Part shown: one piece after another, positions 1-64,000 of the stretch
Numbering within the stretch: position 1 is the stretch's first letter
How the letters are laid out: each line of letters starts with the position of its first letter
Assembly (NCBI GenBank): GCA_021815305.1
Contig: JAKAHC010000001.1
Coordinates: 620,001 to 684,000, forward strand
Direction of reading: 5' to 3'
Origin: Deltaproteobacteria bacterium
GTDB taxonomy: Bacteria > Desulfobacterota > Deferrimicrobia > Deferrimicrobiales > Deferrimicrobiaceae
Length of the DNA stretch: 64,000 bases
Notes under the pieces: model-generated
What the model saw: only the letters and a program-made list of their open reading frames with translations
Told to the model about the DNA's origin: nothing
Database searches by the model: none
Translations under genes and position numbers: made by a program

Positions 1-742
1 ATCCCTCTTCCCCGGTGGCGTAGAAGGCGACGGGGCATGGAGCCTCCCGCGCCACGGCGACGACGTCCGGGTAGTCCGCGCACGCCACGAGGAGCCCTTC
101 CCGGGGGAGGATCGCCACGAGCCGGCGGAACGATTCCCGGACGTGCGAAAGGTCGCGGTAGATGTCCGCGTGGTCGAACTCGATGCTGGTGAGCAGCGCG
201 ATCTCCGGGCGGTAGTGGAGAAACTTGGGCCCCTTGTCGAAATAGGCGGTGTCGTATTCGTCCCCCTCGATGACGAAGTGGGCTCCCTTTCCCAGCCGGT
301 AGCTCACGGGGAAATTCTTCGGCACCCCTCCCACAAGGAAGGACGGGTCCGCTCCCAGGGCGAAGAGCGACCATGCAAGGAGCGACGTGGTGGTCGTCTT
401 CCCGTGCGTTCCCGCGACGACGATCGGCCGTCTCTCCCCGAGGAAGCATTGCGCCACCGCCTGCGGCATCGACAGCATCGGCAGGCCGCGCCGGACCGCC
501 TCCAGGACCTCCGGGTTGTCCTGCGACACCGCGTTCCCCACGATCACCAGCTCGGCGTCCGAGGGGATGTTCCGCGCCGCGTAGGGCGAAGAGAGCCGGA
601 TCCCGAGGTCCTCGAGCTGCGTGCTCATGGGAGGATAGACGTTGGCGTCGGAGCCGGTGACCCGGTCCCCCCGTTCCGAAAGCATCCCCGCGAGGGAGGC
701 CATCCCCACCCCGCACGCGGCGATCAGGTGCACGTTCTTCAC
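1..742 (-). CDS. mpl: UDP-N-acetylmuramate:tripeptide ligase Mpl (partial)
   Basis: N-terminal ~247 residues of a Mur-ligase family protein that runs off the left edge of the window. Mpl attaches the recycled peptide L-Ala-D-Glu-meso-DAP to UDP-MurNAc in the cytoplasm. The N-terminal Rossmann domain starts VKNVHLIAACGVGMASLAGML, as in MurC/Mpl, and the ATP-binding loop GTHGKTTTTSLLAW is intact at about residues 110-123. The text following it (VIEGDEYDTAYFDKGPKF) is typical of Mpl rather than MurC. The GTG start overlaps the stop of the upstream serine hydrolase (GTGA). Co-transcription with an LD-carboxypeptidase supports cell-wall recycling. MurC is the main alternative. Confidence 0.85.
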   Translation of the reverse strand, partial: MKNVHLIAACGVGMASLAGMLSERGDRVTGSDANVYPPMSTQLEDLGIRLSSPYAARNIPSDAELVIVGNAVSQDNPEVLEAVRRGLPMLSMPQAVAQCFLGERRPIVVAGTHGKTTTTSLLAWSLFALGADPSFLVGGVPKNFPVSYRLGKGAHFVIEGDEYDTAYFDKGPKFLHYRPEIALLTSIEFDHADIYRDLSHVRESFRRLVAILPREGLLVACADYPDVVAVAREAPCPVAFYATGEEG

Positions 743-1863
743 CGTTCCATCCCCTTCCATACGGCGTCGTGGATCCGGGGCCGCAACTCCGACAGCCTCC
801 GGTTGCCGGGGCCGAAGACCACGCGGTTCGTGAGAAGCACGGCCGTCACCTCCCGGTCCAGGTCGATCCAGAGGGAACAACCGGTGTATCCGAGGTGGCC
901 CACGGCGTTTCCCGCCGCAAGCCTCCCGGCCTGGGAAACGGCGTCCGGCCCCGCGGTCGGGGTGTCGAATCCCGGTGTCCTCGGACACCCCGGAGGATCC
1001 GTGACCCGGGCCGTCATCCTCGTCGCGGAGGGACGGCCCAGGAGCCGCCCCTCCCCCCTGCGGGCGCGCAGGATCTCCCTTGCGAAGAGGAACAGATCCC
1101 TCGCGGTGGAGAAGATCCCGGCATGCCCCGCCACGCCCCCCATCGCCGCCGCGTTCTCGTCGTCCACCTCCCCCGACTTCTCCCGGTCGCGGAGCTCCGA
1201 CCATCCCGTGGGGATGATCCGCCCCGTCTCGCAATCGCTCAGGGAAGACAGGGGAAGATAGCACGTGTCCCGCATCCCCAGGGGACCCGCGACCTTCTCC
1301 TTCAGGAGCCGGTCGAGCGACTGGAAGCCGGCCAGCTCGGCCGCCCGGCCCAGGAGGATGTACCCGGGATCGCTGTACTCCCACGCCGATCCGGGAGCGT
1401 ACGAGAGGGGCAGGGAGAGGATTTCGGCGAGAAGCCGGTCGTGTCCCTCCGCCGTACCGAAAACCGGCCTTCCCAGCGCCCGCTCCGCCTCCAGCACCTT
1501 CTCGTAGAGGGGCAGGTACGCCGGGAGCCCCGCCGTGTGGGAGAGCAGGTGAAGGAAGCGCATGTCCCGCACCCTCGCGTCGGGGGACGCCATGGGGAGA
1601 ACCTCCGACACGGGGCCGTCCACGCGGAGGTGCCCCTCCTGCGCCAGGACGAAGAAGAGCGCCGCGGTCAGCGGCTTGGTGACGGAAGCGATGTCGAACA
1701 GGGAGGCCACGCGGGCGTGTCCGGCGGATCCCTCCCAGGCCACCTCGTCGCCGCGGCCGGCGATAAGCGCCGCCGCGGAGTATGCCCCGCCTTCCACGCC
1801 CTCCGCGAGGAGCTGCGCGGCTTCCCGGAAGCGCGGATCTTCCCCTGCGCCGGAAGCGGTCAT
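739..1863 (-). CDS. beta-lactamase/transpeptidase-like serine hydrolase
   Basis: A 374-residue member of the class C beta-lactamase / esterase EstB / D-aminopeptidase superfamily. The SxxK catalytic motif is visible as SVTKPLT about 60 residues in. A YSD (WEYSDPGY) stands where class C enzymes have YSN, which is common in the esterase/peptidase branch. There is no obvious signal peptide at the chosen ATG (residues MTASGAGEDPRF), which overlaps the ldcA stop as ATGA. Position between an LD-carboxypeptidase and Mpl suggests a role in muropeptide turnover rather than antibiotic resistance. The actual substrate cannot be read from the sequence. Confidence 0.8.
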   Translation of the reverse strand: MTASGAGEDPRFREAAQLLAEGVEGGAYSAAALIAGRGDEVAWEGSAGHARVASLFDIASVTKPLTAALFFVLAQEGHLRVDGPVSEVLPMASPDARVRDMRFLHLLSHTAGLPAYLPLYEKVLEAERALGRPVFGTAEGHDRLLAEILSLPLSYAPGSAWEYSDPGYILLGRAAELAGFQSLDRLLKEKVAGPLGMRDTCYLPLSSLSDCETGRIIPTGWSELRDREKSGEVDDENAAAMGGVAGHAGIFSTARDLFLFAREILRARRGEGRLLGRPSATRMTARVTDPPGCPRTPGFDTPTAGPDAVSQAGRLAAGNAVGHLGYTGCSLWIDLDREVTAVLLTNRVVFGPGNRRLSELRPRIHDAVWKGMER

Positions 1864-2774
1864 CGCGTCTCCACCGGGGATTCGAGAAGGAAGAGGCGGC
1901 CCTTCGCGTCGACCCTCCCCCGGACGCCGAACGGCAGGGCGACGTTCTTCCCCTCGTGTCCCGCGGGAAACCCGTACCAGACGGGAACGGACAGCCGTTT
2001 CCCCGCCGCGTGGAACAGGCCGCGAAGGTCCTCTTCCGTCTCGTGCGGGGCCGGCGCCATCCTCCCCGCGAGGATCCCGGAGATCTTCGCAAGCCTCCCA
2101 GACTGGATCCACTGCGTCAGCATCCGGTCGATCCGGTACGCGGGTTCCCCCACATCTTCGAGGAAGAGCAGCGCCCCCCGGAAATCCGGTTCGTACGGCG
2201 TGCCGAGGAGGGAGGTGATCACCGAGAGGCAGCCGCCGGCCAATCTCCCCTGGGCCGCGCCGCCGCGGACCCGCTCCATCGGCCCTCCCCACGGTTCCCG
2301 GGGAGAGACCTCCCCCGCCGCCAGGCGGACGAATGCATCGAAGGCCGGGGCGTCGTACCGGAGGGCGAGATCGGCCGCCGCCATCGGGCCGTGGATGCAG
2401 GGCAGCGAGAGGCGCGTGGAGAGGTAGGAAAGGATCGCGGTCACGTCGCTGAAGCCGACGAGCAGCTTCGGCCGGCGCACCGCCCTCTTCCAGTCGATCA
2501 GGGGGAGGAGTCGCGTCGACCCGTACCCGCCGCGCGCCGCCATCACCGCACGGGCCTCCGGGAGCGTAAGCGCCCATTCGAGCTGGCGCGCCCTGTGGCC
2601 GTCGTCCCCCGCAAGGTACCTTTCCGATGCAAGGACCCCTTCGGCGATTTCCGGCACGTATCCCGCGGAGGACAGGCGCGCGACCCCGCGCTCGAGACGC
2701 TCGGAGTCCACCGGGCCCGCGGGGGCGCAGATGGCGATCACGTCCCCCTTTCTCAAAGGCGGCGTTTTACGCAT
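1860..2774 (-). CDS. ldcA: LD-carboxypeptidase (S66 family)
   Basis: A 304-residue muramoyltetrapeptide carboxypeptidase that removes the terminal D-Ala from recycled tetrapeptides in the cytoplasm, yielding the tripeptide used by Mpl. The N-terminus (LRKGDVIAICAPAGPV), the RGGYGSTRLL segment at residues 81-90 and the GFSD nucleophile elbow (Ser109) match the S66 family, whose P. aeruginosa member uses Ser115-Glu217-His285. Length is normal. The start overlaps the 3' end of resB by 8 bases, and the stop overlaps the serine hydrolase start. With mpl two genes downstream, this forms a peptidoglycan recycling operon. Confidence 0.92.
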   Translation of the reverse strand: MRKTPPLRKGDVIAICAPAGPVDSERLERGVARLSSAGYVPEIAEGVLASERYLAGDDGHRARQLEWALTLPEARAVMAARGGYGSTRLLPLIDWKRAVRRPKLLVGFSDVTAILSYLSTRLSLPCIHGPMAAADLALRYDAPAFDAFVRLAAGEVSPREPWGGPMERVRGGAAQGRLAGGCLSVITSLLGTPYEPDFRGALLFLEDVGEPAYRIDRMLTQWIQSGRLAKISGILAGRMAPAPHETEEDLRGLFHAAGKRLSVPVWYGFPAGHEGKNVALPFGVRGRVDAKGRLFLLESPVETR

Positions 2775-3549
2775 CGGACCTCCGGGAAGGGATGAGGTAG
2801 AGGAGATTGGCGGCGGTGAACAGCAGGGCGGCGGCCAGGGCGGCCGGAGCGGCGGGGTCCCGGTTCACGTCGAACACGGCGTACGGGACCCCCCACCGGG
2901 TGGTCCCGTACTTCTTGAGGTAGATCCCGTATCCCGCGTGGAACAGGGGCGCGTTCGCACGGACCACCCCGCGCGCCAGCGGCGTCGTGTCGCGGAACAG
3001 GGTCACCGAGGCGGCGGGGCCCATCGGGTATCCCGGGAGCGGCGGTCCCCCTTCGAACCGGTCCAACCGCAGCACCCACCCCGTGCCGCCTACCGGAGCG
3101 AACATCCCCCTGGGGACCGACACGCCGGGGATCCGGTCGCCGTAAAGGGAGCCCGCGAGGCACGCGAGGAGCACGCAGAGGAATGCCGCGTGCATCACGT
3201 GCGGCAGAAGGCGGCGCGCCGGGAAGGCTCCCCGGAAGAGCCGGACCAGCCGGTCCGCCGTGCAGCACGCCGTGTTCGCCGCGAGCAGCGCCGTGGCCAG
3301 CAGGAGCCCGTAGAGCCACGAGGTCGGCGCGGGGTCGAGGAACCCTTTCCGCGCGAACCAATCCGCGAAGGCACCGGCGTCCATGTCCCCGAACAGCCCC
3401 GGATACCGCCCCATCGTCACCGATCCGGCGGCTCCCGCGAGGCAGAAGGCCAGCGAGAGCCACGCGCACGTCTCGATCGATGCAAGGAACCCCCAGACCC
3501 TGTGGAGGATCCTCCTTCCCAACGACGGATATGCTTCCGGGCGCGGCAT
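2767..3549 (-). CDS. resB: cytochrome c biogenesis protein ResB-like
   Basis: A 260-residue membrane protein of the ResB/Ccs1 family, which with CcsA delivers and ligates heme to apocytochromes c on the outer face of the membrane (system II). The start MPRPEAYPSLGRRILHRVWG is followed by the usual family segment (LASIETCAWLSLAFCLAGAAG). Three hydrophobic segments occupy the N-terminal half, a periplasmic region follows, and a final segment ends in LLYLIPSRR. It is much shorter than typical ResB (about 450 residues), so most of the periplasmic domain is reduced. ATGA overlap with ccsA upstream implies coupled translation. The nearby octaheme cytochrome would be a natural client. Confidence 0.85.
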   Translation of the reverse strand: MPRPEAYPSLGRRILHRVWGFLASIETCAWLSLAFCLAGAAGSVTMGRYPGLFGDMDAGAFADWFARKGFLDPAPTSWLYGLLLATALLAANTACCTADRLVRLFRGAFPARRLLPHVMHAAFLCVLLACLAGSLYGDRIPGVSVPRGMFAPVGGTGWVLRLDRFEGGPPLPGYPMGPAASVTLFRDTTPLARGVVRANAPLFHAGYGIYLKKYGTTRWGVPYAVFDVNRDPAAPAALAAALLFTAANLLYLIPSRRSDA

Positions 3550-4370
3550 CAGAAGGAATGGGAGCTGCGGAGCAGGAGGCTCACGCCCGGGAAAACGAGC
3601 AGGACGACGGCGTACCCTGCCGCGGTGGCCCCCATCTCGACCCGCTTCGTCCATCCCGGCCATCCGGTTTGGGATGGGAGGAATTTCAGGTGCGTGAGGG
3701 CGGCGAAGTAGACCCAGACGATCGCCGACCCGATCTCCTTGGGCGTCCAGATCCAGTACGATCCCCAGGCGTAGTACGCCCAGATGCCTCCGCACAGCAT
3801 TCCCCCGGAAAATGCCGTGAACCCGTAGAGGGCGGACTTCCCCGCCGCGCGGTACACCGGCTCCCCTCCGCGAAGCAGGTAGACCCCCCCGAGCGCCAGC
3901 CCCGCGGTGAAGAAACCGTAGCCCAGGAGGGAAAACCCCACGTGGGACGCGAACCAGGGAGTGGAAAGCTCGGGGGACAGAGGAACGAGCCGCTTGTCGA
4001 GGAGCGCCGCGGCGGCCTGCGGCAGAAGCACCAGGACCGACATCGGTTTCCAGGCGGACTCCGTCTCCGCGTTCCCGAGAAGGAGGAGCCCCGCCACGGC
4101 GCAGCAGAAGGAGTAGACGGTGAGCGACTCGAACAGCCCCGCCATCGGCGCATGCCCTTCGATCCCCCATCGCATTCCGAGGAATCCGGCGTGCAGAAGC
4201 GCCCCGGCGAACAGCGGCGTCTTCCCGCCCGTTGCGCGGGAGGCGCCGACAAGACGGAGGACCGCCTCCGCCGCGTACGCGGCGAACGACATCCAGAAGA
4301 GCAGGAGTTGGACGGCTGACAAGGGGAGCGCGGACGCCTCCGTACCGGGAGATCCGCACCATGCTACCAC
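3549..4370 (-). CDS. ccsA: cytochrome c biogenesis protein CcsA
   Basis: Heme-handling membrane protein of the CcmF/CcsA family. The WWD-type signature reads GGIWAYYAWGSYWIWTPKE, and about eight transmembrane segments follow one another from LSAVQLLLFW onward. Histidine-bearing loops (GALLHAGFL, ASHVGFSLL) fit external heme ligation. The GTG at 4370 is chosen because a TATAAT hexamer lies exactly six bases upstream, the geometry of a leaderless transcript. A TTG at 4322 just before the first membrane segment is the alternative start. First gene of the five-gene operon running to mpl. Confidence 0.85.
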   Translation of the reverse strand: MVAWCGSPGTEASALPLSAVQLLLFWMSFAAYAAEAVLRLVGASRATGGKTPLFAGALLHAGFLGMRWGIEGHAPMAGLFESLTVYSFCCAVAGLLLLGNAETESAWKPMSVLVLLPQAAAALLDKRLVPLSPELSTPWFASHVGFSLLGYGFFTAGLALGGVYLLRGGEPVYRAAGKSALYGFTAFSGGMLCGGIWAYYAWGSYWIWTPKEIGSAIVWVYFAALTHLKFLPSQTGWPGWTKRVEMGATAAGYAVVLLVFPGVSLLLRSSHSF

Positions 4371-4376
4371 GATCCG

Positions 4377-4384
4377 ATTATAAT
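4377..4384. promoter_or_regulatory. palindromic ATTATAAT, -10 element readable on both strands
   Basis: ATTATAAT is its own reverse complement, so a perfect TATAAT is present on both strands between divergent ccsA and mutS2. On the minus strand it sits six bases before the ccsA GTG. On the plus strand it would start a transcript near 4391, ahead of mutS2. No convincing -35 hexamer is seen on either side. Confidence 0.45.
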
Positions 4385-4444
4385 GAAGCCACGGCCGGGG
4401 GAGAACACTCCTTCCCTTTCTCCCGCTTCGTAACTTTTTGAGGA

Positions 4445-6886
4445 GTGTTCCCCGGAATCGCGGAAACGGGGGAATCGACGACGTTGTATGCATTGCCGCG
4501 GGAGGCCGCCCTGTCGGCCCTCGAGTGGGAGAAGGTCGTTTCCCGGCTGGCGGGGCACGCTTCTTCCGGGCCCGGGCGCGCCCTGTGCGCGGCTCTTTCC
4601 CCAGGGACCGACCTCGACGCCGTCCATGCCTCCCTGGAGGAGAACCGCGACGGGCGGCGCATGCTTCTCCACGACGGGGCTCTGCCCCTCGAGGGCGTGA
4701 AGGAGATCCGCGCGGAGGTGGATAAGGCGGTCAAGGGCGCCTCCCTCTCTCCCGGGGAACTCCTCCTCGTGGGACAGACGGCGCGCTCGGGGGAACGGGT
4801 CCGGAAATTCTTCGACGACCGGCGCGGGAAGTACCCCAGGATGGCGCATCACGCGCGGGAACTTCCCCCGTTGCGCGAGCTGGCGGAGGAGATCGAGTTC
4901 AAGATCGATTCCGCGGGAACCGTCCCCGACCGCGCGTCTCCCGCGCTCGGCCCGCTGCGGCGGCAGCTCGCGAACGTCCGGGCGCGCCTGCAGGAGACGA
5001 CGGACCGGATCGTCGCCTCTCCCCGGTACTCCCGGCACGTTCAGGAAACGTACGCAACCGTCCGCTCGGGCCGGGTGGTGATCCCCTTCAAGGCGGGCTC
5101 GAAGGGGCTCTTCCAGGGGATCGTCCACGACACCTCGCAGAGCGGCCAGACGGTGTTCTTCGAACCCGAGGAGCTGGTCCACCTCAACAACGAGGTGAAG
5201 ATGGCCGAACTCGAGGTGGAGAGGGAAGTGGCGCGGATCCTCGCGGAGCTCTCCGGCCGAGTGGCCGGGCGTGCAGAGGAACTGCGGAGAGCGCAAGCCC
5301 TGCTCGCCCGGATCGATTTCATCCAGGCCCGCTGCCTGATGGCGGACGAGATGTCCGCCTCCGAGCCGGCCGTTACGGCGTCGGGAGAGGTGAACCTGCT
5401 GGCCGCCCGGCACCCTCTGCTGGTTTTGAGCGGACGGCCGGTGGTGCCGAACGACCTGAAGGTGGGGCGGCCGTATCGTTGCCTCGTCCTCACCGGACCC
5501 AACGCGGGGGGAAAGACGGTCGCCCTCAAGACCCTGGGAATCCTCACGCTGATGGCTTCCGCCGGCCTTTCGATTCCCGTATCCCCCGACTCCACGGCCT
5601 CCGTCTTCCGCGACGTGTTCGTCGCCGTGGGGGACGAGCAGAGCGTCGAGGGGGACCTGTCCACCTACTCGGCCCACATCCGCCGGTTGAACGAGATCCT
5701 GAAAGGCGCGGACCGCGGTTCCCTGGTGCTGCTGGACGAGGTCGTTTCGGGAACCGACCCGCGGGAGGGGGCCGCGATCGCGCGCGCTTTCCTGGAAACG
5801 CTGGCGGACCGCGAGGTGCTCGTCGTGGCGACGACGCATTTCGAGGAACTCAAGGGGATCGCCTTCACGGACCGCAGGTTCGAGAACGGATCGATGGCAT
5901 TCGACGGGGACCATCTCCGCCCCACCTACCGCCTGTCCCTGGGGGTGCCGGGCCGGTCGATGGGGATCACGATCGCCCGGTCCCTGGGATTCCCCGAGGA
6001 GGTCCTCTCGCGGGCCGCGTCGTACCTCTCCGGTCCCGGCCCCGACCTTGCGGAAGTGATCGACGGGCTCACGTTGGAAAGGGAGCGGTTGCGCGGCGAG
6101 GCCGCCGAAATGGCCGCGAAGCGCAAGGAAGCCGAGGAGACGAAGCGGAGATTCGAGGCGGAACGGGAAAAGGTGCGGACCGAGGAAACGCGCGTGGTCG
6201 CGCTGGCGCGCCAGCGGATGCGCGAGGAGATCCGAAAGGCGGAGGCGGAACTCGCTCGGGTCACCGAGGAGATGCGGAAGGATCGGAAGATCGAGACCGT
6301 CCGGAAAGCGAACACGGTGCTCAAGGCATGGAAGGAGAAGGCGCATGCCGCGGAGGAGGATCCCGCCGTCCGGACCCTGATCAGCCGTTCCGCCCCGCTC
6401 CCCGCCGGCGCGACGCTCAACCCCGGCCAGAAGGTGTTCGTCGGGTCCCTTGCGAAGGAAGCGGAGGTGGCCGCCCCGTCCGGTCCGGGGGAGCGCGAGG
6501 TGGAGGTGGCGGTGGGGGGGATCAAGGTGCGGGTTCCGCGCGGCCAGGTCCGCGTTTTTCCGATGCCGGCCGGAAGCGGGGAACGCCGCGCGGACCCGGT
6601 CTCCCGCGCGGTGGATCCCTCGCCGGGCGCCGTGTATCTCCAGACGCCCGACAACACGCTCGACATGCGGGGGATGTACGTGGACGACGCCCTCCCCGAG
6701 GTGGACGCCTTCCTCGACCGGTTGTCCCTGGCGCAGGCGCCCCACGGATTCCTGATCCACGGACACGGCACGGGCGCTCTGAAGACGGCGATCCGCCGCC
6801 ATCTTTCGAAATCGCCGTACGTGAAACGGCAAACCCCCGCCCCGCGCGAGCAGGGGGGCGACGGCGTCACCATCGTCCTCCTGTAA
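4445..6886 (+). CDS. mutS2: MutS2 family endonuclease/ATPase
   Basis: MutS2 homologue of about 800 residues. The family suppresses recombination and rescues collided ribosomes, not mismatch repair. Visible in order: N-terminal clamp (ALSALEWEKVVSRLAGHASS), Walker A TGPNAGGKTVALKTLG, Walker B VLLDEVVSGTDPREG, a long charged coiled coil (about 530-640), a KOW-like segment, and a C-terminal Smr nuclease domain with NTLDMRGMYVDDAL and the HGHGTGALK motif. The start is uncertain. GTG 4445 gives the longest frame, but the conserved clamp only begins after the TTG codons near 4484-4493, which follow a GGGGGA Shine-Dalgarno-like run. Confidence 0.93.
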   Translation: MFPGIAETGESTTLYALPREAALSALEWEKVVSRLAGHASSGPGRALCAALSPGTDLDAVHASLEENRDGRRMLLHDGALPLEGVKEIRAEVDKAVKGASLSPGELLLVGQTARSGERVRKFFDDRRGKYPRMAHHARELPPLRELAEEIEFKIDSAGTVPDRASPALGPLRRQLANVRARLQETTDRIVASPRYSRHVQETYATVRSGRVVIPFKAGSKGLFQGIVHDTSQSGQTVFFEPEELVHLNNEVKMAELEVEREVARILAELSGRVAGRAEELRRAQALLARIDFIQARCLMADEMSASEPAVTASGEVNLLAARHPLLVLSGRPVVPNDLKVGRPYRCLVLTGPNAGGKTVALKTLGILTLMASAGLSIPVSPDSTASVFRDVFVAVGDEQSVEGDLSTYSAHIRRLNEILKGADRGSLVLLDEVVSGTDPREGAAIARAFLETLADREVLVVATTHFEELKGIAFTDRRFENGSMAFDGDHLRPTYRLSLGVPGRSMGITIARSLGFPEEVLSRAASYLSGPGPDLAEVIDGLTLERERLRGEAAEMAAKRKEAEETKRRFEAEREKVRTEETRVVALARQRMREEIRKAEAELARVTEEMRKDRKIETVRKANTVLKAWKEKAHAAEEDPAVRTLISRSAPLPAGATLNPGQKVFVGSLAKEAEVAAPSGPGEREVEVAVGGIKVRVPRGQVRVFPMPAGSGERRADPVSRAVDPSPGAVYLQTPDNTLDMRGMYVDDALPEVDAFLDRLSLAQAPHGFLIHGHGTGALKTAIRRHLSKSPYVKRQTPAPREQGGDGVTIVLL

Positions 6887-6890
6887 CCGC

Positions 6891-6980
6891 ACAACAAAAG
6901 GGGACGCAACAAAAGGGGACGTTGCTTTAATTCTCGTCCCCGGCGGGGACGAGAATTAAAGCAACGTCCCCTTTTGTTGC
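6891..6980. repeat. 75-bp perfect inverted repeat with 15-bp tandem preamble
   Basis: Positions 6906-6942 and 6944-6980 are perfect 37-base inverted arms around a single central base (6943). The left arm begins gcaacaaaaggggacgttgc, and just before it a 15-base unit (caacaaaaggggacg) occurs twice in tandem (6892-6906 and 6907-6921). It lies between the mutS2 stop and the converging M20 gene, and its right half encodes that gene's last codons. Transcribed, it would form a very stable hairpin. It resembles a dispersed REP/MITE-like element more than a terminator, having no terminal T tract. Confidence 0.85.
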
Positions 6981-8143
6981 CAGGCTTCCCGCACCAGCGC
7001 GGGATCGGAAAACAACTCGAAGCCTGTGAGGGCGAGGGCGCGGATCCCTTCCATCATCCCGGCGATCCCGGAAGGTTTCGTCGTCGCCTCGGCGAAGGGG
7101 CGGGTGTGGATCTCGACACGGGCACCCGAGGTGATGGGAACGTTGGGTTGCAGGGTGGGGACGACCTGGGAGACGTTGCCGATGTCGGAGGAACCCCGGT
7201 TGCGGTTCGTCGGCGCCTTGCTCTCCTCGAGCCGCATCACCGCGAGGGCCCGGCGGTACGCGTCGGCAAGAACGGGATTGACCTTCATCGGGGAAAGGGT
7301 GTACGGCCCCTCCTCCTCCGTGAGACGGCACCGGGACGCCACCGCCGCTCCAGACGCGCAGGCCCTGACGCGCGCGACCGCGTCCCGCATCTCTTCCTCC
7401 GTCTCGCCGCGCACGTAGAAGTACGCCTTCGCACGCTCCGGGATGATGTTGGGCGCCTTGCCCCCTTCCGTGATGATCCCGTGGACGCGGACGGTGTCCG
7501 GGAGCTGCTGCCGGAGCATGGACACGGCGTTGAAGAGAAGCAGCACGCCGTCCAAGGCGTTGATCCCGTGCTCCGGATACGCCGCCGCGTGCGCCGCCCT
7601 TCCGTGATACGTGAACCGCAACCTGTGCAGGGCAAGGTACCCTTTCGCCACGTGCCTGCGGGAGGAAGGGTGGACCATCATCGCGGCGTCGATCCCGCGG
7701 AAGATCCCCTTTTCCACCATCCGGGCCTTCCCGTACCCCATCTCCTCGGCGGGCGTCCCGACGGCGATCACCTTCCCCGAGCGGAATACGCCCTTCCCGT
7801 ATCCGGCCAGGGCGGCGGCAGCGCACGCGGACGCCGTCCCCACGATGTTGTGCCCGCACGCATGCCCGATCCCCGGAAGCGCGTCCATTTCGCACAGGAA
7901 CGCGACGGCGGGCCGCCCCTTCCCGAAGGAAAACTCCGCCCGGAAGGCGGTTTCCATCCCGGCGATCCCCCGGCGCACGCGGAACCCTTTCGCGGCGAGG
8001 AACGAAATCAGCACCTCGGAGGTGCGCCTCTCCTGCAGGGAAAGTTCGGCGAACGAAGTGATCTCCCGAAGCATCCGCACGGCTTCGGGCCGGAGACGGG
8101 TTGCAATCGACAACAAATGTTTTCGCGCAGGGTCCATGGGCAT
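6956..8143 (-). CDS. M20 family amidohydrolase/peptidase
   Basis: Metal-dependent amidohydrolase of the M20D (AbgB / N-acyl amino acid deacylase) type, about 395 residues, cytoplasmic. Metal-binding motifs are visible: CEMDALPGIGHACGHN early, GTPAEEMGYGKA in the middle, and a dimerisation lid around YHGRAAHAAAYPEHGINAL. The final residues WQQKGTLL are encoded by the right arm of the inverted repeat, so the native C-terminus was probably replaced or extended by the element. Two ATGs (8143, 8137) are possible, neither with a clear Shine-Dalgarno. A TAAGAT -10-like hexamer lies at 8175-8180. The physiological substrate is unknown. Confidence 0.85.
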   Translation of the reverse strand: MPMDPARKHLLSIATRLRPEAVRMLREITSFAELSLQERRTSEVLISFLAAKGFRVRRGIAGMETAFRAEFSFGKGRPAVAFLCEMDALPGIGHACGHNIVGTASACAAAALAGYGKGVFRSGKVIAVGTPAEEMGYGKARMVEKGIFRGIDAAMMVHPSSRRHVAKGYLALHRLRFTYHGRAAHAAAYPEHGINALDGVLLLFNAVSMLRQQLPDTVRVHGIITEGGKAPNIIPERAKAYFYVRGETEEEMRDAVARVRACASGAAVASRCRLTEEEGPYTLSPMKVNPVLADAYRRALAVMRLEESKAPTNRNRGSSDIGNVSQVVPTLQPNVPITSGARVEIHTRPFAEATTKPSGIAGMMEGIRALALTGFELFSDPALVREAWQQKGTLL

Positions 8144-8360
8144 GGGTCGTCGCACATTCCGTGAGACGACTGGGATCTTACCACATCCTCCGGGCACGCC
8201 ACGCGCGGGTACGGAAGCGGCCGGGGGGAAAAATGCGGAAGATTTCACCTGTTTTATGCCCTCGCATTTCCCATTCCGGGAAGGAAGAGCGAAAACCCTG
8301 CCGATTTCCAAGGAATTCCGGCACGCGCGCCGGGGAACGAATTTTGCTGGGAATCCCTGC

Positions 8361-8741
8361 ATGGTGACGCATCTCCTTCGGAAACTGTTCCCGCCGCCTG
8401 CCGTCTCTCGGGAGGTCACGGTGGAGGGGTTTTCGCTCGCCCTCAAGCAGGGGTATCACATAAAAAGTTCCGTCAACCTCCGCCTCGTGCCGGTGTTCAT
8501 CCCGGACTGCAGGACGTATACCGTGGAATACTCCCTCCATCCGGACGGAGAGTTTGTCGGATATCGGGAGGAAGACGGACGCATCGGCCTGCGGAGCCGG
8601 CTCGACCCGAGGATCCGGGTTCCGGTCTGCTGGCTCCCGGAAGCGTTCGTGGGGAAGGCTCTCAACCGCTTCATCCTGAGGGTCGACAGAAAACAGGTCC
8701 GGTTCCGTGCCGGAGTGATCTCCCGACGCCGCGCCTCCTGA
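8361..8741 (+). CDS. conserved-looking protein of unknown function
   Basis: A 126-residue soluble protein, not recognised. Coding status is supported by strongly G/C-biased third positions across the whole frame and by its location in an otherwise empty gap between the M20 gene and prmA. It is rich in Arg, Val and aromatic residues (for example FIPDCRTYTVEYSLHPDGEF) and lacks membrane segments or metal motifs. Three cysteines are scattered. It could be a small PilZ-like or all-beta protein, but that is only an impression. The ATG has no strong Shine-Dalgarno. Confidence 0.55.
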   Translation: MVTHLLRKLFPPPAVSREVTVEGFSLALKQGYHIKSSVNLRLVPVFIPDCRTYTVEYSLHPDGEFVGYREEDGRIGLRSRLDPRIRVPVCWLPEAFVGKALNRFILRVDRKQVRFRAGVISRRRAS

Positions 8742-8843
8742 AGGGACTTGCCTTTTCTCCGGGCATCCTCTATCTTGCACCTTCCGTTTCTCGATACCCG
8801 CCGCGATCGCAACAGAACCCGACGCCTCCGGGCGGAAGTCCGC

Positions 8844-8849
8844 TACCAT
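8844..8849 (+). promoter_or_regulatory. -10-like TACCAT six bases before prmA ATG
   Basis: TACCAT then GGTCGT then ATG puts the predicted transcription start on the A of the start codon. No Shine-Dalgarno precedes this ATG. One of six genes in the window with the same spacing. Confidence 0.4.
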
Positions 8850-8855
8850 GGTCGT

Positions 8856-9779
8856 ATGACCCGCTGGAAATCATTCTCCGTGGAGACGCGCCGCGAGACG
8901 GTCGACGCGATCGCCCATTTTCTCTCCGCCCACGGCTCCATCGGGACCGCGTACGACGAGCAGTTGCTCGGGCCTTCCGGCGATCCGGCGGATCCGATCC
9001 CGCCGCCGCCGCGGGTCACGCGCCTCACCGCCTACTTCCCCTGGGATACCGATCTCTGGATGCTCAAGCAGGCGTTCCTTGATTTCCTCCCTGTGCTTTC
9101 GGACTCCTTCGGTCCCGGCCCGGAGGCGTTTCTCGACGCCGCCGAGATCACCGACTCCGGTTGGGCCGAGAAGTGGAAGGAGCATTTCCACGCGCGGAAA
9201 ATCGGCCGGCGGATCGTGATCAAGCCGTCGTGGGAGGAGGTCACCGCCGGAAAAGACGACGTGGTGCTGACGATCGATCCGGGGCAGGCGTTCGGGACGG
9301 GAACGCACGAGACGACGCGGATGTGCCTGTGCCTCATCGAGGATCTCTACGGACGCGATGTTTCCCCCCGGACCGTCCTCGACGTGGGGACGGGCACGGG
9401 GATCCTGGGGATCGCGGCTGCGAGGCTTGGGGCCGAGCGCATCCTTGCGATCGACACCGACCCGGTCGCGGTGGAGGTCGCCGAGGGGAACGCGGCGGCA
9501 AACGGAGTCGCCCACGGCTTCCGCGCGGAATGCACGCCGCTACCCTCCATTCCGGGGGAGTTCGACCTGGTGTGCGGCAACCTCATCGCGGAGATCCTGA
9601 TCGACCTCGCCATCGACCTCGCCGCCCGGTGCGCCCGGGGCGGTCACCTGATCCTCTCCGGCATCCTGTGCGAGAAGGCGGGGTGGGTCGTCGAAGAGTT
9701 CGCCAAGTACGGCACGACCCTCGCCGACAAGTCGGTCGACGGACAATGGTGCGCCCTCCTGCTGCGGCGGGAAGCGTAG
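8856..9779 (+). CDS. prmA: ribosomal protein L11 methyltransferase PrmA
   Basis: A 307-residue SAM-dependent methyltransferase that trimethylates ribosomal protein L11. The family signature is clear: GQAFGTGTHETTRMCL, then motif I VLDVGTGTGILGIAA, then the NPPY-equivalent CGNLIAEIL. The N-terminal substrate-recognition domain (WKSFSVETRRETVDAIAHFL) is present and the length is normal. The start is the ATG at 8856, preceded by a -10-like hexamer at leaderless spacing. It heads an operon with rsmE (22-base gap) and the RDD gene. Confidence 0.95.
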   Translation: MTRWKSFSVETRRETVDAIAHFLSAHGSIGTAYDEQLLGPSGDPADPIPPPPRVTRLTAYFPWDTDLWMLKQAFLDFLPVLSDSFGPGPEAFLDAAEITDSGWAEKWKEHFHARKIGRRIVIKPSWEEVTAGKDDVVLTIDPGQAFGTGTHETTRMCLCLIEDLYGRDVSPRTVLDVGTGTGILGIAAARLGAERILAIDTDPVAVEVAEGNAAANGVAHGFRAECTPLPSIPGEFDLVCGNLIAEILIDLAIDLAARCARGGHLILSGILCEKAGWVVEEFAKYGTTLADKSVDGQWCALLLRREA

Positions 9780-9801
9780 CCGCCGTTCGCGCCCGCCTCG
9801 C

Positions 9802-10548
9802 ATGCCCACCTTCTTCCTCGATCGGAAGAAACTCTCCGGCGACACCGCCGTCCTTGACGGCACGGAGGCCGGGCACATGCTGCGGTCGCTGCGCCTCTCC
9901 GTGGGCGACAGCTTCCATGCCTTCGACGAGGAGGGGCGCAGGTACCGGATGCGCATCCTCGAGGCCACCTCCCGCTCCCTCCGGGCCGAGATCCTGGAGA
10001 CGTTCCCCCCGGAACCGCCGCCCCTCGTCGCCGTCACGCTGCTGGTGGGGTTGCCGAAGGCGGACAAGATGGATTTCATCCTCGAGAAAGCCACGGAACT
10101 CGGGGTTTCACGGGTGATCCCGTTCCGTTCGTCCCGGACGATCCCCCGCGTCGACCCGGCGGATGCGCGCAAGCGGCTCCTGCGATGGGAACGCGTGGCG
10201 CTCGCCGCGGCGAAGCAGTGCGGATCCGGCCGGGTCCCCGACGTCGCCGGGATCGTCCCGTACCCCGAGGCGCTGCGGCGGGCGGCGGAACACGAAGGGA
10301 AGGTGGTGTTCTACGAAGGCGAGGGGACCTTTTCCCTGAAGCGGGTCCTCGCGGGCATGCCCGCGGTCCGGACCGTCGCGCTGGTGGTGGGACCGGAGGG
10401 AGGGTTCTCGCCCGGCGAGGTGGGAGAAGCCGTCGCCGCGGGTTGCCTCTGCGCGGGGCTCGGCAGCAGGATCCTGCGGGTGGAAACGGCGGCTCTCGCG
10501 GTCCTCGCGATGGTGATGTACCATTTCGAAAGAGGAACGAATCCGTAA
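9802..10548 (+). CDS. rsmE: 16S rRNA m3U1498 methyltransferase RsmE
   Basis: A 248-residue SPOUT-class methyltransferase that methylates U1498 of 16S rRNA in the small subunit. The N-terminal PUA-like domain (MPTFFLDRKKLSGDTAVLDG) is followed by the knotted SAM-binding region with KADKMDFILEKATELGV, the GPEGGFSPGEV loop and the C-terminal LGSRILRVETAA motif. All are typical of RsmE and full length. The prmA-rsmE pairing is common in bacteria and supports both assignments. Confidence 0.95.
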   Translation: MPTFFLDRKKLSGDTAVLDGTEAGHMLRSLRLSVGDSFHAFDEEGRRYRMRILEATSRSLRAEILETFPPEPPPLVAVTLLVGLPKADKMDFILEKATELGVSRVIPFRSSRTIPRVDPADARKRLLRWERVALAAAKQCGSGRVPDVAGIVPYPEALRRAAEHEGKVVFYEGEGTFSLKRVLAGMPAVRTVALVVGPEGGFSPGEVGEAVAAGCLCAGLGSRILRVETAALAVLAMVMYHFERGTNP

Positions 10549-10559
10549 AGGAAACGCAC

Positions 10560-11111
10560 ATGGAGCCGCCGACGGAACTCCCTCCCTACGCCGGGTTCTG
10601 GTCCCGCGCCGCCGCGCGGGTCATCGACCTGGTGATCATCATCGCCACTTTCAACGTGATCTACCTGGTGGACCGTTTCGGGACCGGGGCGGGCTTGTGG
10701 ACCGGCATCGGGGAAGGCGACGCCGTGGTGGGGTTCTCCCCCGCCAACGTGATGCGCGGCATGTTCTTCCTCTTCTTCCCGGTCTTCTATTACGTTTACC
10801 TCCACGGCGCGTACGGGCAAACCTTCGGCAAGATGGCGCTAAGGATCAAGGTGGTGAACGACGACGGGACCCCCCTCGACTATCGGAAGGCGTTCCTTCG
10901 TTGGCTGGGATATTTCCTCTGCGACCTTACGTTCGACATCGGCTACCTCTGGGCCGCCTTCGACGGACGGAAACAGGGGCTGCACGACAAGGTGTGCAGG
11001 ACCGTCGTCGTGCGGACCGACGTGCCGTCCCCCGCACCGCGGCAGATGGCAAAGGACGCGCTTCCCGGCCGCCCGGAACCCCCGCCGCCAGGAACCCCCG
11101 CCGCCACTTGA
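10560..11111 (+). CDS. RDD family membrane protein
   Basis: A 183-residue integral membrane protein of the RDD family. The Arg-Asp pair that names the family is present as AARVIDLVIIIATFN near residue 21, and GQTFGKMALRIKVVNDDG and DGRKQGLHDKVCRTVVV are the usual later motifs. Three to four transmembrane segments are predicted by eye, with a Pro-rich C-terminal tail. RDD proteins have been linked to ion transport, but most are uncharacterised. It starts 11 bases after rsmE, with AAAGGAAAC as a possible ribosome-binding site. Its stop codon is part of the -35 element of the downstream tRNA promoter. Confidence 0.85.
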   Translation: MEPPTELPPYAGFWSRAAARVIDLVIIIATFNVIYLVDRFGTGAGLWTGIGEGDAVVGFSPANVMRGMFFLFFPVFYYVYLHGAYGQTFGKMALRIKVVNDDGTPLDYRKAFLRWLGYFLCDLTFDIGYLWAAFDGRKQGLHDKVCRTVVVRTDVPSPAPRQMAKDALPGRPEPPPPGTPAAT

Positions 11112-11137
11112 CACTCCGGAGAACCCGCCGATATAAT
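11108..11137 (+). promoter_or_regulatory. sigma-70 promoter of tRNA-Phe
   Basis: Perfect TTGACA (11108-11113) and TATAAT (11132-11137) separated by 18 bases, with predicted start near 11144, 11 bases before the mature tRNA. The TTGACA shares the TGA stop of the RDD gene. Confidence 0.9.
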
Positions 11138-11154
11138 CCACAGTTCCTTCGGGT

Positions 11155-11230
11155 GGCCCTTTAGCTCAGATGGTAGAGCAGAGGACTGAAAATCCTCGTG
11201 TCCCCAGTTCAATTCTGGGAGGGGCCACCA
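11155..11230 (+). tRNA. tRNA-Phe (GAA)
   Basis: A complete 76-nt cloverleaf with encoded CCA. The acceptor stem is GGCCCTT/AGGGGCC with one G-U pair, the D arm is GCTCAGATGGTAGAGC, the anticodon stem is GAGGA/TCCTC with loop CTGAAAA giving anticodon GAA, and the T arm is CCCAG-TTCAATT-CTGGG. It has its own promoter and terminator. Confidence 0.97.
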
Positions 11231-11243
11231 TGAAACCTCCAAA

Positions 11244-11276
11244 GGGGTCGGGCGGCATCGCCCGACCCCTTTTTTT
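11244..11276 (+). terminator. rho-independent terminator after tRNA-Phe
   Basis: Perfect 11-bp stem ggggtcgggcg / cgcccgacccc with a four-base loop (gcat), followed by a run of seven T. Confidence 0.95.
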
Positions 11277-11499
11277 CTCATCAGGAGCGGGGAAAAAACC
11301 TCGAACGGCGCCCTGTTTCCGCATTTCGTGACGAAGGTGGCGACCCATCCGGGAATCCTCTCATCAAAAAGTAACGTCCGTGAGAGGCATGATGGAACAC
11401 CCGGGGGGGTCTGTCCCCCCGCAACCCGTTGCGGAACACGGATCGGGACGGAGGGGTTTTCCGACCGGTTGCGCGCAGAGAAAAGGGAGGTAAACGGAG

Positions 11500-12006
11500 A
11501 TGAGGGCTGCGAAGAAAATGGTCAAGGCGGTGGAACCGATACCGGAAGGATACCACTCCTTCACGCCGTACCTGACGGTGCGGGGAGCGGATCGCGCCAT
11601 CGATTTCTACAAACGGGGCCTGGGCGCCGTGGAACTCGGAAGGATGACGGGACCGGACGGGAAGAGCATCCTGCACTCGGTGCTCGAGATCGGAGACTCC
11701 CGGTTCTTTATCAGCGACGAGATCCCCGGGATGGGATGTCGTTCGCCCGAAACGCTCGGAGGCACTTGCGGAGGATTGTATCTCTATGTTCATGACGTGG
11801 ATGAGGTCTTCCGGAAGGCGATCGCCGCGGGAGCGGCGGAGAAGCAGCCGGTGACGGACATGTTCTGGGGCGACCGCACCGGGACGATCAAGGACCCCTT
11901 CGGGTACGAATGGGTGCTCGCGACGCACACTGAAGACGTTTCCCCCACCGAGATGAAGCGCAGGCAAGAGGAGTTCTGCAAGGGGATGGGAGGCGGAAAA
12001 ACCTGA
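11500..12006 (+). CDS. VOC (glyoxalase/bleomycin resistance-like) family protein
   Basis: A 168-residue vicinal-oxygen-chelate fold protein of the PhnB-like type. The characteristic opening (YHSFTPYLTVRGADRAIDFYKRGLGAVE) and closing (DRTGTIKDPFGYEWVLATH) match this family. The two beta-alpha-beta-beta-beta halves are both present, so a monomer could form the metal site. Substrate is unknown. GGAGGTAAACGGAG gives a good ribosome-binding site before the ATG. The 220 bases upstream, after the tRNA terminator, show no other feature. Confidence 0.85.
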   Translation: MRAAKKMVKAVEPIPEGYHSFTPYLTVRGADRAIDFYKRGLGAVELGRMTGPDGKSILHSVLEIGDSRFFISDEIPGMGCRSPETLGGTCGGLYLYVHDVDEVFRKAIAAGAAEKQPVTDMFWGDRTGTIKDPFGYEWVLATHTEDVSPTEMKRRQEEFCKGMGGGKT

Positions 12007-12460
12007 TCTGCTGCGGGCCGTACGGATTGCGCCCGGAGGCGTCGGGGGAATTCCAGGAGGGTGTGAAACCCCCCGACGCTTCCGGACTTAGGCCCGCGTC
12101 GAAGGCAGGGGGAGGAGGGTATTCGCCTGCCTTACCCACGCGGGGGTGAAACAAAAAGCGGTTTTGAAATCCGGGATAACAAAAACGTCACTATAACCCC
12201 GATTTCCCTGCCATAACCGCAATCGCCATCGTTTTAAGCAATTAACGTGCCTGAATTTGCAATCATGACCCTCCCCCTGCGCAGAGGTGAATTCCGTAAG
12301 CACGCCTGGAAGATATTTCAGATCTGCAATGGCCCCTCCCGGATGTGTCAGACAACTGGTGGATTTCCATGGTTTTCCCAAGGGAGCCCCATGGCCCTTT
12401 TTTTGCTCATGATCTTGTCCGAGGGTAGCGGAGCGAACCCGGAGGAAAAAGAGGCAGGGA
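12007..12460. other. 454-bp gap with nested inverted repeat
   Basis: No supported gene. Positions 12034-12048 and 12070-12084 form an inverted repeat (cggaggcgtcggggg, 14 of 15 pairs). A second pair, gcgggcc/ggcccgc (12013-12019 and 12091-12097), lies outside it, giving a long imperfect hairpin just after the VOC gene. It lacks a T run. The segment 12150-12260 is AT-richer than its surroundings and may hold the promoter of the next gene, but no clear hexamer pair is visible. Confidence 0.5.
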
Positions 12461-12991
12461 ATGAAAACGCAGACCGGCGGACGGTTGCCGCAAATCGGGA
12501 CTCTCTTCGTTGCTTTCGCCTTCGCGTGCCTTGCGGCCGTATCCGTTTTCGCCGGAGAGATCGAAAGGGAGATCCCCGTGCTTCACGACGGGGCCGGCAG
12601 CCGCCTTACGGTGGACATCTCGAGGGAAGGAACCCGCCAAACCGCTACCCCCTGCCTCCTCCTGACGGAGGGATCCATGGCGCGGGCCTCGAAGCGGGTG
12701 CATGAGAACGCAGGGACGACCGCATCCGGCGAACCCTCGACTTCCGCGCAGGACAGGATCGGATCAATCCGGGAAACGGTCCGGGATCGCATCGACCAGG
12801 CGAGGCTCTCTCACCCGGACATCGAAGTGCCGAAGGAGATCACCGCGCGCAGCGTCAGGAAACTGTTCCGGTCGGTCCGGGCTTCCCTGAAGGAGAGGCA
12901 GGCCGTGGCGAAGGCTCCGCCGGCCGCGCCGGCCCACGCTCCCGAAGAACGGATCGGCATGGCATGGAACGTCGCAAAGGATATGTACTGA
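12461..12991 (+). CDS. secreted protein of unknown function
   Basis: A 176-residue protein with a clear Sec signal peptide (KTQTGGRLPQIG then LFVAFAFACLAAVSVFAGE, cleavage probably after FAG). The mature part is hydrophilic and contains a predicted helical stretch (RIGSIRETVRDRIDQARL) and a Pro/Ala-rich linker near the C-terminus. No domain is recognised. GGAGG and AGGGA lie upstream of the ATG. It is followed by the convergent def gene with only a 34-base gap. Confidence 0.65.
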   Translation: MKTQTGGRLPQIGTLFVAFAFACLAAVSVFAGEIEREIPVLHDGAGSRLTVDISREGTRQTATPCLLLTEGSMARASKRVHENAGTTASGEPSTSAQDRIGSIRETVRDRIDQARLSHPDIEVPKEITARSVRKLFRSVRASLKERQAVAKAPPAAPAHAPEERIGMAWNVAKDMY

Positions 12992-13025
12992 GAAACCTTT
13001 CGCGGGACGGCGGCCCGGAAAGGCG

Positions 13026-13535
13026 TCAACGGTACGTTTTCCTCCGGAACAGGTCCTTCTTGACGGACATGACCCGGTCGAGGAAAAGGATCCCGTCGAG
13101 GTGGTCCGCCTCGTGCTGGATCGCCACCGCCTCGAAACCCGTCGACTCGATGATCCTGCGGTTCCCGTCCCGGTCGAGCGCGTCGACCAGCACCCACTGC
13201 GCCCTCTGGACGTTGGCGGTGTAGTCCGGGATGCTCATGCATCCCTCCCGAACGACCTGCTTTCCCCCCATCGCCAGGATCTCGGGGTTGACCAGCACCA
13301 GCAACCCGTGGTTCTCCTCCTGCGATCCCCTGCGGTGCGCAGAGACATCCACGACGATGATGCGGGAAAGGACTCCGACCTGCGGCGCCGCAATGCCCAC
13401 CCCGCCCGGCGAGTCGCGCATCGTCTCCAGAAGGTCGTCTATGAACGCCGACACCTCAGCCGTCACTCCCTCGACGGGCGCGGCCCTCTCCTTCAGAACG
13501 GGGTCGGGAAACACGCGGATGGGCAGAACGGCCAT
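13026..13535 (-). CDS. def: peptide deformylase
   Basis: A 169-residue Fe/Zn hydrolase that removes the N-formyl group from nascent proteins. All three motifs are present: GVGIAAPQVG, EGCMSIPDY (usual EGCLS with Met for Leu) and the metal-binding QHEADHLDG. Length is normal for a type 1/2 bacterial enzyme. It lies 12 bases downstream of the ACT-domain gene on the same strand and has no clear Shine-Dalgarno, so it may depend on translation of its neighbour. Confidence 0.95.
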   Translation of the reverse strand: MAVLPIRVFPDPVLKERAAPVEGVTAEVSAFIDDLLETMRDSPGGVGIAAPQVGVLSRIIVVDVSAHRRGSQEENHGLLVLVNPEILAMGGKQVVREGCMSIPDYTANVQRAQWVLVDALDRDGNRRIIESTGFEAVAIQHEADHLDGILFLDRVMSVKKDLFRRKTYR

Positions 13536-13547
13536 GGAGGATACCGG

Positions 13548-14093
13548 TTACAGCTCCAGCGAATCGATCGGGCGCACGGAGATGGAGACGGCAAGCTCCT
13601 TCCGGATCCGGTCGAACTCTCGCTCCAGATCCTTCATGTCCACGTCCTCGGGGACATCCGCCTCGAGGACCATGACGTAGACCGGGCGCTCCCTGGAGCC
13701 CACCACCTGGGTGTTCAGGTCCGTCACGTTCACCCGGTACTTCGCCAGCTCGCGCGCGACCGAGTAGACGATCCCCGGGCGATCCGCGCCGTACACGGAG
13801 ATGATGTGCGGACGGCCCGCGAACCCCTTGTCACGGGACACTTCCTCGTCGTTCAGCGCGTGCACGGAGATCGTGAGCCCCATGCTCTCTCGCACCGCGT
13901 CGAAGAAGGGATCGATCTCCGCGGCAAAGGAATATTTCGCGTGAGCGATCACAAGGATCATCGCGAACTGCCCCGTGAGGATCGTGCAGGTGGAGTCCTC
14001 GATGTTGCAGCCGAGCTCGAAAAGCACCCGGCTCACCTCGGCGACGATCCCCGGCCGGTCCTTTCCCACCACGCTCAAGGAAAAGTGTCCCAT
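13548..14093 (-). CDS. double ACT-domain regulator (GcvR-like)
   Basis: A 181-residue cytoplasmic protein made of two ACT domains (residues about 3-85 and 92-175), each opening with a DRPGIV motif (VVGKDRPGIVAEVSRVL and VYGADRPGIVYSVAREL). This is the architecture of GcvR and related amino-acid-sensing regulators. The ATG at 14093 is preferred because GGGGGAG precedes it by nine bases. An upstream ATG at 14126 would add 11 residues that do not fit the family. No gcv genes are in view, so the ligand is unknown. Confidence 0.85.
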   Translation of the reverse strand: MGHFSLSVVGKDRPGIVAEVSRVLFELGCNIEDSTCTILTGQFAMILVIAHAKYSFAAEIDPFFDAVRESMGLTISVHALNDEEVSRDKGFAGRPHIISVYGADRPGIVYSVARELAKYRVNVTDLNTQVVGSRERPVYVMVLEADVPEDVDMKDLEREFDRIRKELAVSISVRPIDSLEL

Positions 14094-14229
14094 CCGTTTC
14101 GCTCCCCCTTCCCGCGAAGGATGCAAATTCTCCGCATCATACCACGGCCCCTCCGCGATTCCGGACAGGACGAGGGGGGAAATGTCCGCGGGGCGGGGCC
14201 GCCGATGCGTGGCGGCCCCGCGGGCGGGT

Positions 14230-15537
14230 TCACTTCCCGTAACGCTCCTCGTAGAACTTCTTCATCCGCTCCCTCTCTCCCTTGTCGATCCCCTTTCGCC
14301 ACTTGTGCTGGTCCTGCGCGAGGATGAAGGCGGTGGAGCCCGGCAGGAGCTCCTCGGCCTGCGGCAGCAGCTCGTTGTAGAACCGGTCCGCGACCTCGAA
14401 GAAACCGTGCCACTGCGTGTAGTCCGGCGCCATCATGGCCGCCCCGTGCCGTGCCCGCCGACCCTCGTGGTGCCAGAGGAGGAAGTAGGTCCACTCGATC
14501 CTGCTCGTGAAGGCGTTCGGCGTGACCTTCCCCGCGTCGGCGAGCTTCTTCATGAGATCGCCCGCCGGCCTGGCGAACTTCTCGTTGTAGAGGTCCACGG
14601 TGATGTCGTACTGGGTGAAGAAAGCATCGGCGTACTTCCGGTTGTGGCAGTTGACGCACACCTGCTTCATCGTGTCGCGTTTCTTTTCCCAGTTCTCCTG
14701 CTTCTTGGAAACGGCGGGGCGCAGCGTCCACGAGATCCTCTCGCCGGGATCGTGGGTCACCGGCAGGTCCGCCGTGGCGCTCAGGTGGCACGTCGAGCAG
14801 GTCGGCGCCGCCGAATAATCCTTCCCGAGCACCCAGCTGCGGGAATCGAGGTTCATCCGGTCGCGGTTCGTGTAGAAGGCGATCCCGTGCTTGGACTCGT
14901 CGTAGATCTCCTTCTGCGGGTGGTCCGGCCCCAGATGGCATTTCCCGCACGACTCCGGGGACCGGGCGACCTTCGCGCTGAACAGGTGGCGGGAGTGGCA
15001 CGCGGAACAGGCGCCCTTGGACCCGTCCGGGTTGATCCGGCCGATGCCCGTGTTGGGCCATGTGGTGGGGTCGATCTTCCCGTTCGCCAGCACTTTCACC
15101 GTCCCTCCGTGGCACTGCTGGCAACCGGAGATGGCGGCCGGCGGTCCTTCGACGACCTCTCCCAGGAAGTTGTCGAGGCTTCCCAGGATCTTCCCCGCGT
15201 TGGCATGATGGCTCGCCTGGAACTGCCTCGATTCCTTCTCGTGGCATTTCGCGCAATCGTTCGGCGTGACGATCGTGGCGACCCGTTTCCCGTAATGAAC
15301 GAACCCGTCCGCGTCCCCGGGGTCCGCCTCGTGGCAGTCGAAGCACCCCACCCCCTCCTTCGCGTGGGTGCTGTGCCGCCACTCCTCGATGCCGGTCGCC
15401 GCCACCTTCTCCTTGACGTGGCACGACACGCACCCGCGGCTCGACTCGGGAACCGCCACCTCCGCTTCCGCGGACACCGCGGCGAGACACATCACCACGG
15501 CAGACGCCAACAGCCACAGCCCGTTTCTCTTTCCCAT
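14230..15537 (-). CDS. octaheme c-type cytochrome, hydroxylamine oxidoreductase-like
   Basis: A 435-residue periplasmic cytochrome with a signal peptide (WLLASAVVMCLAAVSAEAE) and exactly eight CXXCH heme sites (CVSCH, CFDCH, CAKCH, CQQCH, CSACH, CGKCH, CSTCH, CVNCH). The segment YDESKHGIAFY and the late TQWHGFFEVADRFYNELL match HAO-family octahemes. In ammonia oxidisers HAO oxidises hydroxylamine, whereas the anaerobe-type relatives are thought to reduce nitrite. The P460 cross-linking tyrosine cannot be assigned with confidence. CAGGAGGAG precedes the ATG. An Fnr-type palindrome lies about 90 bases upstream, next to a Crp/Fnr gene. No haoB or NapC-like quinol partner is adjacent. Confidence 0.85.
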   Translation of the reverse strand: MGKRNGLWLLASAVVMCLAAVSAEAEVAVPESSRGCVSCHVKEKVAATGIEEWRHSTHAKEGVGCFDCHEADPGDADGFVHYGKRVATIVTPNDCAKCHEKESRQFQASHHANAGKILGSLDNFLGEVVEGPPAAISGCQQCHGGTVKVLANGKIDPTTWPNTGIGRINPDGSKGACSACHSRHLFSAKVARSPESCGKCHLGPDHPQKEIYDESKHGIAFYTNRDRMNLDSRSWVLGKDYSAAPTCSTCHLSATADLPVTHDPGERISWTLRPAVSKKQENWEKKRDTMKQVCVNCHNRKYADAFFTQYDITVDLYNEKFARPAGDLMKKLADAGKVTPNAFTSRIEWTYFLLWHHEGRRARHGAAMMAPDYTQWHGFFEVADRFYNELLPQAEELLPGSTAFILAQDQHKWRKGIDKGERERMKKFYEERYGK

Positions 15538-15624
15538 GGCGCTCCTCCTGTGTGGTTGAGGTTGCCGGACCCGGGACGTCCCCGGGCGCAGAATCTTTCC
15601 TACATCGGCCGGAAGGAAAACGGG

Positions 15625-15638
15625 TTGACGCAGGTCAA
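15625..15638. promoter_or_regulatory. Fnr-type box TTGAC-N4-GTCAA upstream of octaheme cytochrome
   Basis: A perfect 5+5 palindrome, ttgac-gcag-gtcaa, in the gap between the Crp/Fnr gene and the cytochrome. The 16 bases caggtcaaggaacggg are repeated exactly at the second box near 27582. The pattern fits Crp/Fnr-family (FNR, DNR, HcpR-like) recognition. Confidence 0.7.
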
Positions 15639-15657
15639 GGAACGGGGGATTCCCACC

Positions 15658-16347
15658 TCAGCGGGGAAGAAGCGCGAAGAGCCGGCCGGCCGACACGATG
15701 CGGATCCGCTTTCCCCGCACGTCGATCAGACCCTCGTCCTGGAGCTTTTTCAGCGTCCGGGAGAACGTTTCCGGCACGGTCCCCAGGCGGGATGCGAGCA
15801 CGTTCTTGCTCACGGGCAGTTCCAGCAGCGCCCCGTCCCTGGGAGCGATCCCGCGGCTCTTGAGCTCCTCGGACAGGTAGAGGATAAGCCGCGCCTCCAC
15901 GTCGCGCAGGGAAAGGTTCTCCACGAGATCGGTCATCCGCTTGAGCCACCGGGAAAGGGAGGCCAGCATCCGGACCGCGAGCTTCGGGCGCCTCTCGATC
16001 AGTTCCAGGAAGGGGCGCTTCGGCAGGTAGAGCATTTCGGCGTCGGCCAGCGTCTCGGCGTGGGCAGGGTAGTTCCCTCCCTCGAAGATCACCGCCTCGG
16101 CGAAGGTCTGCCCGGGCTCGATGACGTGGAGGACCTGCTCCTTCCCCTCCTCGGAGAGCTTGAAGATCTTCACCTTGCCGGAGGCGACGACGAAGAAGCC
16201 GTCGGCGCGGTCTCCTTCCCGGAAGACCGTCTCCCGCTTCCCGAACCGGCGCGAAACCGCGAGGGCGGCGACGCGGCGCAGATCCTCGTCGGGAAGGGTC
16301 GCGAACAGGGGGGCATTGCGGAGGACGTCCACGGCCTGGAGGGTCAT
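15658..16347 (-). CDS. Crp/Fnr family transcriptional regulator
   Basis: A 229-residue regulator with an N-terminal cyclic-nucleotide-fold sensor domain (about 8-120), a dimer helix, and a C-terminal winged helix with recognition segment PVSKNVLASRLGTVPETFSRTLKKL. It has none of the N-terminal cysteines of oxygen-sensing FNR, so it resembles the DNR/HcpR-type nitrosative or redox sensors. No cysteine is seen in the sensor domain. It lies immediately upstream of the octaheme cytochrome, with the Fnr-type box in between. Its ATG is preceded at six bases by CAGAAT, a leaderless-type arrangement. Confidence 0.88.
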   Translation of the reverse strand: MTLQAVDVLRNAPLFATLPDEDLRRVAALAVSRRFGKRETVFREGDRADGFFVVASGKVKIFKLSEEGKEQVLHVIEPGQTFAEAVIFEGGNYPAHAETLADAEMLYLPKRPFLELIERRPKLAVRMLASLSRWLKRMTDLVENLSLRDVEARLILYLSEELKSRGIAPRDGALLELPVSKNVLASRLGTVPETFSRTLKKLQDEGLIDVRGKRIRIVSAGRLFALLPR

Positions 16348-16353
16348 GCTACT

Positions 16354-16359
16354 ATTCTG
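16354..16359 (-). promoter_or_regulatory. -10-like CAGAAT six bases before the Crp/Fnr ATG
   Basis: CAGAAT then AGTAGC then ATG, with no Shine-Dalgarno. The weakest of the six same-spacing examples because the first base is C. Confidence 0.3.
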
Positions 16360-16427
16360 ATGGATCGGCGGGCCGCGTCAAGGCGGGAATTCCGCACGGA
16401 ATTTCCGGGGCCCGCGGGGGTGATGCC

Positions 16428-17297
16428 ATGGCGAAGGTCGGATTCATCGGGTTGGGGATCATGGGGGAACCGATGTGCCGGAACCTCCTGGCCGGGGGGC
16501 ACGACGTGGCGGTGTACAACCGGACGCGGGCGAAGATGGCCCCGCTGGTCGCCGCGGGGGCGAAGGCGGCGACTTCGCTGTCGGACCTCGTGCGCCGCTC
16601 CGATGTGGTGATCACGATGCTGGCCGACCCCGCCTCCGTAATGGAGGTCGTGACGGTCGCGGGCGGGCTCCTCCCGGCCATGTCGCCCGGGAGGACCTAC
16701 GTCGACATGACCACGGTGTCTCCCGAGGCTTCCCGCGAGATCGCACGGCTCATCCGGGAAACCGGCGCCGAATACCTCGAGGCGCCGGTGTTGGGAAGCA
16801 GGAAAGCCGCAACCGACGGGACGCTTACGATCCTCACCGGGGGAGCCGTCGATCTGTCCCGCCGGTTGGAGCCGCTCCTCCTCGCAATGGGGAACAAGGT
16901 GATCCACATGGGCGACACCGGGATGGCCGCCCACATGAAGCTCATCGTCAACCAGATTTTCGGGACGATCCTGTGCGTCTTCGCGGAGGCGGCGCTGACC
17001 GGAATGGAAGCGGGTCTGCCGGCCGGAAAGATCCTGGAGGTGATCCGTCACTCCGTGGTGGCATGCCCCGCGATCTCGAACAAGGGGGAGGACATGCTCA
17101 AGGAGCGCACCTTCACGCCGAACTTCCCCTTGAAGCACGCTCACAAGGACATGCGGCTGGCGGTGGAGACGGGAAAGTCGGCGGGCGTCCCCGTGCCGGT
17201 GACCGAGGCCGCCCTGAGCCTCTTCACCGCGGCGAGGGACAAGGGGTTCGGGAACCGGGACATCTCCGCCGTCCTGCGGGCACTCACCGGGGAGTAG
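16428..17297 (+). CDS. NAD(P)-dependent beta-hydroxyacid dehydrogenase
   Basis: A 289-residue member of the 3-hydroxyisobutyrate dehydrogenase / glyoxylate reductase (GLYR1) family. The nucleotide fold opens with VGFIGLGIMGEPMCRNLLAGGHDVAVYNRT (Asn-Arg-Thr favours NADPH). The substrate motif is EAPVLGSRKAATDGTLTIL, and the catalytic Lys is in GMAAHMKLIVNQ. Length is standard. Family members reduce succinic semialdehyde, glyoxylate or related substrates, and the exact one is not visible. It is divergent from the Crp/Fnr gene and stands alone, with GGGGGTGATGCC before the ATG. Confidence 0.9.
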   Translation: MAKVGFIGLGIMGEPMCRNLLAGGHDVAVYNRTRAKMAPLVAAGAKAATSLSDLVRRSDVVITMLADPASVMEVVTVAGGLLPAMSPGRTYVDMTTVSPEASREIARLIRETGAEYLEAPVLGSRKAATDGTLTILTGGAVDLSRRLEPLLLAMGNKVIHMGDTGMAAHMKLIVNQIFGTILCVFAEAALTGMEAGLPAGKILEVIRHSVVACPAISNKGEDMLKERTFTPNFPLKHAHKDMRLAVETGKSAGVPVPVTEAALSLFTAARDKGFGNRDISAVLRALTGE

Positions 17298-17328
17298 CTT
17301 CGGGGAATTTTCAACGAGCCGCCGCCCT

Positions 17329-18555
17329 CTACGGCAAGGCGCCCCGCGGCTTCCGCTCCTCACGGTAGCGGGCGAGCACTTTCAGCATCGCCGGGTCGAA
17401 GCGGCACCCCAACGCCTCCGCGCGGCCGCACTCCTGCGCCGCCTGGCGGTACGTGCCACGGGCGAAGTAGGCCCGGGCGAGTCCCGCCCTGACCCTGGGG
17501 TTCTCCGGGGCGATCTCCTTCGCGCGGCGATACTCCCGGATCCCCTCGTCGAACCGACCGCAGGCGCAGTAGGCCGAAGCGAGATTCCCCCGGGAAGCGG
17601 CGTTCCACGGCTCAAGCTCCACCGCACGGCGCGCCTGGGCGATCGCTTCCTCGTACATCCCCTTCCCGAGAAAAAGGATGCTCATGTTGTCCCGCGGGGC
17701 CGCCATTTCCGGATCGAGGGCCAACGCCTTCCGGTACCCGGCGATCGCCTCCTCGTTCCGCCCCAGCTTCTGCAGTGAGACGCCGGAGTTGTAGTACACG
17801 TCGGGCAACCCCGGGTAGAGCCGCCCCGCCGCCTCGTACAGACGCAGCGCCTCCTCGTCCCGTCCCCTGAGCGAATACCCCGCCCCGAGACTTTTCAGAA
17901 ACACTCCGAGCATCTGGTCGGCGCTCAAGGACCGAAGGTACGGCCGGTCGGGGCCCACGCCGAACTCGCTCCGGTACCGGTCGTCCCCCCAGGAGGCGCC
18001 GCCGTCGGCAAAGTCCATGTTCACGTGCGCTCCGCCCCCGTCGTACCGGACGAAACAGTGCGACGGCAGGTACACGCCGCGGAACGGCAGGCCGAGGCGC
18101 TCGGCGATGGCCAGGCAGAGCATCGAGAGGCCGAGGCAATTCCCCCGTTTCCGCGCCAGGACCGACCCGAGAAGGTAGTTTCCCGGGTTCTTCGCCGCCC
18201 TGTCGTAAACGAACCCTTCCTCCGAAACAAGCACGCGACGAACGGCGTCCACCACTTTTTCGCCGGAGCCGGCACCCTGGACCGCAACCCGCACCCGTTC
18301 GGTCAGACGGGACAGCTCCCTCTCCGCGCTCCCAGGTTTTTCGGGCAGACCGATCAGATCCCGGGTGCCCTGGGCGGAGTATCGGAGGCAGGATGCGACG
18401 AACGGGTTTTCTTCCGGAAGAGTCCCGGAGTGCGGGGACCGCGCCATCGCTCCCGCAGGCGCTGCGGCGAGCCACGTCGCAAGGAGTACTAGGCAGATCG
18501 GATGGCTCCCTCGGCGGGCAAGATCCCCGGGGAAGCGTGTCCCAATGCGATTCAT
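17329..18555 (-). CDS. secreted transglutaminase-like (SirB1) TPR protein
   Basis: A 408-residue exported protein. After a basic N-terminus and hydrophobic stretch (ICLVLLATWLAAAPAGAMA) comes a SirB1/transglutaminase-like core (about 55-200) with the signature RKRGNCLGLSMLCLAIAERLGLP, including the conserved Cys, and the His in LPSHCFVRYDGG. The rest (about 225-395) is four to five TPR repeats such as YYNSGVSLQKLGRNEEAIAGYRKALALDP. It is probably a periplasmic scaffold, and whether it is an active enzyme is not known. TAGAAT lies exactly six bases before the ATG. Confidence 0.82.
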   Translation of the reverse strand: MNRIGTRFPGDLARRGSHPICLVLLATWLAAAPAGAMARSPHSGTLPEENPFVASCLRYSAQGTRDLIGLPEKPGSAERELSRLTERVRVAVQGAGSGEKVVDAVRRVLVSEEGFVYDRAAKNPGNYLLGSVLARKRGNCLGLSMLCLAIAERLGLPFRGVYLPSHCFVRYDGGGAHVNMDFADGGASWGDDRYRSEFGVGPDRPYLRSLSADQMLGVFLKSLGAGYSLRGRDEEALRLYEAAGRLYPGLPDVYYNSGVSLQKLGRNEEAIAGYRKALALDPEMAAPRDNMSILFLGKGMYEEAIAQARRAVELEPWNAASRGNLASAYCACGRFDEGIREYRRAKEIAPENPRVRAGLARAYFARGTYRQAAQECGRAEALGCRFDPAMLKVLARYREERKPRGALP

Positions 18556-18561
18556 TGTTAT

Positions 18562-18567
18562 ATTCTA
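18562..18567 (-). promoter_or_regulatory. -10-like TAGAAT six bases before the TPR gene ATG
   Basis: TAGAAT then ATAACA then ATG, with no Shine-Dalgarno. A leaderless start is predicted. Confidence 0.45.
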
Positions 18568-18615
18568 ACCCAATCGCCTCGTCTTCCGCCCCCTATTTCC
18601 CCCGCGAAAAGAAAA

Positions 18616-18642
18616 GGCGCCGGGGAGATTCTCCCCGACGCC
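18616..18642 (-). terminator. bidirectional rho-independent terminator
   Basis: Stem ggcgccgggga / tccccgacgcc with a five-base loop, flanked by gaaaa on the left and ttttctttt on the right, so U-rich tails follow on either strand. It closes transcription of the small secreted protein upstream (minus strand). Confidence 0.85.
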
Positions 18643-18683
18643 GGTTTTCTTTTGGATTTGCAGGATTCTCAGCCGCGGCGAGA

Positions 18684-19010
18684 CTACTCTCCGGCCTGCA
18701 CGTTCGGACGAGCGAACGGATACGCGTTCCACTCCTGTGAGGGCACCGTGGTGTTGATCTTGTCGCTGTTCACCCAATGATTCCCCGTGTGGAGCGACGA
18801 ACGCTCGTTCCCGGAAAGATCGGGCATGGACCCGGTGCTCACCGGTCCCCGCATCTCCGTGGCGGACGAGTTGGACTCGGGCTGCTGGGAGGAAACCGCA
18901 CTCTGGTCCGATCCGTAGGCTCCCCAACTTTTTTCGGCGGCCATCGCCATTCCTGCCATCCCCACGACAAACGAGCCAACCGCCAGAACATAAAGGACTT
19001 TCTTTAGCAT
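18684..19010 (-). CDS. small secreted protein of unknown function
   Basis: A 108-residue protein with a textbook signal peptide (MLKKVLYVLAVGSFVVGMAGMAMAAE). The mature ~84 residues are Ser/Asn/Gln-rich and contain no cysteine, which suggests an unstructured periplasmic or secreted peptide. A strong AAGGAGGTAATGGGAG ribosome-binding site precedes the ATG, and a terminator follows, so this is a monocistronic, probably well expressed gene. A TTGCCA/TATCAT pair in the upstream 60 bases may be its promoter. Not recognised. Confidence 0.7.
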   Translation of the reverse strand: MLKKVLYVLAVGSFVVGMAGMAMAAEKSWGAYGSDQSAVSSQQPESNSSATEMRGPVSTGSMPDLSGNERSSLHTGNHWVNSDKINTTVPSQEWNAYPFARPNVQAGE

Positions 19011-19173
19011 CTCCCATTACCTCCTTGGGACTTCGGGTTCGCTTCTCACTAATGATATCTGCTACTGGTCATGAGATGGCAATGCGCAGGAAAGGGTTCC
19101 CCCCGAATCCCGGTTTCCCGAAAATCTTTTGTATGCGCTACGGTTCCGTATCCCGACGGGGGAGGCAGGCGTC

Positions 19174-19674
19174 TTACCGTTTCAAACGATACGAAAAGGA
19201 AGCCGATCCCTTCCCGCCCCTTCCCTCGACCGTGACGTGAAAGCGGTACTCTCCCGGTTTGGGGAGGCTTACATCCGAACCGATGTGTTCCCCCATCACG
19301 ATGAGGGGCACCTTCGAAGAGGAAGACCTGTCCGGGCCCGTGATCGTCACTTCCCCCACCGCATCGACGGCGGGCCGCCTCGTTTTCGGGTCGGTGAGGA
19401 TCACCATCAGGTGATGCTTCGCAGCAAGCTTCGCGATCGCCCCGGCCGAGACCCCCTCTTTCTCCAGCTGCGTCTTCATGTCGATCAGGCGCGCCTCGGC
19501 CTCCCACGGCCCCGCCTTCCCGAGGAAAATCCGCTCGCCGAGGGACTCCATCGCGCCCCCGGTTTTCCCTTGGTCCGTCTCCCCGTGCCGTGGATCCATC
19601 GCGAGGACCCATGCGGGGACCGCCGTCCAAAGCGCGGCGAGGAAAATCGCCCCCGCCCGGGTTCGCCCTTTCAT
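19174..19674 (-). CDS. secreted protein with possible beta-sandwich fold
   Basis: A 166-residue protein with signal peptide (TRAGAIFLAALWTAVPAWVLA). The mature C-terminal ~90 residues (LMVILTDPKTRRPAVDAVGEVTITGPDRSSSSKVPLIVMGEHIGSDVSLPKPGEYRFHVTVE, read in parts) alternate strand-like segments in the manner of FixH/YtkA-like or copper-handling beta-sandwich proteins. It contains several His and Met residues (KHHLMVIL, VMGEH), which could bind metal. This is inference only. Monocistronic on the minus strand. Confidence 0.6.
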   Translation of the reverse strand: MKGRTRAGAIFLAALWTAVPAWVLAMDPRHGETDQGKTGGAMESLGERIFLGKAGPWEAEARLIDMKTQLEKEGVSAGAIAKLAAKHHLMVILTDPKTRRPAVDAVGEVTITGPDRSSSSKVPLIVMGEHIGSDVSLPKPGEYRFHVTVEGRGGKGSASFSYRLKR

Positions 19675-19894
19675 GCCGCCGTCCCCCTTCCGCCCGTGTG
19701 ACGGTTGGATGCCGCCCGGAAGCGGATCGCCGCGTCACCTCCGCACATCACGGAACCGCGGGGGAGAGCGGGCGGGTTCCCGCACCCTCACGAAGGATGC
19801 GCAAAACCGCTGGACGCGCCGGCATCCGCATCGTGAGATCGTCCCGTAGTGTATACTGCAGGCGATTCATACGGCCGAAGCGGGAATCCGGGAC

Positions 19895-21202
19895 ATGGAT
19901 GATACCGAAGTGAAACGGCACAAAAAAACCGCCGACGACGGAACGGTCGGTACCGCCCTGGACGTCCTCGCGGGCGGCGGCGCGAAGGGGCGTCTCTCCC
20001 GCCTGCTCCCCTTCATGGGACCGGCGTTCATCGCCAGCGTCGCTTACATCGATCCCGGCAACTTCGCCACCAATATCCAGGGAGGAGCCCGGTTCGGCTA
20101 CACCCTCCTTTGGGTCATCGTCGCCAGCAACCTGATGGCGATGCTCCTCCAGACGCTGTCGGCAAAGCTCGGCATCGCCACCGGGTGGAATCTCGCGGAA
20201 CATTGCCGGAACCGCTTCCCGAAACCGGTCGTCCTGGTGATGTGGGCGGTGATGGAGATCGTCGCCATGGCGACCGACCTGGCGGAGTTTCTCGGGGCCG
20301 CGGTCGGGTTCAACCTGCTGTTCGGCATCCCCCTTTGGGCGGCAGGGATCCTGACGGCGATCGTCACTTTCCTCGTCCTGGGGCTGGAGCGGTACGGATT
20401 CCGGCCGATCGAAGCGGTCATCACGGCCCTGGTGGCCGTCGTGGCCGTCAGCTATCTGGTGGAGACCTTTCTGGATCGTCCCGACTGGGGGAACCTGCTG
20501 TACCACTCGGTCGTGCCGCAGTTCGCGGGAACGGAGAGCATCCTCCTCGCGACGGGGATCCTTGGCGCCACGGTCATGCCCCATGCCATCTACCTGCATT
20601 CCGCCCTCACCCAGGGCCGCATCGTCGTCAGGGAGCCGGGCCAGTTGCGCCGGCTGTTCCGCTACGAACTGGTGGATGTGGTCGTGGCCATGGGGCTGGC
20701 CAGCATGATCAACATGGCGATGCTGATCATGGCCGCCGCGACGTTCTTCCGGCACGGGATGACCGGGGTGGGCACGCTCGAGACGGCGCATCGCACCCTG
20801 GAACCGCTGCTGGGCCGGTCGGCGAGCACGATCTTCGCCGTTTCGCTGCTGGCTTCCGGCCTGTCCTCCTCCACCGTGGGGACCATGGCGGGACAGGTGA
20901 TGATGCAGGGCTTCCTGAGAAGGCGGATCCCCGTGTGGATCCGCCGCCTGGTGACCATCGTCCCTTCCCTGATCGTCATCGCGCTGGGTCTGGATCCCAC
21001 GCGCACTCTCGTGCTCAGCCAGGTCGTTCTCAGCTTCGGCCTTCCGTTCGCCATCATCCCCCTGGCCATGTTCACGAGCCGGAAAAGCGTGATGGGAATC
21101 CTTGTGAACCGCCATGTCACCACGATGCTTACCTACGTTGTGGCGGCCCTGATCCTGGTCCTGAACCTGTACCTGGTATGCCAGGTGTTCGTCACGGGGT
21201 GA
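19895..21202 (+). CDS. mntH: Nramp family divalent metal transporter (MntH-type)
   Basis: A 435-residue inner-membrane proton-coupled Mn/Fe importer. Both metal-site motifs are canonical: AYIDPGNFATN in TM1 and GATVMPHAIYLHSAL in TM6. About 11 transmembrane segments follow a hydrophilic 30-residue N-terminus. It forms a two-gene unit with the universal stress protein, five bases downstream. A TATACT hexamer at 19852-19857 could be its -10. The second Nramp-like gene at 24.9 kb differs at both motifs, so the two transporters probably carry different ions. Confidence 0.93.
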   Translation: MDDTEVKRHKKTADDGTVGTALDVLAGGGAKGRLSRLLPFMGPAFIASVAYIDPGNFATNIQGGARFGYTLLWVIVASNLMAMLLQTLSAKLGIATGWNLAEHCRNRFPKPVVLVMWAVMEIVAMATDLAEFLGAAVGFNLLFGIPLWAAGILTAIVTFLVLGLERYGFRPIEAVITALVAVVAVSYLVETFLDRPDWGNLLYHSVVPQFAGTESILLATGILGATVMPHAIYLHSALTQGRIVVREPGQLRRLFRYELVDVVVAMGLASMINMAMLIMAAATFFRHGMTGVGTLETAHRTLEPLLGRSASTIFAVSLLASGLSSSTVGTMAGQVMMQGFLRRRIPVWIRRLVTIVPSLIVIALGLDPTRTLVLSQVVLSFGLPFAIIPLAMFTSRKSVMGILVNRHVTTMLTYVVAALILVLNLYLVCQVFVTG

Positions 21203-21207
21203 AAAAC

Positions 21208-22113
21208 ATGTTCCAGCGCATACTGGTTCCCCTGGACGGGTCGCGTCTCGCGGAAAGCGCGCTTCCCGCCGCCGCCTACCTTTCCGGAACGTTCGGAGTG
21301 CCGGTCACCCTGTTCCACGTCATGGAGCGCCGCGCGCCGGAGGAAATCCACGGAGAGCGGCACCTGACCGATCCCGAAGAGGCCGGGACCTACCTCGCGG
21401 AGGTGGCGGTCCGCGCCTTCTCCTCCGACACTCCCGTGGAACGGCACGTGCACATCGCAGAAGCCGACGATGTGGCGCGCAGCATCGCGGAACACGCCGG
21501 GGAATTGGGTTCCGACCTGATCGTGATGTGCACCCATGGACGCGGCGGCCTGCGCGGATGGATGTTCGGCAGGATCGCGCAGCAGGTGGTGGGGCTCGGC
21601 GCCACGCCGGTCCTGCTCGTGCACCCCGATGGAACCGGGAGATCCCGGACATATTCCTGCAAACGGATGCTTGTGGCGCTGGACGGCAACCCCGACCACG
21701 AGGAGGGGTTGACGGTTGCGGCCGGTTTCGCGAAGATCTGCGGGGCGGAATTGCGGCTGATCATGGCGGTCCACCTGGTCGACACCTTGTCGGGGGAGCA
21801 GGCGGCGACCGCGAAGATCCTCCCGCGCGCAACCCATGCCCTGCTGGACCTGGCCGCCCAGGAAGCGAAGGAATACCTGAACCGTCACGTGACCGCGTTG
21901 CGGTCGGAAGGGTTTCCGGCCACGGCCGAGGTGCGCCGCGGCGATCCCCCGACGGTCATCGTCGACATCGCGGAACGGACGAGGGCGGACCTGATCGTTC
22001 TGGGCACCCACGGGAAGACCGGCATGGATGCCTTCTGGTCGGGGAGCGCCACGCCGGACGTCGCCAAACGCTCCGCCGTTTCGCTGCTGCTGGTGCCCGT
22101 GCGGAACAGATGA
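21208..22113 (+). CDS. tandem-domain universal stress protein
   Basis: A 301-residue cytoplasmic protein with two UspA domains. The first (about 1-145) opens FQRILVPLDGSRLAESAL and contains the nucleotide-loop motif THGRGGLRGWMFGRIAQQVV. The second (about 153-300) opens CKRMLVALDGN and contains GTHGKTGMDAFWSGSATPDV. The G-2x-G-9x-G(S) ATP motif is visible in domain 1 and modified in domain 2. Co-transcribed with mntH, so it may respond to or modulate metal transport under stress. That link is inference. Confidence 0.88.
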   Translation: MFQRILVPLDGSRLAESALPAAAYLSGTFGVPVTLFHVMERRAPEEIHGERHLTDPEEAGTYLAEVAVRAFSSDTPVERHVHIAEADDVARSIAEHAGELGSDLIVMCTHGRGGLRGWMFGRIAQQVVGLGATPVLLVHPDGTGRSRTYSCKRMLVALDGNPDHEEGLTVAAGFAKICGAELRLIMAVHLVDTLSGEQAATAKILPRATHALLDLAAQEAKEYLNRHVTALRSEGFPATAEVRRGDPPTVIVDIAERTRADLIVLGTHGKTGMDAFWSGSATPDVAKRSAVSLLLVPVRNR

Positions 22114-22179
22114 CCGTGGCGGCCGTGCGACGGCCCTCCCGATGCGGCATTGCCGATCCGCGGGCGGGGAGTGCCCGGA

Positions 22180-23349
22180 TCAGCCCGCCGCCGTACCGGG
22201 AACCGCCGGCAAGGTCAGGGTGAACTCGACGCCCCCTCCCCCGGAAAGGTTCCGCACTTCCAGGGTCCCCTCGTGCTGGTCCGCGATGCGCGAGCAGATG
22301 GAGAGCCCGAGACCCGTCCCTTCGTCCTTCGTGGTGAAGAACGGGTCGAAGATCTTCTCCAGCCGATCCTCCGGGATCGGCGGCCCGTTGTTGGCGATGC
22401 GGACCCGGACCTGCCGCCTCCCCTCCCGGACTTCCACCCCCAGCGCGAAATCGAGCCGCCCCCCTCCGGAAGGCGACATCGCCTGCACCCCGTTCAGGGC
22501 GATGTTGAGAAGCAGCTGGGTCAGAAGTTCCGGGTCGCCCATCACCTTGGGGATCCCGGCCCCTTCCGACGGAAGGACGCGGATCTCCACCCCCTCCTTG
22601 CGCCCCTGGGGGGAAACCAGCGATGCCACGCGGTCGACAAGCTCCCCCAGGTCGAGGGGCCGGCGATCCGCATGGAGGGGCCGGGCAAAGGAGAGGAACC
22701 GGTCCGCGGCCCTTCCGAGCCGGTCGATCTCGGCCAGGTGCAGCGTGAGCATCCGCTGCTCCGGGGCGTCTTCCGGGATCGCATCCCGGAGGATCTCCGC
22801 GGTCCCTTTCAGGGCGTGGAGGGGGTTCTTGATCTCGTGGGCGATGCCGGCGGTAAGCTCTCCCAGCGCCCCCAGCCGGCCCGCGCGGATCAACTGCGTT
22901 TCCATCCGCTCCTTCTCCGCGAGCGCCTCGGTGAGGCGTTGCGCCAGCCGCTCCTGCGTCTCCCGCTCGCGCCGCTCCCTGTCGACCAGCATCCCCGCCA
23001 CGACGGCGACGATGTTGTAGAGCACGATCTCCAGCCCTTTCTCCAGCGCGTCTCCGGGGTCCTTGACGAGAAGGCTCGTGAAGGCGTGGGGGAAGTAGAC
23101 CAGCGACGCGAAGACGGAGACCGCAAGACCCCCGCGCGACCCGCCGGAAAAGGCGGCGAAGAGGATGGGCAGGTAGTAGAGCCTGCGCAGCACGTCGTGC
23201 ACGTCCGGGTGCTGGGCCCCGACCCGGTAGTGCAGGTAGGTGATCCCCAGGCACGGAAGCCATGCGGTGAGCGCCATACGGCGCGAGAAGAGCGGGTACA
23301 CGTCCTCCCGAAGCGTCTCCGGGATCCGCCCCCCCCGTTTTTCAGACAT
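22180..23349 (-). CDS. membrane sensor histidine kinase (NtrB-like)
   Basis: A 389-residue kinase. Residues 25-120 hold three to four membrane segments with short loops and no obvious periplasmic sensor domain. A coiled coil (122-160) leads to the H-box GIAHEIKNPLHALKG with His171. The N (LLLNIALNGVQAM), D/F (IFDPFFTTKDEGTGLGL) and G boxes are intact. Its ATG overlaps the end of the NtrC-type regulator by 8 bases, so the two are translated together. The signal is unknown. The operon faces a magnesium-type Nramp gene. Confidence 0.9.
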   Translation of the reverse strand: MSEKRGGRIPETLREDVYPLFSRRMALTAWLPCLGITYLHYRVGAQHPDVHDVLRRLYYLPILFAAFSGGSRGGLAVSVFASLVYFPHAFTSLLVKDPGDALEKGLEIVLYNIVAVVAGMLVDRERRERETQERLAQRLTEALAEKERMETQLIRAGRLGALGELTAGIAHEIKNPLHALKGTAEILRDAIPEDAPEQRMLTLHLAEIDRLGRAADRFLSFARPLHADRRPLDLGELVDRVASLVSPQGRKEGVEIRVLPSEGAGIPKVMGDPELLTQLLLNIALNGVQAMSPSGGGRLDFALGVEVREGRRQVRVRIANNGPPIPEDRLEKIFDPFFTTKDEGTGLGLSICSRIADQHEGTLEVRNLSGGGGVEFTLTLPAVPGTAAG

Positions 23350-24712
23350 CGCGCCGGATCCCGTACTTTTCGAGGCGGTAGACCAGCACGTGCCGCGGAA
23401 TGCGCAGGTACGCGGCCGCCTGGGTGATGTTCCCCCCCTTCGTCCGCAGCGCCCGCTCGATCACGCGCTTCTCGAGGTCGATCAGCGAGAGTCCCTCCGC
23501 CGGCAGAGGCGGCCACTCGCCGGCCGCGTCCTCGCCCCCTCTTTCCTCCGGCAGGCGCGGCGGGGGAGGGAGGTCCTCCATGGATGCCTCGTCTCCGCGG
23601 CACAGGATGACCATCCGTTCGCACGTGTTTCTCAGCTCCCGCACGTTGCCGGGCCACGGGCGGCGCAGGAGTTCGCCCATCACCCCCGGAGGGACCGCGA
23701 CCTCCCGGCCGGCTCCGGCTGCAAGCTCGGAGACGAAGTGCCGCACCAGCGGAGGGATGTCCTGGGGGCGCTCCCGCAACGGCGGGACGCGAAGTTCCAC
23801 GACGTTCAGGCGGTAGTAGAGGTCCTCCCGGAACGTTCCTTCCCGGATCCGGGCGGTCAGGTCCCGGTTGGTGGCCGCGAGGATCCGCACGTCCACCGGA
23901 ACCGGCGCGTCGGCCCCCACCGCATCCACCACCCGCTCCTGGAGCGCCCTGAGGAGTTTCCCCTGGAGCGCCCGGGGGATCTCCGCCACTTCGTCGAGGA
24001 ACAGCGTCCCCCCGTCGGCCCGCCGGAACCTGCCGACGCGGTCGCGCACCGCCCCCGTGAAGGCTCCGCGCGCGTGGCCGAACAACTCCGACTCGAGGAG
24101 CTCCCCGGGTATCGCGGCGCAATTCACCGCCACGAAGGGACCCTCCGCCCTGGAGGACCGGACATGGATCCTGCGGGCCATCACTTCCTTCCCCGTGCCG
24201 CTTTCCCCCGTGATCAGCACGGTGGCGTCCGTCGCCGCGACGCGGTCGGCCGTTTCCAGCAGTCGCGCCATCGGGGGAGAGACGGAGACGATCTCCCGCC
24301 CGACCCCGGACGCCCGGATCCGGAGGTCCCGCACCTCGGTGGCGAGGCGGCGGCGATCCATCGCCTTTTCCACGGCGAGGAGGAGCTGATCGCGGTGAAA
24401 CGGCTTCCCGATGAAGTCGTACGCCCCCTCCTTCATCGCCGTCACCGCCGTTTCGACGTTTCCGAAGGCGGTGATCACCAGGACCGGGATGTCGGAGGCC
24501 TGCCCGCGGATCTTCCGCAGGACATCCATCCCCGAAATCCCGGGCATCTTGAGGTCGGTGATCACCAGATCGAACGAAGCGGGGGAAAACGCCTTGAGCC
24601 CTTCCCTCCCGTCGGGTGCGGGCGTCACATCGTAGCCGGCCTTGCGGAGGTTGAACAGCGCCACCTCGCGGCCCGCCAGGTCGTCGTCGATGAAGAGGAT
24701 CCGCCCCGCCAT
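23342..24712 (-). CDS. sigma-54-dependent response regulator (NtrC family)
   Basis: A 456-residue activator: receiver domain (1-120) with phospho-acceptor Asp53 in DLVITDLKMPG, AAA+ domain (about 135-375) with Walker A GESGTGKE, the sigma-54 contact loop GAFTGA and Walker B GGTLFLDEVAEIP, and a Fis-type HTH at the C-terminus (GGNITQAAAYLRIPRHVLVYRLEKYGI). All essential motifs are intact. The ATG at 24712 is supported by GGGGAGGCGCA. It is divergent from the Nramp-related transporter. No -24/-12 promoter was found in this window, so its targets probably lie elsewhere. Confidence 0.92.
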   Translation of the reverse strand: MAGRILFIDDDLAGREVALFNLRKAGYDVTPAPDGREGLKAFSPASFDLVITDLKMPGISGMDVLRKIRGQASDIPVLVITAFGNVETAVTAMKEGAYDFIGKPFHRDQLLLAVEKAMDRRRLATEVRDLRIRASGVGREIVSVSPPMARLLETADRVAATDATVLITGESGTGKEVMARRIHVRSSRAEGPFVAVNCAAIPGELLESELFGHARGAFTGAVRDRVGRFRRADGGTLFLDEVAEIPRALQGKLLRALQERVVDAVGADAPVPVDVRILAATNRDLTARIREGTFREDLYYRLNVVELRVPPLRERPQDIPPLVRHFVSELAAGAGREVAVPPGVMGELLRRPWPGNVRELRNTCERMVILCRGDEASMEDLPPPPRLPEERGGEDAAGEWPPLPAEGLSLIDLEKRVIERALRTKGGNITQAAAYLRIPRHVLVYRLEKYGIRRDV

Positions 24713-24918
24713 TGCGCCTCCCCGGGCCGCGGGAATCGCTGTCCGGCCGGTTTCATTATCCGGTGCGCGATGTGGAAACACAACGACCGAGTCCGCGGTT
24801 CCCGGGTGGGCGGATCGCCGGGGCCCGGGTTGCCGGAGGAATTCGCCTTTTGCCGGCCGTCTTTCCGCGAAGGTATGGTATTTTCCAACGGTAGACGGAT
24901 TCCGGGGAGGAGAGCGGC

Positions 24919-26181
24919 TTGCGCTTCCGTCGTCCCGACAAGGCGAAGATCGCGATGTTCCTGGCGGTGCTCGGGCCGGGGATCGTCACCGCGAATGTCG
25001 ACAACGACGCGGGCGGCATCGCCACGTACTCGATCGCGGGCGCCCAATTCGGGTACTCCCTGCTGTGGACCCTCATCCCCATCACGATCGCGCTGATCGT
25101 CGTCCAGGAGATGGTCGCCCGGATGGGCGTGGTGACGGGAAAGACGCTGGCGGACCTCGTACGCGAGAAGTTCGGCATCCGTCCGACGTTCTTCCTCCTC
25201 CTCGCGCTGGTGCTCGCCAACCTCGGCAACACCGTTGCGGAGTTCGCCGGCTGGGCCGCGGCCCTTGAGATTTTCGGCGTCAGCAAATACCTCTCCGTGC
25301 CGATCGGGGCGATTGCGGTCTGGTTCCTCGTCGTCAAGGGGACGTACCGGGTGGTGGAAAAGATCTTCCTGTTCGCCTGCACGATCTATTTCACCTACAT
25401 CGTCTCCGCCGTTTTCGCCCACCCGCGATGGGGAACGGTCGTCGCCGAACTGGCGACGCCGCACCTGCGGATGGACGGTGCGTACCTGACGATGATCATC
25501 GGCGTCGTCGGTACGACGATCGCCCCCTGGATGCAGTTCTACCTGCAGTCCGCCGTGGTCGAGAAGAACGTCGAAGTGGAGGATTACCGGTACTGCCGGA
25601 CGGACGTGGTCGTCGGGTGCGTCATGACGGACGTGGTGGCCCTGTTCATCATCGTCGCGTGCGGCGCGACGTTGTTCGTCAACGGCGTGAGCATCGAGGG
25701 AGCCAAGGACGCCGCTATGGCCCTTGCCCCGTTTGCGGGAAAACACGCCTCGACCCTGTTCGCCATCGGCCTGGCGAACGCCTCCCTGTTCGCCGCCTCC
25801 ATCCTGCCGCTGTCGACTGCCTACAGCGTCTGCGAGGGGATGGGGTGGGAATCCGGCATCGACAAGGATTTCCGCACCGCCCCCCAGTTCTTCTGGCTCT
25901 ACACCGGGCTCATCGTCCTCGGCGGTGCGCTGGTCCTCTACCCCCAGGCCCCGCTGATCCTCATCATGTACCTGTCCCAGGTCGTGAACGGCGTGATGCT
26001 CCCCTTCGTCCTGGTCTTCATGCTGAAACTCATAAACGACAGGGAACTGATGGGAGAGCACGTCAACTCGAGGGCGTTCAACGGGATCGCCTGGACCACC
26101 ACGGTGGTGATGATCGTCCTGACCGTTCTTCTGGTGGTGGTGACCGTCTTCCCGGGGCTGCCGGGGTTTCTCGGACTCTGA
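24919..26181 (+). CDS. Nramp-related transporter, probable magnesium type (NRMT)
   Basis: A 420-residue, ~11-TM Nramp-fold transporter whose ion site departs from classical Nramps. In TM1 the DPGN motif is replaced by DAGG (GPGIVTANVDNDAGGIATY). In TM6 the MPH motif is replaced by APW (GTTIAPWMQFYLQSA). Loss of the TM6 Met and the TM1 Asn, with Asp kept, is the pattern reported for Nramp-related Mg2+ transporters, which favour hydrated Mg2+ or Mn2+. TTG start with GGAGGAGAGCGGC before it. The convergent neighbour 60 bases away is a detached MgtE-type Mg2+ sensor, which supports magnesium as substrate. Confidence 0.82.
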   Translation: MRFRRPDKAKIAMFLAVLGPGIVTANVDNDAGGIATYSIAGAQFGYSLLWTLIPITIALIVVQEMVARMGVVTGKTLADLVREKFGIRPTFFLLLALVLANLGNTVAEFAGWAAALEIFGVSKYLSVPIGAIAVWFLVVKGTYRVVEKIFLFACTIYFTYIVSAVFAHPRWGTVVAELATPHLRMDGAYLTMIIGVVGTTIAPWMQFYLQSAVVEKNVEVEDYRYCRTDVVVGCVMTDVVALFIIVACGATLFVNGVSIEGAKDAAMALAPFAGKHASTLFAIGLANASLFAASILPLSTAYSVCEGMGWESGIDKDFRTAPQFFWLYTGLIVLGGALVLYPQAPLILIMYLSQVVNGVMLPFVLVFMLKLINDRELMGEHVNSRAFNGIAWTTTVVMIVLTVLLVVVTVFPGLPGFLGL

Positions 26182-26241
26182 TGCGCCGTCCCGCAAACCG
26201 CTCGGCGTTCGAGCGCCGCGGCGGCCGCGGAGAAGCCGCGG

Positions 26242-27501
26242 TCACATCTTCCGGCGCTTGCGGCGCGAGGCCGGCGGAAGGAGCAGGTCGACGACATCGT
26301 CGACGGTGACCACGCCGAGGAGGCGTTCCTCCTCGTCCACCACGGGCAGGGCGAGGAGGTTGTACTTGGAGATGAGCTCCGCCACCGTTTCCTGGCCCGT
26401 CTCGGGCCGGGCGGTCTTCAACTTGGTGTGCATCACCTCGGCGAGCGGTTTCCGGGGCTCCTCGGTCAGCAGGTCCCGCAGCCCGACCACGCCGAGCAGT
26501 TTCTCCTCCTCCACCACGTAGATGTAGTACACGTGCTCGATCTCGTGCGCCTCCGCCTTGAAGCGCTCGAGGGACTCCCCCACGGTGAGTCCCGGCGGCC
26601 AGGCGAGGTACTCGTTCGTCATGAGCCCGCCCGCGGTGTCCTCCTCGTGGGAGAGCAGCTCGTGGATGTCCGCCGCCTCTTCCTTTTCCATGAGCTGGAG
26701 GAGCTCCTGGGCCTTCTCCGCGGGGAGGTCCGCGATGACGTCCGCCGCCTCGTCCGGGGGCATCTGCTCGATGATGTCGGCCGCCTGCTCCTTGTCCATC
26801 TCCGCGATGAGATCCGCCTGGACCGCCGGCTCGAGCTCGTGAAGCGCCTCGGCGGCCGTCTCGAGGTCGAGCTTCTCGAAGAAGTCCTGGCGCTCCTCCG
26901 GGGCCAGGTCGCTCATGATCTGGGCGATGTCGGCGGGGTGCAGGCCGGAAACCGCATCTCGGGACACCGACAGGGTGAGCCGGTCGAGCCTGGGCTCCAG
27001 CGGCTGGATGAACTGCCACGAGATGAGCTGGTGGCGCAAGGGGTGGCGGATCGTCTCGAAGAAGGCGTCGCCGCGCCGCTCGATCCCGAGCCGCCGCAGG
27101 ATGCCGCGCATCCCCACGTCCACATCGGTGACGTAGGCCGCTCCTCCCTCTTCCGTGAGCCTTACGTCGTTCACCCGGACGACCTTGGCCCCGTTGATGT
27201 CGACGATCTGCTTGTCGAGGATGTCCTTGACGATGAGGAGCCGGTCCCCCGAGGGGCTGCCTTCGGAGACCTCCCCCTCCAACTTCCGCGAGGAGATGAT
27301 CCGGCGGTTGAAGATCGCGAGATCCTCCCAGGGCAGGTACCGGGGCGATTTCTTCTTCTCCAGGAAAAGCCCCACGGCGCGCGGGAACAGTGCCCCCCCC
27401 TCGACGACGACGTCCCGGACCCTGCCGATCTCCTCGCCCCGCGGGTCGAGTACCGTCTTCCCGAGGATGTCGGCGACGAACACCTCACCGATCAATGCCA
27501 T
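26242..27501 (-). CDS. soluble PRC-barrel / MgtE_N / CBS-pair protein
   Basis: A 419-residue cytoplasmic protein with no membrane segment. Residues 1-150 form two PRC-barrel-like repeats (GEVFVADILGKTVLDPRGEEIGRVRDVVVEGG and DILDKQIVDINGAKVVRVNDVRL). Residues about 170-290 are the MgtE N-domain superhelix (repeats such as LHPADIAQIMSDL, QAADIIEQMPPDEAADVIADL). Residues about 295-415 are a CBS pair (TNEYLAWPPGLTVGES, LLGVVGLRDLL, LLGVVTVDDVVDLL). In MgtE channels these last two modules bind Mg2+ and gate the pore, but the MgtE pore domain is absent here. Convergent with the Nramp-related gene. GGGAGAAGGGCGC precedes the ATG. Confidence 0.88.
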   Translation of the reverse strand: MALIGEVFVADILGKTVLDPRGEEIGRVRDVVVEGGALFPRAVGLFLEKKKSPRYLPWEDLAIFNRRIISSRKLEGEVSEGSPSGDRLLIVKDILDKQIVDINGAKVVRVNDVRLTEEGGAAYVTDVDVGMRGILRRLGIERRGDAFFETIRHPLRHQLISWQFIQPLEPRLDRLTLSVSRDAVSGLHPADIAQIMSDLAPEERQDFFEKLDLETAAEALHELEPAVQADLIAEMDKEQAADIIEQMPPDEAADVIADLPAEKAQELLQLMEKEEAADIHELLSHEEDTAGGLMTNEYLAWPPGLTVGESLERFKAEAHEIEHVYYIYVVEEEKLLGVVGLRDLLTEEPRKPLAEVMHTKLKTARPETGQETVAELISKYNLLALPVVDEEERLLGVVTVDDVVDLLLPPASRRKRRKM

Positions 27502-27575
27502 GCGCCCTTCTCCCGTCCACGAACCGTCCGGTGGACCGTCCCATGGAATTCCTGGCACCAGTGTACGTTCCGGCT

Positions 27576-27589
27576 TTGAGCCAGGTCAA
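27576..27589. promoter_or_regulatory. second Fnr-type box upstream of the NapH-like gene
   Basis: ttgag-ccag-gtcaa, one mismatch from a perfect TTGAC-N4-GTCAA palindrome. The 16 bases caggtcaaggaacggg match the box near 15631 exactly. It lies 75 bases before the NapH-like ATG and 75 bases before the divergent MgtE_N gene. Confidence 0.65.
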
Positions 27590-27663
27590 GGAACGGGCGC
27601 CCGGTCCCGTGGGAGGATACAATCGGATCCAGGACGAAGGACAACAGCGAGGTCCTCCCGAAG

Positions 27664-28752
27664 ATGACCGGAACCATGCACCCGCCGGATACCGCATCGC
27701 CGCCGGAGAGGGCCGCCGCGGAGGCCGGAAGCGCTTCCCGGTGGCGCAACCCCTGGAGGTTTCTCCCCGTGCTCCGCGCCCTGGTGCAGGCGGCCTACGT
27801 GCTCTTCTTCGCCCTCGTGGGGTTCGAGTTCCACGCCTTCTACGCCCAGATCGTCTCCGGGGGAGCCGTGACGGCGCACCGGCCGCCGGCCGTGGAAGGG
27901 TTCCTTCCGATCGGCGCCCTGATGTCCCTCAAATACTGGATCCTCACCGGGGACTACGACCGGATCCACCCCGCGGGGCTCGCCATCCTCGTCGCGGCGC
28001 TCGTATCGGCCTTCCTCGCCCGCAAGGTCCTGTGCTCCTGGGTTTGCCCCATCGGGGGAATCTCGCGGGCGCTCGAGTGGGCGGCGAAGAAGACGCTCTG
28101 GAGGCGGCGGAAAGAGGAAGTCCTCCTGCCCGCATGGGCGGACCGGGCGCTCACGTCGCTCAAATATCTCCTCCTGGCGTTTTTCCTGTACGCGGTCGCG
28201 CTGAAAATGGACACTGCGGCGATCCTCGCGTTCCGGCAAGGGGCGTACAACCACGCGGCGGACGCGAAGATGCTGCTGTTCTTCACCGGGATGAGCGCCG
28301 CCACGGCGGCGACCCTCGCCGTCCTCGTCCTGCTTTCCTTCGCGGTGAAGAATTTCTGGTGCCGCTACCTGTGCCCGTACGGGGCGCTGCTGGGCCTCGT
28401 GAGCTGGATGTCGCCGCAACGGGTCGTGCGGGACGGTGCGGCCTGCATCGACTGCAGGGCGTGCACCCGCGCCTGTCCGGTGGAGATCCGGGTCCACGGG
28501 AAATCTTCGGTGCGGACCCCGGAGTGCACCGGCTGCATGTCGTGCGTCGGCGCGTGCCCGGTGGAGGGATGCCTGACGGTGGGGCGGCGGGGAAAGGCGG
28601 GCTGGTCGCCGTACCTTCTCCCGCTGGTCGGGCTCGGGACGATCTTCCTGGTCTGGGGCATCGCCCGCCTCACCGGGCACTGGCACAGCCAGGTTCCCCT
28701 CGACCGGCTGACCGACGCGTACCGGGAGGCGAGGGAACTGGTCCACCCCTGA
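27664..28752 (+). CDS. NapH/CcoG-like membrane ferredoxin
   Basis: A 362-residue inner-membrane iron-sulfur protein. About five membrane segments carry two cytoplasmic CxxxCP motifs (CSWVCPIGG and CRYLCPYGA), followed by two [4Fe-4S] ferredoxin motifs (CIDCRACTRACPVE and CTGCMSCVGACPVEGC) and a last membrane segment. This is the layout of NapH/NosR-type quinol-oxidising or electron-transfer proteins. Operon partners such as NapG or a reductase are missing. An Fnr-type box upstream matches that of the octaheme cytochrome, so the two may serve the same anaerobic respiratory route. The start could also be ATG 27676. Confidence 0.85.
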   Translation: MTGTMHPPDTASPPERAAAEAGSASRWRNPWRFLPVLRALVQAAYVLFFALVGFEFHAFYAQIVSGGAVTAHRPPAVEGFLPIGALMSLKYWILTGDYDRIHPAGLAILVAALVSAFLARKVLCSWVCPIGGISRALEWAAKKTLWRRRKEEVLLPAWADRALTSLKYLLLAFFLYAVALKMDTAAILAFRQGAYNHAADAKMLLFFTGMSAATAATLAVLVLLSFAVKNFWCRYLCPYGALLGLVSWMSPQRVVRDGAACIDCRACTRACPVEIRVHGKSSVRTPECTGCMSCVGACPVEGCLTVGRRGKAGWSPYLLPLVGLGTIFLVWGIARLTGHWHSQVPLDRLTDAYREARELVHP

Positions 28753-28842
28753 GGGCCGCGGCATATCTCCCTTGCCCGGTGGCCACGGAATCTACGATAA
28801 AATGGACAGGGATCGGGGTTTCGCCCCCGACCGGGGGATGCG

Positions 28843-29295
28843 ATGCGTCTATCCAAGAAAACCGAGTACGCGCTGCGGGCGCTGATGTACACCGCGAGGT
28901 TCCCCGAGGGGACGTCTTTCCAGATCCGGGACCTCGCCGAGAAGAACGCCATCCCGAAAAAATTCCTGGAGCTCATCCTGCTGGAGCTGAAAAACGCGGG
29001 GATCCTCGTCAGCCGGCGGGGCGTGGGAGGGGGATACCTCCTCGCGCGGCGCCCGGAGACGATCCGCACGCTGGAGGTCGTCGAGGTGTTCGAAGGACCC
29101 GTGGGGACCGGCATCCGCGAGAAAAGGGCGGGGAAGGCCGGCAAGGGAGAACCGTCCCCGGCCGTTTCCCGCCTGGTGGAGGAGGCTTCCAGTGCCTCCG
29201 CGAAGGTCCTCGCACGATGGACACTCGCCGACCTCGTCCGCGAGGAGGAAGAGGCGGCGGAGCGCAGGCGGCGCAACGTGATGTACTTCATATGA
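28843..29295 (+). CDS. Rrf2 family transcriptional regulator
   Basis: A 150-residue winged-helix regulator of the Rrf2/IscR/NsrR/CymR family. The N-terminus RLSKKTEYALRALMYTARF and the wing region ELKNAGILVSRRGVGGGYLLARRPETI are diagnostic. The three cysteines that bind Fe-S in IscR and NsrR are absent, so it is CymR-like or senses another ligand. GGGGGATGCG supplies the ribosome-binding site, and a small hairpin (tcgggg/cccccga) precedes it. It follows the NapH-like gene by 90 bases. Confidence 0.85.
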   Translation: MRLSKKTEYALRALMYTARFPEGTSFQIRDLAEKNAIPKKFLELILLELKNAGILVSRRGVGGGYLLARRPETIRTLEVVEVFEGPVGTGIREKRAGKAGKGEPSPAVSRLVEEASSASAKVLARWTLADLVREEEEAAERRRRNVMYFI

Positions 29296-29434
29296 AGGAG
29301 AGCGGTTTCACGGCCATGGCCCGGCCCTCCTTTTTTCGGGAAAGGGGGATCCCCCGGAGGGAGATCCCCGCGTGTACCCCGCTTCCCTGCGGATCTTTCC
29401 GCGGGACGTCGGGACGAATCGCCTTCCCGCCGCC

Positions 29435-29809
29435 TCAGTAGTTCAGGGTCGCCTTCGCCTCGAGGCACTCCTGGACGACCCGTCCCGCGGCGATCGGGGA
29501 CGCACCCTCGACCAGCATGTCGGCTGCGATGTTCCGGGACTTGATGCACGGCGTGCAGAGCAGGAGCTTCCCGCCCTGGGCGAAATAGTTCCCCATCAGT
29601 TCCTTGAGAGGCGGAAACCCGCCGGCGGCGATTTTCTCGTTGGCCCCCTTGACCGCCAGGGTCACGGCGTTCGCCTGGAGGATGACGACGGCCTTGACGT
29701 CCATGGCGAGCGCGGCGTTCGCCACAACGAACGGCAGCGTCGCACGCTCGGGGTCCTCGCCCCCGCATGTCGCAATGACGACGATCTTCTCTTCGGTGGT
29801 CTCTGCCAT
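29435..29809 (-). CDS. DsrE family sulfur-carrier protein
   Basis: A 124-residue cytoplasmic protein of the DsrE/DsrF/YchN fold. The opening KIVVIATCGGEDPERATLPFVVANAALAMDVKAVV and the cysteine-bearing loop LLLCTPCIKSRNI are characteristic. DsrE proteins accept sulfur as a cysteine persulfide, often from TusA. It lies 65 bases downstream of qmoC with its own GGAAGGAGGGG ribosome-binding site. A tusA gene is at the other end of this cluster, which supports a sulfur-transfer role. The 139 bases between it and the Rrf2 gene contain only a gggggatccccc palindrome. Confidence 0.85.
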   Translation of the reverse strand: MAETTEEKIVVIATCGGEDPERATLPFVVANAALAMDVKAVVILQANAVTLAVKGANEKIAAGGFPPLKELMGNYFAQGGKLLLCTPCIKSRNIAADMLVEGASPIAAGRVVQECLEAKATLNY

Positions 29810-29874
29810 TTCACCCCTCCTTCCGGAATGTGTGGTGCATTCGCATGCGATTCCTTACGGGACGCGCCCGCGCA

Positions 29875-31008
29875 TCAGGCGGCCCGTGAAGGTCCCAGGG
29901 AAGCGGCCTCCGCCGCACCTTGTTTCACGGCGGCCAGGTAGGCCGCGAAAGGCCGGTAGAACATGTGCCCCCACTTGCCGAAAGGCACCTCCACGACGAG
30001 CATCGGGACCACGATGGCCATGTGCGCCACATACGTGGAATACGTCGCAAGAGGAAGGCCCAGGAGCCGGAACGCATGGACCAGGATCCCGGTGAGCGCC
30101 GCCAGGCCGAGGAGGACCAGGAACACCCAGTCGGTGGGCTCGGAGTGCTTGTGGATGCCGTCTTTCCTGCGCAGCCGGCCCAGAAGGAAGTCTCCGGTCA
30201 CGTACAGCAGGGCGGCCGCGGCGTAGTACCCCAACAGGCGGGTCGGGTGATAGAAGGGGACGATCTCGTCCGTCTGGAACCAGCGCAGGCCCACGATGAC
30301 CAGCATCATCATGGTGAGGTAACCGGTGACCAGCAGGAAATGCTTGAGCCACCGGGTCTTGGGTCCCTCGCACTCGCGCCACCTCTTCTGGGTCGCGAAG
30401 TGCGCAAAAAATGCGGGCAGCTTGCGCAGGTACAGCGAAAAGGGTACGTCGACCCCCTTCCCGGCGCCCATCACCCAGCGGGACATGCGCCACCCGTTGG
30501 AGAGGAGGAGGAAGGCCAGCACGCCGCCCATGATCCAGTCGCCGATCTCCACCCACTTCACGGGAGCGAACGTGTTGAGTTCCACGCGGCCGGTCACCAC
30601 GGGGCCGTGGAAGAGGGCGAACAGGCCGACGGTGAAGAGGCCCACCGCCGCGATCGCCCCGATCTCCCACCACGTGGAGACGTAGAACCTCTTTCCCAAC
30701 CCCGTCCAATCGTACATGCCGGTGAGGTACCGGCGGGCCGCCATCATCGTCTCTCCCGGGTTCGCATCCCGGGGGCAGCTCTCCGAGCAATCCCCGCAGT
30801 AGTAGCAGAGCCACGGTTCGAGGGACCCGGCAAGCTTCTCCCGGTGCCCCACCTGCAGGAGGTGAATGATCCTGCGCGGGAATCCCCCCGTCTCCGCCGA
30901 CTGGGGGCAGGTCGCCGTGCAGGTGCCGCAGTTCATGCATGTCGTCACGTCCCCGCCGCCGAACTTCGCGACATCCCGGTGCAGACCGGGTTCGACGCGG
31001 TACGTCAT
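29875..31008 (-). CDS. qmoC: QmoC/HdrC-like iron-sulfur cytochrome b subunit
   Basis: A 377-residue fusion of an HdrC-like N-terminus and a NarI-like membrane domain. The first ~90 residues carry two [4Fe-4S] motifs (CMNCGTCTATCP and CYYCGDCSESCP). The remainder has about six membrane segments with histidines positioned for b-type hemes (for example LKHFLLVTGYLT and YVAHMAIVV). In Qmo complexes this subunit exchanges electrons with the menaquinone pool. TAGGAGGGTATGA precedes the ATG. It is the membrane exit of the Hdr/Qmo operon. Confidence 0.88.
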   Translation of the reverse strand: MTYRVEPGLHRDVAKFGGGDVTTCMNCGTCTATCPQSAETGGFPRRIIHLLQVGHREKLAGSLEPWLCYYCGDCSESCPRDANPGETMMAARRYLTGMYDWTGLGKRFYVSTWWEIGAIAAVGLFTVGLFALFHGPVVTGRVELNTFAPVKWVEIGDWIMGGVLAFLLLSNGWRMSRWVMGAGKGVDVPFSLYLRKLPAFFAHFATQKRWRECEGPKTRWLKHFLLVTGYLTMMMLVIVGLRWFQTDEIVPFYHPTRLLGYYAAAALLYVTGDFLLGRLRRKDGIHKHSEPTDWVFLVLLGLAALTGILVHAFRLLGLPLATYSTYVAHMAIVVPMLVVEVPFGKWGHMFYRPFAAYLAAVKQGAAEAASLGPSRAA

Positions 31009-31018
31009 TCATACCCTC

Positions 31019-31258
31019 CTATTCCCCGGGAAGCTTGTACCTGTAATAATCTTCCGCCTTCGCCTTGGGGAGCTCCTCCAGGGCGCCGTACCGCCGCAGG
31101 GCCATCACCCAGAGGGTCACCTCCCGGGAGGGGCGGCGCAGCGCGCCGGCAAGCTCCGGGATGGTTTTCGGCCCCTCGCGGAGCAGCGACGCGATCCTCG
31201 CCTTCATGACCATCTCGTCCCGCATCACCTCGGAAGGATCCCGCCGCCCGTCTCCCAT
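31019..31258 (-). CDS. small winged-helix protein in Hdr/Qmo operon
   Basis: A 79-residue protein whose core (EMVMKARIASLLREGPKTIPELAGALRRPSREVTLWVMALRRYGALEEL, read in parts) is a winged helix-turn-helix. The start ATG overlaps the upstream stop (ATGA), and it lies 10 bases before qmoC, so it is tightly embedded between two enzyme subunits. It may be a regulator or a structural piece of the complex. No catalytic feature is visible. Confidence 0.72.
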   Translation of the reverse strand: MGDGRRDPSEVMRDEMVMKARIASLLREGPKTIPELAGALRRPSREVTLWVMALRRYGALEELPKAKAEDYYRYKLPGE

Positions 31259-32994
31259 CACACGATCTCCCGGACCAACGCGTCGATCATCGCCTTCACC
31301 TGGTCGTTGGTGTACCCCTCCAGGCCGACCGCCTCCGCGGGGCAGACGGGGACGCATCCGCCGCACCCCTTGCAGAGCGCGGGGTGGACGTATGCGACCT
31401 CCTTTCCCCCTTGCCGCACCCTCTCGACCGCCCCGTCGTAAGGGCAAGCGTTCCCGCACTCCCCGCACCATGCGCACGCCTCCGTATCGACCTTGGCGAC
31501 GAGGGGGGAAAGGTCGACGTACCCCTTGAGCAGCAAGGCCGCCCCCTTGGAGACCGCCGCCAGCGAGGAGGCCACGCTCTCGGCGAGCGTCTTGGGCCCC
31601 TGGGCCGCCCCGGAGATGAAGACGCCGTCGATCATCGTCTCCACGGGGCGCAGCTTCGGGTGGATCTCGTTGAAGAACCCTCCCGCCCCGACGGGGAGTT
31701 TCAGGACGTTCACGAGGTTCGCGTTCTCCCGGGGCGCCATCCCCGTGACCAGGACCACGAGGTCCGCCGGGATCCCGATCTCCTCGCCGCCGAGAAGGAC
31801 GTCCCGGACCCGGACGAGCAGCTCCCCGCCCGGCCGCTCCACCACGGGGGGGGCGTCGTCGGGGTACCGGAGGAACACCGACCCTTTGCGCCCCGCCTCC
31901 TCGAAGAGGATCTCGTTCTTCCCGTAGGTCCGCATGTCGCGATACAGGTGATACTGGTTGACGCCGGCGTCGACCCCGGCGGCCAGAAGCGCGGTGTGTA
32001 CCGCAGCCGTGCAGCAGTACCGCGAACAGTAGAGATTCGGGCGGGGGTTCTCCTTCGCCGCCGCCTGGCGGCTGCCCACGCAGTATATATAGACGATGTT
32101 CCGGACCTCCCGGTCCCGGTAACGGAGTTTCCCCTCCGCCGCGGGCAGGAGCTCCCGGAACTCCGGCAAGGTGACGACCCCGGGGGCGCCGTAACCGAAC
32201 TCCCCCGCCGCCGGCAGGTACGGGTCGAACCCCGTGGCGACCACGATGGCCCCGACCCGCAGGGCGATCTCCTCCGTGCCGTCCGCCGCGCGGACCTTGA
32301 CGGAAAAATCCCCGACGCTGCCCCGCTTCTCCACCACCTCCGCGCCCGTGAAGAGCGTGATGTTCTCCCTCCGCCGGATCGCCTGCAGCAGGGTGTCTAC
32401 GATCTCCGCCCCTTCCCGGTCGTTGGGGAACATCTTCCCCCACGCGGGGACCCGTCCGCCGACCCGGGCGGCCTGTTCCACCAGGTACACGGCGATTCCC
32501 ATGTCGGAGAGCGCAAGGGCGGCGCGCATCCCCGCGACCCCGGCCCCGACGACCAGCGCCGCCGGGGTCGTTTCGATCCGAAGATCGGTGAGGGGAACCC
32601 CGAGCCGGGAGTGCGCCACCCCGGCCCGCACGAGACGGATCGCCTTCTCCGTGGCCTCTTCCCGTTCGTGCCGGTGCGCCCAGGAGCATTGCTCCCGGAC
32701 GTTGACCTGGGTGTACATGTACCGGTTGATCCCGGACCGCCGGGCCATGGCCCGGAAGGTGTCGAGGTGGAGTTTGGGAGAGCAGGAGGCGATCACGATC
32801 CCGTCGAGCTTCTCCTCCCGGATGGTCCGGATCATCTCCTCCTGGGAGGCTTCCGAGCAGGCGAAGAGGAACGTTTTGGCGACCGCGACACCGGATTCCT
32901 TCTCCACCGCCGCGCGGACCTTCTCCTCGTCGACGTAGTCGGAGATGTTCCCCCCGCAGTGGCAGAGGAAGGCGCCGATCCGTTTCCCGATCAT
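31258..32994 (-). CDS. HdrA/QmoB-like flavoprotein with ferredoxin domain
   Basis: A 578-residue FAD/Fe-S protein. The HdrA N-terminal motif (IGAFLCHCGGNISDYVD) is followed by the FAD fold (ALVVGAGVAGMRAALALSDMG), the HdrA cluster region (VGSRQ ... YCSRYCC), and a C-terminal pair of [4Fe-4S] motifs (CAWCGECGNACP and CKGCGGCVPVCP). Such subunits take part in flavin-based electron bifurcation or in Qmo. ATGA overlap with the preceding hdrA-nfnB gene. Full length, with no missing key residues noted. Confidence 0.88.
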   Translation of the reverse strand: MIGKRIGAFLCHCGGNISDYVDEEKVRAAVEKESGVAVAKTFLFACSEASQEEMIRTIREEKLDGIVIASCSPKLHLDTFRAMARRSGINRYMYTQVNVREQCSWAHRHEREEATEKAIRLVRAGVAHSRLGVPLTDLRIETTPAALVVGAGVAGMRAALALSDMGIAVYLVEQAARVGGRVPAWGKMFPNDREGAEIVDTLLQAIRRRENITLFTGAEVVEKRGSVGDFSVKVRAADGTEEIALRVGAIVVATGFDPYLPAAGEFGYGAPGVVTLPEFRELLPAAEGKLRYRDREVRNIVYIYCVGSRQAAAKENPRPNLYCSRYCCTAAVHTALLAAGVDAGVNQYHLYRDMRTYGKNEILFEEAGRKGSVFLRYPDDAPPVVERPGGELLVRVRDVLLGGEEIGIPADLVVLVTGMAPRENANLVNVLKLPVGAGGFFNEIHPKLRPVETMIDGVFISGAAQGPKTLAESVASSLAAVSKGAALLLKGYVDLSPLVAKVDTEACAWCGECGNACPYDGAVERVRQGGKEVAYVHPALCKGCGGCVPVCPAEAVGLEGYTNDQVKAMIDALVREIV

Positions 32995-35705
32995 CGCGCG
33001 GCCCGCCTTCTCTCGAGATACGATGCCACCTGGGACGCGGCCGCCCCGGAATGGAGGATCGTGTCGGGAATGTCGCGGATCGCGGACGCGGTCCCGGCGA
33101 CGAAAACCCCCTCGATGCTGGTCTTCCCCGGTTCGAGATCCTCGTCGACCTCGCGCACGTACCGGAACGGGTCGGCCGAAAGGGCCCCCGGCGGAAACAG
33201 CTCGAACGCCTCGGGGTTGGCGGAGAGGCCCACCGACAGGACCACGAGGTCGTGCTCCGACTTTTGCGGCCCCCCGTTCCCGCCGATGTCTTCGTACCGC
33301 ACGACGAGGTTACCCCCCTCCGCCTCGTCGATCTTCGCAACCTTCCCCTTCACGAAGCGCACTCCCATCCCCCTGGCCTGCTCGAAGAACTCCTCGTATC
33401 CCTTCCCGAACGCGCGGATGTCGATGTAGTAGACGGTGATGTCGGCCAACGGCAGCGCCCCCATGAGGAGCTGGGCCTGCTTGATGGAGTACATGCAGCA
33501 GACCCGGGAGCAGAGCCGGTTGTCCACGGTGCAATCGCGCGATCCGGTGCATAGGACGAAGGCGATGTTCGAGGGAGCCATCCCGTCGGAGGGGCGCACG
33601 ACGGCGTTGTAGGGGCGGGTGGGAGACAGGATCCGGTCCATCTGCATCGCGGTGATGACGTTCGGGTATTCGCCGAATCCGTACCCCTCCTTCCTTTTCG
33701 GGTCGAAGAGCGTGAACCCCGTGGCGACCAGGACCGAGGCCGCGTCGATCCTCTTCCTCTCCTCCCGCATGTCGAACCGGATGGCGTCCGCCGGGCAAGC
33801 CTCCACGCACTGGCGGCATTCCGAGCAGGTCCCGCAGTCGAGGCATCGGCTTGCGCTGTAGCGGGCCTCCTCCTCGGTCATCGTTTTTTCCACCTCTTCC
33901 ATCGACCGGGCACGCGCCGGGGCGGGCAGTTCCCTGGGGACCGCCGGCGGCCGGGCCGACAGCGGCGCCTCCGCCCTGTCGAGCACCTCCTTGCAATCCA
34001 CCGGCATGAGGCGCGCGTCGAAGGTGATCCCGGACAGGGGGAGCCCCTGCAGGTACCTGTCGATATGGAAGGCCGCGCGCTTCCCCTGCGCGATCGCCTC
34101 GATGATCATGGAGGGACCGGTCACGTCGTCTCCTCCGGCGAAGACGTTCGGGAGAGACGTAAGCAGCGTCTCCGGGTCGGCCTGGATCGTCCCGTCCCGG
34201 TTCAGGCGGAGTTCCTCCACGAAAGGGCGGGTGCTGGGCGAAAGCCCGACGGCAAGGATCGCCACGTCCGCCGGGTGGAAGGCCTCGGATCCCGCCACCG
34301 GCACGGGGCGTCTTCGCCCGTCCGGATCGGGCTCCCCGAGCCGCATGGAGATCCACGACACGCCGGTGAGCGCGCCGTTCTCCCCCACGAACCGGACCGG
34401 TGCCTTCAGTTCGTGCAGCGCGACCCCCTCTTCCAGGGCGGACCGGACCTCGAAGTCGTGCGCGGGCATCTCCGCGCGGCTCCGGCGGTAGTAGATCGCA
34501 ACCTGCGCCGCGCCCATGCGGAGGGCCATCCGCGCCGAATCGATGGCCACGTTCCCCCCGCCGATGACGGCCACCCGTTTCCCCGACAGGTCCATCTTCC
34601 CGCCCGCATTGCCGAGGGTCAGCAGCTCCATCGATTCCATGACTCCGGAGAGTTCCCGCCCGGGCACGTCCATCCCCTGTCCCTCCATCGTGCCGAGCGC
34701 GAAAAACGCCGCGTCGAACCCCTGCGCGGCGAGGGACGCGACGGACCGGACCGGCGCGCCGGTCCGGATCGTGACCCCCAACGCCGTGACGTTCCGGATG
34801 TCCCGGTCCACAAGCTCCTTGGGGAGGCGGAACGGGGGGATGCCGTGGCGCAGCATCCCGCCGGCCTCGGGGCCCGCCTCGAACACGGTGACGCCGTATC
34901 CCTTTCGGGCGAGGAAATAGGCCGCCGACAGGCCCGCCGGGCCGGATCCGACCACGGCGACGGTTTTCCCGTTGCGCGTTTCCGGAGGACCATATTCGGG
35001 CTCGGGATGCCGCTCGTAGTAATGGTCGACCAAAAACCGCTTGATCCCGCGGATGGGGACCTTCCCCTCGACCTCGTCCCGGGTGCACTGCCCCTCGCAG
35101 GGCGCGTAGCAGGCCCTGCTCAGCGCTCCGGGAAGCGGAGCGTCCTCCATGTGCAGGCGGAACGCTTCCTCGTATTTGCCGCTTCGGACGAGGGACACGT
35201 AGCCGTGCGCCTTCACGCCCGCGGGGCAGGCGAACGAACAGGGGGAAGAGCCGGCCCGCTCGATGACCGCCTTCTTCGGGACCGCCTGGGGAAAGGCGAT
35301 GTGGGCGGCGCGCGTGGCGACCAGGCCGGCGTTGAACCGGTCCGGGATCGCCACCGTGCACGCCTGCTCGCAATCCCCGCACCCCGTGCAGGCGGCGGGA
35401 TCGACGAAGGTCGGCTTCTTCAGGAGCCGGACGGAGAACGCGCCGTCGTCCTGGCGGACGATCCCCTCCACCTCGCTGTACGTCATGACGGTCAGGTTGG
35501 GGTGGTGCGCGGTGGCGGCCATCTTCGGCGTGGAGATGCAGCTGGCGCAGTCCAGGGTCGGGAAGACCTTGCTGAGCAGGATCATCTTCCCGCCGATGGA
35601 AGGCTCCTTCTCGACGAGGAGGACCTTGTACCCCATGTCGCCCAGGGTCAGGCCGGACTCCATCCCCGCGATGCCGCCGCCGACGATGAGGACGTCATAG
35701 TCCAT
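32991..35705 (-). CDS. HdrA with inserted NfnB/GltD-like NAD(P)H oxidoreductase domain
   Basis: A 904-residue fusion. Residues 1-~150 are HdrA-like (DVLIVGGGIAGMESGLTLGDMG, LDCASCISTPKMA, and CTGCGDCEQAC at 106-116). Residues ~155-600 are a GltD/NfnB-type module with its own N-terminal cluster cysteines (CSFACPAG, ACYAPCEGQC), FAD loop VVGSGPAGLSAAYFLA and NAD(P)H loop VAVIGGGNVAIDSARMA. Near 625-645 is a further ferredoxin motif (CLDCGTCSECRQCVEACP). The HdrA half then resumes with GSRDCTVDNRLCSRVCC. The design suggests electron input from NAD(P)H into an Hdr complex. Start ATG 35705; the downstream overlap is ATGA. Confidence 0.88.
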   Translation of the reverse strand: MDYDVLIVGGGIAGMESGLTLGDMGYKVLLVEKEPSIGGKMILLSKVFPTLDCASCISTPKMAATAHHPNLTVMTYSEVEGIVRQDDGAFSVRLLKKPTFVDPAACTGCGDCEQACTVAIPDRFNAGLVATRAAHIAFPQAVPKKAVIERAGSSPCSFACPAGVKAHGYVSLVRSGKYEEAFRLHMEDAPLPGALSRACYAPCEGQCTRDEVEGKVPIRGIKRFLVDHYYERHPEPEYGPPETRNGKTVAVVGSGPAGLSAAYFLARKGYGVTVFEAGPEAGGMLRHGIPPFRLPKELVDRDIRNVTALGVTIRTGAPVRSVASLAAQGFDAAFFALGTMEGQGMDVPGRELSGVMESMELLTLGNAGGKMDLSGKRVAVIGGGNVAIDSARMALRMGAAQVAIYYRRSRAEMPAHDFEVRSALEEGVALHELKAPVRFVGENGALTGVSWISMRLGEPDPDGRRRPVPVAGSEAFHPADVAILAVGLSPSTRPFVEELRLNRDGTIQADPETLLTSLPNVFAGGDDVTGPSMIIEAIAQGKRAAFHIDRYLQGLPLSGITFDARLMPVDCKEVLDRAEAPLSARPPAVPRELPAPARARSMEEVEKTMTEEEARYSASRCLDCGTCSECRQCVEACPADAIRFDMREERKRIDAASVLVATGFTLFDPKRKEGYGFGEYPNVITAMQMDRILSPTRPYNAVVRPSDGMAPSNIAFVLCTGSRDCTVDNRLCSRVCCMYSIKQAQLLMGALPLADITVYYIDIRAFGKGYEEFFEQARGMGVRFVKGKVAKIDEAEGGNLVVRYEDIGGNGGPQKSEHDLVVLSVGLSANPEAFELFPPGALSADPFRYVREVDEDLEPGKTSIEGVFVAGTASAIRDIPDTILHSGAAASQVASYLERRRAAR

Positions 35706-35716
35706 GGGATCCGCCT

Positions 35717-36124
35717 TTACAGTTTGCTCAACGCCTCGGTGAACTGCCTCATGTGCGACACGAAAGGTTCCGAGCACACGGAGCAGATCGCCGCCATCTT
35801 CACCCGGCGGGGGTCGGATCCCCGCTCTTTCAGCAGCCCCTGCGCACGTTCGACGATCCGCGCGGTGCGGGCGGTGCAATCGGGAAGGCAGGCGCAGTCT
35901 CCCCCGTCCGCCGCGATGAAGACGCCGTCGAACCCCGCCTCCAGGGCGTAGAGCACCCAGTTCGGGTGGATGCCCCCGGAGCAGGGCACGCTGATCACCT
36001 TGACGGAAGGGGAATAGCTCATGTGCTGGCTTCCTGCCAGGTCGATCCCCGGGTCGGAAATGGTGTTCGTGGAGAACACCAGGATCTTCGGACGGTTCCC
36101 CGCGGAAGGCGCCGCCTTGGCCAC
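35717..36124 (-). CDS. mvhD: MvhD/FlpD-like [2Fe-2S] hydrogenase-subunit family protein
   Basis: A 135-residue cytoplasmic protein of the methyl-viologen-reducing hydrogenase delta-subunit family, which passes electrons to HdrA. Cysteines fall in the family positions: VPCSGGIHPNWVLYAL, ADGGDCACLPDC and AAICSVC. No hydrogenase large subunit is nearby, so it probably couples the fused NAD(P)H module to HdrA. GTG start directly abuts the tusA stop, and 11 bases separate it from hdrA. Confidence 0.88.
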   Translation of the reverse strand: MAKAAPSAGNRPKILVFSTNTISDPGIDLAGSQHMSYSPSVKVISVPCSGGIHPNWVLYALEAGFDGVFIAADGGDCACLPDCTARTARIVERAQGLLKERGSDPRRVKMAAICSVCSEPFVSHMRQFTEALSKL

Positions 36125-36376
36125 CTATTTCCCCCGTTTCACGAAAATACGCCAGTAGCCGGCCTCTTCGACGTTGCCGAGATACTCGTGCCCCACCTTC
36201 TTCGCCCAGAGAGGGATGTCCTCGTTGGTCCCCTCGTCGGAGGACATCACTTCCATGACGCCGCCCACCGGCACCGCCGCGATGCCCCGCTTGGCCTCGA
36301 GAAGCGGCCCGGGGCATGCCGTCCCCCGGGCATCCACCGTCTTGTCCGCTTTCAGCGTCGACAGATCCACCGCCAT
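36125..36376 (-). CDS. tusA: TusA/SirA family sulfurtransferase
   Basis: An 83-residue sulfur-carrier protein. The active-site CPGP motif is present (VDARGTACPGPLLEAKRGI), with the rest of the small alpha/beta fold (MEVMSSDEGTNEDIPLWAKKVGHEYLG). TusA proteins carry persulfide sulfur to partners such as DsrE and Hdr-type complexes. The ATG at 36376 is chosen because AAGGAGGGAACATC precedes it. It is the first structural gene after arsR, 49 bases downstream. Confidence 0.92.
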   Translation of the reverse strand: MAVDLSTLKADKTVDARGTACPGPLLEAKRGIAAVPVGGVMEVMSSDEGTNEDIPLWAKKVGHEYLGNVEEAGYWRIFVKRGK

Positions 36377-36425
36377 GATGTTCCCTCCTTGCCGTCTCGA
36401 ATAAGGTGTTGGCTTCGAAGGCCGC

Positions 36426-36773
36426 CTAAAAGGCGGCCACAACGTACCGCGGATCGATCTCCTGCGCGACCTGGCCGCGTTCCTTCATTTTGTCCAGCAG
36501 GACGGAACGGATGAGCGTGCAAGCCGTAATGATCCTGCGGTCGGCGAGGCTGTAGTTGACGGTCTGCCCGTCCTTCCGCGTCTGCACCAGACTTTGCGCC
36601 TTGAGAAGCGACAGGTGCTGGCTCACGTTCGAAAGCGGGACCGCCATGACCTCCGCGATCTCCCCCACGCTCATCTCCTTTTTCGCCAGCAGGGCAAGGA
36701 TCATGAGGCGCTTCGGATTCGAGAGGGTCTTGCACAGGTCGGCGTGCAGTTCGAAGATGTCGGCTTTCTCCAT
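36426..36773 (-). CDS. ArsR/SmtB family regulator of the Hdr/Qmo operon
   Basis: A 115-residue winged-helix repressor (TLSNPKRLMILALLAKKEMSVGEIAEVMAVPLSNVSQHLSLLKAQSLVQTRKDG, read in parts). The metal-binding ELCVCD motif of ArsR is absent. Only two cysteines occur, Cys14 (helix 1) and Cys85 (helix 5), a pair that could respond to persulfide or redox in the manner of SqrR/BigR, although the exact positions differ from those proteins. GAGGGAGCC precedes the ATG. Located upstream of tusA with an AT-rich inverted-repeat promoter region, so it probably autoregulates and controls the whole cluster. Confidence 0.88.
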   Translation of the reverse strand: MEKADIFELHADLCKTLSNPKRLMILALLAKKEMSVGEIAEVMAVPLSNVSQHLSLLKAQSLVQTRKDGQTVNYSLADRRIITACTLIRSVLLDKMKERGQVAQEIDPRYVVAAF

Positions 36774-36788
36774 GGCTCCCTCGTTGCG

Positions 36789-36849
36789 ATCGTTATCATG
36801 TATTTTCGATACTTATAAACAACGATACCACGAAATTTCACGGCGTCAA
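36789..36849 (-). promoter_or_regulatory. arsR promoter and inverted-repeat operator
   Basis: On the minus strand TTGACG (36849-36844) and TATCGT (36827-36822) are spaced by 16 bases. Overlapping and downstream lie nested inverted repeats: GTAT-N5-ATAC (36800-36812), and ATCGTT (36789-36794) with AACGAT (36821-36826). This AT-rich island is typical of an ArsR-family autoregulatory operator. Confidence 0.5.
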
Positions 36850-37280
36850 CTCCTTTTTCCGGAAGCGGAGGTCCTTCGGAGGTCGCCCGCGAATCAACAA
36901 GATATAGAAGTTTTCTCAGAAACGGATTGCGATTTTATAAGGTCCCGCGGTCCAGGACGGAGAATGCCCTCCCCCTGGTACCGTAGACATTTCCATACGA
37001 CCCGATGCGTTGCGCCGGAATAAAACCATGGTACCCGCACGGCGGCATGGTTCCTGCTTGGGAACACGCCATTTTACAAAGATTTTTTCAGGAACGGGCC
37101 GACAACATGCGAAGATCCGATGCCTGCGCACCGATCGTTTCATCCGCGCCCCCCGTCGGGATGCCTCGTCCCGCAGCGACCGCCGAAAGCATCCCACGGC
37201 GTTCCCATGCTTCGTTTCCGCGTGATATAATAGCGAAAACGCACATAGGCTCCCCACCGCAAGGGAAGGATCGCAGACCG
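36850..37280. other. intergenic region with lipoprotein promoter
   Basis: No supported gene. A TATAAT (37226-37231) with a TTCCCA (37202-37207) 18 bases before it is a reasonable promoter for the lipoprotein, giving a leader of about 43 bases. A short GTTCC/GGAAC repeat lies near 37050-37065. Base composition is mixed, with an AT-richer stretch at 36890-36945. Confidence 0.45.
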
Positions 37281-38333
37281 GTGTCGTGCGACGCGGCGTC
37301 ATATCGATCTTCCTTTGGATCTTCCTTTCCCCGGAAGATCGCCCTTCTCCTGTGTTGTCTTGCCGTCGCCGGCTGCTCCGGCAACCGGGCGGCGACCCGA
37401 TCCGCTTCCGACTACGTGGAAATCGACAATCCCACGGTCACCATGTCCGGAGACGCCCCCGCGAAGATCTGGGTTCCCAGGAGCTACGTGGAAAGCGGAG
37501 TGCCCCGCGGCGGGGAACTCCTGAAAAAGGGAACGGAGGAGATCGCCGGCAGTCTGAAGAAATCCCACGGGGAGGAGCGGAAAACCGGTCCGGCGCAACC
37601 GTCGGTCATCGCCGCGGCGAACCTCCCTCCGTCCGCCGCCGGAACGTCGGCCGCCGGGAGACCGCCCCTTCCGTTGCGAACCCGCATCGCCCTCGTGGAG
37701 ATCGGGCATGGCCAGTCCGTCCTTCCGCTCTACCGGGAACTGCGGAAATCCGGAAAAGCCGTCGTTCTCGATCCGGCCCGGTTCGCTGCGCGCGCGGGGG
37801 AGGCGGGATTGGCCGATCCCGCGGGAAAAGCCGCTTTTGCCGCCCGCGTGCAGGAGGATGCGGGCGCAAACGTCGTCGTCTATGTAACGGCGCCCAAGGG
37901 GGCGGGAGCCGGCAACCCGTTGAGCGCCGAGGTGTTCGACGCCCTGGGAGGCGGGCTTCTCCGGTCGTTTACCGCAACCGTTCCCCCGTTTCCGGCCACG
38001 GACCCCGCGGCAAGGGACGCCGCAGTCTCCGCGGCGCTGTCCTCCATCGCGGAAAAGATCACGGACCTGGTGTCGTTTCTTCCCTGGTTCGGCCGGATCA
38101 CGGAGGTGGACGGGGACAGGGCCTACATCGCCGCAGGCAAGGAAACCGGCCTCAGGATCGGCCAGGTCCTCCAGGTGTACCGCGGCGGAAAGTTCGTGAA
38201 GGGGCTCGGGTTCGCCCCCGGAGAAAGGGTGGGGACCCTTGCGGTCGCCGGCTTCGTCGGGCCCGACGGCTCGTTCTGCATCCTCCGCAAGGAACAGAGG
38301 GTCCGGCCGGCGGACCTGGTTTCCGCGGAATAG
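37281..38333 (+). CDS. lipoprotein of unknown function
   Basis: A 350-residue exported lipoprotein. The signal peptide ends in a clear lipobox (IALLLCCLAVAGCSGN). GTG 37281 is preferred because it places this signal near the N-terminus and follows AAGGGAAGGA. The middle (LRTRIALVEIGHGQSVLPLYRELRKSGKAVVLDPARFAARAG) looks like an alpha/beta domain similar to those in assembly or FlgO/TolB-like lipoproteins. The C-terminal ~90 residues (FGRITEVDGDRAYIAAGKETGLRIGQVLQVYRGG, in parts) resemble a flagellar-assembly T-like or SH3-like repeat. Function is unknown. Confidence 0.72.
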   Translation: MSCDAASYRSSFGSSFPRKIALLLCCLAVAGCSGNRAATRSASDYVEIDNPTVTMSGDAPAKIWVPRSYVESGVPRGGELLKKGTEEIAGSLKKSHGEERKTGPAQPSVIAAANLPPSAAGTSAAGRPPLPLRTRIALVEIGHGQSVLPLYRELRKSGKAVVLDPARFAARAGEAGLADPAGKAAFAARVQEDAGANVVVYVTAPKGAGAGNPLSAEVFDALGGGLLRSFTATVPPFPATDPAARDAAVSAALSSIAEKITDLVSFLPWFGRITEVDGDRAYIAAGKETGLRIGQVLQVYRGGKFVKGLGFAPGERVGTLAVAGFVGPDGSFCILRKEQRVRPADLVSAE

Positions 38334-38522
38334 GGGAAAAAGAACCATGGCGCGGCATCGGAGGGATCGGCAGCAGGGTCCGTGGCGCGCAACGAATCAC
38401 GAAAGGAGGTGAATTCCCGTCGGCGTTCCGCGGGGGCGACAATCTCCGCGGATCCCCGTGTGGCGGGATGGGAGGTAACGCAATGACCTGAGGCGACAAC
38501 CACGCATCGCAAGGAGGCAGAC

Positions 38523-39767
38523 ATGAAGAAAGTTTTCGTCGTCGTAGCTCTGTTGTTGCTGTCGACAGCCCCTGCGCTGGCCGCGGGCGATCCGGAAGGC
38601 TACCCCATCACGAGCAAGTTCCGTGTTTCCTTCGGTGGGTACGTGAAGCTCGATTACGCGTACGACTCGATCAAGCTGGACATCCCCCTTCTTCCCGGAC
38701 CTCCGGGCGGCGGCATTCCCGCGGCGGGTTCCCCCGCGACGAAAAAGACGGAATCCATTTTCACCGCGCGCCAGTCCCGGTTCTGGTTCAAGATCTCCGG
38801 GCCGCCCATCGTGGGCGCCAAGACCACCGCCCTGATCGAGGCCGATTTCTACGGAGGCGGGGGCCCATCCAACGAGCAGCCGAGCCTGCGGCTCCGGCAA
38901 GCCTTCGGTACCGTCGACTGGGCCGACACCCAGCTTCTTTTCGGCCAGGCGTATGACCTGTTCGCCCCGGCCATCGCCTCGACGATCGACTTCCGTTCCG
39001 GACAGACGACCGGCACCCCGAACAATCCGCGGGTCCCGCAGGTCCGGGTGTCCCACGACGTGCATCTCGGCGAAAGCAACTCGCTGAAACTGGTCCTCGG
39101 GGTGCAGAATCCCGTGCAGGACTTCGCGCCCTCCGCGACCAGCGGCTACAGTTCGATGGTGAACGTCGCGGGGCAGGCGTTCTTCACCAGCAAGGCACTG
39201 GGCGTCGCGCCCGGGTACTACGGGATGGCGATGAAACCCCTGACCCTCGGCCTGTTCGGCCTTGTGGGAAACGAAAAGATCATTAACAACCCCCAGGTGA
39301 ACATCTGGGGCTACGGCCAGTATCTCTTCCTCCCGGTGCTGAAGTCCGCGGACGGCAAGGGCCGCGCCATGACGCTATCGTTCGAGGAGCAGGCATATGT
39401 CGCTGCCGGCGTCGACGTGTCGGGCGCCACTGCGGCGGCGCTGGTCGGGCCCGCCAACGACAGAAAGGCCGCCAAGGGATACGGCCTCTTCGGGCAGTTC
39501 ATCTTCTACCCGGACCAGAACCTGGGCGTAACCGCCGGTTACGGACGCAGGAACGCCCTCGATTACGACACCTATTCCTTCAACGGCGCGTTCGAGAAAC
39601 ATAACGAGCTCTATTACGCCAACGTCGCCTACGACCTGAACGCGGCGATACGGTTCGCCGCCGAGTTCGAACACGCGAGGACCCTGTACGGGGCCATCCC
39701 CGCAGGGGCCACGGGCGACACCGGCCAGGTCAATTCTTACCGCCTTGCGGCTTTTTATTTCTTTTAG
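38523..39767 (+). CDS. outer-membrane porin
   Basis: A 414-residue beta-barrel protein: signal peptide (KKVFVVVALLLLSTAPALAAG), amphipathic strands throughout, DcaP/porin-like pieces (SRFWFKISGPPIVGAKTTALIEADFYGG, in parts; RLRQAFGTVDWADTQLLFGQAYDLF) and a C-terminal strand ending in Phe-Phe (YRLAAFYFF), the recognition signal for barrel assembly. CAAGGAGG precedes the ATG. Resembles porins reported in anaerobic Desulfobacterota. Substrate is unknown. The 189-base gap before it contains an AAAGGAGGTGA sequence but no convincing gene. The 202-base gap after it is GC-rich with no clear terminator. Confidence 0.85.
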   Translation: MKKVFVVVALLLLSTAPALAAGDPEGYPITSKFRVSFGGYVKLDYAYDSIKLDIPLLPGPPGGGIPAAGSPATKKTESIFTARQSRFWFKISGPPIVGAKTTALIEADFYGGGGPSNEQPSLRLRQAFGTVDWADTQLLFGQAYDLFAPAIASTIDFRSGQTTGTPNNPRVPQVRVSHDVHLGESNSLKLVLGVQNPVQDFAPSATSGYSSMVNVAGQAFFTSKALGVAPGYYGMAMKPLTLGLFGLVGNEKIINNPQVNIWGYGQYLFLPVLKSADGKGRAMTLSFEEQAYVAAGVDVSGATAAALVGPANDRKAAKGYGLFGQFIFYPDQNLGVTAGYGRRNALDYDTYSFNGAFEKHNELYYANVAYDLNAAIRFAAEFEHARTLYGAIPAGATGDTGQVNSYRLAAFYFF

Positions 39768-39969
39768 ACCCGGGGACGAGGGGTAAGATACCCGCCGGCG
39801 GCCGTCCCCTCCGCCGGTACAGGCACCGGCGCCGGGTGCCTTGTGGCAGGGGGGCGGATCAAGGCCCCGCCCCCCGCCTGGGACCGGAGACGGCGCACAC
39901 CGCGGAAACCCCGGCGCACGAGGCTTCCTCGGCTACGATTCACGGGTAGGGGGGCGTTCTTCCTCCCCC

Positions 39970-40887
39970 CTACTCTCCTTTCCCCGGCACGGGAGATGGC
40001 GCAGCGGTTGGCGCTCCCGCCTGCGGTTCCCGGGATTCCTCCAGGATCGCCGGTCCCCCGCCGGCGGCTTCCGCGGGAAGTTTCTCCTCGGGGGGCGGCG
40101 TCGCCAACGTATTCTCCACCTTTCTCGCAAGCCCCGCGAGGTTGGGGACCTCCGACAGGGCAACCCGGTACTCCTCCGGGGTGATCATGTGCGCGGACGC
40201 CATCCGCCGCAGGATCCGGTCGGACCTGCGCATCACGCGCTCCATCTTCCGGTACGGGTTGTACACCTTCGGACCCGGCAGCATGGAAGCGAGCATGGCG
40301 CACTCCCTCAGGGTCAGATCGGATACCGGTTTCCCGAAGTAGTACCTCGCCGCGTGGCCCACGCCGTACACCATCGGGCCGAGCTCCACCACGTTCAGGT
40401 AAAGCTCGAGGATCCTCCGCTTGCTCAAGGTCTCCTCGAGCCGCCTTGCGAGGATCAGTTCCTTGACCTTCCGCACGATGGTCTTCTGCCGCGTCAGGAA
40501 GAGGTTCTTGGCCAGCTGCTGGGTGATGGTGCTCCCGCCCCGGACGAACCTCCCCCTCTCCAGGTCGGTCCGGATCGCCTCTTTCATCGCTTCGTAATCC
40601 ACTCCCTCGTGGGTGTAGAAGTTGGCGTCCTCCGACGCGACGACCGCCTTCTTCAGCGCGGCCGGAACGGCGCCGTAGGGGGTCCAGTACGGGTTCCTGG
40701 GACCTACCACGAAGGGGTGGTCGCGCTTCGACCAGTCCTTCACGGTGATCACCATCGAAACGCGGGGGGAGGAAAGCGGCGTGACCGATGGAAGCGACAG
40801 GATCGTGAAGACAATCCATGCGATGCATGCCGCGGGCACGGCCAGGGCAAGGAGGTACAGCTTGCGGCGGCTTCGGGATCTCCGCAT
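39970..40887 (-). CDS. mtgA: monofunctional peptidoglycan glycosyltransferase MtgA
   Basis: A 305-residue inner-membrane enzyme of the GT51 family that polymerises lipid II. One N-terminal membrane helix (LYLLALAVPAACIAWIVF) is followed by the transglycosylase motifs: AVVASEDANFYTHEG (catalytic Glu), RGGSTITQQLAKNLFLT, KVKELILARRLEETLSKRRILELYLN, and LTLRECAMLASMLPGPKVYNP. A Pro/Ala-rich tail follows. The ATG at 40887 lies exactly six bases after a perfect TATAAT, so transcription should begin at the start codon. An ATG at 40932 is possible but upstream of that promoter. Confidence 0.92.
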   Translation of the reverse strand: MRRSRSRRKLYLLALAVPAACIAWIVFTILSLPSVTPLSSPRVSMVITVKDWSKRDHPFVVGPRNPYWTPYGAVPAALKKAVVASEDANFYTHEGVDYEAMKEAIRTDLERGRFVRGGSTITQQLAKNLFLTRQKTIVRKVKELILARRLEETLSKRRILELYLNVVELGPMVYGVGHAARYYFGKPVSDLTLRECAMLASMLPGPKVYNPYRKMERVMRRSDRILRRMASAHMITPEEYRVALSEVPNLAGLARKVENTLATPPPEEKLPAEAAGGGPAILEESREPQAGAPTAAPSPVPGKGE

Positions 40888-40893
40888 ACCGGC

Positions 40894-40899
40894 ATTATA
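40894..40899 (-). promoter_or_regulatory. perfect TATAAT six bases before mtgA ATG
   Basis: TATAAT then GCCGGT then ATG, with no Shine-Dalgarno. One of the clearest leaderless candidates in the window. Confidence 0.55.
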
Positions 40900-41055
40900 G
40901 ACGGCTCGGGACACAGGCGTCCCCGGGAACATGAACGCTGCGCTTCCCGACTTCCGGGTACACTACGGGAAGCCATGCAGGGATCCCTTTCCACAGAGAA
41001 CGCACCGGCTGCGCCTCGCTTCGATGATGCGGTGAAATTCCATCGGGAGAGAGCC

Positions 41056-42495
41056 CTATCCGCCTGCGGCGGACGGCCGGGGCTTCCCGGCCACGGGTTT
41101 CCTGGCGGACTTCCTCGTGGATTTCCCGCGGTGCCCCCGTTTTTTCGACGCAGCCCCCTTGTGAGCTTTCCGGACCCTGGCCGCGCCGACCCTGGCCTTC
41201 CTGGCGCGGGTCGACAGCCGGGCCTTCCGGCCTCCGCGCGCCTTCGAGTAGGCCGGGGGGGAAGAAGAGGGGTAGCCGAAGTAGGCGTTGAACGCCTCTT
41301 TCCCCACGTAGCTCCCCTTGATCTTCCACCGGTTGTCGTTGACCACGAGGGCCGCCAGGGCAAGCTTGGGGGACCCCACCGGCGCCACGCCCGCGAACCA
41401 CTCGAAGTGCACGCTCGGCGTCCATCCGGACAACGACCCGGTCTTCCCGGCGACGTCCATGTCGTGGAGCAGCGGGGTTCTCTCCGGCGTTCCGAAGGTC
41501 CTGTGCGAGGTGCCGAACTCCACGGTCTTGACCATCATCTGCACGACCGCGTTGGCCGTCTCCGGAAGCACCGTGTCCCGCCACTTCGCCGGGGTGGATT
41601 CGTACACGGTGTTCCCGTCGCGATCCTCGATTTTCTCGACGAGGACGGGGAGCGGCATCGCCCCGCCCGAGGCGAGGGCGGACATGATCATCGCCATGTG
41701 CAGCGGGGAGACGTACACCTCGCCGAAACCCGCGCCGGTGCGAGCGAGTTCATACTCGTCCCGCGGCACCTTCGCCACGCTGGGTTCCACGGGAAGCCCA
41801 AAAGGAATGTGCTCTCCGAAGCCGAACTTGGCGAGATACTCCTCCAGGACGGGTCCGCCGACGCGGTTGACGGCGACCTTGCCGAACACCGCGTTGGCGG
41901 AGCGCGCGATCGCCTCCTCGAGGGTCATCTTCGGAACGCCGCGTCCATCCCTGACGTGGATCCCCCGGCGCGTGATCCCGTAGATCCCGCCCCGGTAACT
42001 GATCTCTTCCTCGGGGGAAACCTTGCCGCGCTCGATGGCGGCGGAGGCGGTGATCACCTTGACGAGGGAGGCGGCGGGATAGATCGCCTTGAGCGGAAGC
42101 CAGGGATCGGACTCTCCCCCCCTTCGATAGCCGACGAGGGCGACCACGCGCCCGGTGTCCGGCTCCATCGCCGCGAAGACCCCGTAAGGGGGATCGAACC
42201 TGCGGAACAGATCGAAGATCTCCGACTGGAGGGCTTCGTTGAGCGACAGCGTGACCCGCGTGCCGTTGGGAAGCACCCCCTCCTGGCGCCCCGCCTGCAG
42301 AAGCGTGTAGATGTCCTGGGGGGTGAACCCGTGCTCGCGCGAGAGATCATGGTCCTCGGGCGCCGATCGGGTGGGGGGAGAGAGCTGGTGGCGGTTCGCC
42401 GCGCCGACCACGTTCGCGAGCGCCCACCCCGCGAGGAGCAGCAGCGCCACCGGGAGGCAGCGGCGGATTTTCGGCGGGATACCCGACCCGCTCAA
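41056..42495 (-). CDS. penicillin-binding transpeptidase with basic C-terminal tail
   Basis: A 479-residue single-domain DD-transpeptidase anchored by an N-terminal helix (LPVALLLLAGWALANVVGA). Catalytic motifs: SLVK (AASLVKVITASAA), SAN (IARSANAVFGKVA) and KTG (VAGKTGSLSGW). It lacks a glycosyltransferase domain, so it may cooperate with the neighbouring MtgA. The last ~75 residues are very rich in Lys, Arg, Ala and Ser, resembling histone-like tails, and could bind anionic cell-wall or nucleic acid polymers. TTG start overlaps the methyltransferase stop (TTGA) with AGGAAG before it. Confidence 0.85.
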   Translation of the reverse strand: MSGSGIPPKIRRCLPVALLLLAGWALANVVGAANRHQLSPPTRSAPEDHDLSREHGFTPQDIYTLLQAGRQEGVLPNGTRVTLSLNEALQSEIFDLFRRFDPPYGVFAAMEPDTGRVVALVGYRRGGESDPWLPLKAIYPAASLVKVITASAAIERGKVSPEEEISYRGGIYGITRRGIHVRDGRGVPKMTLEEAIARSANAVFGKVAVNRVGGPVLEEYLAKFGFGEHIPFGLPVEPSVAKVPRDEYELARTGAGFGEVYVSPLHMAMIMSALASGGAMPLPVLVEKIEDRDGNTVYESTPAKWRDTVLPETANAVVQMMVKTVEFGTSHRTFGTPERTPLLHDMDVAGKTGSLSGWTPSVHFEWFAGVAPVGSPKLALAALVVNDNRWKIKGSYVGKEAFNAYFGYPSSSPPAYSKARGGRKARLSTRARKARVGAARVRKAHKGAASKKRGHRGKSTRKSARKPVAGKPRPSAAGG

Positions 42496-43244
42496 GACTT
42501 CCTCGCGAGGCACACCAGGGCGTCCGACCCGGCGGAAAATTCCGAACGCGCGAAGTCTCCGAAAAAACGCACCTGGGTGAAACCGGCTGCCGCAAGCTTT
42601 TCCCAAAGCTCCTCCGGGTAGAGAGGATAGAGGGGAATCTCGTTCCGCGCGATCCGCGGTTGGTCCCCTGCGGAAAACCGAAGGGCGGTCCCGAAACGGA
42701 CCACCCGCCCGCTCTCCCACACGTATTTGCGGCGGAACTCCACGGAGCCGTCCCCGGTCCGGAGCAGGGGCAACTCCGTCACTCCGTCGCGCAGGAGCCG
42801 CTCGTAGTTCAGGATCTGCAGCAGGATCGTGCCGCGGGGAGAAAGCCCCGAGGATGCGTCCCCGAGGAACCTGCCCGTTTCTTCCTGCGGGACGTGTACG
42901 AGGGAATTGCCGAGACAAAGCAGGAGATCCGCCGGCGGGGAGGCGTATCGCGGCAGATCCGCGAACGTCCCCACCTCGACGCGCGTCCTCGGGCAGAAGG
43001 CGAGTTTCCGGCGGGCGATGGCGACCAGGGACGGGTCCGGGTCGAAACCCACGCAAGGGAGGCCCGCCTCCGCGAAAGGCATGAGCTGGGAACCGGTGCC
43101 GCACCCGCAATCGATTACGGACCGCACCCCCCCCTCCTCCCGCAGGGATTCCAGGAGGGACCGCTGCTCCGGGGACATGGGGAACAGGTCGTCGTACACG
43201 AGGCTTATGTCCGTATAGAAGGTCACGTGCGTTCCCGCCGCCAT
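42492..43244 (-). CDS. SAM-dependent class I methyltransferase
   Basis: About 250 residues. Motif I is VIDCGCGTGSQLMPFAEAG, the acidic residue of motif II is in CVGFDPDPSLVAIARRKL, and motif IV is ADLLLCLGNSLVHV. The opening FYTDISLVYDDLFPMSPEQ is typical of small-molecule methyltransferases. Either ATG 43244 or GTG 43226 could be the start. A TACAAT at 43243-43248 overlaps the ATG, which would favour the GTG. Substrate is unknown. Overlaps the transpeptidase gene by four bases. Confidence 0.82.
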   Translation of the reverse strand: MAAGTHVTFYTDISLVYDDLFPMSPEQRSLLESLREEGGVRSVIDCGCGTGSQLMPFAEAGLPCVGFDPDPSLVAIARRKLAFCPRTRVEVGTFADLPRYASPPADLLLCLGNSLVHVPQEETGRFLGDASSGLSPRGTILLQILNYERLLRDGVTELPLLRTGDGSVEFRRKYVWESGRVVRFGTALRFSAGDQPRIARNEIPLYPLYPEELWEKLAAAGFTQVRFFGDFARSEFSAGSDALVCLARKS

Positions 43245-43388
43245 TGTAGCAGGACGACCTTCCGCCGCAGGAAAAAAACCCCTCCGCCGGACGAAAATCT
43301 TGATCCGGCGCGAAGGGTTATCCCGGAAAAACCCGCCGTTCCACGATCCGCAGCCGCAGGTGGCGCCCCATCGCGGCCCGATCACCGG

Positions 43389-43727
43389 TCAGATGAGGAT
43401 CTCGCGGTTCGGCCCGGATGCGGGAGGAATGCCGATGGGGGGGTGTCCCGGGGGCAGCCCCGGACCCGGCTCCACGGAAGAGGGCGGCCCGCCCGGGAAT
43501 CCGCCCCCGTTCCCGGGGCCTTCTCCCCGAAAGTCGCCCCCCACGGCGCTGCACATCCCGACCATGGCGTGGATCCGGCCGCTCTGCTCCATCACGCACA
43601 CCGGGGTGCCGTGGATGAAGATCTGGCTCGAGGAAACGGCCATGCGCCGGGCGTGGACCGCCTCCCACAGGGATATGCCCGTGATCCCCAGCGCGAGAAT
43701 CAGGGCGGCGGCGAGGATGGTTTTCAC
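43389..43727 (-). CDS. small exported Gly/Pro-rich protein
   Basis: A 112-residue protein with an N-terminal signal/anchor (KTILAAALILALGITGISLWEA), a short central part with two cysteines (TPVCVMEQSGRIHAMVGMCSAV) and a C-terminal half made almost entirely of Gly and Pro (GGGFPGGPP, GPGLPPGHPP). No family recognised. GTG start with TGAGGAATTCCAC before it. Located 31 bases downstream of the other exported protein and probably co-transcribed with it. Confidence 0.6.
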   Translation of the reverse strand: MKTILAAALILALGITGISLWEAVHARRMAVSSSQIFIHGTPVCVMEQSGRIHAMVGMCSAVGGDFRGEGPGNGGGFPGGPPSSVEPGPGLPPGHPPIGIPPASGPNREILI

Positions 43728-43758
43728 GTGGAATTCCTCAAATAACGCATTTTCTCCG

Positions 43759-44355
43759 TCAGTAGGAACCGCCGTTGGAATATTCCGCAGCGGGCTTCTG
43801 CCCCACCGAATCCGCTTTTCCCGCGCCCGGGTCCCCCGTCGTCGCGCTTCCGCCCGCGGTCTCGCCCCCGGGAAACGGTGCGCCGGGAGCCGCGAGCAGC
43901 AGCGGCTGCCTGACCGTCAGGGAATTGTCGAAGGGAGAGGTGTCTCCCCACAGGAACGCTTCCCCTTTGATCCGGTACTCCCCGGGCTTCACGCCGCTGG
44001 TGTTCCAGTAGAACGTCTTGTGGGTATCCGTCTGCCCGAGGGACCACCCGAACGTGAACAGCTGCGAACCGATCAACTTCCCGTTCGCATAGACTTGCGC
44101 GGGAATCGTTTCGCTCCCTTCCCCCTTGTCATGGATCACCACGTCGATGCGGACCAGGTCCCCCACGTGGGCCCGGATCGGGGTCACCGTCACCTGCCGG
44201 ACCGCGATGTCCATGTTCATGTCGCTGCCCCCCCCGTCCGTGTCGTCCACGAGCCGCACCGGCCCGCGCAGGACCCCGGCCGTCGCCGGCCCGGCCGCAA
44301 ACACGATCATCGAGATCGTCGCCGCAACGACCCCTGCAAGCCTTCCGTACCGCAT
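43759..44355 (-). CDS. secreted CARDB-like protein
   Basis: A 198-residue exported protein with signal peptide (GRLAGVVAATISMIVFAAGPATAG). Residues ~45-140 resemble a CARDB/Ig-like adhesion domain (VTPIRAHVGDLVRIDVVIHDKGEGSETIPAQVYANGK, in parts; KTFYWNTSGVKPGEYRIKGEAFL). A Gly/Pro-rich tail follows. The upstream region is shared divergently with the zur-znu operon and contains the Zur-type boxes, so its expression may respond to zinc. Function is unknown. Confidence 0.7.
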   Translation of the reverse strand: MRYGRLAGVVAATISMIVFAAGPATAGVLRGPVRLVDDTDGGGSDMNMDIAVRQVTVTPIRAHVGDLVRIDVVIHDKGEGSETIPAQVYANGKLIGSQLFTFGWSLGQTDTHKTFYWNTSGVKPGEYRIKGEAFLWGDTSPFDNSLTVRQPLLLAAPGAPFPGGETAGGSATTGDPGAGKADSVGQKPAAEYSNGGSY

Positions 44356-44460
44356 GACCGAATCTCCTTCCCGGGTTCCGATAACCCGTTCATTAGATAG
44401 CGCCTGCAGGTTAGACGTTCCCCGGTGAGGGCGGATTCGTTCCCGCAGCCGCGACACAGT

Positions 44461-44492
44461 TGCAATAGATTTGCGGATGCAATATATTTGCG
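44461..44492. promoter_or_regulatory. two tandem Zur-type boxes
   Basis: Two near-identical 15-mers, tgcaatagatttgcg (44461-44475) and tgcaatatatttgcg (44478-44492), 17 bases apart, each with a GCAA-N5-TTGC inverted repeat. They lie directly before the zur ribosome-binding site and between divergent genes. Confidence 0.7.
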
Positions 44493-44505
44493 TACGGAGG
44501 AACCG

Positions 44506-44937
44506 ATGGGGAGACATTCCGAAGCGCTTCGCCGCCTGGGACGGCCGGTCACCCGGGGAAGGGAGGAGATCCTCCGGATCCTCGAAGAGAGTCCCCTTCC
44601 CCTCTCGTCGCGGGACCTGCGGGAGCGGTTCCCCGACCCGAAGCCCGACGCCGCCACCGTGTACCGGAACCTGGCCCTTCTTTCCTCTCTCGGCCTCGTG
44701 CGCACCGTGGCCCTGCACGAGCGCAGCCGCCGCTACGAGGCGGCCGAGGGCGAAAACCATCGCCATCGCGTCGTGTGCCGTTCCTGCGGCCGGATCGAGG
44801 CGTTCCCCGCGAGGAAATGCGATCTTTCCAGGGTCGAGGAGGACATCCGCCGGCGGTTCGGGTTCACGGTGACCGACCACTCCCTGGAGTTCTTCGGGGA
44901 TTGCCCGGAATGCCGGCGAAAGGGAAACAAGGGATGA
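44506..44937 (+). CDS. zur: Fur-family zinc regulator (Zur)
   Basis: A 143-residue Fur-family repressor. The winged helix (residues ~15-80: LPLSSRDLRERFPDPKPDAATVYRNLALLSSLGLV, in parts) is followed by the metal-binding dimer domain with NHRHRVVCRSCGRIEAF and the C-terminal CPEC that completes a structural Zn site. Assigned as Zur rather than Fur because it overlaps znuA and is followed by znuCB. The ATG at 44506 has GGAGGAACCG before it, just after the two boxes, which implies autoregulation. Confidence 0.88.
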   Translation: MGRHSEALRRLGRPVTRGREEILRILEESPLPLSSRDLRERFPDPKPDAATVYRNLALLSSLGLVRTVALHERSRRYEAAEGENHRHRVVCRSCGRIEAFPARKCDLSRVEEDIRRRFGFTVTDHSLEFFGDCPECRRKGNKG

Positions 44938-45833
44938 GAGGCGCACGATGCGCCGCCGTCGCGGCGGCTGCCACCCTGCTTGCGGCGCTCCCCGGCGCCG
45001 TTTCGGCCGCCCCGCTGCGCGTCCTGGCATCGTTCCTCCCGATGTACCTGTTCACCGTGAACGTCGTCGGGGACACCCCCGGCGTGAAAGTGGAAATGAT
45101 GCTCCCCCCGTCCGTCGGCCCCCATGATTACGCCCTGACGCCGGGGGACATGCGGAAGATCGCGTCGGCGGACCTCTTCGTCGCCAACGGGCTGGGGATG
45201 GAGGAGTTCCTCGGCCCTCCGGCACGAAAGGCGAATCCCCGCCTGAGGGTCGTGGAGACGGCGGCATCCGTGGCCCCCTTGAAGGAAATCCCCGGGAAAG
45301 GGCATGCCGGGCACGCGGAGACCAACCCCCACTCCTGGGTCAGCCCGAAAAACGCGATCCTCCAGGTGCGCGCCATCGAGCAGGCGCTGATCGCGGCCTC
45401 TCCGGGCAACGCCGCGCGATTCCGCGAAAATGCCGCCGCCTACGTCCGCCGCCTCCGGACCCTCGACAGGGCGTACGAGGAGGCGTCGAAAACCTTTCGG
45501 GGCAGGAACATCGTCACGTTCCACAACGCCTTTGACTATCTCGCGCGGGATTACGGACTCACGATCGTGGGAGAGGTCGAGACCGCCCCCGGGCAGGAAC
45601 CGTCGGCGGGGGAGATCCTGGCGCTCGTCCGGACGATCCGGGAGAAGCGCGTCCCGGCGCTGTTCGCCGAGCCCCAATTCCCCACGCGGACCGCCGAAAC
45701 CATCGCGCGGGAGGCGAGCATCCCCATGCGGGTGCTGGACCCCGTCGACACCGGCTCCACGGCGCCGGAGACGTACGAGAAGGTCATGCGCCGCAACCTC
45801 GACGTCCTCAAGGAGGCGCTGTCGGGCCGATGA
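44934..45833 (+). CDS. znuA: zinc ABC transporter substrate-binding protein
   Basis: A 299-residue periplasmic binding protein of the cluster A-I family. Signal peptide (AVAAAATLLAALPGAVSAA). Metal ligands visible: His in VGPHDYALTPGD, His in NPHSWVSPKNA, His in VTFHNAFDYLARDYGL, and Glu/Asp near the C-terminus (LDPVDTG). A short His-containing loop (KGHAGHAETN) replaces the long His-rich loop of many ZnuA proteins. ATG overlaps the zur stop. Mn binding is possible, but the Zur context favours Zn. Confidence 0.92.
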   Translation: MRGARCAAVAAAATLLAALPGAVSAAPLRVLASFLPMYLFTVNVVGDTPGVKVEMMLPPSVGPHDYALTPGDMRKIASADLFVANGLGMEEFLGPPARKANPRLRVVETAASVAPLKEIPGKGHAGHAETNPHSWVSPKNAILQVRAIEQALIAASPGNAARFRENAAAYVRRLRTLDRAYEEASKTFRGRNIVTFHNAFDYLARDYGLTIVGEVETAPGQEPSAGEILALVRTIREKRVPALFAEPQFPTRTAETIAREASIPMRVLDPVDTGSTAPETYEKVMRRNLDVLKEALSGR

Positions 45834-46624
45834 GCGCGGAGGAGCGCCTGCACACGCTCTCGATCCGCAACCTCTCCGTGCGCAGGGGAGGCGTGGAGAT
45901 CCTCGCGGGGGTGGACGCCGACATCCGGTGCGGCGAGGTGACGGCCCTGATCGGCCCGAACGGAGCGGGGAAGACCACCCTGCTCCAGGCGATCCTGGGA
46001 CAGGTCCCCTACACCGGGGAGATCCGGTTCTGCCGCGCGCGGGAGCACGGCGAGGGAGTCCCCCGCATCGGATACGTCCCCCAGCAACTCCCCTTCGACA
46101 GGGATACCCCCCTCTCGGTCCTCGACTTCTTCGCCCTCTCCCAGCAGCGGTACCCGGTGTTCTTCGGCCACTCCCGCCGGGTGCGGCGATCGGCGCAGGA
46201 CAGTCTCGACCGCGCCGGGGTGGGCCACCTCCTGCACCGCCCGTTGGGAAGGCTGTCCGGGGGGGAGTTCCAGCGGGTCCTCTTCGCCCTCGCGGTGCGG
46301 GATGCTCCCGACATCCTCCTCCTCGACGAGCCGGTATCCGGAGTGGACGTCGCCGGGGCGGAGCAGTTCTGCGACTTCCTCTCCCAGGTGCAGCGCAGCT
46401 CGAAGTTCGGCCTGCTCCTGGTGAGCCATGACCTGTCGGTGGTGACGCGCCACGCCGACCAGGTGATCTGCCTCAACCGCCGCATCGTGTGCCGGGGGGC
46501 GACGACCGAGGTGCTCACTCCGGAAAACCTCGCCTCGATGTACGGCGGGGAGGCGCACCTGTTCCGCCACGCCCCCGCGGACGGCCACGGGCACCTCCAC
46601 GGCCTCCCCGAAGGGAAAGGGTGA
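45830..46624 (+). CDS. znuC: zinc ABC transporter ATP-binding protein
   Basis: A 264-residue ATPase. Walker A GPNAGGAGKTT-type loop reads GPNGAGKTTLLQAIL, the signature is LSGGEFQRVLFALA, Walker B is DILLLDEPVSGVD and the switch His is in LVSHDL. The C-terminus is histidine-rich (HLFRHAPADGHGHLHG), a feature often linked to zinc buffering in ZnuC. ATGA overlap with znuA. Confidence 0.92.
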   Translation: MSAEERLHTLSIRNLSVRRGGVEILAGVDADIRCGEVTALIGPNGAGKTTLLQAILGQVPYTGEIRFCRAREHGEGVPRIGYVPQQLPFDRDTPLSVLDFFALSQQRYPVFFGHSRRVRRSAQDSLDRAGVGHLLHRPLGRLSGGEFQRVLFALAVRDAPDILLLDEPVSGVDVAGAEQFCDFLSQVQRSSKFGLLLVSHDLSVVTRHADQVICLNRRIVCRGATTEVLTPENLASMYGGEAHLFRHAPADGHGHLHGLPEGKG

Positions 46625-46627
46625 TCC

Positions 46628-47485
46628 GTGGAAGGAGTCCTCCTCCACGTTTTCGGCCTCATGGAGCGGCTTCTCCCCTTCTCCTTCGCGGAGCCGATGT
46701 TCATGAAGCGCGCCCTCCTCGCCCTGCTGCTGATCGCCCCGGCGGCGGCGGCCGTCGGCGTGCCGCTGGTCCAGTTCCGGATGGCGTTCTTCTCCGACGC
46801 CATCGGCCACTCCGCCTTCACGGGCGTCGCCCTGGGGATCCTTCTCGGAGTCTCGCCGTCGTGGACCGTCGCCGCCTTCGGCGCCTTTGTGGCGGTGGCG
46901 ATCACCCTGGTCAAGGGGCACACCGACCTCTCCACGGACGCGGTCATCGGCGTATTCTTCTCCACCGTCATCGCGCTCGGAATCGCGATTATCAGCAGCC
47001 GGAAGGGCCTGACGAGGAACCTCCAATCGTTCCTTTACGGAGATCCGCTCGCCGTATCCGACGCGGAACTCCTCTGGATGGCGGGGCTCCTGTTCACCGT
47101 GGGCGTCTACCTCTTCTTCGCCTACAACCGGATCCTTCTGCTGGGCGTGCACGAAGGGTTCGCGCGCACGAAAGGGGTTCCGGTGCGCGCCGTGGAGATC
47201 TCCTTCTCCCTGATCGTGGCCCTGGTGGTGACCGCCGCCATCAACGCCGTGGGCATCCTTCTCGTCACCGCCATGCTCGTCATCCCGGCCACCGCAGCGC
47301 GCAATGTCGCGCGGGGCGCCGGGACGGCTTTCCACCTCTCCGTGGGGATCGCACTCCTGTCGGGGATCTCCGGCCTCATCGCTTCCTACTACCTCGACAC
47401 CGCCACCGGGGCGACCGTCGTCCTCGCGGCCGCCGCCTGCTTCTTCCTCACGGCGCTGTTCCGGGCGCTGCGCCCCGCGGGGTAA
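46628..47485 (+). CDS. znuB: zinc ABC transporter permease
   Basis: A 285-residue ABC-3 family permease with about eight membrane segments. The family motif AFFSDAIGHSAFTGVALG is followed by the GVHEGFARTKGVPVRAVEI coupling loop and AINAVGILLVTAMLVIPATAARNVA. GTG start three bases after the znuC stop. Last gene of zur-znuACB. Confidence 0.92.
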   Translation: MEGVLLHVFGLMERLLPFSFAEPMFMKRALLALLLIAPAAAAVGVPLVQFRMAFFSDAIGHSAFTGVALGILLGVSPSWTVAAFGAFVAVAITLVKGHTDLSTDAVIGVFFSTVIALGIAIISSRKGLTRNLQSFLYGDPLAVSDAELLWMAGLLFTVGVYLFFAYNRILLLGVHEGFARTKGVPVRAVEISFSLIVALVVTAAINAVGILLVTAMLVIPATAARNVARGAGTAFHLSVGIALLSGISGLIASYYLDTATGATVVLAAAACFFLTALFRALRPAG

Positions 47486-47503
47486 CCCGCAGGCTCTTTC
47501 CCG

Positions 47504-47533
47504 TTGCGCGCCACAAACAGGAATTCCTATAAT
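47504..47533 (+). promoter_or_regulatory. rubrerythrin promoter
   Basis: TTGCGC (47504-47509), 18-base spacer, perfect TATAAT (47528-47533). Start expected near 47540, giving a ~38-base leader with GGAGG before the ATG. Confidence 0.7.
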
Positions 47534-47577
47534 GAAGCACGGCTCGTCCCATTCCATCCATACATCTCGGAGGAACA

Positions 47578-48147
47578 ATGAAGCTTACGGGATCGCGAAC
47601 GGAGAAGAACCTGATGGCGGCGTTCGCCGGGGAATCGCAGGCGCGCAACCGGTACGCCTTCTACGCGGGGATCGCGTCCAAGGAGGGGCATGAGGGGATC
47701 GCACGCATCTTCCTGGAGACCGCGGACCACGAAAAGATGCACGCGAAGCGGTTTTTCAGCCAACTGGAGGGGACCGACGTGGAGATCCAGGCGGGCTACC
47801 CGAGCCGGATCGGGGACACCCTCGTCAATCTGGAGGCCGCTGCGGACGGCGAGCGGGAGGAGTGGACGAACCTTTACCCGGCCTTCGGCAAGACGGCGCT
47901 GGAGGAAGGATTCGCGGCGGCGGCGGCGATTTTCCGCGGAGTCACGGGGGTAGAGGCGCACCACGAGGCCCGCTACCGGCGTCTCTTCGATCAGGTGAAG
48001 TCGGGTACCCTGTACAAGCGCCCGGAGCCCGTCCGCTGGAAATGCGCCAAGTGCGGCCACATCCACGAAGGACCGGAGGCTCCCAAGACCTGCGTCGTCT
48101 GCGCCCACCCGCAAGGGTGGTTCGCTCCCATCGAGGCCATCTATTAG
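47578..48147 (+). CDS. rbr: rubrerythrin
   Basis: A 189-residue peroxide-reducing protein of anaerobes. The ferritin-like di-iron domain (residues 1-~145) has the ExxR and ExxH motifs ([42 protein letters not shown]). A C-terminal rubredoxin-like Fe(Cys)4 site has [12 protein letters not shown] and [11 protein letters not shown]. All ligands are intact. Own promoter, and a hairpin terminator downstream. Supports an anaerobic or microaerophilic lifestyle. Confidence 0.95.
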
Positions 48148-48156
48148 GCAGAAAAC

Positions 48157-48190
48157 GAGGATCGGCGGCCCTTGCGGACCGCCGATCCTC
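48157..48190. terminator. hairpin between convergent rbr and YtxH-like gene
   Basis: Perfect 12-bp stem gaggatcggcgg / ccgccgatcctc with a ten-base loop. There is no long T run, so termination efficiency is uncertain. It is placed where both convergent transcripts end. Confidence 0.65.
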
Positions 48191-48221
48191 CCGTTCCGGC
48201 GGGGGGGCCCCCCGCCGCGCA

Positions 48222-48530
48222 TTACTGCGGGTTCTCGGGAGTCTCGACGCTCTCGAAACGCGCCTTCTCCCGCGCCATCGCCTCGCGGCCCGCCTCGTAC
48301 GCCGCCTTGATCACGGACCGCTCTTCCTCGATGAGCCCCTCCACCTTCTGCCTCGCCTCGGCGGTCCACTCGTCGGCCTTCCTTTTGATATCGCCGCCCA
48401 GCCCGCCGATCCGCTCCCTGGCCTCGCGCCCGGAGACAGGGGCGTACAGCAGGGCGACCCCCGCACCGATCAGACCGCCGGCAAGAAACGCCATGAGGAT
48501 TCCGCCGGAACAACTCCTGTCGTCGCTCAT
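48222..48530 (-). CDS. YtxH domain protein
   Basis: A 102-residue protein with one N-terminal membrane helix (ILMAFLAGGLIGAGVALLYAPVSGREARERI, in parts) that is the YtxH/general-stress signature, followed by an amphipathic, probably coiled-coil, cytoplasmic tail rich in Glu, Lys and Arg. ATGA overlap with the upstream DUF948 gene. The two are commonly paired in bacteria. Function is unknown, with suspected stress or envelope roles. Confidence 0.8.
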   Translation of the reverse strand: MSDDRSCSGGILMAFLAGGLIGAGVALLYAPVSGREARERIGGLGGDIKRKADEWTAEARQKVEGLIEEERSVIKAAYEAGREAMAREKARFESVETPENPQ

Positions 48531-48925
48531 TTCCTCTCCTCCTTTCGACCCACCCGCTCGAGAATGTGGGATGTCGCCGCCTTGAAACCGGCCAGAACCC
48601 CTGCGATGTTGACCAGGGCGGGGGAAACGGCGTGATCGAGAACCTTCGCCGCCACGTCCACCGTCCCCCGGAGCGAGCGGATCCCTTCTGTGAAATGCGT
48701 CACGTTGGAAACCCCTTTTTCCACGCCGGACAGGATTTCCCGGATGGAGGCGTTCGTTTTGCGAAGATCTTCCGCGGTCATTTCGAGTTGCCGCAGCGAT
48801 TCGTCGAGCCGTCGCGTGATCCTGCTCACGTTTCCGCGGAGGGAGATCAGCGCGAGGGAGAGAACCACCGCGAGGACGGCGACGGCGAAAGCCAGGGCGA
48901 AGTAGAGGATCGACTGCGCGTCCAA
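48527..48925 (-). CDS. DUF948 (UPF0478-like) membrane protein
   Basis: A 132-residue protein: one N-terminal membrane helix (ILYFALAFAVAVLAVVLSLALISL) then a long helical region (SRITRRLDESLRQLEMTAEDLRKTNASIREIL, in parts) typical of DUF948. Probably forms a membrane-anchored coiled coil with the YtxH protein. GGGAGGTTTTCCTTGG region upstream offers a weak ribosome-binding site. Confidence 0.78.
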   Translation of the reverse strand: MDAQSILYFALAFAVAVLAVVLSLALISLRGNVSRITRRLDESLRQLEMTAEDLRKTNASIREILSGVEKGVSNVTHFTEGIRSLRGTVDVAAKVLDHAVSPALVNIAGVLAGFKAATSHILERVGRKEERK

Positions 48926-49079
48926 GGAAAACCTCCCGAGAGAAAGGAATCCGCGGCAACGGAAATCCCCAGATCCACTTTAAAATACCTTAAACAGGCC
49001 GATCGCCGCAATCGGTGCGGACTCCGGAGCGGACCGGAGTAGAATAATGGAGTTGACGGGAACCGGATCGAGGGGAAGC

Positions 49080-49697
49080 GTGTCCGACAAGGAAGGAGCC
49101 GTCTTGGAAACGCCGGCGGGGAAGGCACAACCGGTCGACCTGCTCGTGGAAGCGTTCCGCCGCGGGAAACCCGGCGCTTTCGACGACATCGTGCGGGCCC
49201 ATCAGGACCGGGTCTACGCCTTCTGCGCGCGGATGCTCCAGGATCGGGAAGAGGCGCTGGACGCCGCACAGGAGGTGTTTCTCTCCGCGTACCGGAACCT
49301 CGCAACGTTCCGGGGGGAAGCGGCCCTTTCCACGTGGCTCCTGCGGATCGCGGCGAACCGTTGTCTGAACCGCATCCGGCAGAGGAGGTCCCTGGCGGGG
49401 CGGGAAGCCCCCTGGCCCGATGCGAATCCCGACGGGGAAGGGCCGATGTTCCAACCGGCGGGAGGGGAAGACGACCGGCCGGACAGGATCACCGAGAACC
49501 GGGAGATGGGAGCGATCCTTTCCGGGGCCATGGCGCGCCTCGACCCGGACTCCCGATGGATGGTTCTCCTCTCGGACGTCGAGGGATTCTCTTACGAAGA
49601 GATCGCCGGGCTCGCGGAGGTGCCGGTGGGGACCGTGAAATCCCGGCTGCACAGGGCCCGGATGTCGTTGCGGCGCATGCTCTCGCCGGTGGTGTGA
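49080..49697 (+). CDS. ECF (RpoE-like) sigma factor
   Basis: About 205 residues. Region 2 (AFDDIVRAHQDRVYAFCARMLQDREEALDAAQEVFLSAYRNL, in parts) and region 4 (LDPDSRWMVLLSDVEGFSYEEIAGLAEVPVGTVKSRLHRARMSLRR, in parts) are intact, and a long Gly/Asp-rich linker separates them. GTG 49080 is chosen because AGGGGAAGC precedes it and a TAGAAT at 49040-49045 provides a -10. An ATG at 49047 would add 11 residues. Paired with the zinc-finger anti-sigma gene 11 bases downstream. Confidence 0.9.
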   Translation: MSDKEGAVLETPAGKAQPVDLLVEAFRRGKPGAFDDIVRAHQDRVYAFCARMLQDREEALDAAQEVFLSAYRNLATFRGEAALSTWLLRIAANRCLNRIRQRRSLAGREAPWPDANPDGEGPMFQPAGGEDDRPDRITENREMGAILSGAMARLDPDSRWMVLLSDVEGFSYEEIAGLAEVPVGTVKSRLHRARMSLRRMLSPVV

Positions 49698-49708
49698 AGG
49701 AAGCAGCG

Positions 49709-50614
49709 ATGGATTGCAGGGAAGCACAGGACAGGCTGTCGGAGTACCAGGACGGAAACCTGACCGGGGGCGCGGCGGAAACGCTCTCGGAACACCTCCG
49801 GGGGTGCTCCGCCTGCGTCGCCGTGGCGCACTCCCTCACTGCGGTGCGGGAATCCCTGCGCCATCTGCCGGCAACCCCGGCCCCGCCGGAACTGCTCGCA
49901 AGGATCCGGGCTGCGATCGACGGGGAAACCGCGGGACCGGTTTCCTCCTCCGGCGCCGCCGATGCCGCGCAAAGCACCTTCCATCGCCGCTTCCGGTTCC
50001 CTCTGGAGGTGGCGGCCGCGCTGCTTCTCTTTGCCTCCGTCTACTGGTACCAGAAGGCGCCTCCCGCTGCGCCGCCCCCCGCCGTCCCGGTCGCCTCCGC
50101 CCCGGTCCCCGCGGCTTCCAAACCGTCTTCCGGCGCGCAGAAAACCGGGTCCGCCGGCCGGGTCGCGGCCGTGGCGCAGCCGAAAGCGAGAAGCTGGTCG
50201 CCCTCCGACCTGCCCACGGCGCCGGCGTTACGGGCCAGCACGAACGCCGAGCGGATCGTGCCTGACTCCTTCGGGACCCTTTCGCCCCTCTCCCATCGCG
50301 CCCCGTCGGACGGCGGAGAGGTCCTGCTGAAGGTCGGGGCGGAAAACCGCGAAGGTGCGGAAGAGCGGGTCGCCGCCGCCGCCCGCCGGCTCGGAGGCGT
50401 CATCCTGTTCGCGGTCCGGAGCGGGAGCGCGGAGTCCGGGGGGGACCGCGGCGCGGTGCGGGTGGTCCTGCCGGAACCCGCCGGGCCGCTGTTTCTCATG
50501 GAACTGGGCCGACTCGGGCGCGTTCCGGCGGAGGGGAAACCGGAAACGGTCGACCTCTACGACGGCCCGCGGCCGCGGGCCGTCTCCTACACGGTGCACA
50601 TCCGCACCCGCTGA
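49709..50614 (+). CDS. zinc-finger anti-sigma factor
   Basis: A 301-residue membrane-anchored anti-sigma. The N-terminal zf-HC2 motif HLRGCSACVA (His-x3-Cys-x2-Cys) follows DCREAQDRLSEYQDG. One membrane helix (FPLEVAAALLLFASVYWY) near residue 95 separates it from a Pro/Ala-rich stalk and a periplasmic domain (GEVLLKVGAENREGAEERVAAAARRLGG, in parts) similar to sensor domains of such proteins. It would sequester the adjacent ECF sigma until an envelope signal arrives. Confidence 0.88.
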   Translation: MDCREAQDRLSEYQDGNLTGGAAETLSEHLRGCSACVAVAHSLTAVRESLRHLPATPAPPELLARIRAAIDGETAGPVSSSGAADAAQSTFHRRFRFPLEVAAALLLFASVYWYQKAPPAAPPPAVPVASAPVPAASKPSSGAQKTGSAGRVAAVAQPKARSWSPSDLPTAPALRASTNAERIVPDSFGTLSPLSHRAPSDGGEVLLKVGAENREGAEERVAAAARRLGGVILFAVRSGSAESGGDRGAVRVVLPEPAGPLFLMELGRLGRVPAEGKPETVDLYDGPRPRAVSYTVHIRTR

Positions 50615-50810
50615 CGGCCGGACCGCGCTTCGGGTCATCCTCAGAGAAATTCTCCCCCCGCGTAACGGCGGGACGCCTCCTTAAGAGGAAGTCCCGGTCC
50701 CGCAGGCACCGCTCCCGCATCTCCCGGAGCCATTCCCCGTGGGCCTGCAGCGAGGAATGGGGCCCTCGCAGGCAGGTCGGGGCGGCGACGATCCCCAGGA
50801 TCCTCCTCAT
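50496..50810 (-). CDS. doubtful or truncated ORF after the thioesterase
   Basis: The ATG overlaps the thioesterase stop (ATGA), and the first ~42 codons (MRRILGIVAAPTCLRGPHSS onward) have the third-position GC bias of real genes, with a flavodoxin-like opening. From about 50680 the codon usage decays, and the frame runs into the 3' end of the anti-sigma gene on the other strand. It may be a short peptide or the remnant of a degraded reductase-like gene. Confidence 0.25.
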   Translation of the reverse strand: MRRILGIVAAPTCLRGPHSSLQAHGEWLREMRERCLRDRDFLLRRRPAVTRGENFSEDDPKRGPAVSGCGCAPCRRRPAAAGRRRGRPFPVSPPPERARVGPVP

Positions 50811-51313
50811 TTTCCCTCAAGGTACGATTCGAAGATCGTCCGGTACTTCCCGCAACCGTGGAACTTGAGGTACGGGATCACCTCCGCCGTCCCTTCCCTG
50901 CTCATCGGAACGAATTTCCCCTTCGCCCGCGCGCACACCTTCCCGTCGAGGAGGAGTTCCCCCTCGCTGTAGGCCAGCTTCCCCGCATCCTCGACCAGCC
51001 GGCTGCGGATCTCGATCGCCACCTCCACAGGGACCGGGGCGAGGTACTTGACGGAGAGCTCTCCCGTCACGTACATCGGGTGCGCCTTCCCGAAGACCGT
51101 GGCGGCCCACCCCATCGTCTCGTCGAGGAGGGAGGCCAGGACCCCGCCGTGGGCGACGTTCCTGTACCCGTTCATGTGCCGTGGAAGGACGACCTGGCCG
51201 CGGACCTCGTTCCCCTCGACGAAGAACCTCGCGCGCACGCCCGAGACGTTCTCGTCCCCGCACAGGAAGCACCCCGAGGAGTGCGGGAGGTACTCCCGTT
51301 CAGGGTCCGGCAT
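50807..51313 (-). CDS. PaaI-type hotdog thioesterase
   Basis: A 168-residue hotdog-fold acyl-CoA thioesterase. The motif NVAHGGVLASLLDETMGWAA includes the catalytic acidic residue, and VTGELSVKYLAPVPVEVAIEI is the central strand pair. An N-terminal CFLCGDEN cysteine pair is a frequent extension of this subfamily. Start overlaps the radical SAM gene by 14 bases. Substrate is unknown. Confidence 0.85.
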   Translation of the reverse strand: MPDPEREYLPHSSGCFLCGDENVSGVRARFFVEGNEVRGQVVLPRHMNGYRNVAHGGVLASLLDETMGWAATVFGKAHPMYVTGELSVKYLAPVPVEVAIEIRSRLVEDAGKLAYSEGELLLDGKVCARAKGKFVPMSREGTAEVIPYLKFHGCGKYRTIFESYLEGK

Positions 51314-52277
51314 GTCGCTTCCTCCCTCCGCTTCCGCCCTCCCTGCGCGCCCCCTGGAACGTCCCGCGCCGGGAAAGCTCCACGGCGATGTCCGACGCCA
51401 TCTCGCGCGGACCCTTCGGCCAGCGCGGGGCGATGAGCAGGTGTTCCGGCGCCTCTCCCATCAATCGCATCACGGCGATTTCCGGGGACAGCCGTTCGAG
51501 AAAGTCGACGCAGGAGGAGAGGTACTCGTCGTATCCCGGCACCCGTACCCCCCCCCGCCGCCACGCCTCTTCCATCGCGCTCCCCCCGAGGACGTGGAAA
51601 TGGTGCAGCTTCACCCCCTGGACGTCGAGCCGGGAAAGGAAAGGCGCCGCGGAGAGGAACCGTTCGCGGGTGTCTCCGGGGAGACCGTAGATCATGTGGA
51701 CCCCGACGTCGATCCCGCGCCGCCTGATCTCGGACACGGCCCGCACGAAGGTGTCGACCGAGTGCCCCCGGTTGACCCGCCGGAGCACCGCATCCGACAT
51801 CGACTGCAGCCCCACCTCGACGCACACGTACCGATTCCGGGCGACCTCCGAGAGGACCGACAGCACCGGCTCCCCGAGGCAGTCCGGCCGGGTTCCCACG
51901 ACGATCCCCGCGACGTCCGGGTGGGAGAAGGCCGCCTCGTACAGGCGGCGGAGCTCTTCCGGCGCCGCATAACTGTTGCTGAACTTCTGGAAGTAGACGA
52001 GGAACCTTCGGTACGCATGGTGCCTGCCCGGCGCATGGATGGAGCGGCGCACCTGCTCGGCCACCGGAAGCCCGGGGAAGCGAATCCCCGGGGTGAACGC
52101 ATCGTTGTTGCAGTAGGAGCACCCGCCGACGCCGATTGCGCCGTCGCGGTTGGGGCATGTGAACCCCCCGTCCACGCTGATCCGGGCGGCGGGACCTCCG
52201 AGGCGACGCCGCAGGAAAGAGGCGTAGTTGTGGAAACGGAGCTCGGGGTGGAGCGGCGGCAGGATCGGTTCGGGCAT
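51300..52277 (-). CDS. YhcC/TIGR01212-type radical SAM protein
   Basis: A 325-residue radical SAM protein. The cluster cysteines lie in FTCPNRDGAIGVGGCSYCNN, with spacing longer than the canonical CxxxCxxC as in the YhcC family. It has HHAYRRFLVYFQKFSNSYA, GTRPDCL and VEVGLQSMSDAVLRRVNRGH, all diagnostic for that family. The family is uncharacterised biochemically, though broadly conserved. A short C-terminal Arg/Gly-rich tail overlaps the thioesterase gene. Confidence 0.88.
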   Translation of the reverse strand: MPEPILPPLHPELRFHNYASFLRRRLGGPAARISVDGGFTCPNRDGAIGVGGCSYCNNDAFTPGIRFPGLPVAEQVRRSIHAPGRHHAYRRFLVYFQKFSNSYAAPEELRRLYEAAFSHPDVAGIVVGTRPDCLGEPVLSVLSEVARNRYVCVEVGLQSMSDAVLRRVNRGHSVDTFVRAVSEIRRRGIDVGVHMIYGLPGDTRERFLSAAPFLSRLDVQGVKLHHFHVLGGSAMEEAWRRGGVRVPGYDEYLSSCVDFLERLSPEIAVMRLMGEAPEHLLIAPRWPKGPREMASDIAVELSRRGTFQGARREGGSGGRKRHAGP

Positions 52278-52281
52278 GGAT

Positions 52282-52989
52282 CTATCGCACCATGGGAGGA
52301 GCGCCCCCCGGAGCGGAGAACCGCTTCCGCAGCGTCTCCCGGTGGTCCCGGATCTCCTCCCGGACGCTTCCCGTGCAGGCCGGATCCCCACGCTCGCAGG
52401 CGCGAAGCGCCTCCGCAAAGGCGACCTCCGCCTCCTCTCTCCGGGAAAGATCCCCGAGAAGCACGCCCAGGGTGTCCAGCAGCGGCGGCGTCCGCCGCTT
52501 CGGGTCGGAAAGGACCGCTTCCATGCGCCGCAAGGCTTCCTCCCGCCCGCTCCCCGAGAGGATCGCCGCCCACGCAAGGTTGTTCGTCGCCTCCGGATCG
52601 GCGGGTCGGAGGGACAGGGCCTCGAGGTACTCTCGCCGGGCCGGGTCGTAGCGCTTCTCCGCGAGACGAACGTTCCCGAGGTTCACGCGGGCCTGGAAAG
52701 AAGACTTGTCCTTCGCAAGGGCCCGCTCGTACTCGCGCGCCGCCAGGGAAAGCTCCCCTTTCCTCTCGTACGCCACGCCGAGCGCAATGTGCTCCTCGGC
52801 GGAGAGCGGATCCTCGAGAACGATGATCTTCGGCACGTGCCCGCACCCGAGCGCGGTCGCCGCCAGCAGCAAGAGCGTCACCAAGGTCAAGGCGCGGCCG
52901 GTGCCGGGAGCTTTCCTGGAGGAGACGCGTCCTCGGAGCAGAGGCGGGGAGGCGGGGAGCGACGAAGACCCGCAACCGAAGCAGGCCAT
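52282..52989 (-). CDS. TPR lipoprotein
   Basis: About 235 residues. A lipobox (LLLLAATALGCGH) is preceded by a hydrophobic signal. Three to four TPR motifs follow (AEEHIALGVAYERKGELSLAAREYERALAKD; FQARVNLGNVRLAEKRYDPARREYLEAL; LLDTLGVLLGDLSRREEAEVAFAEAL, in parts). The start is uncertain. ATG 52989 or 53007 both give a long pre-signal region, and a GTG at 53094 would overlap the upstream stop. It follows the PA2778-type gene, whose homologues often carry this TPR part fused. Confidence 0.75.
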   Translation of the reverse strand: MACFGCGSSSLPASPPLLRGRVSSRKAPGTGRALTLVTLLLLAATALGCGHVPKIIVLEDPLSAEEHIALGVAYERKGELSLAAREYERALAKDKSSFQARVNLGNVRLAEKRYDPARREYLEALSLRPADPEATNNLAWAAILSGSGREEALRRMEAVLSDPKRRTPPLLDTLGVLLGDLSRREEAEVAFAEALRACERGDPACTGSVREEIRDHRETLRKRFSAPGGAPPMVR

Positions 52990-53090
52990 GAAGGGAGGGA
53001 AAGGCATCCCCGAAGGGGAGGGTCCCTGGCCCCGCCGGGAGCGCCCTGGCCGGATCCCCGCACACGGGACCGCAAGGCGGGCGGACCGAT

Positions 53091-53675
53091 TCACCGGGGA
53101 GTCCCCGCGGCCGGGGCGACGATGGCGAGGCGCCCCATCTTCGCCCACTCCGCTTCCAGGGCGGCATAAGGGATGACGACCCCTTCCTCCCGCCCCGAGT
53201 TGGCCACGATCCCCTCCGGCGTCACCCCGTAGGCGAGAAGGTAGTGGGGGCGGCTCCAGGCCCACGTACCGAGATCGACCAGCAGGATCACCGGCTCTCC
53301 CCGCCCGATCCTGCGCCGCAACGCGCGGAGATCGAGGTCGGCCACCTCCGCCTGCAGCCCTCGTCGCCGCGCCGCGGCGGCGAGGTCGGTGATGAGCGCG
53401 CCGCGCAGCCCCGGGGTGCGCGTCTCGGCGACCAGCTCGCCCGTCGTCGCCGCCAGCCCGTGAAAGCGCAGGAGCATCGCGAGGGAAGAGGGGCCGCACG
53501 TCTCCTCTTCCTGCGGAAGAAAGGGGACGCCCGGGATGACATGGGCGCCGGCGGGGGTCGACTCTCCCGTCGCCGGGGTTTCCACGGCGGGGCGATGCGC
53601 CGCGCACCCCCCCGAAACGAGAAGGGCGCCGCCCAGGACCAGGGCGGCGCCCGGGAGCCAGCGAAGCCGGGGCAT
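53091..53675 (-). CDS. PA2778-family C39-type cysteine peptidase lipoprotein
   Basis: A 194-residue lipoprotein (LVLGGALLVSGGCAAH lipobox). The peptidase C39-like core has the catalytic Cys in VPFLPQEEETCGPSSLAMLLRFHG and the His in WSRPHYLLAYGV. It sits between a PA2779-type gene and a TPR gene, matching the conserved PA2778-PA2779 neighbourhood. Presumed periplasmic or outer-membrane anchored. Substrate is unknown. ATGA overlap with the upstream gene. Confidence 0.85.
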   Translation of the reverse strand: MPRLRWLPGAALVLGGALLVSGGCAAHRPAVETPATGESTPAGAHVIPGVPFLPQEEETCGPSSLAMLLRFHGLAATTGELVAETRTPGLRGALITDLAAAARRRGLQAEVADLDLRALRRRIGRGEPVILLVDLGTWAWSRPHYLLAYGVTPEGIVANSGREEGVVIPYAALEAEWAKMGRLAIVAPAAGTPR

Positions 53676-54076
53676 CAGCGGACGATGACTTCCTTGTTCA
53701 TCAGCTTAAGGATCACGATGATGAGAATGACCAGGATGGCGAGGCCGATGAGGATCCCGATGCCGCTGTCGGTTCCCGCGGCGGCCCGGTCCGTAAGCGA
53801 CGCCAGCCGGTGCAGGTCCTGCGCGTCCATCGTCCGAACCTTCGCCATCGCCTCACCGGGCGACACGCCGTAATCGATCAGCTTCTGGGTCACCATCTTG
53901 CTTTCGAGGAACGACTGGACCTTCGCCATGTCTCCCGCGCGGCTCCCCGCGTCCGCGAAGTGGGATGCGATCACCCCCGCCTCGGCGACTCCCCTGAGGG
54001 ACCCGACGGCCCCCATCCAGCCGGCCATCACGACCGCCACAATCACGAACCAAGCCGCTTTCCGAACTGACGCCAT
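53675..54076 (-). CDS. PA2779-family membrane protein
   Basis: A 133-residue protein with an N-terminal signal/anchor (AAWFVIVAVVMAGWMGAVG), a hydrophilic centre (FLESKMVTQKLIDYGVSPGEAMAKVRTMDAQDLHRLASL, in parts) and a C-terminal membrane helix (GIGILIGLAILVILIIVILKLM). This is the layout of PA2779-family proteins that accompany PA2778-type peptidases. GGAGGAGGGTTGCG precedes the ATG. Possible substrate or partner of the peptidase, which is inference. Confidence 0.82.
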   Translation of the reverse strand: MASVRKAAWFVIVAVVMAGWMGAVGSLRGVAEAGVIASHFADAGSRAGDMAKVQSFLESKMVTQKLIDYGVSPGEAMAKVRTMDAQDLHRLASLTDRAAAGTDSGIGILIGLAILVILIIVILKLMNKEVIVR

Positions 54077-54177
54077 CGCAACCCTCCTCCGTGCGTTCTG
54101 GTTCCGCAGTCAAAACCCGTTCTTGTTCCTGCGATTGTCGCAGAAACCCTGCGGCCGGGTCAACCCCGCCGGGTCGC

Positions 54178-56166
54178 TCACTCGAGCACCCGGATGGGCA
54201 TCACGATCATCGGCTGCCCCGAGAAGACGATCTTTTTCTGCGCGAGGAACGCCGTCTGGTTGTGGAGCAGCTTGTCGAAGAAGCTCTCCTCGCGGAAGAC
54301 CAGCTGCCCGGCGAAGAAGACCACGTTGGGAAAATCGGCCGTCACCTGCTCCGAGAGGTGCTGGAGCGTCTCGATGACATCCGTGCCCACCTTCTGCCGG
54401 GCCTCCGCGTAGTATCCGTGCCCTTTCGCGAACTCCACGTAGTTCCGGAGCTGGGCGCGCAGGTCCCCGGACAGGTTCTCGATCTCCGCCACCCCCTTGA
54501 ACCGGCTGGTGTCGATCACGCCGGCGGACAGGAAGATGAAGTTCCGGAACGTCCCCGGAAAGGACCGGACGATCGAGAAGAACACGTGCATTCCCAGGCC
54601 GTTGTACCCCGACACCATGATGGCGGCGGTGGGCGCCTGCCTTCGGATCATCGGCTCCTGGACGGAGGAAAGGGTGGGCGCGGGGAGGTTGAGGAGGAGG
54701 TCGTCGAGCCGCCGCAGCTGCTCCGCGGCCTTGCGGTAGTGGCGGCGGACGAGGAAACTCGTCGCGCAGAACGAGCCCGTGATGAGCAGCGTGACCCATC
54801 CCCCCTCGGGGAATTTCATCCAGACGGTCGTGACGAGGATGAACCCGGTGAGGAAGAACCCGACCCCGTTGATCGCAAGCCCCGGCTTCCACCCCCGCGC
54901 CGACGCCCGGTCCTTCCACCAGTGGCGGCACATCCCGAACTGCGACAGGCTGAAGGTCAGGAACACGTTGATCGAGTACATGATCACGAGGTGCCGGACG
55001 GAGCCGCCGGTGAGGAAGAGCATCAGGAACGCCATCCCGCCCATGAAGTAGACCCCGTACTTGGTCACCAGCCGCTCGGAGAGATGGGCGAACCGGTGGG
55101 GCATGTAGGAGTCCACCGCCATGTTGGAGAGGACCTGCGGCCCTCCGAGGAACCCCGTCTGCGCCGCCACGAACAGGAGCACCGCCTCCGTGAAGAGGAC
55201 GAAGGCGGCGAAGAGCTCGGCGCTCTCCCCCCTCCAAAGGTCGTTCACCAGGTCTCCGAAGAGGACGGCGTTCAGCGTCTTTCCGTGGACCGGCTTCACG
55301 CCGTTGAGGACGTACCCGAGGATGATCCCGCCGGCAAGGAACGACAGGGACACCGCCATGTAGCCCATGGCCCGCTTCCCCGTCTGGACGCGAGGCTCCC
55401 GAAGCGTCTGCATGGAGTTGCTCACCGCCTCGATCCCCGTGTACGTGCCGGCGCCCATCGAGTAGGCGCGCAGCAGCAGCGCGAAGACGCCGAGCCACCC
55501 CACCTCCCGGGACGCGGCGGAGAGATCGGTGGAGACGCGGGTGGCCACGGCGGGCAGGTCCGCCGCGTGGCGCAGCACCGCGTAAAGGACCAGCGGGACG
55601 TGGGTCAGCAGGAACGCCATGAAGATCGGAGTGAGCACCAGCACCGACTCCTTGACGCCCCGGAGATTGATCCAGATGAGGAACAGGAGGACGAAGGCGA
55701 CGAACCAGAACTTGTACGCCAGCCAGGAGGGAGGGAGGAAGCTGAAGATGGCGTCCGCTCCCGCCGCGACGGAGATGGTGATCGTCAGGACGTAGTCGAT
55801 GACCAGCGCCGAGCCGGAGACCACTCCGGCCTTCTCCCCGAGAAGCTTCGACGCGACGATGTACCCGCCCCCGCCCGAGGGGAACGCCTCGATGATCTGC
55901 GCGTAGCTCCCCGAGATGACGAGGACGGTGATCACCGTGGCGGCCGCCACGAAGAGGGCGAGGACGGTGTGTCCCCCCAGGGCGAGATACGCTTCCTCCG
56001 GCCCGTACGACGAGGAGGAGATCCCGTCCGCTCCCAGTCCCACCCATGCGAAGAAGGCGATCAGGGATACGTGGTGGAAGATGTTCGGGTCGAAGATGTC
56101 GCGCGGGGCCCCCAGCAGGACCCTCTTGACGCGCTGGTAGACGGCGCCGTTCCGCATCGGTTTCAC
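54178..56166 (-). CDS. APC superfamily permease, copy 2
   Basis: A 662-residue permease with about 12 membrane segments (first ~470 residues), sharing the family opening LIAFFAWVGLGADGISSSSYGPEEAYLAL and the SYAQIIEAFPSGGGGYIVASKLLGE motif. A ~180-residue cytoplasmic C-terminal domain follows, with RRQAPTAAIMVSGYNGLGMHVFFSIVRSF and repeated Rossmann-like segments (FPNVVFFAGQLVF). It is an APC-family amino acid or cation transporter of unknown substrate. Only 15 bases separate it from copy 1, with which it shares extensive identity, so it arose by tandem duplication. Confidence 0.85.
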   Translation of the reverse strand: MKPMRNGAVYQRVKRVLLGAPRDIFDPNIFHHVSLIAFFAWVGLGADGISSSSYGPEEAYLALGGHTVLALFVAAATVITVLVISGSYAQIIEAFPSGGGGYIVASKLLGEKAGVVSGSALVIDYVLTITISVAAGADAIFSFLPPSWLAYKFWFVAFVLLFLIWINLRGVKESVLVLTPIFMAFLLTHVPLVLYAVLRHAADLPAVATRVSTDLSAASREVGWLGVFALLLRAYSMGAGTYTGIEAVSNSMQTLREPRVQTGKRAMGYMAVSLSFLAGGIILGYVLNGVKPVHGKTLNAVLFGDLVNDLWRGESAELFAAFVLFTEAVLLFVAAQTGFLGGPQVLSNMAVDSYMPHRFAHLSERLVTKYGVYFMGGMAFLMLFLTGGSVRHLVIMYSINVFLTFSLSQFGMCRHWWKDRASARGWKPGLAINGVGFFLTGFILVTTVWMKFPEGGWVTLLITGSFCATSFLVRRHYRKAAEQLRRLDDLLLNLPAPTLSSVQEPMIRRQAPTAAIMVSGYNGLGMHVFFSIVRSFPGTFRNFIFLSAGVIDTSRFKGVAEIENLSGDLRAQLRNYVEFAKGHGYYAEARQKVGTDVIETLQHLSEQVTADFPNVVFFAGQLVFREESFFDKLLHNQTAFLAQKKIVFSGQPMIVMPIRVLE

Positions 56167-56181
56167 GGTCTCCGTTCCCCG

Positions 56182-58158
56182 CTACAGCACCCGGATGGGG
56201 AGGACGACCATCGGCAATCCCGCGAACACCAGCCGTTTCTGCGCCATGAGCGCGGTCTGGTTGTGGAGAAGCTTGTCGAGGAAATTCTCCTCCCGGAAGA
56301 CGAGCTTCCCGGCGAAGACGGTGATGTTGGGGAAGTCCTTCGCGGTTTCCTCGGCGAGCTGGGCGACGCATTCGATGGCGTCGGTCCCCACCTTGGTGCG
56401 CGCCTCCGCGTAATAGCCGTGCCCTTTCGCGAATTCCACGTAATTCCGGATCTGCCCCTCGAGGTCGTGCGCCAGGTTCTCCACCTCGGCGGCGCCCTTG
56501 AACACGCTCGTGTCGATCACGCCGGCGGAGATGAACACGAAGTTCCGGAACATCCCGGGGAACTGCCGGATGACCGAGAAGAGAACGTGCATTCCCATGC
56601 CGTTGTACCCGGAGACCATGATGACCGCGGTGGGGGCCTGTCGGCGGGCGACCGGCTCCTGGGCGGACGGGACGGTCACGGGGGGGAGGGCCAGGAGCAG
56701 CTCGTCCAGCCGCTTCAGGTTCTCCTGGGCGGCGCGGTAATGGCGCCGGATCCCGAAGCTCGCGGCGACGAACAGGCCGGTGATGAGGAGGGTCACCCAC
56801 CCCCCCTCGGGGAACTTGAACCAGATCGTCAGGCAAAGCACGGATGCGGTCACCAGGAACCCCACGCCGTTCATCGCGATCCCGAACTTCCACTTCTTCT
56901 CCGATCCCCGGTCCTTCCACCAGTGCAGGACCATCCCGAACTGCGAAAGGGAGAAGGTCAGGAACACGTTGATGGAGTACATGATGACGAGGTACTTTAC
57001 GGACCCGCCGGAGATGTAGAGCATGAGCAGCGCCATGCCGCCCATGAACACCACGCCGTACTTTCGGACCAGCCGCTCGGAGAGGTGGGCGAACCGCCTC
57101 GGGGCGTAATAGTCCAGCGCCATGTTGGAGAGCACCTGCGGGCCGTCGATGATGCCGGTCTGCGCCGCGATGAACAGGAGCGCCGTCTCCGATCCCAGCA
57201 CCACCGCCAGGAGGACCTTCCCCCCATCCCCCCGCCACAGGTCCGCCATGACCTTTTCGAAGAGCACGGCGTTCAGCGTCCTCCCCTGGACCGGGGCCAC
57301 CCGGTAGAGGAGGTAGCTGAGGAGGATCCCCCCCGCAAGGAACGACAGGGAGAGCGCCATGTACGCCATCGCCTTCTTGCCGGTGTGGACGCGCGGCTCG
57401 CGCAGCGTCTGCATGGAGTTGCTCACCGCCTCGATCCCGGTGAACGTCCCGCCGCCCATCGAGAAAGCGCGCATGAGGAGCGCCCCCAGCCCGAGCCACC
57501 CCATCTGCCCCAGGGAGAAGCGGAAGTCGCGGGACACGTCGGCGGCCACCGCGGGCATCTCGGGGATGTGGCGAAGCACCGCGTAGAGCAGGAGGGGCAC
57601 ATGGGTCAGTATGAACACCATGAAGATGGGTGTGAAGACGGCGACGGACTCCTTCACCCCCCGCAGGTTCATCCAGATGAGGATGAAGATCACGAGAGTG
57701 ACGAACCAGATCCGGTAGTGGAGGAGGTCCGGGGGGAGGATGCTGAAGAAAGCGTCCGCGCCGGAGGCGATCGATATGGTGACCGTCAGGATGTAGTCGA
57801 TGACAAGGGCGGAGCCCGAGATCACCCCGGCCCTCTCCCCGAGGAGCTTCGATGCGACGATGTACCCGCCCCCGCCCGAGGGAAACGCCTCGATGATCTG
57901 CGCGTAGCTCCCCGAGATGATCAGGATCGTGCCCACCGTCATCATGGCGACGAAGATCGCCAGCACAGAGTGCCTGCCCAGCGCAAGGAACGCCTCCTCC
58001 GGGCCGTAGCAGGAGGAGGAGATCCCGTCCGCGCCCAGCCCCACCCATGCGAAGAAGGCGATCAGGGAGATGTGCTGGAAGATCTTCGGGTCGAAGAGAT
58101 CCCGGGGAGCGCCGAGGAAGATCCGCCTGGCGCGCCGGTAAATGGATTCGTTTTCCAT
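56182..58158 (-). CDS. APC superfamily permease, copy 1
   Basis: A 658-residue paralogue of the downstream gene with the same architecture: 12 membrane segments (LIAFFAWVGLGADGISSSCYGPEEAFLAL; SYAQIIEAFPSGGGGYIVASKLLGE), then a soluble C-terminal domain (VIMVSGYNGMGMHVLFSVIRQF; YYAEARTKVGTDAIE). A TATAAT at 58215-58210 about 50 bases upstream may be the promoter for both. No Shine-Dalgarno is evident. Substrate is unknown. The C-terminal domain suggests cytoplasmic regulation, reminiscent of KUP-type or CCC-like arrangements. Confidence 0.85.
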   Translation of the reverse strand: MENESIYRRARRIFLGAPRDLFDPKIFQHISLIAFFAWVGLGADGISSSCYGPEEAFLALGRHSVLAIFVAMMTVGTILIISGSYAQIIEAFPSGGGGYIVASKLLGERAGVISGSALVIDYILTVTISIASGADAFFSILPPDLLHYRIWFVTLVIFILIWMNLRGVKESVAVFTPIFMVFILTHVPLLLYAVLRHIPEMPAVAADVSRDFRFSLGQMGWLGLGALLMRAFSMGGGTFTGIEAVSNSMQTLREPRVHTGKKAMAYMALSLSFLAGGILLSYLLYRVAPVQGRTLNAVLFEKVMADLWRGDGGKVLLAVVLGSETALLFIAAQTGIIDGPQVLSNMALDYYAPRRFAHLSERLVRKYGVVFMGGMALLMLYISGGSVKYLVIMYSINVFLTFSLSQFGMVLHWWKDRGSEKKWKFGIAMNGVGFLVTASVLCLTIWFKFPEGGWVTLLITGLFVAASFGIRRHYRAAQENLKRLDELLLALPPVTVPSAQEPVARRQAPTAVIMVSGYNGMGMHVLFSVIRQFPGMFRNFVFISAGVIDTSVFKGAAEVENLAHDLEGQIRNYVEFAKGHGYYAEARTKVGTDAIECVAQLAEETAKDFPNITVFAGKLVFREENFLDKLLHNQTALMAQKRLVFAGLPMVVLPIRVL

Positions 58159-58209
58159 AGGATGTCAGAGGCCTCTGGCGCGTGGAGTTCGGGGCCGGCC
58201 GAAGGACGG

Positions 58210-58215
58210 ATTATA
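58210..58215 (-). promoter_or_regulatory. TATAAT upstream of permease pair
   Basis: A perfect -10 hexamer just after the GNAT stop codon. No good -35 is seen. Start expected near 58203, 45 bases before the ATG. Confidence 0.45.
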
Positions 58216-58219
58216 CACG

Positions 58220-58789
58220 TTAACAAAACATGTCGTCCACCGCGGACGACATCCGGTACAGGAGGACCACCAGGTTGTGCGGCTCCCCCTTCCGGTCGTC
58301 GACGAAGTCCGGGTACACCGCCGCGCGCTCGAATCCCAGCTTCTCGAAGGCGCGCACCGCCGCCGCCTGCTCCTCGATCACCTCGGCCATCAGGTACCGC
58401 AGCGACGCCTTCTCTCCCAGGTGCCGCAGTTCCCGGACCATCGCCGTGCCCAGGCCCAGGTGGCGGTAGTCGGCCGCGATCTGGACGCGGACCACGCCCA
58501 CCCGCCGCTTCCACCCGCTCTTCCTCCGGTGGAGCGTGGCGTCCCCCACCACGCGCTCCCCCTCCAGCGCGAGGATGGGGAGAACCCTCTCGTAGTCGAG
58601 CGCATCCGCGAAGCCCTGCACCACGTCCCGCCGGTTCACGTCCCGCCGGAAGAACATCTTGTCCTCCGGCGGGATCGATTGGAAGAACGTCCACAACCGG
58701 TCCACGTCCTCCGGGACCATCGGGCGGAAGACGAGTCCGGCGCCGTTGCGCAGGACGATCTCCCGGGGATATCGATCGAGGCGGATCAT
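58220..58789 (-). CDS. GNAT family N-acetyltransferase
   Basis: A 189-residue acetyltransferase. The acetyl-CoA loop reads VQIAADYRHLGLGTAMVREL (R/QxxGxG/A-like), followed by MAEVIEEQAAAVRAFEKLGFE. The N-terminal part (GLVFRPMVPEDVDRLWTFFQSIP) is typical of GNATs that modify proteins or small molecules. GGGAGGGCGACGAAG precedes the ATG. Substrate is unknown. Confidence 0.85.
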   Translation of the reverse strand: MIRLDRYPREIVLRNGAGLVFRPMVPEDVDRLWTFFQSIPPEDKMFFRRDVNRRDVVQGFADALDYERVLPILALEGERVVGDATLHRRKSGWKRRVGVVRVQIAADYRHLGLGTAMVRELRHLGEKASLRYLMAEVIEEQAAAVRAFEKLGFERAAVYPDFVDDRKGEPHNLVVLLYRMSSAVDDMFC

Positions 58790-58816
58790 CTTCGTCGCCC
58801 TCCCGACATTGCGTGC

Positions 58817-59299
58817 TTACCACTCGTCCCGGAACGGCACATCGACGCGATCGTACCACTCCGAAAAGTCCATGGGTTGATGCGGAGGAAGTCCCCTCTC
58901 GTGGAGGAGGTCGTCGATCACGCGGTGGGCAAAGGACAGGGCGTTGTCCATGAACCGGAGGGAATCCGGCGACTCTTCCGACGGGTCCGCGGCCTGGTGC
59001 GCCTCGACCGCCCTGGCGAGGTCGCGCTCCGCGGCGGGGAGGTCCTGGCCGGTGAGGGCCTGCCCGATGGCGGCGAGATGGCGGCCGATCCGGTGGTACG
59101 CGCGGCGGACCTCCATGGGGGAAGCGTCGATGCCGCGCCACGCGCCGAAGTAGAGCGCGTCGTGGCCGGCGCGCAACGACGCGTACGCCAGCCCGTCGTA
59201 GGGGCAGCCGGGCTTCCCGCCGGGCCCCGTCCCGGCGCCCCGGGAGGCGCACCGCAACTCCGCCCCGCAGTTGGGGCAATGGATGACGGCGGCCGGCAT
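58817..59299 (-). CDS. zinc-ribbon-containing protein of unknown function
   Basis: About 160 residues. It opens with a half zinc ribbon (VIHCPNCGAELRCASRG) and a second Cys in KPGCPYDGLAY, which could complete one metal site. The rest is a helical bundle (VRRAYHRIGRHLAAIGQALTGQDLPAAERDLARAV, in parts). The ATG at 59299 is chosen because GATAAT lies exactly six bases upstream. An ATG at 59335 would add 12 residues. Divergent from the LexA-like gene, with the palindromic operator between them. Confidence 0.6.
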   Translation of the reverse strand: MPAAVIHCPNCGAELRCASRGAGTGPGGKPGCPYDGLAYASLRAGHDALYFGAWRGIDASPMEVRRAYHRIGRHLAAIGQALTGQDLPAAERDLARAVEAHQAADPSEESPDSLRFMDNALSFAHRVIDDLLHERGLPPHQPMDFSEWYDRVDVPFRDEW

Positions 59300-59305
59300 G
59301 CGGAG

Positions 59306-59311
59306 ATTATC
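59306..59311 (-). promoter_or_regulatory. -10-like GATAAT six bases before the zinc-ribbon gene ATG
   Basis: GATAAT then CTCCGC then ATG. The sixth leaderless-type arrangement in the window. Confidence 0.4.
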
Positions 59312-59327
59312 GCGCGTGTTGTCCTGC

Positions 59328-59348
59328 GGTAACATGGTATGTTACCAT
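59328..59348. promoter_or_regulatory. LexA-type palindromic operator
   Basis: ggtaacat-ggt-atgttacc (59328-59346) has perfect 8-base arms. An overlapping atggta-tgt-taccat (59334-59348) forms a second palindrome. It sits between the divergent lexA-like gene, whose ATG is at 59357, and the zinc-ribbon gene, and could repress both. Confidence 0.65.
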
Positions 59349-59356
59349 ACATATCA

Positions 59357-59986
59357 ATGGAACGCCTGACCCCTTCCCAGCGACGAGTCCTCTCCTTCCT
59401 GCAGGAGTTCGCGACCCGGAACCGCTTCGCGCCCACCGCGAAGGAGATCGCGGCGCATTTCGGGATCGCGGAGAAGAACGCCTTCTACTACCTCGACCTG
59501 CTGGAACGGAAGGGGTTCCTCCGCCGGAAGCGGCACAGCCCGCGCCGGATCGAGTTCACGGAGAAGAGCGCCCCCTACCGACCGCCCCGCCGCGTCCTCG
59601 TCCTGGGGCGGGTTCCCGCGGGCCCGCCGGGGGAGGCGATCGAGGATGCCGGGGAGGCTCTGTTCCTCGACCCCCTGTTGGCCGGCGACGGGGAAGTGTA
59701 CGCCCTGCGCGTTTCGGGGGACCGCATGACGGGGGCGGGGATCCGCGGCGGGGACTACATCCTGGTCCGCCCGCAGGAAACGGCCTCGGACGGCGAGATC
59801 GTGGTGGCCGTCGTCGCCGGGCAAGCTACCGTGAAGCGGTTCCGGAGGCTCGCGGTCGGCGTGCGTCTCGAGTCGGAGAACCCGGCCTGCCCGCCCCTGC
59901 CCCTCCCTTCGATCTCCGGCGAGGCGGCGGCGTCACCGTCTCTGCGCATCGCGGGCAAGATCGTCGGCCTGTTCCGGAAGATGTAG
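59357..59986 (+). CDS. LexA-family repressor lacking catalytic serine
   Basis: A 209-residue protein with LexA architecture: winged helix (1-~70, MERLTPSQRRVLSFLQEFAT ... IAAHFGIAEKNAFYYLDLLERKGFL), the Ala-Gly cleavage-site pair at 88-89 (GRVPAGPPG), and the S24 domain with Lys160 (QATVKRF). The nucleophile serine is replaced by arginine (SGDRM, Arg123). Relative to E. coli LexA the three key sites are all shifted by +4 (84/85 to 88/89, 119 to 123, 156 to 160), so the alignment is unambiguous. It should bind DNA but not self-cleave. Confidence 0.85.
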   Translation: MERLTPSQRRVLSFLQEFATRNRFAPTAKEIAAHFGIAEKNAFYYLDLLERKGFLRRKRHSPRRIEFTEKSAPYRPPRRVLVLGRVPAGPPGEAIEDAGEALFLDPLLAGDGEVYALRVSGDRMTGAGIRGGDYILVRPQETASDGEIVVAVVAGQATVKRFRRLAVGVRLESENPACPPLPLPSISGEAAASPSLRIAGKIVGLFRKM

Positions 59987-60196
59987 GGGGAGCGCATGAC
60001 GCCCGCGCTACACCGGATCGGTACGGTCGCGCTGTGCGCGCCCTCGACTCTTGTGGCACGACACGGCGCGCGGCGAATAAACTACGTTTCACGATCTGAA
60101 CTGCGAACCCGCAATCTCATTCGCGTTCGTTGCTGCATGCGGGAAAACACACTTCAGTAACCTGGCGATATCAGGCAAACAAGGAGGCTTTTCTAA
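59987..60196. other. 210-bp gap before the AT-rich FkbM gene
   Basis: No gene or terminator is seen. Composition shifts from GC-rich to AT-rich near 60170, marking the left edge of the foreign-looking segment. AAGGAGGCTTTTCTAA ends the gap and serves as the FkbM ribosome-binding site. Confidence 0.5.
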
Positions 60197-60958
60197 ATGA
60201 GATATTTAAATATGATAAGAAATATAACCAATTGGCCATTGCATATAAAATACAAACTTGGAGTAAAAACACCAGATCCGCTTGAATTTATGCTAAAAAA
60301 TGGCATTAACTGTGAGGTACCAAAAAGATTATATCATGAATTCAAAATGATATTCTTCGAAAATACGTACAGAGTCGGGCATAACAAAAGAATAATTAAT
60401 CAAAATCCGATAATAATAGATATAGGAGCCAATGTGGGATTTTTTTCTGCCTTTGCCATTTCGAAATTCCCAAATTGCAATGTATATTCGTATGAACCGG
60501 TTGGAGCGAATTTCAAACAATTATTAAGGAATAGCGAGCTAAATCCCGACAAGAGCTTCAAATGTTTCAACAATGCTGTTTGTGGACACAAAGGAACGAT
60601 AAGAATAAACTTTGAAAAACATGATGAATTTACGACATCGGCAACCATAAAGGACAACGATAAGGGGAATATGGTATCTATAGAAGTACCTTGTTTGAGA
60701 CTTAGTGATATATTTGATGATAATAATATAGATAAATGTGACTTTCTGAAAATAGATTGCGAAGGAGCTGAATACGATGTGCTATACAATACACCAACAA
60801 CATACATTGATAGAATAGATCAAATGGTAATAGAAGTACATCACGATAATTATGGAAAGGAAAACCTGGAATCTCTCAGAGATTTCTTGATTACAAACAA
60901 GTTTAATTTATTCCAGTTCCGCAATCGGCCCGGCTTGTTATGGGCTTATCGCACCTGA
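60197..60958 (+). CDS. FkbM-family methyltransferase, AT-rich and probably acquired
   Basis: A 253-residue SAM-dependent methyltransferase of the FkbM family, often acting on surface sugars. Motif I reads NPIIIDIGANVGFFSAFAIS, then VYSYEPVGANFKQL and FLKIDCEGAEYDVLYNTP. Codon usage is strikingly AT-rich (AAA, ATA, AAT dominate), unlike every other gene in the window, so it was very likely acquired by transfer. AAGGAGG precedes the ATG. It ends convergently with the heptosyltransferase gene. Confidence 0.88.
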   Translation: MRYLNMIRNITNWPLHIKYKLGVKTPDPLEFMLKNGINCEVPKRLYHEFKMIFFENTYRVGHNKRIINQNPIIIDIGANVGFFSAFAISKFPNCNVYSYEPVGANFKQLLRNSELNPDKSFKCFNNAVCGHKGTIRINFEKHDEFTTSATIKDNDKGNMVSIEVPCLRLSDIFDDNNIDKCDFLKIDCEGAEYDVLYNTPTTYIDRIDQMVIEVHHDNYGKENLESLRDFLITNKFNLFQFRNRPGLLWAYRT

Positions 60959-61030
60959 CAACCGCGTCAAAACAGACTGGGCGGATGTGGCAGGCGAAGT
61001 TGTGGCTCACCGGGTTGCGCACGGGGCAGA

Positions 61031-62074
61031 TCATACCTCGGAAGCGTCGAGGACGGAGTCCACCGCTTCCAGCACCGTGTCGAGGTCGAGCAGGAGCATG
61101 CAGCTTGTCTCGGGACGGTGGCAGACCGTGTGGGCGCAGGGGCAGCAATCCAGCGGCACCTTCGGGGTGGCGACCCGGTCCCCCAGCGGCCGCCACATCG
61201 CGGGCAGGCTGGGGCCAAACAGTCCGACCACCGGAATCCCGGCCGCCGCGGCGATATGCATGGGCCCCGAGTCGTTCCCGACAAACAGGGAGCACCGGGC
61301 GCACAAGGCCGCAAACCGAGTGAGCCCTCCTTCCGGCGGGAAGACCGCATAGGGAACCGTCATCTCCTTCCGCACGGCATCCACGATCGCCTGCTCCTCG
61401 GCATCCGGCCCCGAAGCCAGGATGACCCGTGCCGCCCGCTCCTTCGAAAGCCTTCCCGCCAGTTCGGCGAACCGCGCGGCCGGCCAGCACTTCCCCTTCC
61501 AGCGGGCTCCCGGGTGGACAAGCAGGCGGAAGCCCCTCCCGCCGATGCCGTTCTCGTCGAGGAAGCAGTCGACGGCCCGCAGCTCCGCCGGGCCGATGTC
61601 GAGGAACAGGTCCCTGCCGGCCGGCGGGATCCCCGCGGCGCGGAGCGCGGCGAAATGGTAGTCGACGATGTGCAGCGGACCGGCCGGCCGCACGATCTCG
61701 GTGAGGAGCCGCCCCCTCCAACGGCCCTCGTCGTTGAACCCGATGCGCCGGGGGGCGCCCGACGCGAAGGCGGCGATCGCGGACCGGTCGGAATCGGTGA
61801 GGTCGATCACCAGGTCGAACCCCTTTTTCCGCAGGCCCAGGAGGAAGGAGAGCTGGCGGGAGAGCCGCGCGAGGGCCCCTCCCCCCTTGGCCTCTTTCCT
61901 GCGGAAAGGGATCACCTCGTCGACGTATGGGTTGTTGCGAAGAAGGGGGGCCGTCCAGTCGTTGACGAGCGCCGAGACGAAGGCGTCGGGGTGCTTCGCC
62001 TTGATCGCCCGGAAGGCGGGCGTCAGGAGCACCGTGTCTCCGATGTAGCGCAGCTTGATGACGAGGACCTTCAC
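61031..62074 (-). CDS. GT9 LPS heptosyltransferase family protein
   Basis: A 347-residue cytoplasmic glycosyltransferase. N-terminal VLVIKLRYIGDTVLLTPAFRAIK, the LVHPGARWKGKCWPAARFAEL sugar-nucleotide motif and LFVGNDSGPMHIAAAAGIPVVGLFGP are diagnostic of ADP-heptose:LPS heptosyltransferases. GTG start. A C-terminal CCPC and CHRPETSC cysteine pattern is common in the family. Part of the minus-strand surface-glycan operon. Confidence 0.9.
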   Translation of the reverse strand: MKVLVIKLRYIGDTVLLTPAFRAIKAKHPDAFVSALVNDWTAPLLRNNPYVDEVIPFRRKEAKGGGALARLSRQLSFLLGLRKKGFDLVIDLTDSDRSAIAAFASGAPRRIGFNDEGRWRGRLLTEIVRPAGPLHIVDYHFAALRAAGIPPAGRDLFLDIGPAELRAVDCFLDENGIGGRGFRLLVHPGARWKGKCWPAARFAELAGRLSKERAARVILASGPDAEEQAIVDAVRKEMTVPYAVFPPEGGLTRFAALCARCSLFVGNDSGPMHIAAAAGIPVVGLFGPSLPAMWRPLGDRVATPKVPLDCCPCAHTVCHRPETSCMLLLDLDTVLEAVDSVLDASEV

Positions 62075-62095
62075 GCCGTTCCCTGCCGGGCGCTC

Positions 62096-62926
62096 CTACC
62101 CTTTGTACCCGTGGCGCAGCAGATACGGGTAGAACGACGGCGTAAGCCACCGGCTCCGGTGCGGCGGAAGGGGGGACCGGTACTCCGCGACCCGCTTTTC
62201 CATGACCTTGGGGTGGGTCCCCCGGAACGGGATCGTCATCCTCAGGTCGTACTCGAAGGTTTCCAGTTCCGGCGCCTTGTCCCCGTGGTAATGCTTCACC
62301 ATCGTGTTGCGCTTGGCCCGGCACGTTTCGGGGGGCTTCACCCAGGAGTAGTGGGAGATGTAGATCCGGGTCTTCAGGAAATTCTCCGGGGGGCCGTCCT
62401 GCACGTTGCGCCCCGTGGGATCGCCCTTGAGGGCGAACCCGCACGCGTCCGCCGTGGAGACCAGCAGGCCGTCGTTCCGGACGATCCGGATCGCCTTCCG
62501 GTAGAAATACGGGTTCACCGTCCGGTAGTCTCCGTAGAAGTGGCGGTACCGGAGCTGAATCGCCAGGATCTCCGGCTTCCCAAGGTTCTCCCGCATCAGT
62601 TGCACGAGCCCGGGAAGGTCCTCCTCGTGGATCACCTCGTCGGCCTGGAGGTAGAAGGCCCAGTCCCCCGCGCACTCCTTGAGCGCGAGGTTGGTCAGGT
62701 CCCGGAAGAAGTGCCCGCTCTCCCGCACCGTGTCCTGCCACTCGTTCTCGAGGATCCGGATCTTCGGGCTGCCGATGGAGCGGACCAGGTCGAGGGTGCC
62801 GTCCTCCGAACGGCCGACGAGCACGACGTACTCGTCGACGATGGGCAGGATCGAGGAGATGGACTCCACGAGGGGATAGTCGAGGGCGATCGCGTTCCGC
62901 ACGATCGTGAAACCGGATACCTTCAT
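62096..62926 (-). CDS. GT2 family glycosyltransferase
   Basis: A 276-residue transferase with a GT-A fold opening (VSGFTIVRNAIALDYPLVESISSILPIVDEYVVLVG, in parts) and an acidic motif in YLQADEVIHEEDL (equivalent of the DxD). ATG 62926 is chosen with GGGAAAGGTCCGA upstream. It adds a sugar to a surface glycan, acceptor unknown. Located between the GT9 and GT10 genes. Confidence 0.85.
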   Translation of the reverse strand: MKVSGFTIVRNAIALDYPLVESISSILPIVDEYVVLVGRSEDGTLDLVRSIGSPKIRILENEWQDTVRESGHFFRDLTNLALKECAGDWAFYLQADEVIHEEDLPGLVQLMRENLGKPEILAIQLRYRHFYGDYRTVNPYFYRKAIRIVRNDGLLVSTADACGFALKGDPTGRNVQDGPPENFLKTRIYISHYSWVKPPETCRAKRNTMVKHYHGDKAPELETFEYDLRMTIPFRGTHPKVMEKRVAEYRSPLPPHRSRWLTPSFYPYLLRHGYKG

Positions 62927-62981
62927 TCGGACCTTTCCCGGCGACACGGGGCTGCGTTTCGCATCAACATACCATGTTTCC

Positions 62982-63902
62982 TCACCGCATCGCCTTGGCG
63001 AGACGCCAGCGGAAAGGATGCAGGAACCGGCGCCTGCGGCTCACCGGCGGCGCGTTGTCGGACAGGATCCGGTCGAAGAACGCCAGGATCCGCTCTTCCC
63101 GGTAGAATTCGTTCCCCTCGCCGTCCGGGAAGTACGGCTCCGCCAGCATGGCGCGGTACTTCCCCTCGTCCCGGTCGATCTCGGCGATCTTTTCGATGAA
63201 CTCCTCGTCGCTGCCGTAATCGTTGCGGTGCAGGAAACTGCGCTTGTTGAACTCCCTGCCGACCAGCGGGTTCCCCCAGTAGATCGGGATGCACCGCGCC
63301 CACATGGCGTCCACCAGCTTCTCCGTCGTGTAGCCGTCCACCGACTTGTTCTCGTAGCACAGGTGGAACTTGTACCCCGCGTTGAAATCCCGCTTGATGC
63401 GCGTTCCGAGGGGGAGCGCCTCCCCCATGTTGTTCAGCGCCCGACCCGCGGAGTCCACATGCCTGAAGCGGCACAGCCTGCGGAAAAAATCGACCCGTGT
63501 TCCGGCCTTCCTGCGGTTGGCGTTCGTGATGATGAAGGAGCAGAACTTCCGCCCGGAACGCGCCACGGCGTCCACTTCCTCCGGCGTCTTCCGCAGGTCC
63601 GCCGGCGTGGCCCCGCTCCCCGGGACGTAGCAGGGCAGGCGCAGGTGCCGCGGATCGTCGATGTAGAAGCACGTCATGGCGTAATCGCAGACCCCGAAGT
63701 CCGGCCGGAGGGTCTCGCTGGTCCAGAACACCTTCTTGCATGTGTAGAGCCTGTGAAGGTGCCCCGTGTTGGAGTAGATGAGGATCTCCGGGCGGTCGTC
63801 GATCACGACGTCGTATCCCTTCGACAGGACGTGGGTGAAGAAGTTGTCCGTCTTGTCGAGCCCCCCGAAATCGCAGAAATCCAGGCGCAGAGTCGGCTTC
63901 AT
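62982..63902 (-). CDS. GT10 alpha-1,3/4-fucosyltransferase-like protein
   Basis: A 306-residue transferase of the GT10 family. The C-terminal donor-binding motif is YKFHLCYENKSVDGYTTEKLVDAMWARCIPIYWGNP (in parts), preceded by FCSFIITNANRRKAGTRVDFF, both typical of bacterial fucosyltransferases. GGAGGGCAAGGC precedes the ATG, which overlaps the upstream stop as ATGA. Suggests fucose or a related deoxysugar in the LPS or capsule. Confidence 0.88.
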   Translation of the reverse strand: MKPTLRLDFCDFGGLDKTDNFFTHVLSKGYDVVIDDRPEILIYSNTGHLHRLYTCKKVFWTSETLRPDFGVCDYAMTCFYIDDPRHLRLPCYVPGSGATPADLRKTPEEVDAVARSGRKFCSFIITNANRRKAGTRVDFFRRLCRFRHVDSAGRALNNMGEALPLGTRIKRDFNAGYKFHLCYENKSVDGYTTEKLVDAMWARCIPIYWGNPLVGREFNKRSFLHRNDYGSDEEFIEKIAEIDRDEGKYRAMLAEPYFPDGEGNEFYREERILAFFDRILSDNAPPVSRRRRFLHPFRWRLAKAMR

Positions 63903-64000
63903 GCCTTGCCCTCCGCCGCCGCGGCCGCGAGTCCCGCCGCCGCTTCGAACACCGCCGTCACCGGGATCGCCTCCATGCATTCCCTCGGCCTCTTCCCGTG
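63899..64000 (-). CDS. 3' end of an unidentified gene (partial)
   Basis: The last 33 residues (ending AVFEAAAGLAAAAAEGKA) of a protein running off the right edge. It overlaps the fucosyltransferase start by four bases and so belongs to the same operon. The fragment is too short to identify. An oxidoreductase or sugar-nucleotide enzyme would fit the context. Confidence 0.55.
   Translation of the reverse strand, partial: HGKRPRECMEAIPVTAVFEAAAGLAAAAAEGKA

Follow-up and report, generated by a model that had tools for sequence, protein, structure and literature searches.

Results

Gene organization around zur-znuACB

The window, i.e. the whole stretch of 64,000 nucleotides that was analyzed, belongs to a genome of 2.77 Mb in 13 contigs. 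It contains a zinc-type ABC transporter operon headed by a gene for a Fur-family regulator and, in the opposite orientation, two ORFs for exported-looking proteins, here designated CARDB and GP2, which are followed by genes for a methyltransferase and a transpeptidase. The features are listed with their positions in the window.

41056-42495, minus strand: penicillin-binding transpeptidase-domain protein, 3' of the methyltransferase gene
42492-43244, minus strand: SAM-dependent methyltransferase, whose gene follows GP2 in the conserved block
43389-43727, minus strand: GP2, small exported or membrane-anchored Cys/His protein, 112 aa, no library match
43759-44355, minus strand: CARDB-fold protein, exported-looking, 198 aa (fold model and Pfam hits of relatives)
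44411-44438, minus strand: candidate CARDB-GP2 promoter, GAAT-N17-CGTCTAA, which fits the family motif loosely and overlaps another such loose match
44460-44488, plus strand: sigma-70 type promoter TTGCAA-N17-TATATT facing zur, inside both boxes
44461-44475, plus strand: Zur-type box 1, distal to zur, 15 bp, over the zur -35 hexamer (GCAA-N5-TTGC at 44462-44474)
44478-44492, plus strand: Zur-type box 2, proximal to zur, 15 bp, over the zur -10 hexamer (GCAA-N5-TTGC at 44479-44491)
44506-44937, plus strand: zur, Fur-family regulator, 143 aa (Pfam FUR, 4.9e-20)
44934-45833, plus strand: znuA-type metal substrate-binding protein (Pfam ZnuA, 6.4e-75)
45830-46624, plus strand: znuC-type ATPase (Pfam ABC_tran)
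46628-47485, plus strand: znuB-type permease (Pfam ABC-3)

The zur product carries a Fur-family domain (Pfam FUR, 72.3 bits at a cut-off of 23.1), and direct reading of its translation revealed two CxxC pairs, CRSC and CPEC. Two CxxC pairs constitute the structural zinc site of Zur. The protein did not reach the NCBIfam Zur equivalog (29.3 bits, cut-off 167) and, among the matches listed, also stayed below the cut-offs of the Fur and PerR models. As none of these curated cut-offs was passed, the name Zur rests on the operon context, and the metal sensed may be Mn or Fe instead of zinc. For the ZnuA-like protein, the best NCBIfam model was AztC, with 175.6 bits below its cut-off of 350. A close homologue of this Zur (>180 bits) is encoded in 18 of the 24 genomes of the family. 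Behind znuB, at 47578-48147, lies a gene that we named rubrerythrin-like by eye; homologues were seen near znu at seven loci in one neighborhood survey and at three in another.

The divergent gene pair encodes a CARDB-fold protein and the small Cys/His protein GP2

An earlier note on this DNA had described a secreted pair, one protein CARDB-like and the other Cys-containing and Gly/Pro-rich, divergent from zur-znuACB. Both ORFs were confirmed, while the signal peptides were recognized by eye only. Since merely 31 bp separate them, the two ORFs plausibly form one transcription unit.

The CARDB protein of the window had no significant Pfam match, but five of ten relatives matched Pfam CARDB (PF07705; best E-value 4.1e-6). 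The top three PDB matches of its structural model (mean pLDDT 75) were all to the CARDB domain of PF1109 (best E-value 1.1e-5), so the protein is predicted to have the CARDB beta-sandwich fold and resembles an Ig-like module of the cell surface or periplasm. Neither Cys nor His occurs among the invariant columns of the family alignment. Our literature search returned nothing joining CARDB with a zinc uptake regulator and little on the function of the CARDB domain. The 12 zur-linked CARDB proteins were not monophyletic in a tree of 19 proteins, and constraining them to one clade was disfavored (p-AU 0.032). In this tree, G009 was counted as zur-linked despite the split of its locus between two contigs; the copies of G024, which is from another family, and partial copies from G008, G019 and G021 were left out. 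Unlinked CARDB copies (L083, L085, L090) recur near a gene whose large product looks exported and shows I[AL]PF at its start; in L085 this product has a weak FG-GAP match below the cut-off.

In GP2, His39, Cys44, Cys59 and His95 as well as the C-terminal LPPGHPP..R...I are invariant in ten aligned members; the divergent GP2 of G011 keeps Cys44, Cys59 and His95, with H39 replaced. The predicted model (pLDDT 61.6) has a helix at the N-terminus, three strands and a loose tail. Pfam, NCBIfam and PDB sequence and fold searches yielded no family or structure match above noise, the fold test being weak because the model is poor. Sequence searches against PDB were uninformative for both proteins, and neither showed a sequence or fold match to the known zinc chaperones AztD, ZinT and PA4063 among the rows shown, again with the poor model of GP2. 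GP2 may bind metal. It is present in 12 of the 24 family genomes and, in a sample of 247 genomes from the phylum, in six, each of which belongs to this family. It apparently represents an undescribed protein family that, within Pfam, NCBIfam, PDB and the genomes searched, is confined to this bacterial family.

Two Zur-type boxes coincide with a predicted promoter facing zur

Two GCAA-N5-TTGC boxes 17 bp apart had been reported in the earlier note. They are real: their starts are 17 bp apart, they are located between zur and the exported ORFs, and the pair ends 13 bp 5' of zur. In the whole window the pattern matched three times against 0.43 expected, and none of 100 shuffles contained three or more matches. 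The third match (25226-25238) is isolated. A pair of boxes is kept at zur in 16 of the 24 family genomes (in G008 on two contigs). The earlier note was right in seeing Fur-family-type boxes at a znu operon.

Comparison of the 16 sequences revealed a promoter-like sequence embedded in the boxes. Read toward zur, the outer box provides a -35 element, TTGCAA or TTGCGA (TTGCCA in G014), and at a distance of N17 the inner box provides a -10 element, which is TATATT in ten cases, TATAGT in two and TATATC, TAAATT, TATACT and TATAAT in one each. The pair of G014 fell outside the first promoter pattern and was added to this comparison from its sequence. The inner, zur-proximal box is near-invariant including its center, where TATA is kept except for TAAA in one sequence; the center of the outer box varies more. 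In the window, this promoter was the sole sigma-70-like site found in 43100-44700 (shuffle mean 0.2). Across the 16 loci the boxes are 2-24 bp away from the first in-frame zur start codon; for these distances and for the upstream-motif scan below, start codons or box edges were provisional in G008, G014, G018 and G021 and may be off by up to 24 bp. The divergent gene is further away, i.e. 62-131 bp at 12 CARDB loci and 83-278 bp at three loci in which GP2 comes first, as determined with checked start codons. The largest distance is that in G020, where 278 bp separate the boxes from the first exported gene, whose motif is 221 bp away from them. A palindromic candidate operator hence overlaps the predicted promoter of the zinc-uptake operon, as would be expected for Zur.

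Searches for a wider Zur regulon gave no excess over controls. A single box with up to two mismatches had 34 matches in the 24 genomes; 25 of them are at zur, and the other nine compare with 13 for the reversed control. In G000, a related pattern matched six times besides the pair and five times in the control. Allowing up to three mismatches, box pairs beyond zur amounted to a few 3-mismatch sites, including the only one in G010, while control matches occurred in seven genomes. A single box with one mismatch is located within the first codons of a gene for a His-rich CzcB-like efflux protein (L117; G004:C28:12077-12091), which adjoins a CzcA-like gene (both named by eye). As it lies in coding sequence and was seen in one genome only, this box is probably due to chance.

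CARDB and GP2 are lasting neighbors of the znu operon

The earlier note had suggested searching other znu loci for the same neighbors. Among the 18 Zur-bearing genomes, the contigs of G009 and G023 end just past the boxes, leaving 16 with readable flanks, and in 15 of these CARDB and/or GP2 are divergent from zur. The neighborhood is therefore conserved, whereas a lack of conservation would, by the earlier note, have spoken against its proposal. Both genes are present at zur in seven genomes (G000, G003, G006, G008, G013, G014 and G015, the GP2 gene of G014 being cut by the contig end), CARDB alone in five (G007, G018, G019, G021 and G022, the locus of G019 being broken and lacking boxes) and GP2 alone in three (G004, G005 and G020). 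Only G012 has neither. In G009, the CARDB-GP2 genes are at the end of another contig. G011 lacks this Zur, and GP2 still faces znuA there, but no Zur box was found upstream of this GP2 gene.

The methyltransferase and transpeptidase genes also recur in the block. They are found even in G001, whose locus lacks CARDB, GP2 and zur and has znuA directly facing the methyltransferase gene; this suggests an old gene order that can persist passively. In G004, G005, G015 and G020, a reversed gene for an outer-membrane protein of the Phenol_MetA_deg type is located between GP2 and the methyltransferase gene (L079 8095-9060, L080 8086-9042, L076 6678-7652 and L098 8065-9063; three of the four proteins were scanned against Pfam). 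With this gene inserted, CARDB/GP2 should be a unit of their own in these four genomes.

A second motif precedes the exported genes

Upstream of the CARDB and GP2 genes we found a family motif, GAA[T/C]-N17/18-CATCNAA. Of 23 upstream regions, 12 carry it when scored strictly and 17 when scored loosely (shuffle means 0.02 and 0.28, respectively), counts that are not independent because the motif was defined on the same sequences. The 23 regions leave out G019 with its broken locus, one G005 copy at a contig end, a partial unlinked copy of G021 and two G024 copies. The motif is absent from six regions, i.e. those of G006, G018 and G021 at zur, of the G011 GP2 gene and of two unlinked CARDB copies, and the window's own genome has only a loose match (CGTCTAA). 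Among six unlinked CARDB copies examined, four carry the motif (two strict, two loose), and no Zur box was found at any of the unlinked copies.

In the 24 genomes, GAAT-N17-CATCTAA matched 18 times, whereas the reversed pattern did not match at all. CARDB genes follow six of the matches, one of these genes being unlinked to zur, and the other 12 matches are elsewhere. Four precede subtilase-like ORFs, three of which carry Pfam S8, the fourth being a 144-aa fragment without it. Other matches precede genes for an outer-membrane efflux protein and a secreted-repeat protein, and three precede genes for apparently cytoplasmic enzymes (glyoxalase, E1 dehydrogenase and chalcone-synthase type); the remainder has no confidently assigned downstream gene. 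The sites before the subtilase-like genes of four genomes (L153, L157, L164, L165) have similar spacers.

Promoters of the ECF sigmaE type consist of a GAAC-type -35, a spacer of N16-17 and a TCTRA -10. The -10 side of the motif, CATCTAA, resembles this -10, with 18 versus 0 matches for GAAT and at least 14 versus 10 for GAAC. The classical ECF -35 was discarded, as GAAC is barely enriched (14 listed sites, 10 in the control), and the type of sigma factor is therefore unsure. The sites at subtilase-like genes hint at an envelope regulon that would be served by a dedicated sigma factor.

Spacing between boxes and motif

At five CARDB loci from three genera (G003, G015, G022 and two in G008), the distance from the box edge to the motif is exactly 15 bp. 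It is 14 bp in G014, 16 bp in G007, 20 bp in G013 and 22 bp in G000, while G006, G018 and G021 lack the motif. The five 15-nt spacers average only 39% identity, and from the motif to the start codon the length ranges between 20 and 88 nt; a constant distance despite such divergence hints at some coupling. One genus accounts for three of the five loci, and one genome for two of these three, so the spacing may reflect common ancestry. At the GP2-first loci the distances are 27, 47 and 221 bp. Going by these patterns, Zur may tune CARDB in some genera, perhaps in the sense opposite to that expected by the earlier note.

Discussion

The reading we favor, at a probability of roughly two in three, is that the boxes represent an autoregulatory operator of zur-znuACB, and that CARDB-GP2 would be an independent envelope transcription unit with a motif of its own. 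One Zur dimer would occupy the box over the -35 and a second the box over the -10 of the promoter toward zur. Metal-loaded Zur would shut zur-znuACB, and metal starvation would open the operon. CARDB-GP2 would be read from GAA[T/C]-N17/18-CATCNAA, perhaps a promoter for an alternative sigma factor, common to unlinked CARDB copies and subtilase-like genes. The position, orientation and conservation of the boxes, the promoter-like sequence embedded in them and the second motif are directly seen in the genomes, and from these we infer Zur binding, the identity of the metal, the sigma factor and actual expression. Given their separate promoter-like motif, CARDB and GP2 are probably not simple zinc-starvation proteins.

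It is conceivable, at appreciably lower probability, that znu-zur, CARDB-GP2, methyltransferase and transpeptidase are passive neighbors in an old gene order without regulatory meaning, a proposal compatible with an autoregulatory operator next to an independent envelope unit. The recurrence of methyltransferase and transpeptidase genes, also in G001 without CARDB, GP2 and zur at the locus, fits with it; on the other side, CARDB/GP2 stay at zur in four genomes despite the reversed gene before the methyltransferase gene, and the near-constant spacing of 14-16 bp in seven loci would not be expected.

A two-faced element appears rather unlikely. In this case, the boxes would switch off zur-znuACB and, lying upstream at a nearly fixed distance, also tune an envelope-type CARDB/GP2 promoter, thereby linking zinc status to surface proteins, and GP2 would be a new family-specific envelope metal or redox protein.

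The earlier note had raised shared control; on this reading Zur on the boxes would repress both directions, and CARDB and GP2 would serve as zinc-starvation proteins, perhaps for extracellular zinc capture. That CARDB and/or GP2 are kept divergent from zur in 15 of 16 readable genomes, that GP2 faces znuA in G011 even without this Zur, and that GP2 has four invariant Cys and His residues are in line with this proposal. We nevertheless regard it as unlikely. The boxes coincide with the sigma-70-like promoter facing zur, whereas most exported genes have a different motif, which is also present at four of six unlinked CARDB copies without boxes. Boxes and motif are 221 bp apart in G020, and the region upstream of the G011 GP2 gene showed no box. 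The arrangement in G001, znuA next to the methyltransferase gene without the pair, points to an old order that can be passively kept. Nor do the proteins speak for zinc capture: no Cys or His is invariant in CARDB, and GP2, with its poor model, matched no known zinc chaperone.

Weakest, and quite improbable, is the idea that Zur acts in the opposite sense, the pair being on when zinc is plentiful: metal-loaded Zur would activate CARDB-GP2 from a site 14-22 bp ahead of its -35, or the back-to-back zur promoter would compete with it. The 15-bp distance with diverged spacers in five loci of three genera, the 14, 16, 20 and 22 bp in four more, and activation of S. coelicolor zitB from an upstream box (PMC5472717) speak in its favor, but the GP2-first loci have 27, 47 and 221 bp, no box was seen at unlinked copies sharing the motif, and ancestry may account for the 15-bp loci.

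Taken together, the data provide a conserved candidate operator for the Fur-family regulator that goes with znuACB, in a lineage represented here chiefly by metagenome-assembled genomes, and define a small protein family, GP2, as well as a CARDB protein as lasting neighbors of this operon. They also call for caution, as genes on either side of an intergenic region with regulator boxes need not be under shared control, and the second motif points to an envelope regulon.

Comparison with known systems

Literature searches returned nothing on Zur in combination with RegPrecise and Desulfovibrio, and among the papers listed on Zur none mentioned Deltaproteobacteria. The best fold match of the window protein is the CARDB domain PF07705 of P. 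furiosus PF1109 (3idu); unlike there, CARDB is here a stand-alone, single-domain, exported-looking protein, whose window member lacks a Pfam CARDB match. AztABCD and further systems equipped with additional periplasmic zinc proteins resemble the present locus in having an exported protein gene beside a zinc-type ABC transporter, and the ZnuA-like protein scores best against AztC, albeit below the cut-off. In contrast to AztABCD, none of the zinc-chaperone models in NCBIfam or Pfam was matched by CARDB or GP2.

Zur acts as an activator at S. coelicolor zitB, from a box that lies 8 nt ahead of the -35 (PMC5472717). Here, too, the boxes are 5' of the exported genes' motif, at 14-22 bp in nine CARDB loci, but the target there is a zinc exporter, and the boxes here also form the zur promoter. 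The arrangement of the boxes has a parallel at S. coelicolor znuA and B. subtilis yciC, where, according to a review (PMC6103462), two Zur boxes likewise cover the -35 and the -10, one each; the present locus differs in its box sequence, TGCAANNNNNTTGCA, in having zur as the first gene of the operon and in the exported genes on the opposite side.

Follow-up and report, generated by a model that had tools for sequence, protein, structure and literature searches.

Bacterial PolB2 mutasomes consist of iRadA, PPB2, and PolB2, and lexA is enriched near polB2 in bacteria (PMC11791011); the same four-gene association of lexA with iRadA-PPB2-PolB2 has been described in Leptospirillum (PMC4104785). Both this LexA-PolB2 linkage and the natural loss of the catalytic serine of LexA are already known, the latter from Synechocystis sp. 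PCC 6803, whose LexA has Asp in place of Ser and Gly-Gly in place of Ala-Gly and regulates non-SOS genes (PMC3091678, PMC4759255). We describe here a lexA gene from a member of the Deferrimicrobiaceae (Deltaproteobacteria bacterium, GenBank assembly GCA_021815305.1), found in a 64,000-nucleotide stretch of contig JAKAHC010000001.1 (positions 620,001 to 684,000), which we call the window and to which coordinates refer unless a relative is named. The reading we favor, and consider probable on comparative sequence evidence, is that a LexA with a single target cassette has lost both the cassette and its own self-cleavage chemistry, leaving a non-inducible autorepressor.

Identity and catalytic residues of the window LexA

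The window lexA (59357..59986, plus strand) encodes 209 amino acids and was identified from its match to TIGR00498 (137.3 bits over residues 1-209, cut-off 110.95), from an alignment of 108 proteins, and from an AlphaFold model. Both LexA domains were matched, the winged helix-turn-helix by PF01726 (47.9 bits) and the S24 domain by PF00717 (87.8 bits), and the fold of LexA is preserved in the model (mean pLDDT 84), whose best structural matches are LexA structures 3k2z and 3jso. A second in-frame ATG lies upstream at 59339; we prefer the start at 59357 because the start is conserved and because of the position of the operator. In the alignment, Arg123 (codon CGC, 59723..59725) takes the position of E. 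coli Ser119, the conserved cleavage bond Ala88-Gly89 (59618..59623) that of Ala84-Gly85, and Lys160 (59834..59836) that of Lys156. The Ser-Lys catalytic dyad is thus incomplete, with Lys160 present and the Ser replaced by Arg123. These results agree with the sequence-only reading, which had placed an Arg at the Ser119 position with codon CGC, as the alignment confirms, and had listed Ala88-Gly89, Lys160, and the LexA winged helix-turn-helix as retained, as the alignment, PF01726, and TIGR00498 confirm. By its sequence, the window protein is a LexA orthologue by descent, and we do not file it as a self-cleaving LexA.

Slilaty and Little reportedly found in 1987 that Ser119 and Lys156 are both required in E. 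coli LexA. Because the catalytic nucleophile is missing, the window LexA is expected not to self-cleave, and the earlier proposal that it would bind its operator and not self-cleave is what we too would expect, given a missing nucleophile alongside a conserved DNA-binding domain and operator.

Loss of the serine is rare. Our alignment comprised the window protein, 29 LexA of relatives belonging to its phylum, and 78 drawn broadly from bacteria across many phyla; the patterns that retrieved this last group left out the Ser position. Ser occupies this position in 107 of the 108 sequences and Arg in the window protein alone, while Lys160, Ala88, Gly89, and Met124 are invariant in all 108; in a wide set of genome contigs, to which the window genome does not belong, Ser was likewise found in 80 of 80 LexA. 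Judged by these counts, the change from Ser to Arg123 is a departure far beyond chance. All five of the nearest relatives checked have AGC (Ser) at this codon, from which CGC can be derived by one A-to-C transversion. The window LexA also carries P81L, D131G, and E156Q (E. coli P77, D127, and E152 by our own count) at positions that are strongly conserved and nearly invariant elsewhere. Over 53 group-conserved columns it departs four times, compared with 1, 0, 0, and 0 times in its four nearest relatives (Fisher p 0.006).

One base change is also all that an artefact would need, and Arg123 rests on one assembly, so that the codon might reflect a mistake in sequencing or in the consensus, or the allele of a minor strain, in an organism that has Ser. 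However, one miscalled base does not account for P81L, D131G, and E156Q in the same protein, the reading frame is intact, the contig is 784 kb long, and the target cassette has been lost as well. We regard an artefactual Arg as quite improbable, and a sequencing or binning error behind it as unlikely.

A further proposal of the sequence-only reading, that this protein is a paralogue competing with a normal LexA, is contradicted by the genome. The assembly (2.77 Mb in 13 contigs, 97% complete) yielded no second LexA; two other clear S24 proteins score above the family cut-off, and both have a Cro/CI-type helix-turn-helix. Two lexA genes can coexist in one genome, as reported for Leptospira (PMC3789691), and a dominant-negative or modulating copy beside a normal LexA would have that precedent. 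Against this stand the absence of a second LexA from a 97% complete genome and the synteny of the window lexA with the single LexA of relative G002, and we give such a paralogue hardly any credence.

The PolB2 cassette and LexA boxes across the family

Downstream of lexA, and on its strand, the sister genomes carry iRadA, PPB2, and PolB2 in that order. The best solved-structure matches of iRadA are RadB/RadA by profile and RadA/Rad51 by fold; an ImuA-like identity was considered and dropped, since both searches favored RadA/RadB. The 96-amino-acid PPB2 of the sisters begins with MGRT, as published (PMC11791011), and their PolB2 is a family-B DNA polymerase (PF00136). With the bacterial gene order, the MGRT start of PPB2, and the RadA fold of iRadA, the sister loci belong to the LexA-PolB2 mutasomes as defined. 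In G013 (L083:5180-5700), short repeats with GGGGGACACTCT / AGAGTGTCCCCC are inserted near the end of iRadA and on either side of PPB2 and are possibly a mobile or REP-like element. In G009 (L119, contig C7, ~79.1-79.9 kb, minus strand), an apparent second lexA copy directly precedes iRadA; it joins ~30 first codons to ~17 last codons across a large internal deletion and has its own near-perfect box.

A box common to the family's lexA promoters, GTATGTTAACATAC, lies immediately ahead of the start codon. A scan of 24 family genomes for perfect GTATGN4CATAC only, a count outside which boxes of looser consensus fall, returned 22 boxes, versus 4 for a reversed-pattern control. Fifteen of the 22 lie in lexA promoters, four at mutasome genes or what is left of one, and three elsewhere. 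The four stand directly before iRadA and PolB2 of G008, PolB2 of G003, and the PolB2 remnant of G014, all at sites apart from lexA, and a common leader, box-CTATATGG, is found at the first three. No LexA box was found upstream of recA among the recA promoters listed, and we rejected control of recA by LexA on this basis; nor was there a perfect or one-mismatch box at any of the eight Y-family polymerase loci examined, one of them in the window genome. Family LexA therefore looks like a dedicated regulator of lexA itself and of the PolB2 mutasome, since the boxes are nearly all there and recA has none, and the box distribution points to an SOS regulon of very few genes, with recA outside it. 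This evidence adds weight to the published proposal that bacterial PolB2 mutasomes are under LexA control.

Box-like sequences also occur within genes. One at L042:1501-1514 recurs in G002, G007, G013, and G021; in the window genome it lies inside a GspE-like coding gene, where it encodes the peptide GMVTYDD. We dismissed this recurrent match as conservation of the coding sequence, and it serves as a warning against box scans made without gene context.

The predicted operator of the window lexA, GTATGTTACCATAC (59337..59350), is a family box 6 bases before the ATG and the only perfect GTATGN4CATAC in the genome. At 59329-59350 it overlaps a second dyad, GGTAACATGGTATGTTACC, so that one LexA dimer bound there might either hinder or help the binding of another. 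A divergent gene of 172 amino acids (58817..59335, minus strand; no Pfam match) shares the operator region with lexA, an arrangement in which the operator lies between the two genes and which is common to G002, G004, and G012; it is a possible second LexA target. Farther upstream of lexA, two tandem genes on the minus strand (54178-58158) encode similar ~660-amino-acid transporter-like proteins, and similar proteins adjoin lexA in several relatives.

Absence of the cassette and probable decay of the cleavage domain

Neither iRadA nor PolB2 has a match anywhere in the window genome, and on these two genes the absence of the cassette rests; a LexA-PolB2 mutasome comprises both, and the window genome falls outside that class. 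Directly after the lexA stop, local alignment found a putative remnant of the iRadA start, colinear with G002 (59987..60045, plus strand). It matches the G002 iRadA start over ~55 bases with a score of 22.5, which none of 1,000 shuffles reached, and aligns weakly or not at all with three other relatives. Beyond the remnant, GC content falls to ~0.3 from 0.7, and an AT-rich gene for an FkbM-type methyltransferase (60197..60958, plus strand; PF05050, E 9e-20), which is outside the LexA system, stands where the cassette would be. Glycan genes follow it; judged by reading, they resemble those that follow PolB2 in G002 and G007. Since this genome no longer has the genes that LexA targets, little remains to be induced. 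The sequence-only reading had proposed, as the alternative to a paralogue, that SOS control would have to work differently; this misplaces the problem, as LexA of this family apparently has no broad SOS regulon.

Related genomes present what look like other stages. G014 has a LexA with its Ser intact and a PolB2 with an internal deletion and a frameshift behind a LexA box (L090:1276-1770), and no iRadA was found in it. Close homologs of lexA, iRadA, and PolB2 were all absent from G006 (95% complete) and G018 (88%), absences that are weaker than those in the window genome because the relatives' genomes are fragmentary, and lexA remnants were found neither near the neighbor gene in G006 and G010 nor near recA in G018. 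The apparent stages run from an intact LexA with its cassette, through G014 and the window genome, to G006 and G018 with neither lexA, iRadA, nor PolB2. This compares different lineages and is not a dated series; it is consistent with a LexA that decayed after its cassette had been lost.

Change within the window LexA is concentrated in the cleavage domain. On a fixed tree, its terminal branch has a length of 0.286 substitutions per site when computed from the C-terminal domain, and of 0.025 when computed from the DNA-binding domain. Unique amino-acid changes are distributed 13:1 between the C- and N-terminal domains, versus 14:10 in four sisters (p 0.03), the DNA-binding domain having a single unique residue change. 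Tajima relative-rate tests mostly point in the same direction, with significance only versus one sister and with 2 of 5 outgroups, and the nonsynonymous-to-synonymous contrast for the window LexA was not significant (p 0.14). Together, these comparisons lend moderate support to a relaxed constraint on the cleavage domain, with the acceleration partly backed by the rate tests.

The near-unchanged DNA-binding domain bears on a different account, in which a natural, non-cleavable LexA was kept by selection after loss of the mutasome, as a stable, damage-independent, constitutive repressor of itself and possibly a regulator of the divergent 172-amino-acid gene. Besides that single unique change, the operator is intact and sits between lexA and the divergent gene as in three relatives, and the Synechocystis LexA without a catalytic Ser that regulates non-SOS genes (PMC4759255, PMC3091678) is a precedent. 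Yet the genome has one perfect box and so no sign of a new regulon, and conservation of the DNA-binding domain may reflect little elapsed time. We therefore consider selection for such a role doubtful, though it has a real share of the probability. If true, an organism that gave up inducible mutagenesis of this kind would have turned its SOS switch into a regulator that is fixed and blind to damage.

Relaxed constraint after loss of the cassette remains our preferred reading. Ancestrally, LexA of this family would mainly have repressed itself and the iRadA-PPB2-PolB2 translesion-polymerase cassette, and DNA damage would have turned the cassette on through RecA-stimulated self-cleavage of LexA. 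The window genome would then have lost the cassette through a deletion or replacement that began shortly after the start of iRadA. The orphaned LexA would have kept its operator and DNA-binding domain while constraint on the self-cleavage domain relaxed, and the catalytic Ser would then have become Arg123, while P81, D131, and E156 changed as well. What is left is expected to go on repressing its own promoter as a dimer, and perhaps the divergent gene too, blind to damage as far as self-cleavage is concerned; we call it a non-inducible autorepressor because operator binding probably persists. The sequence itself shows the residue changes, the absence of a second LexA and of iRadA and PolB2, where the boxes lie, and the short remnant; that the protein no longer cleaves itself, that it still binds DNA, and that the cassette went first are inferred. 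The window LexA looks like a leftover switch that is losing its moving part.

Comparison with described LexA systems

The combination of deleted targets, a lost Ser, a retained Ala-Gly bond, and a retained operator was not found in the literature searched, which extended to sources other than subscription journals. It offers a natural experiment on which part of a self-cleaving repressor decays first once its targets are lost, and in the window LexA the cleavage machinery appears to decay before the DNA-binding part.

Among known systems, the sister genomes resemble the published LexA-PolB2 mutasome operons, with lexA and iRadA-PPB2-PolB2 in the published bacterial order, whereas the window has lexA alone and the cassette is missing. 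The earlier reports (PMC4104785, PMC11791011) described linkage; the LexA-box evidence is added here and includes genomes whose cassette genes are separate from lexA. Laboratory non-cleavable alleles (E. coli S119A and P. aeruginosa S125A; PDB 1jhh and 8s7g) likewise have the nucleophile removed and the fold kept, and their structures are among the best structural matches of the window LexA model, but the window protein is natural, carries a bulky, charged Arg, and has further departures. Synechocystis sp. PCC 6803 offers a parallel in its natural loss of the catalytic Ser, its long LexA branch, and a LexA that is no canonical SOS regulator; the window LexA differs from it in having Arg at the Ser position, in retaining Ala-Gly, and in the deletion of its targets.
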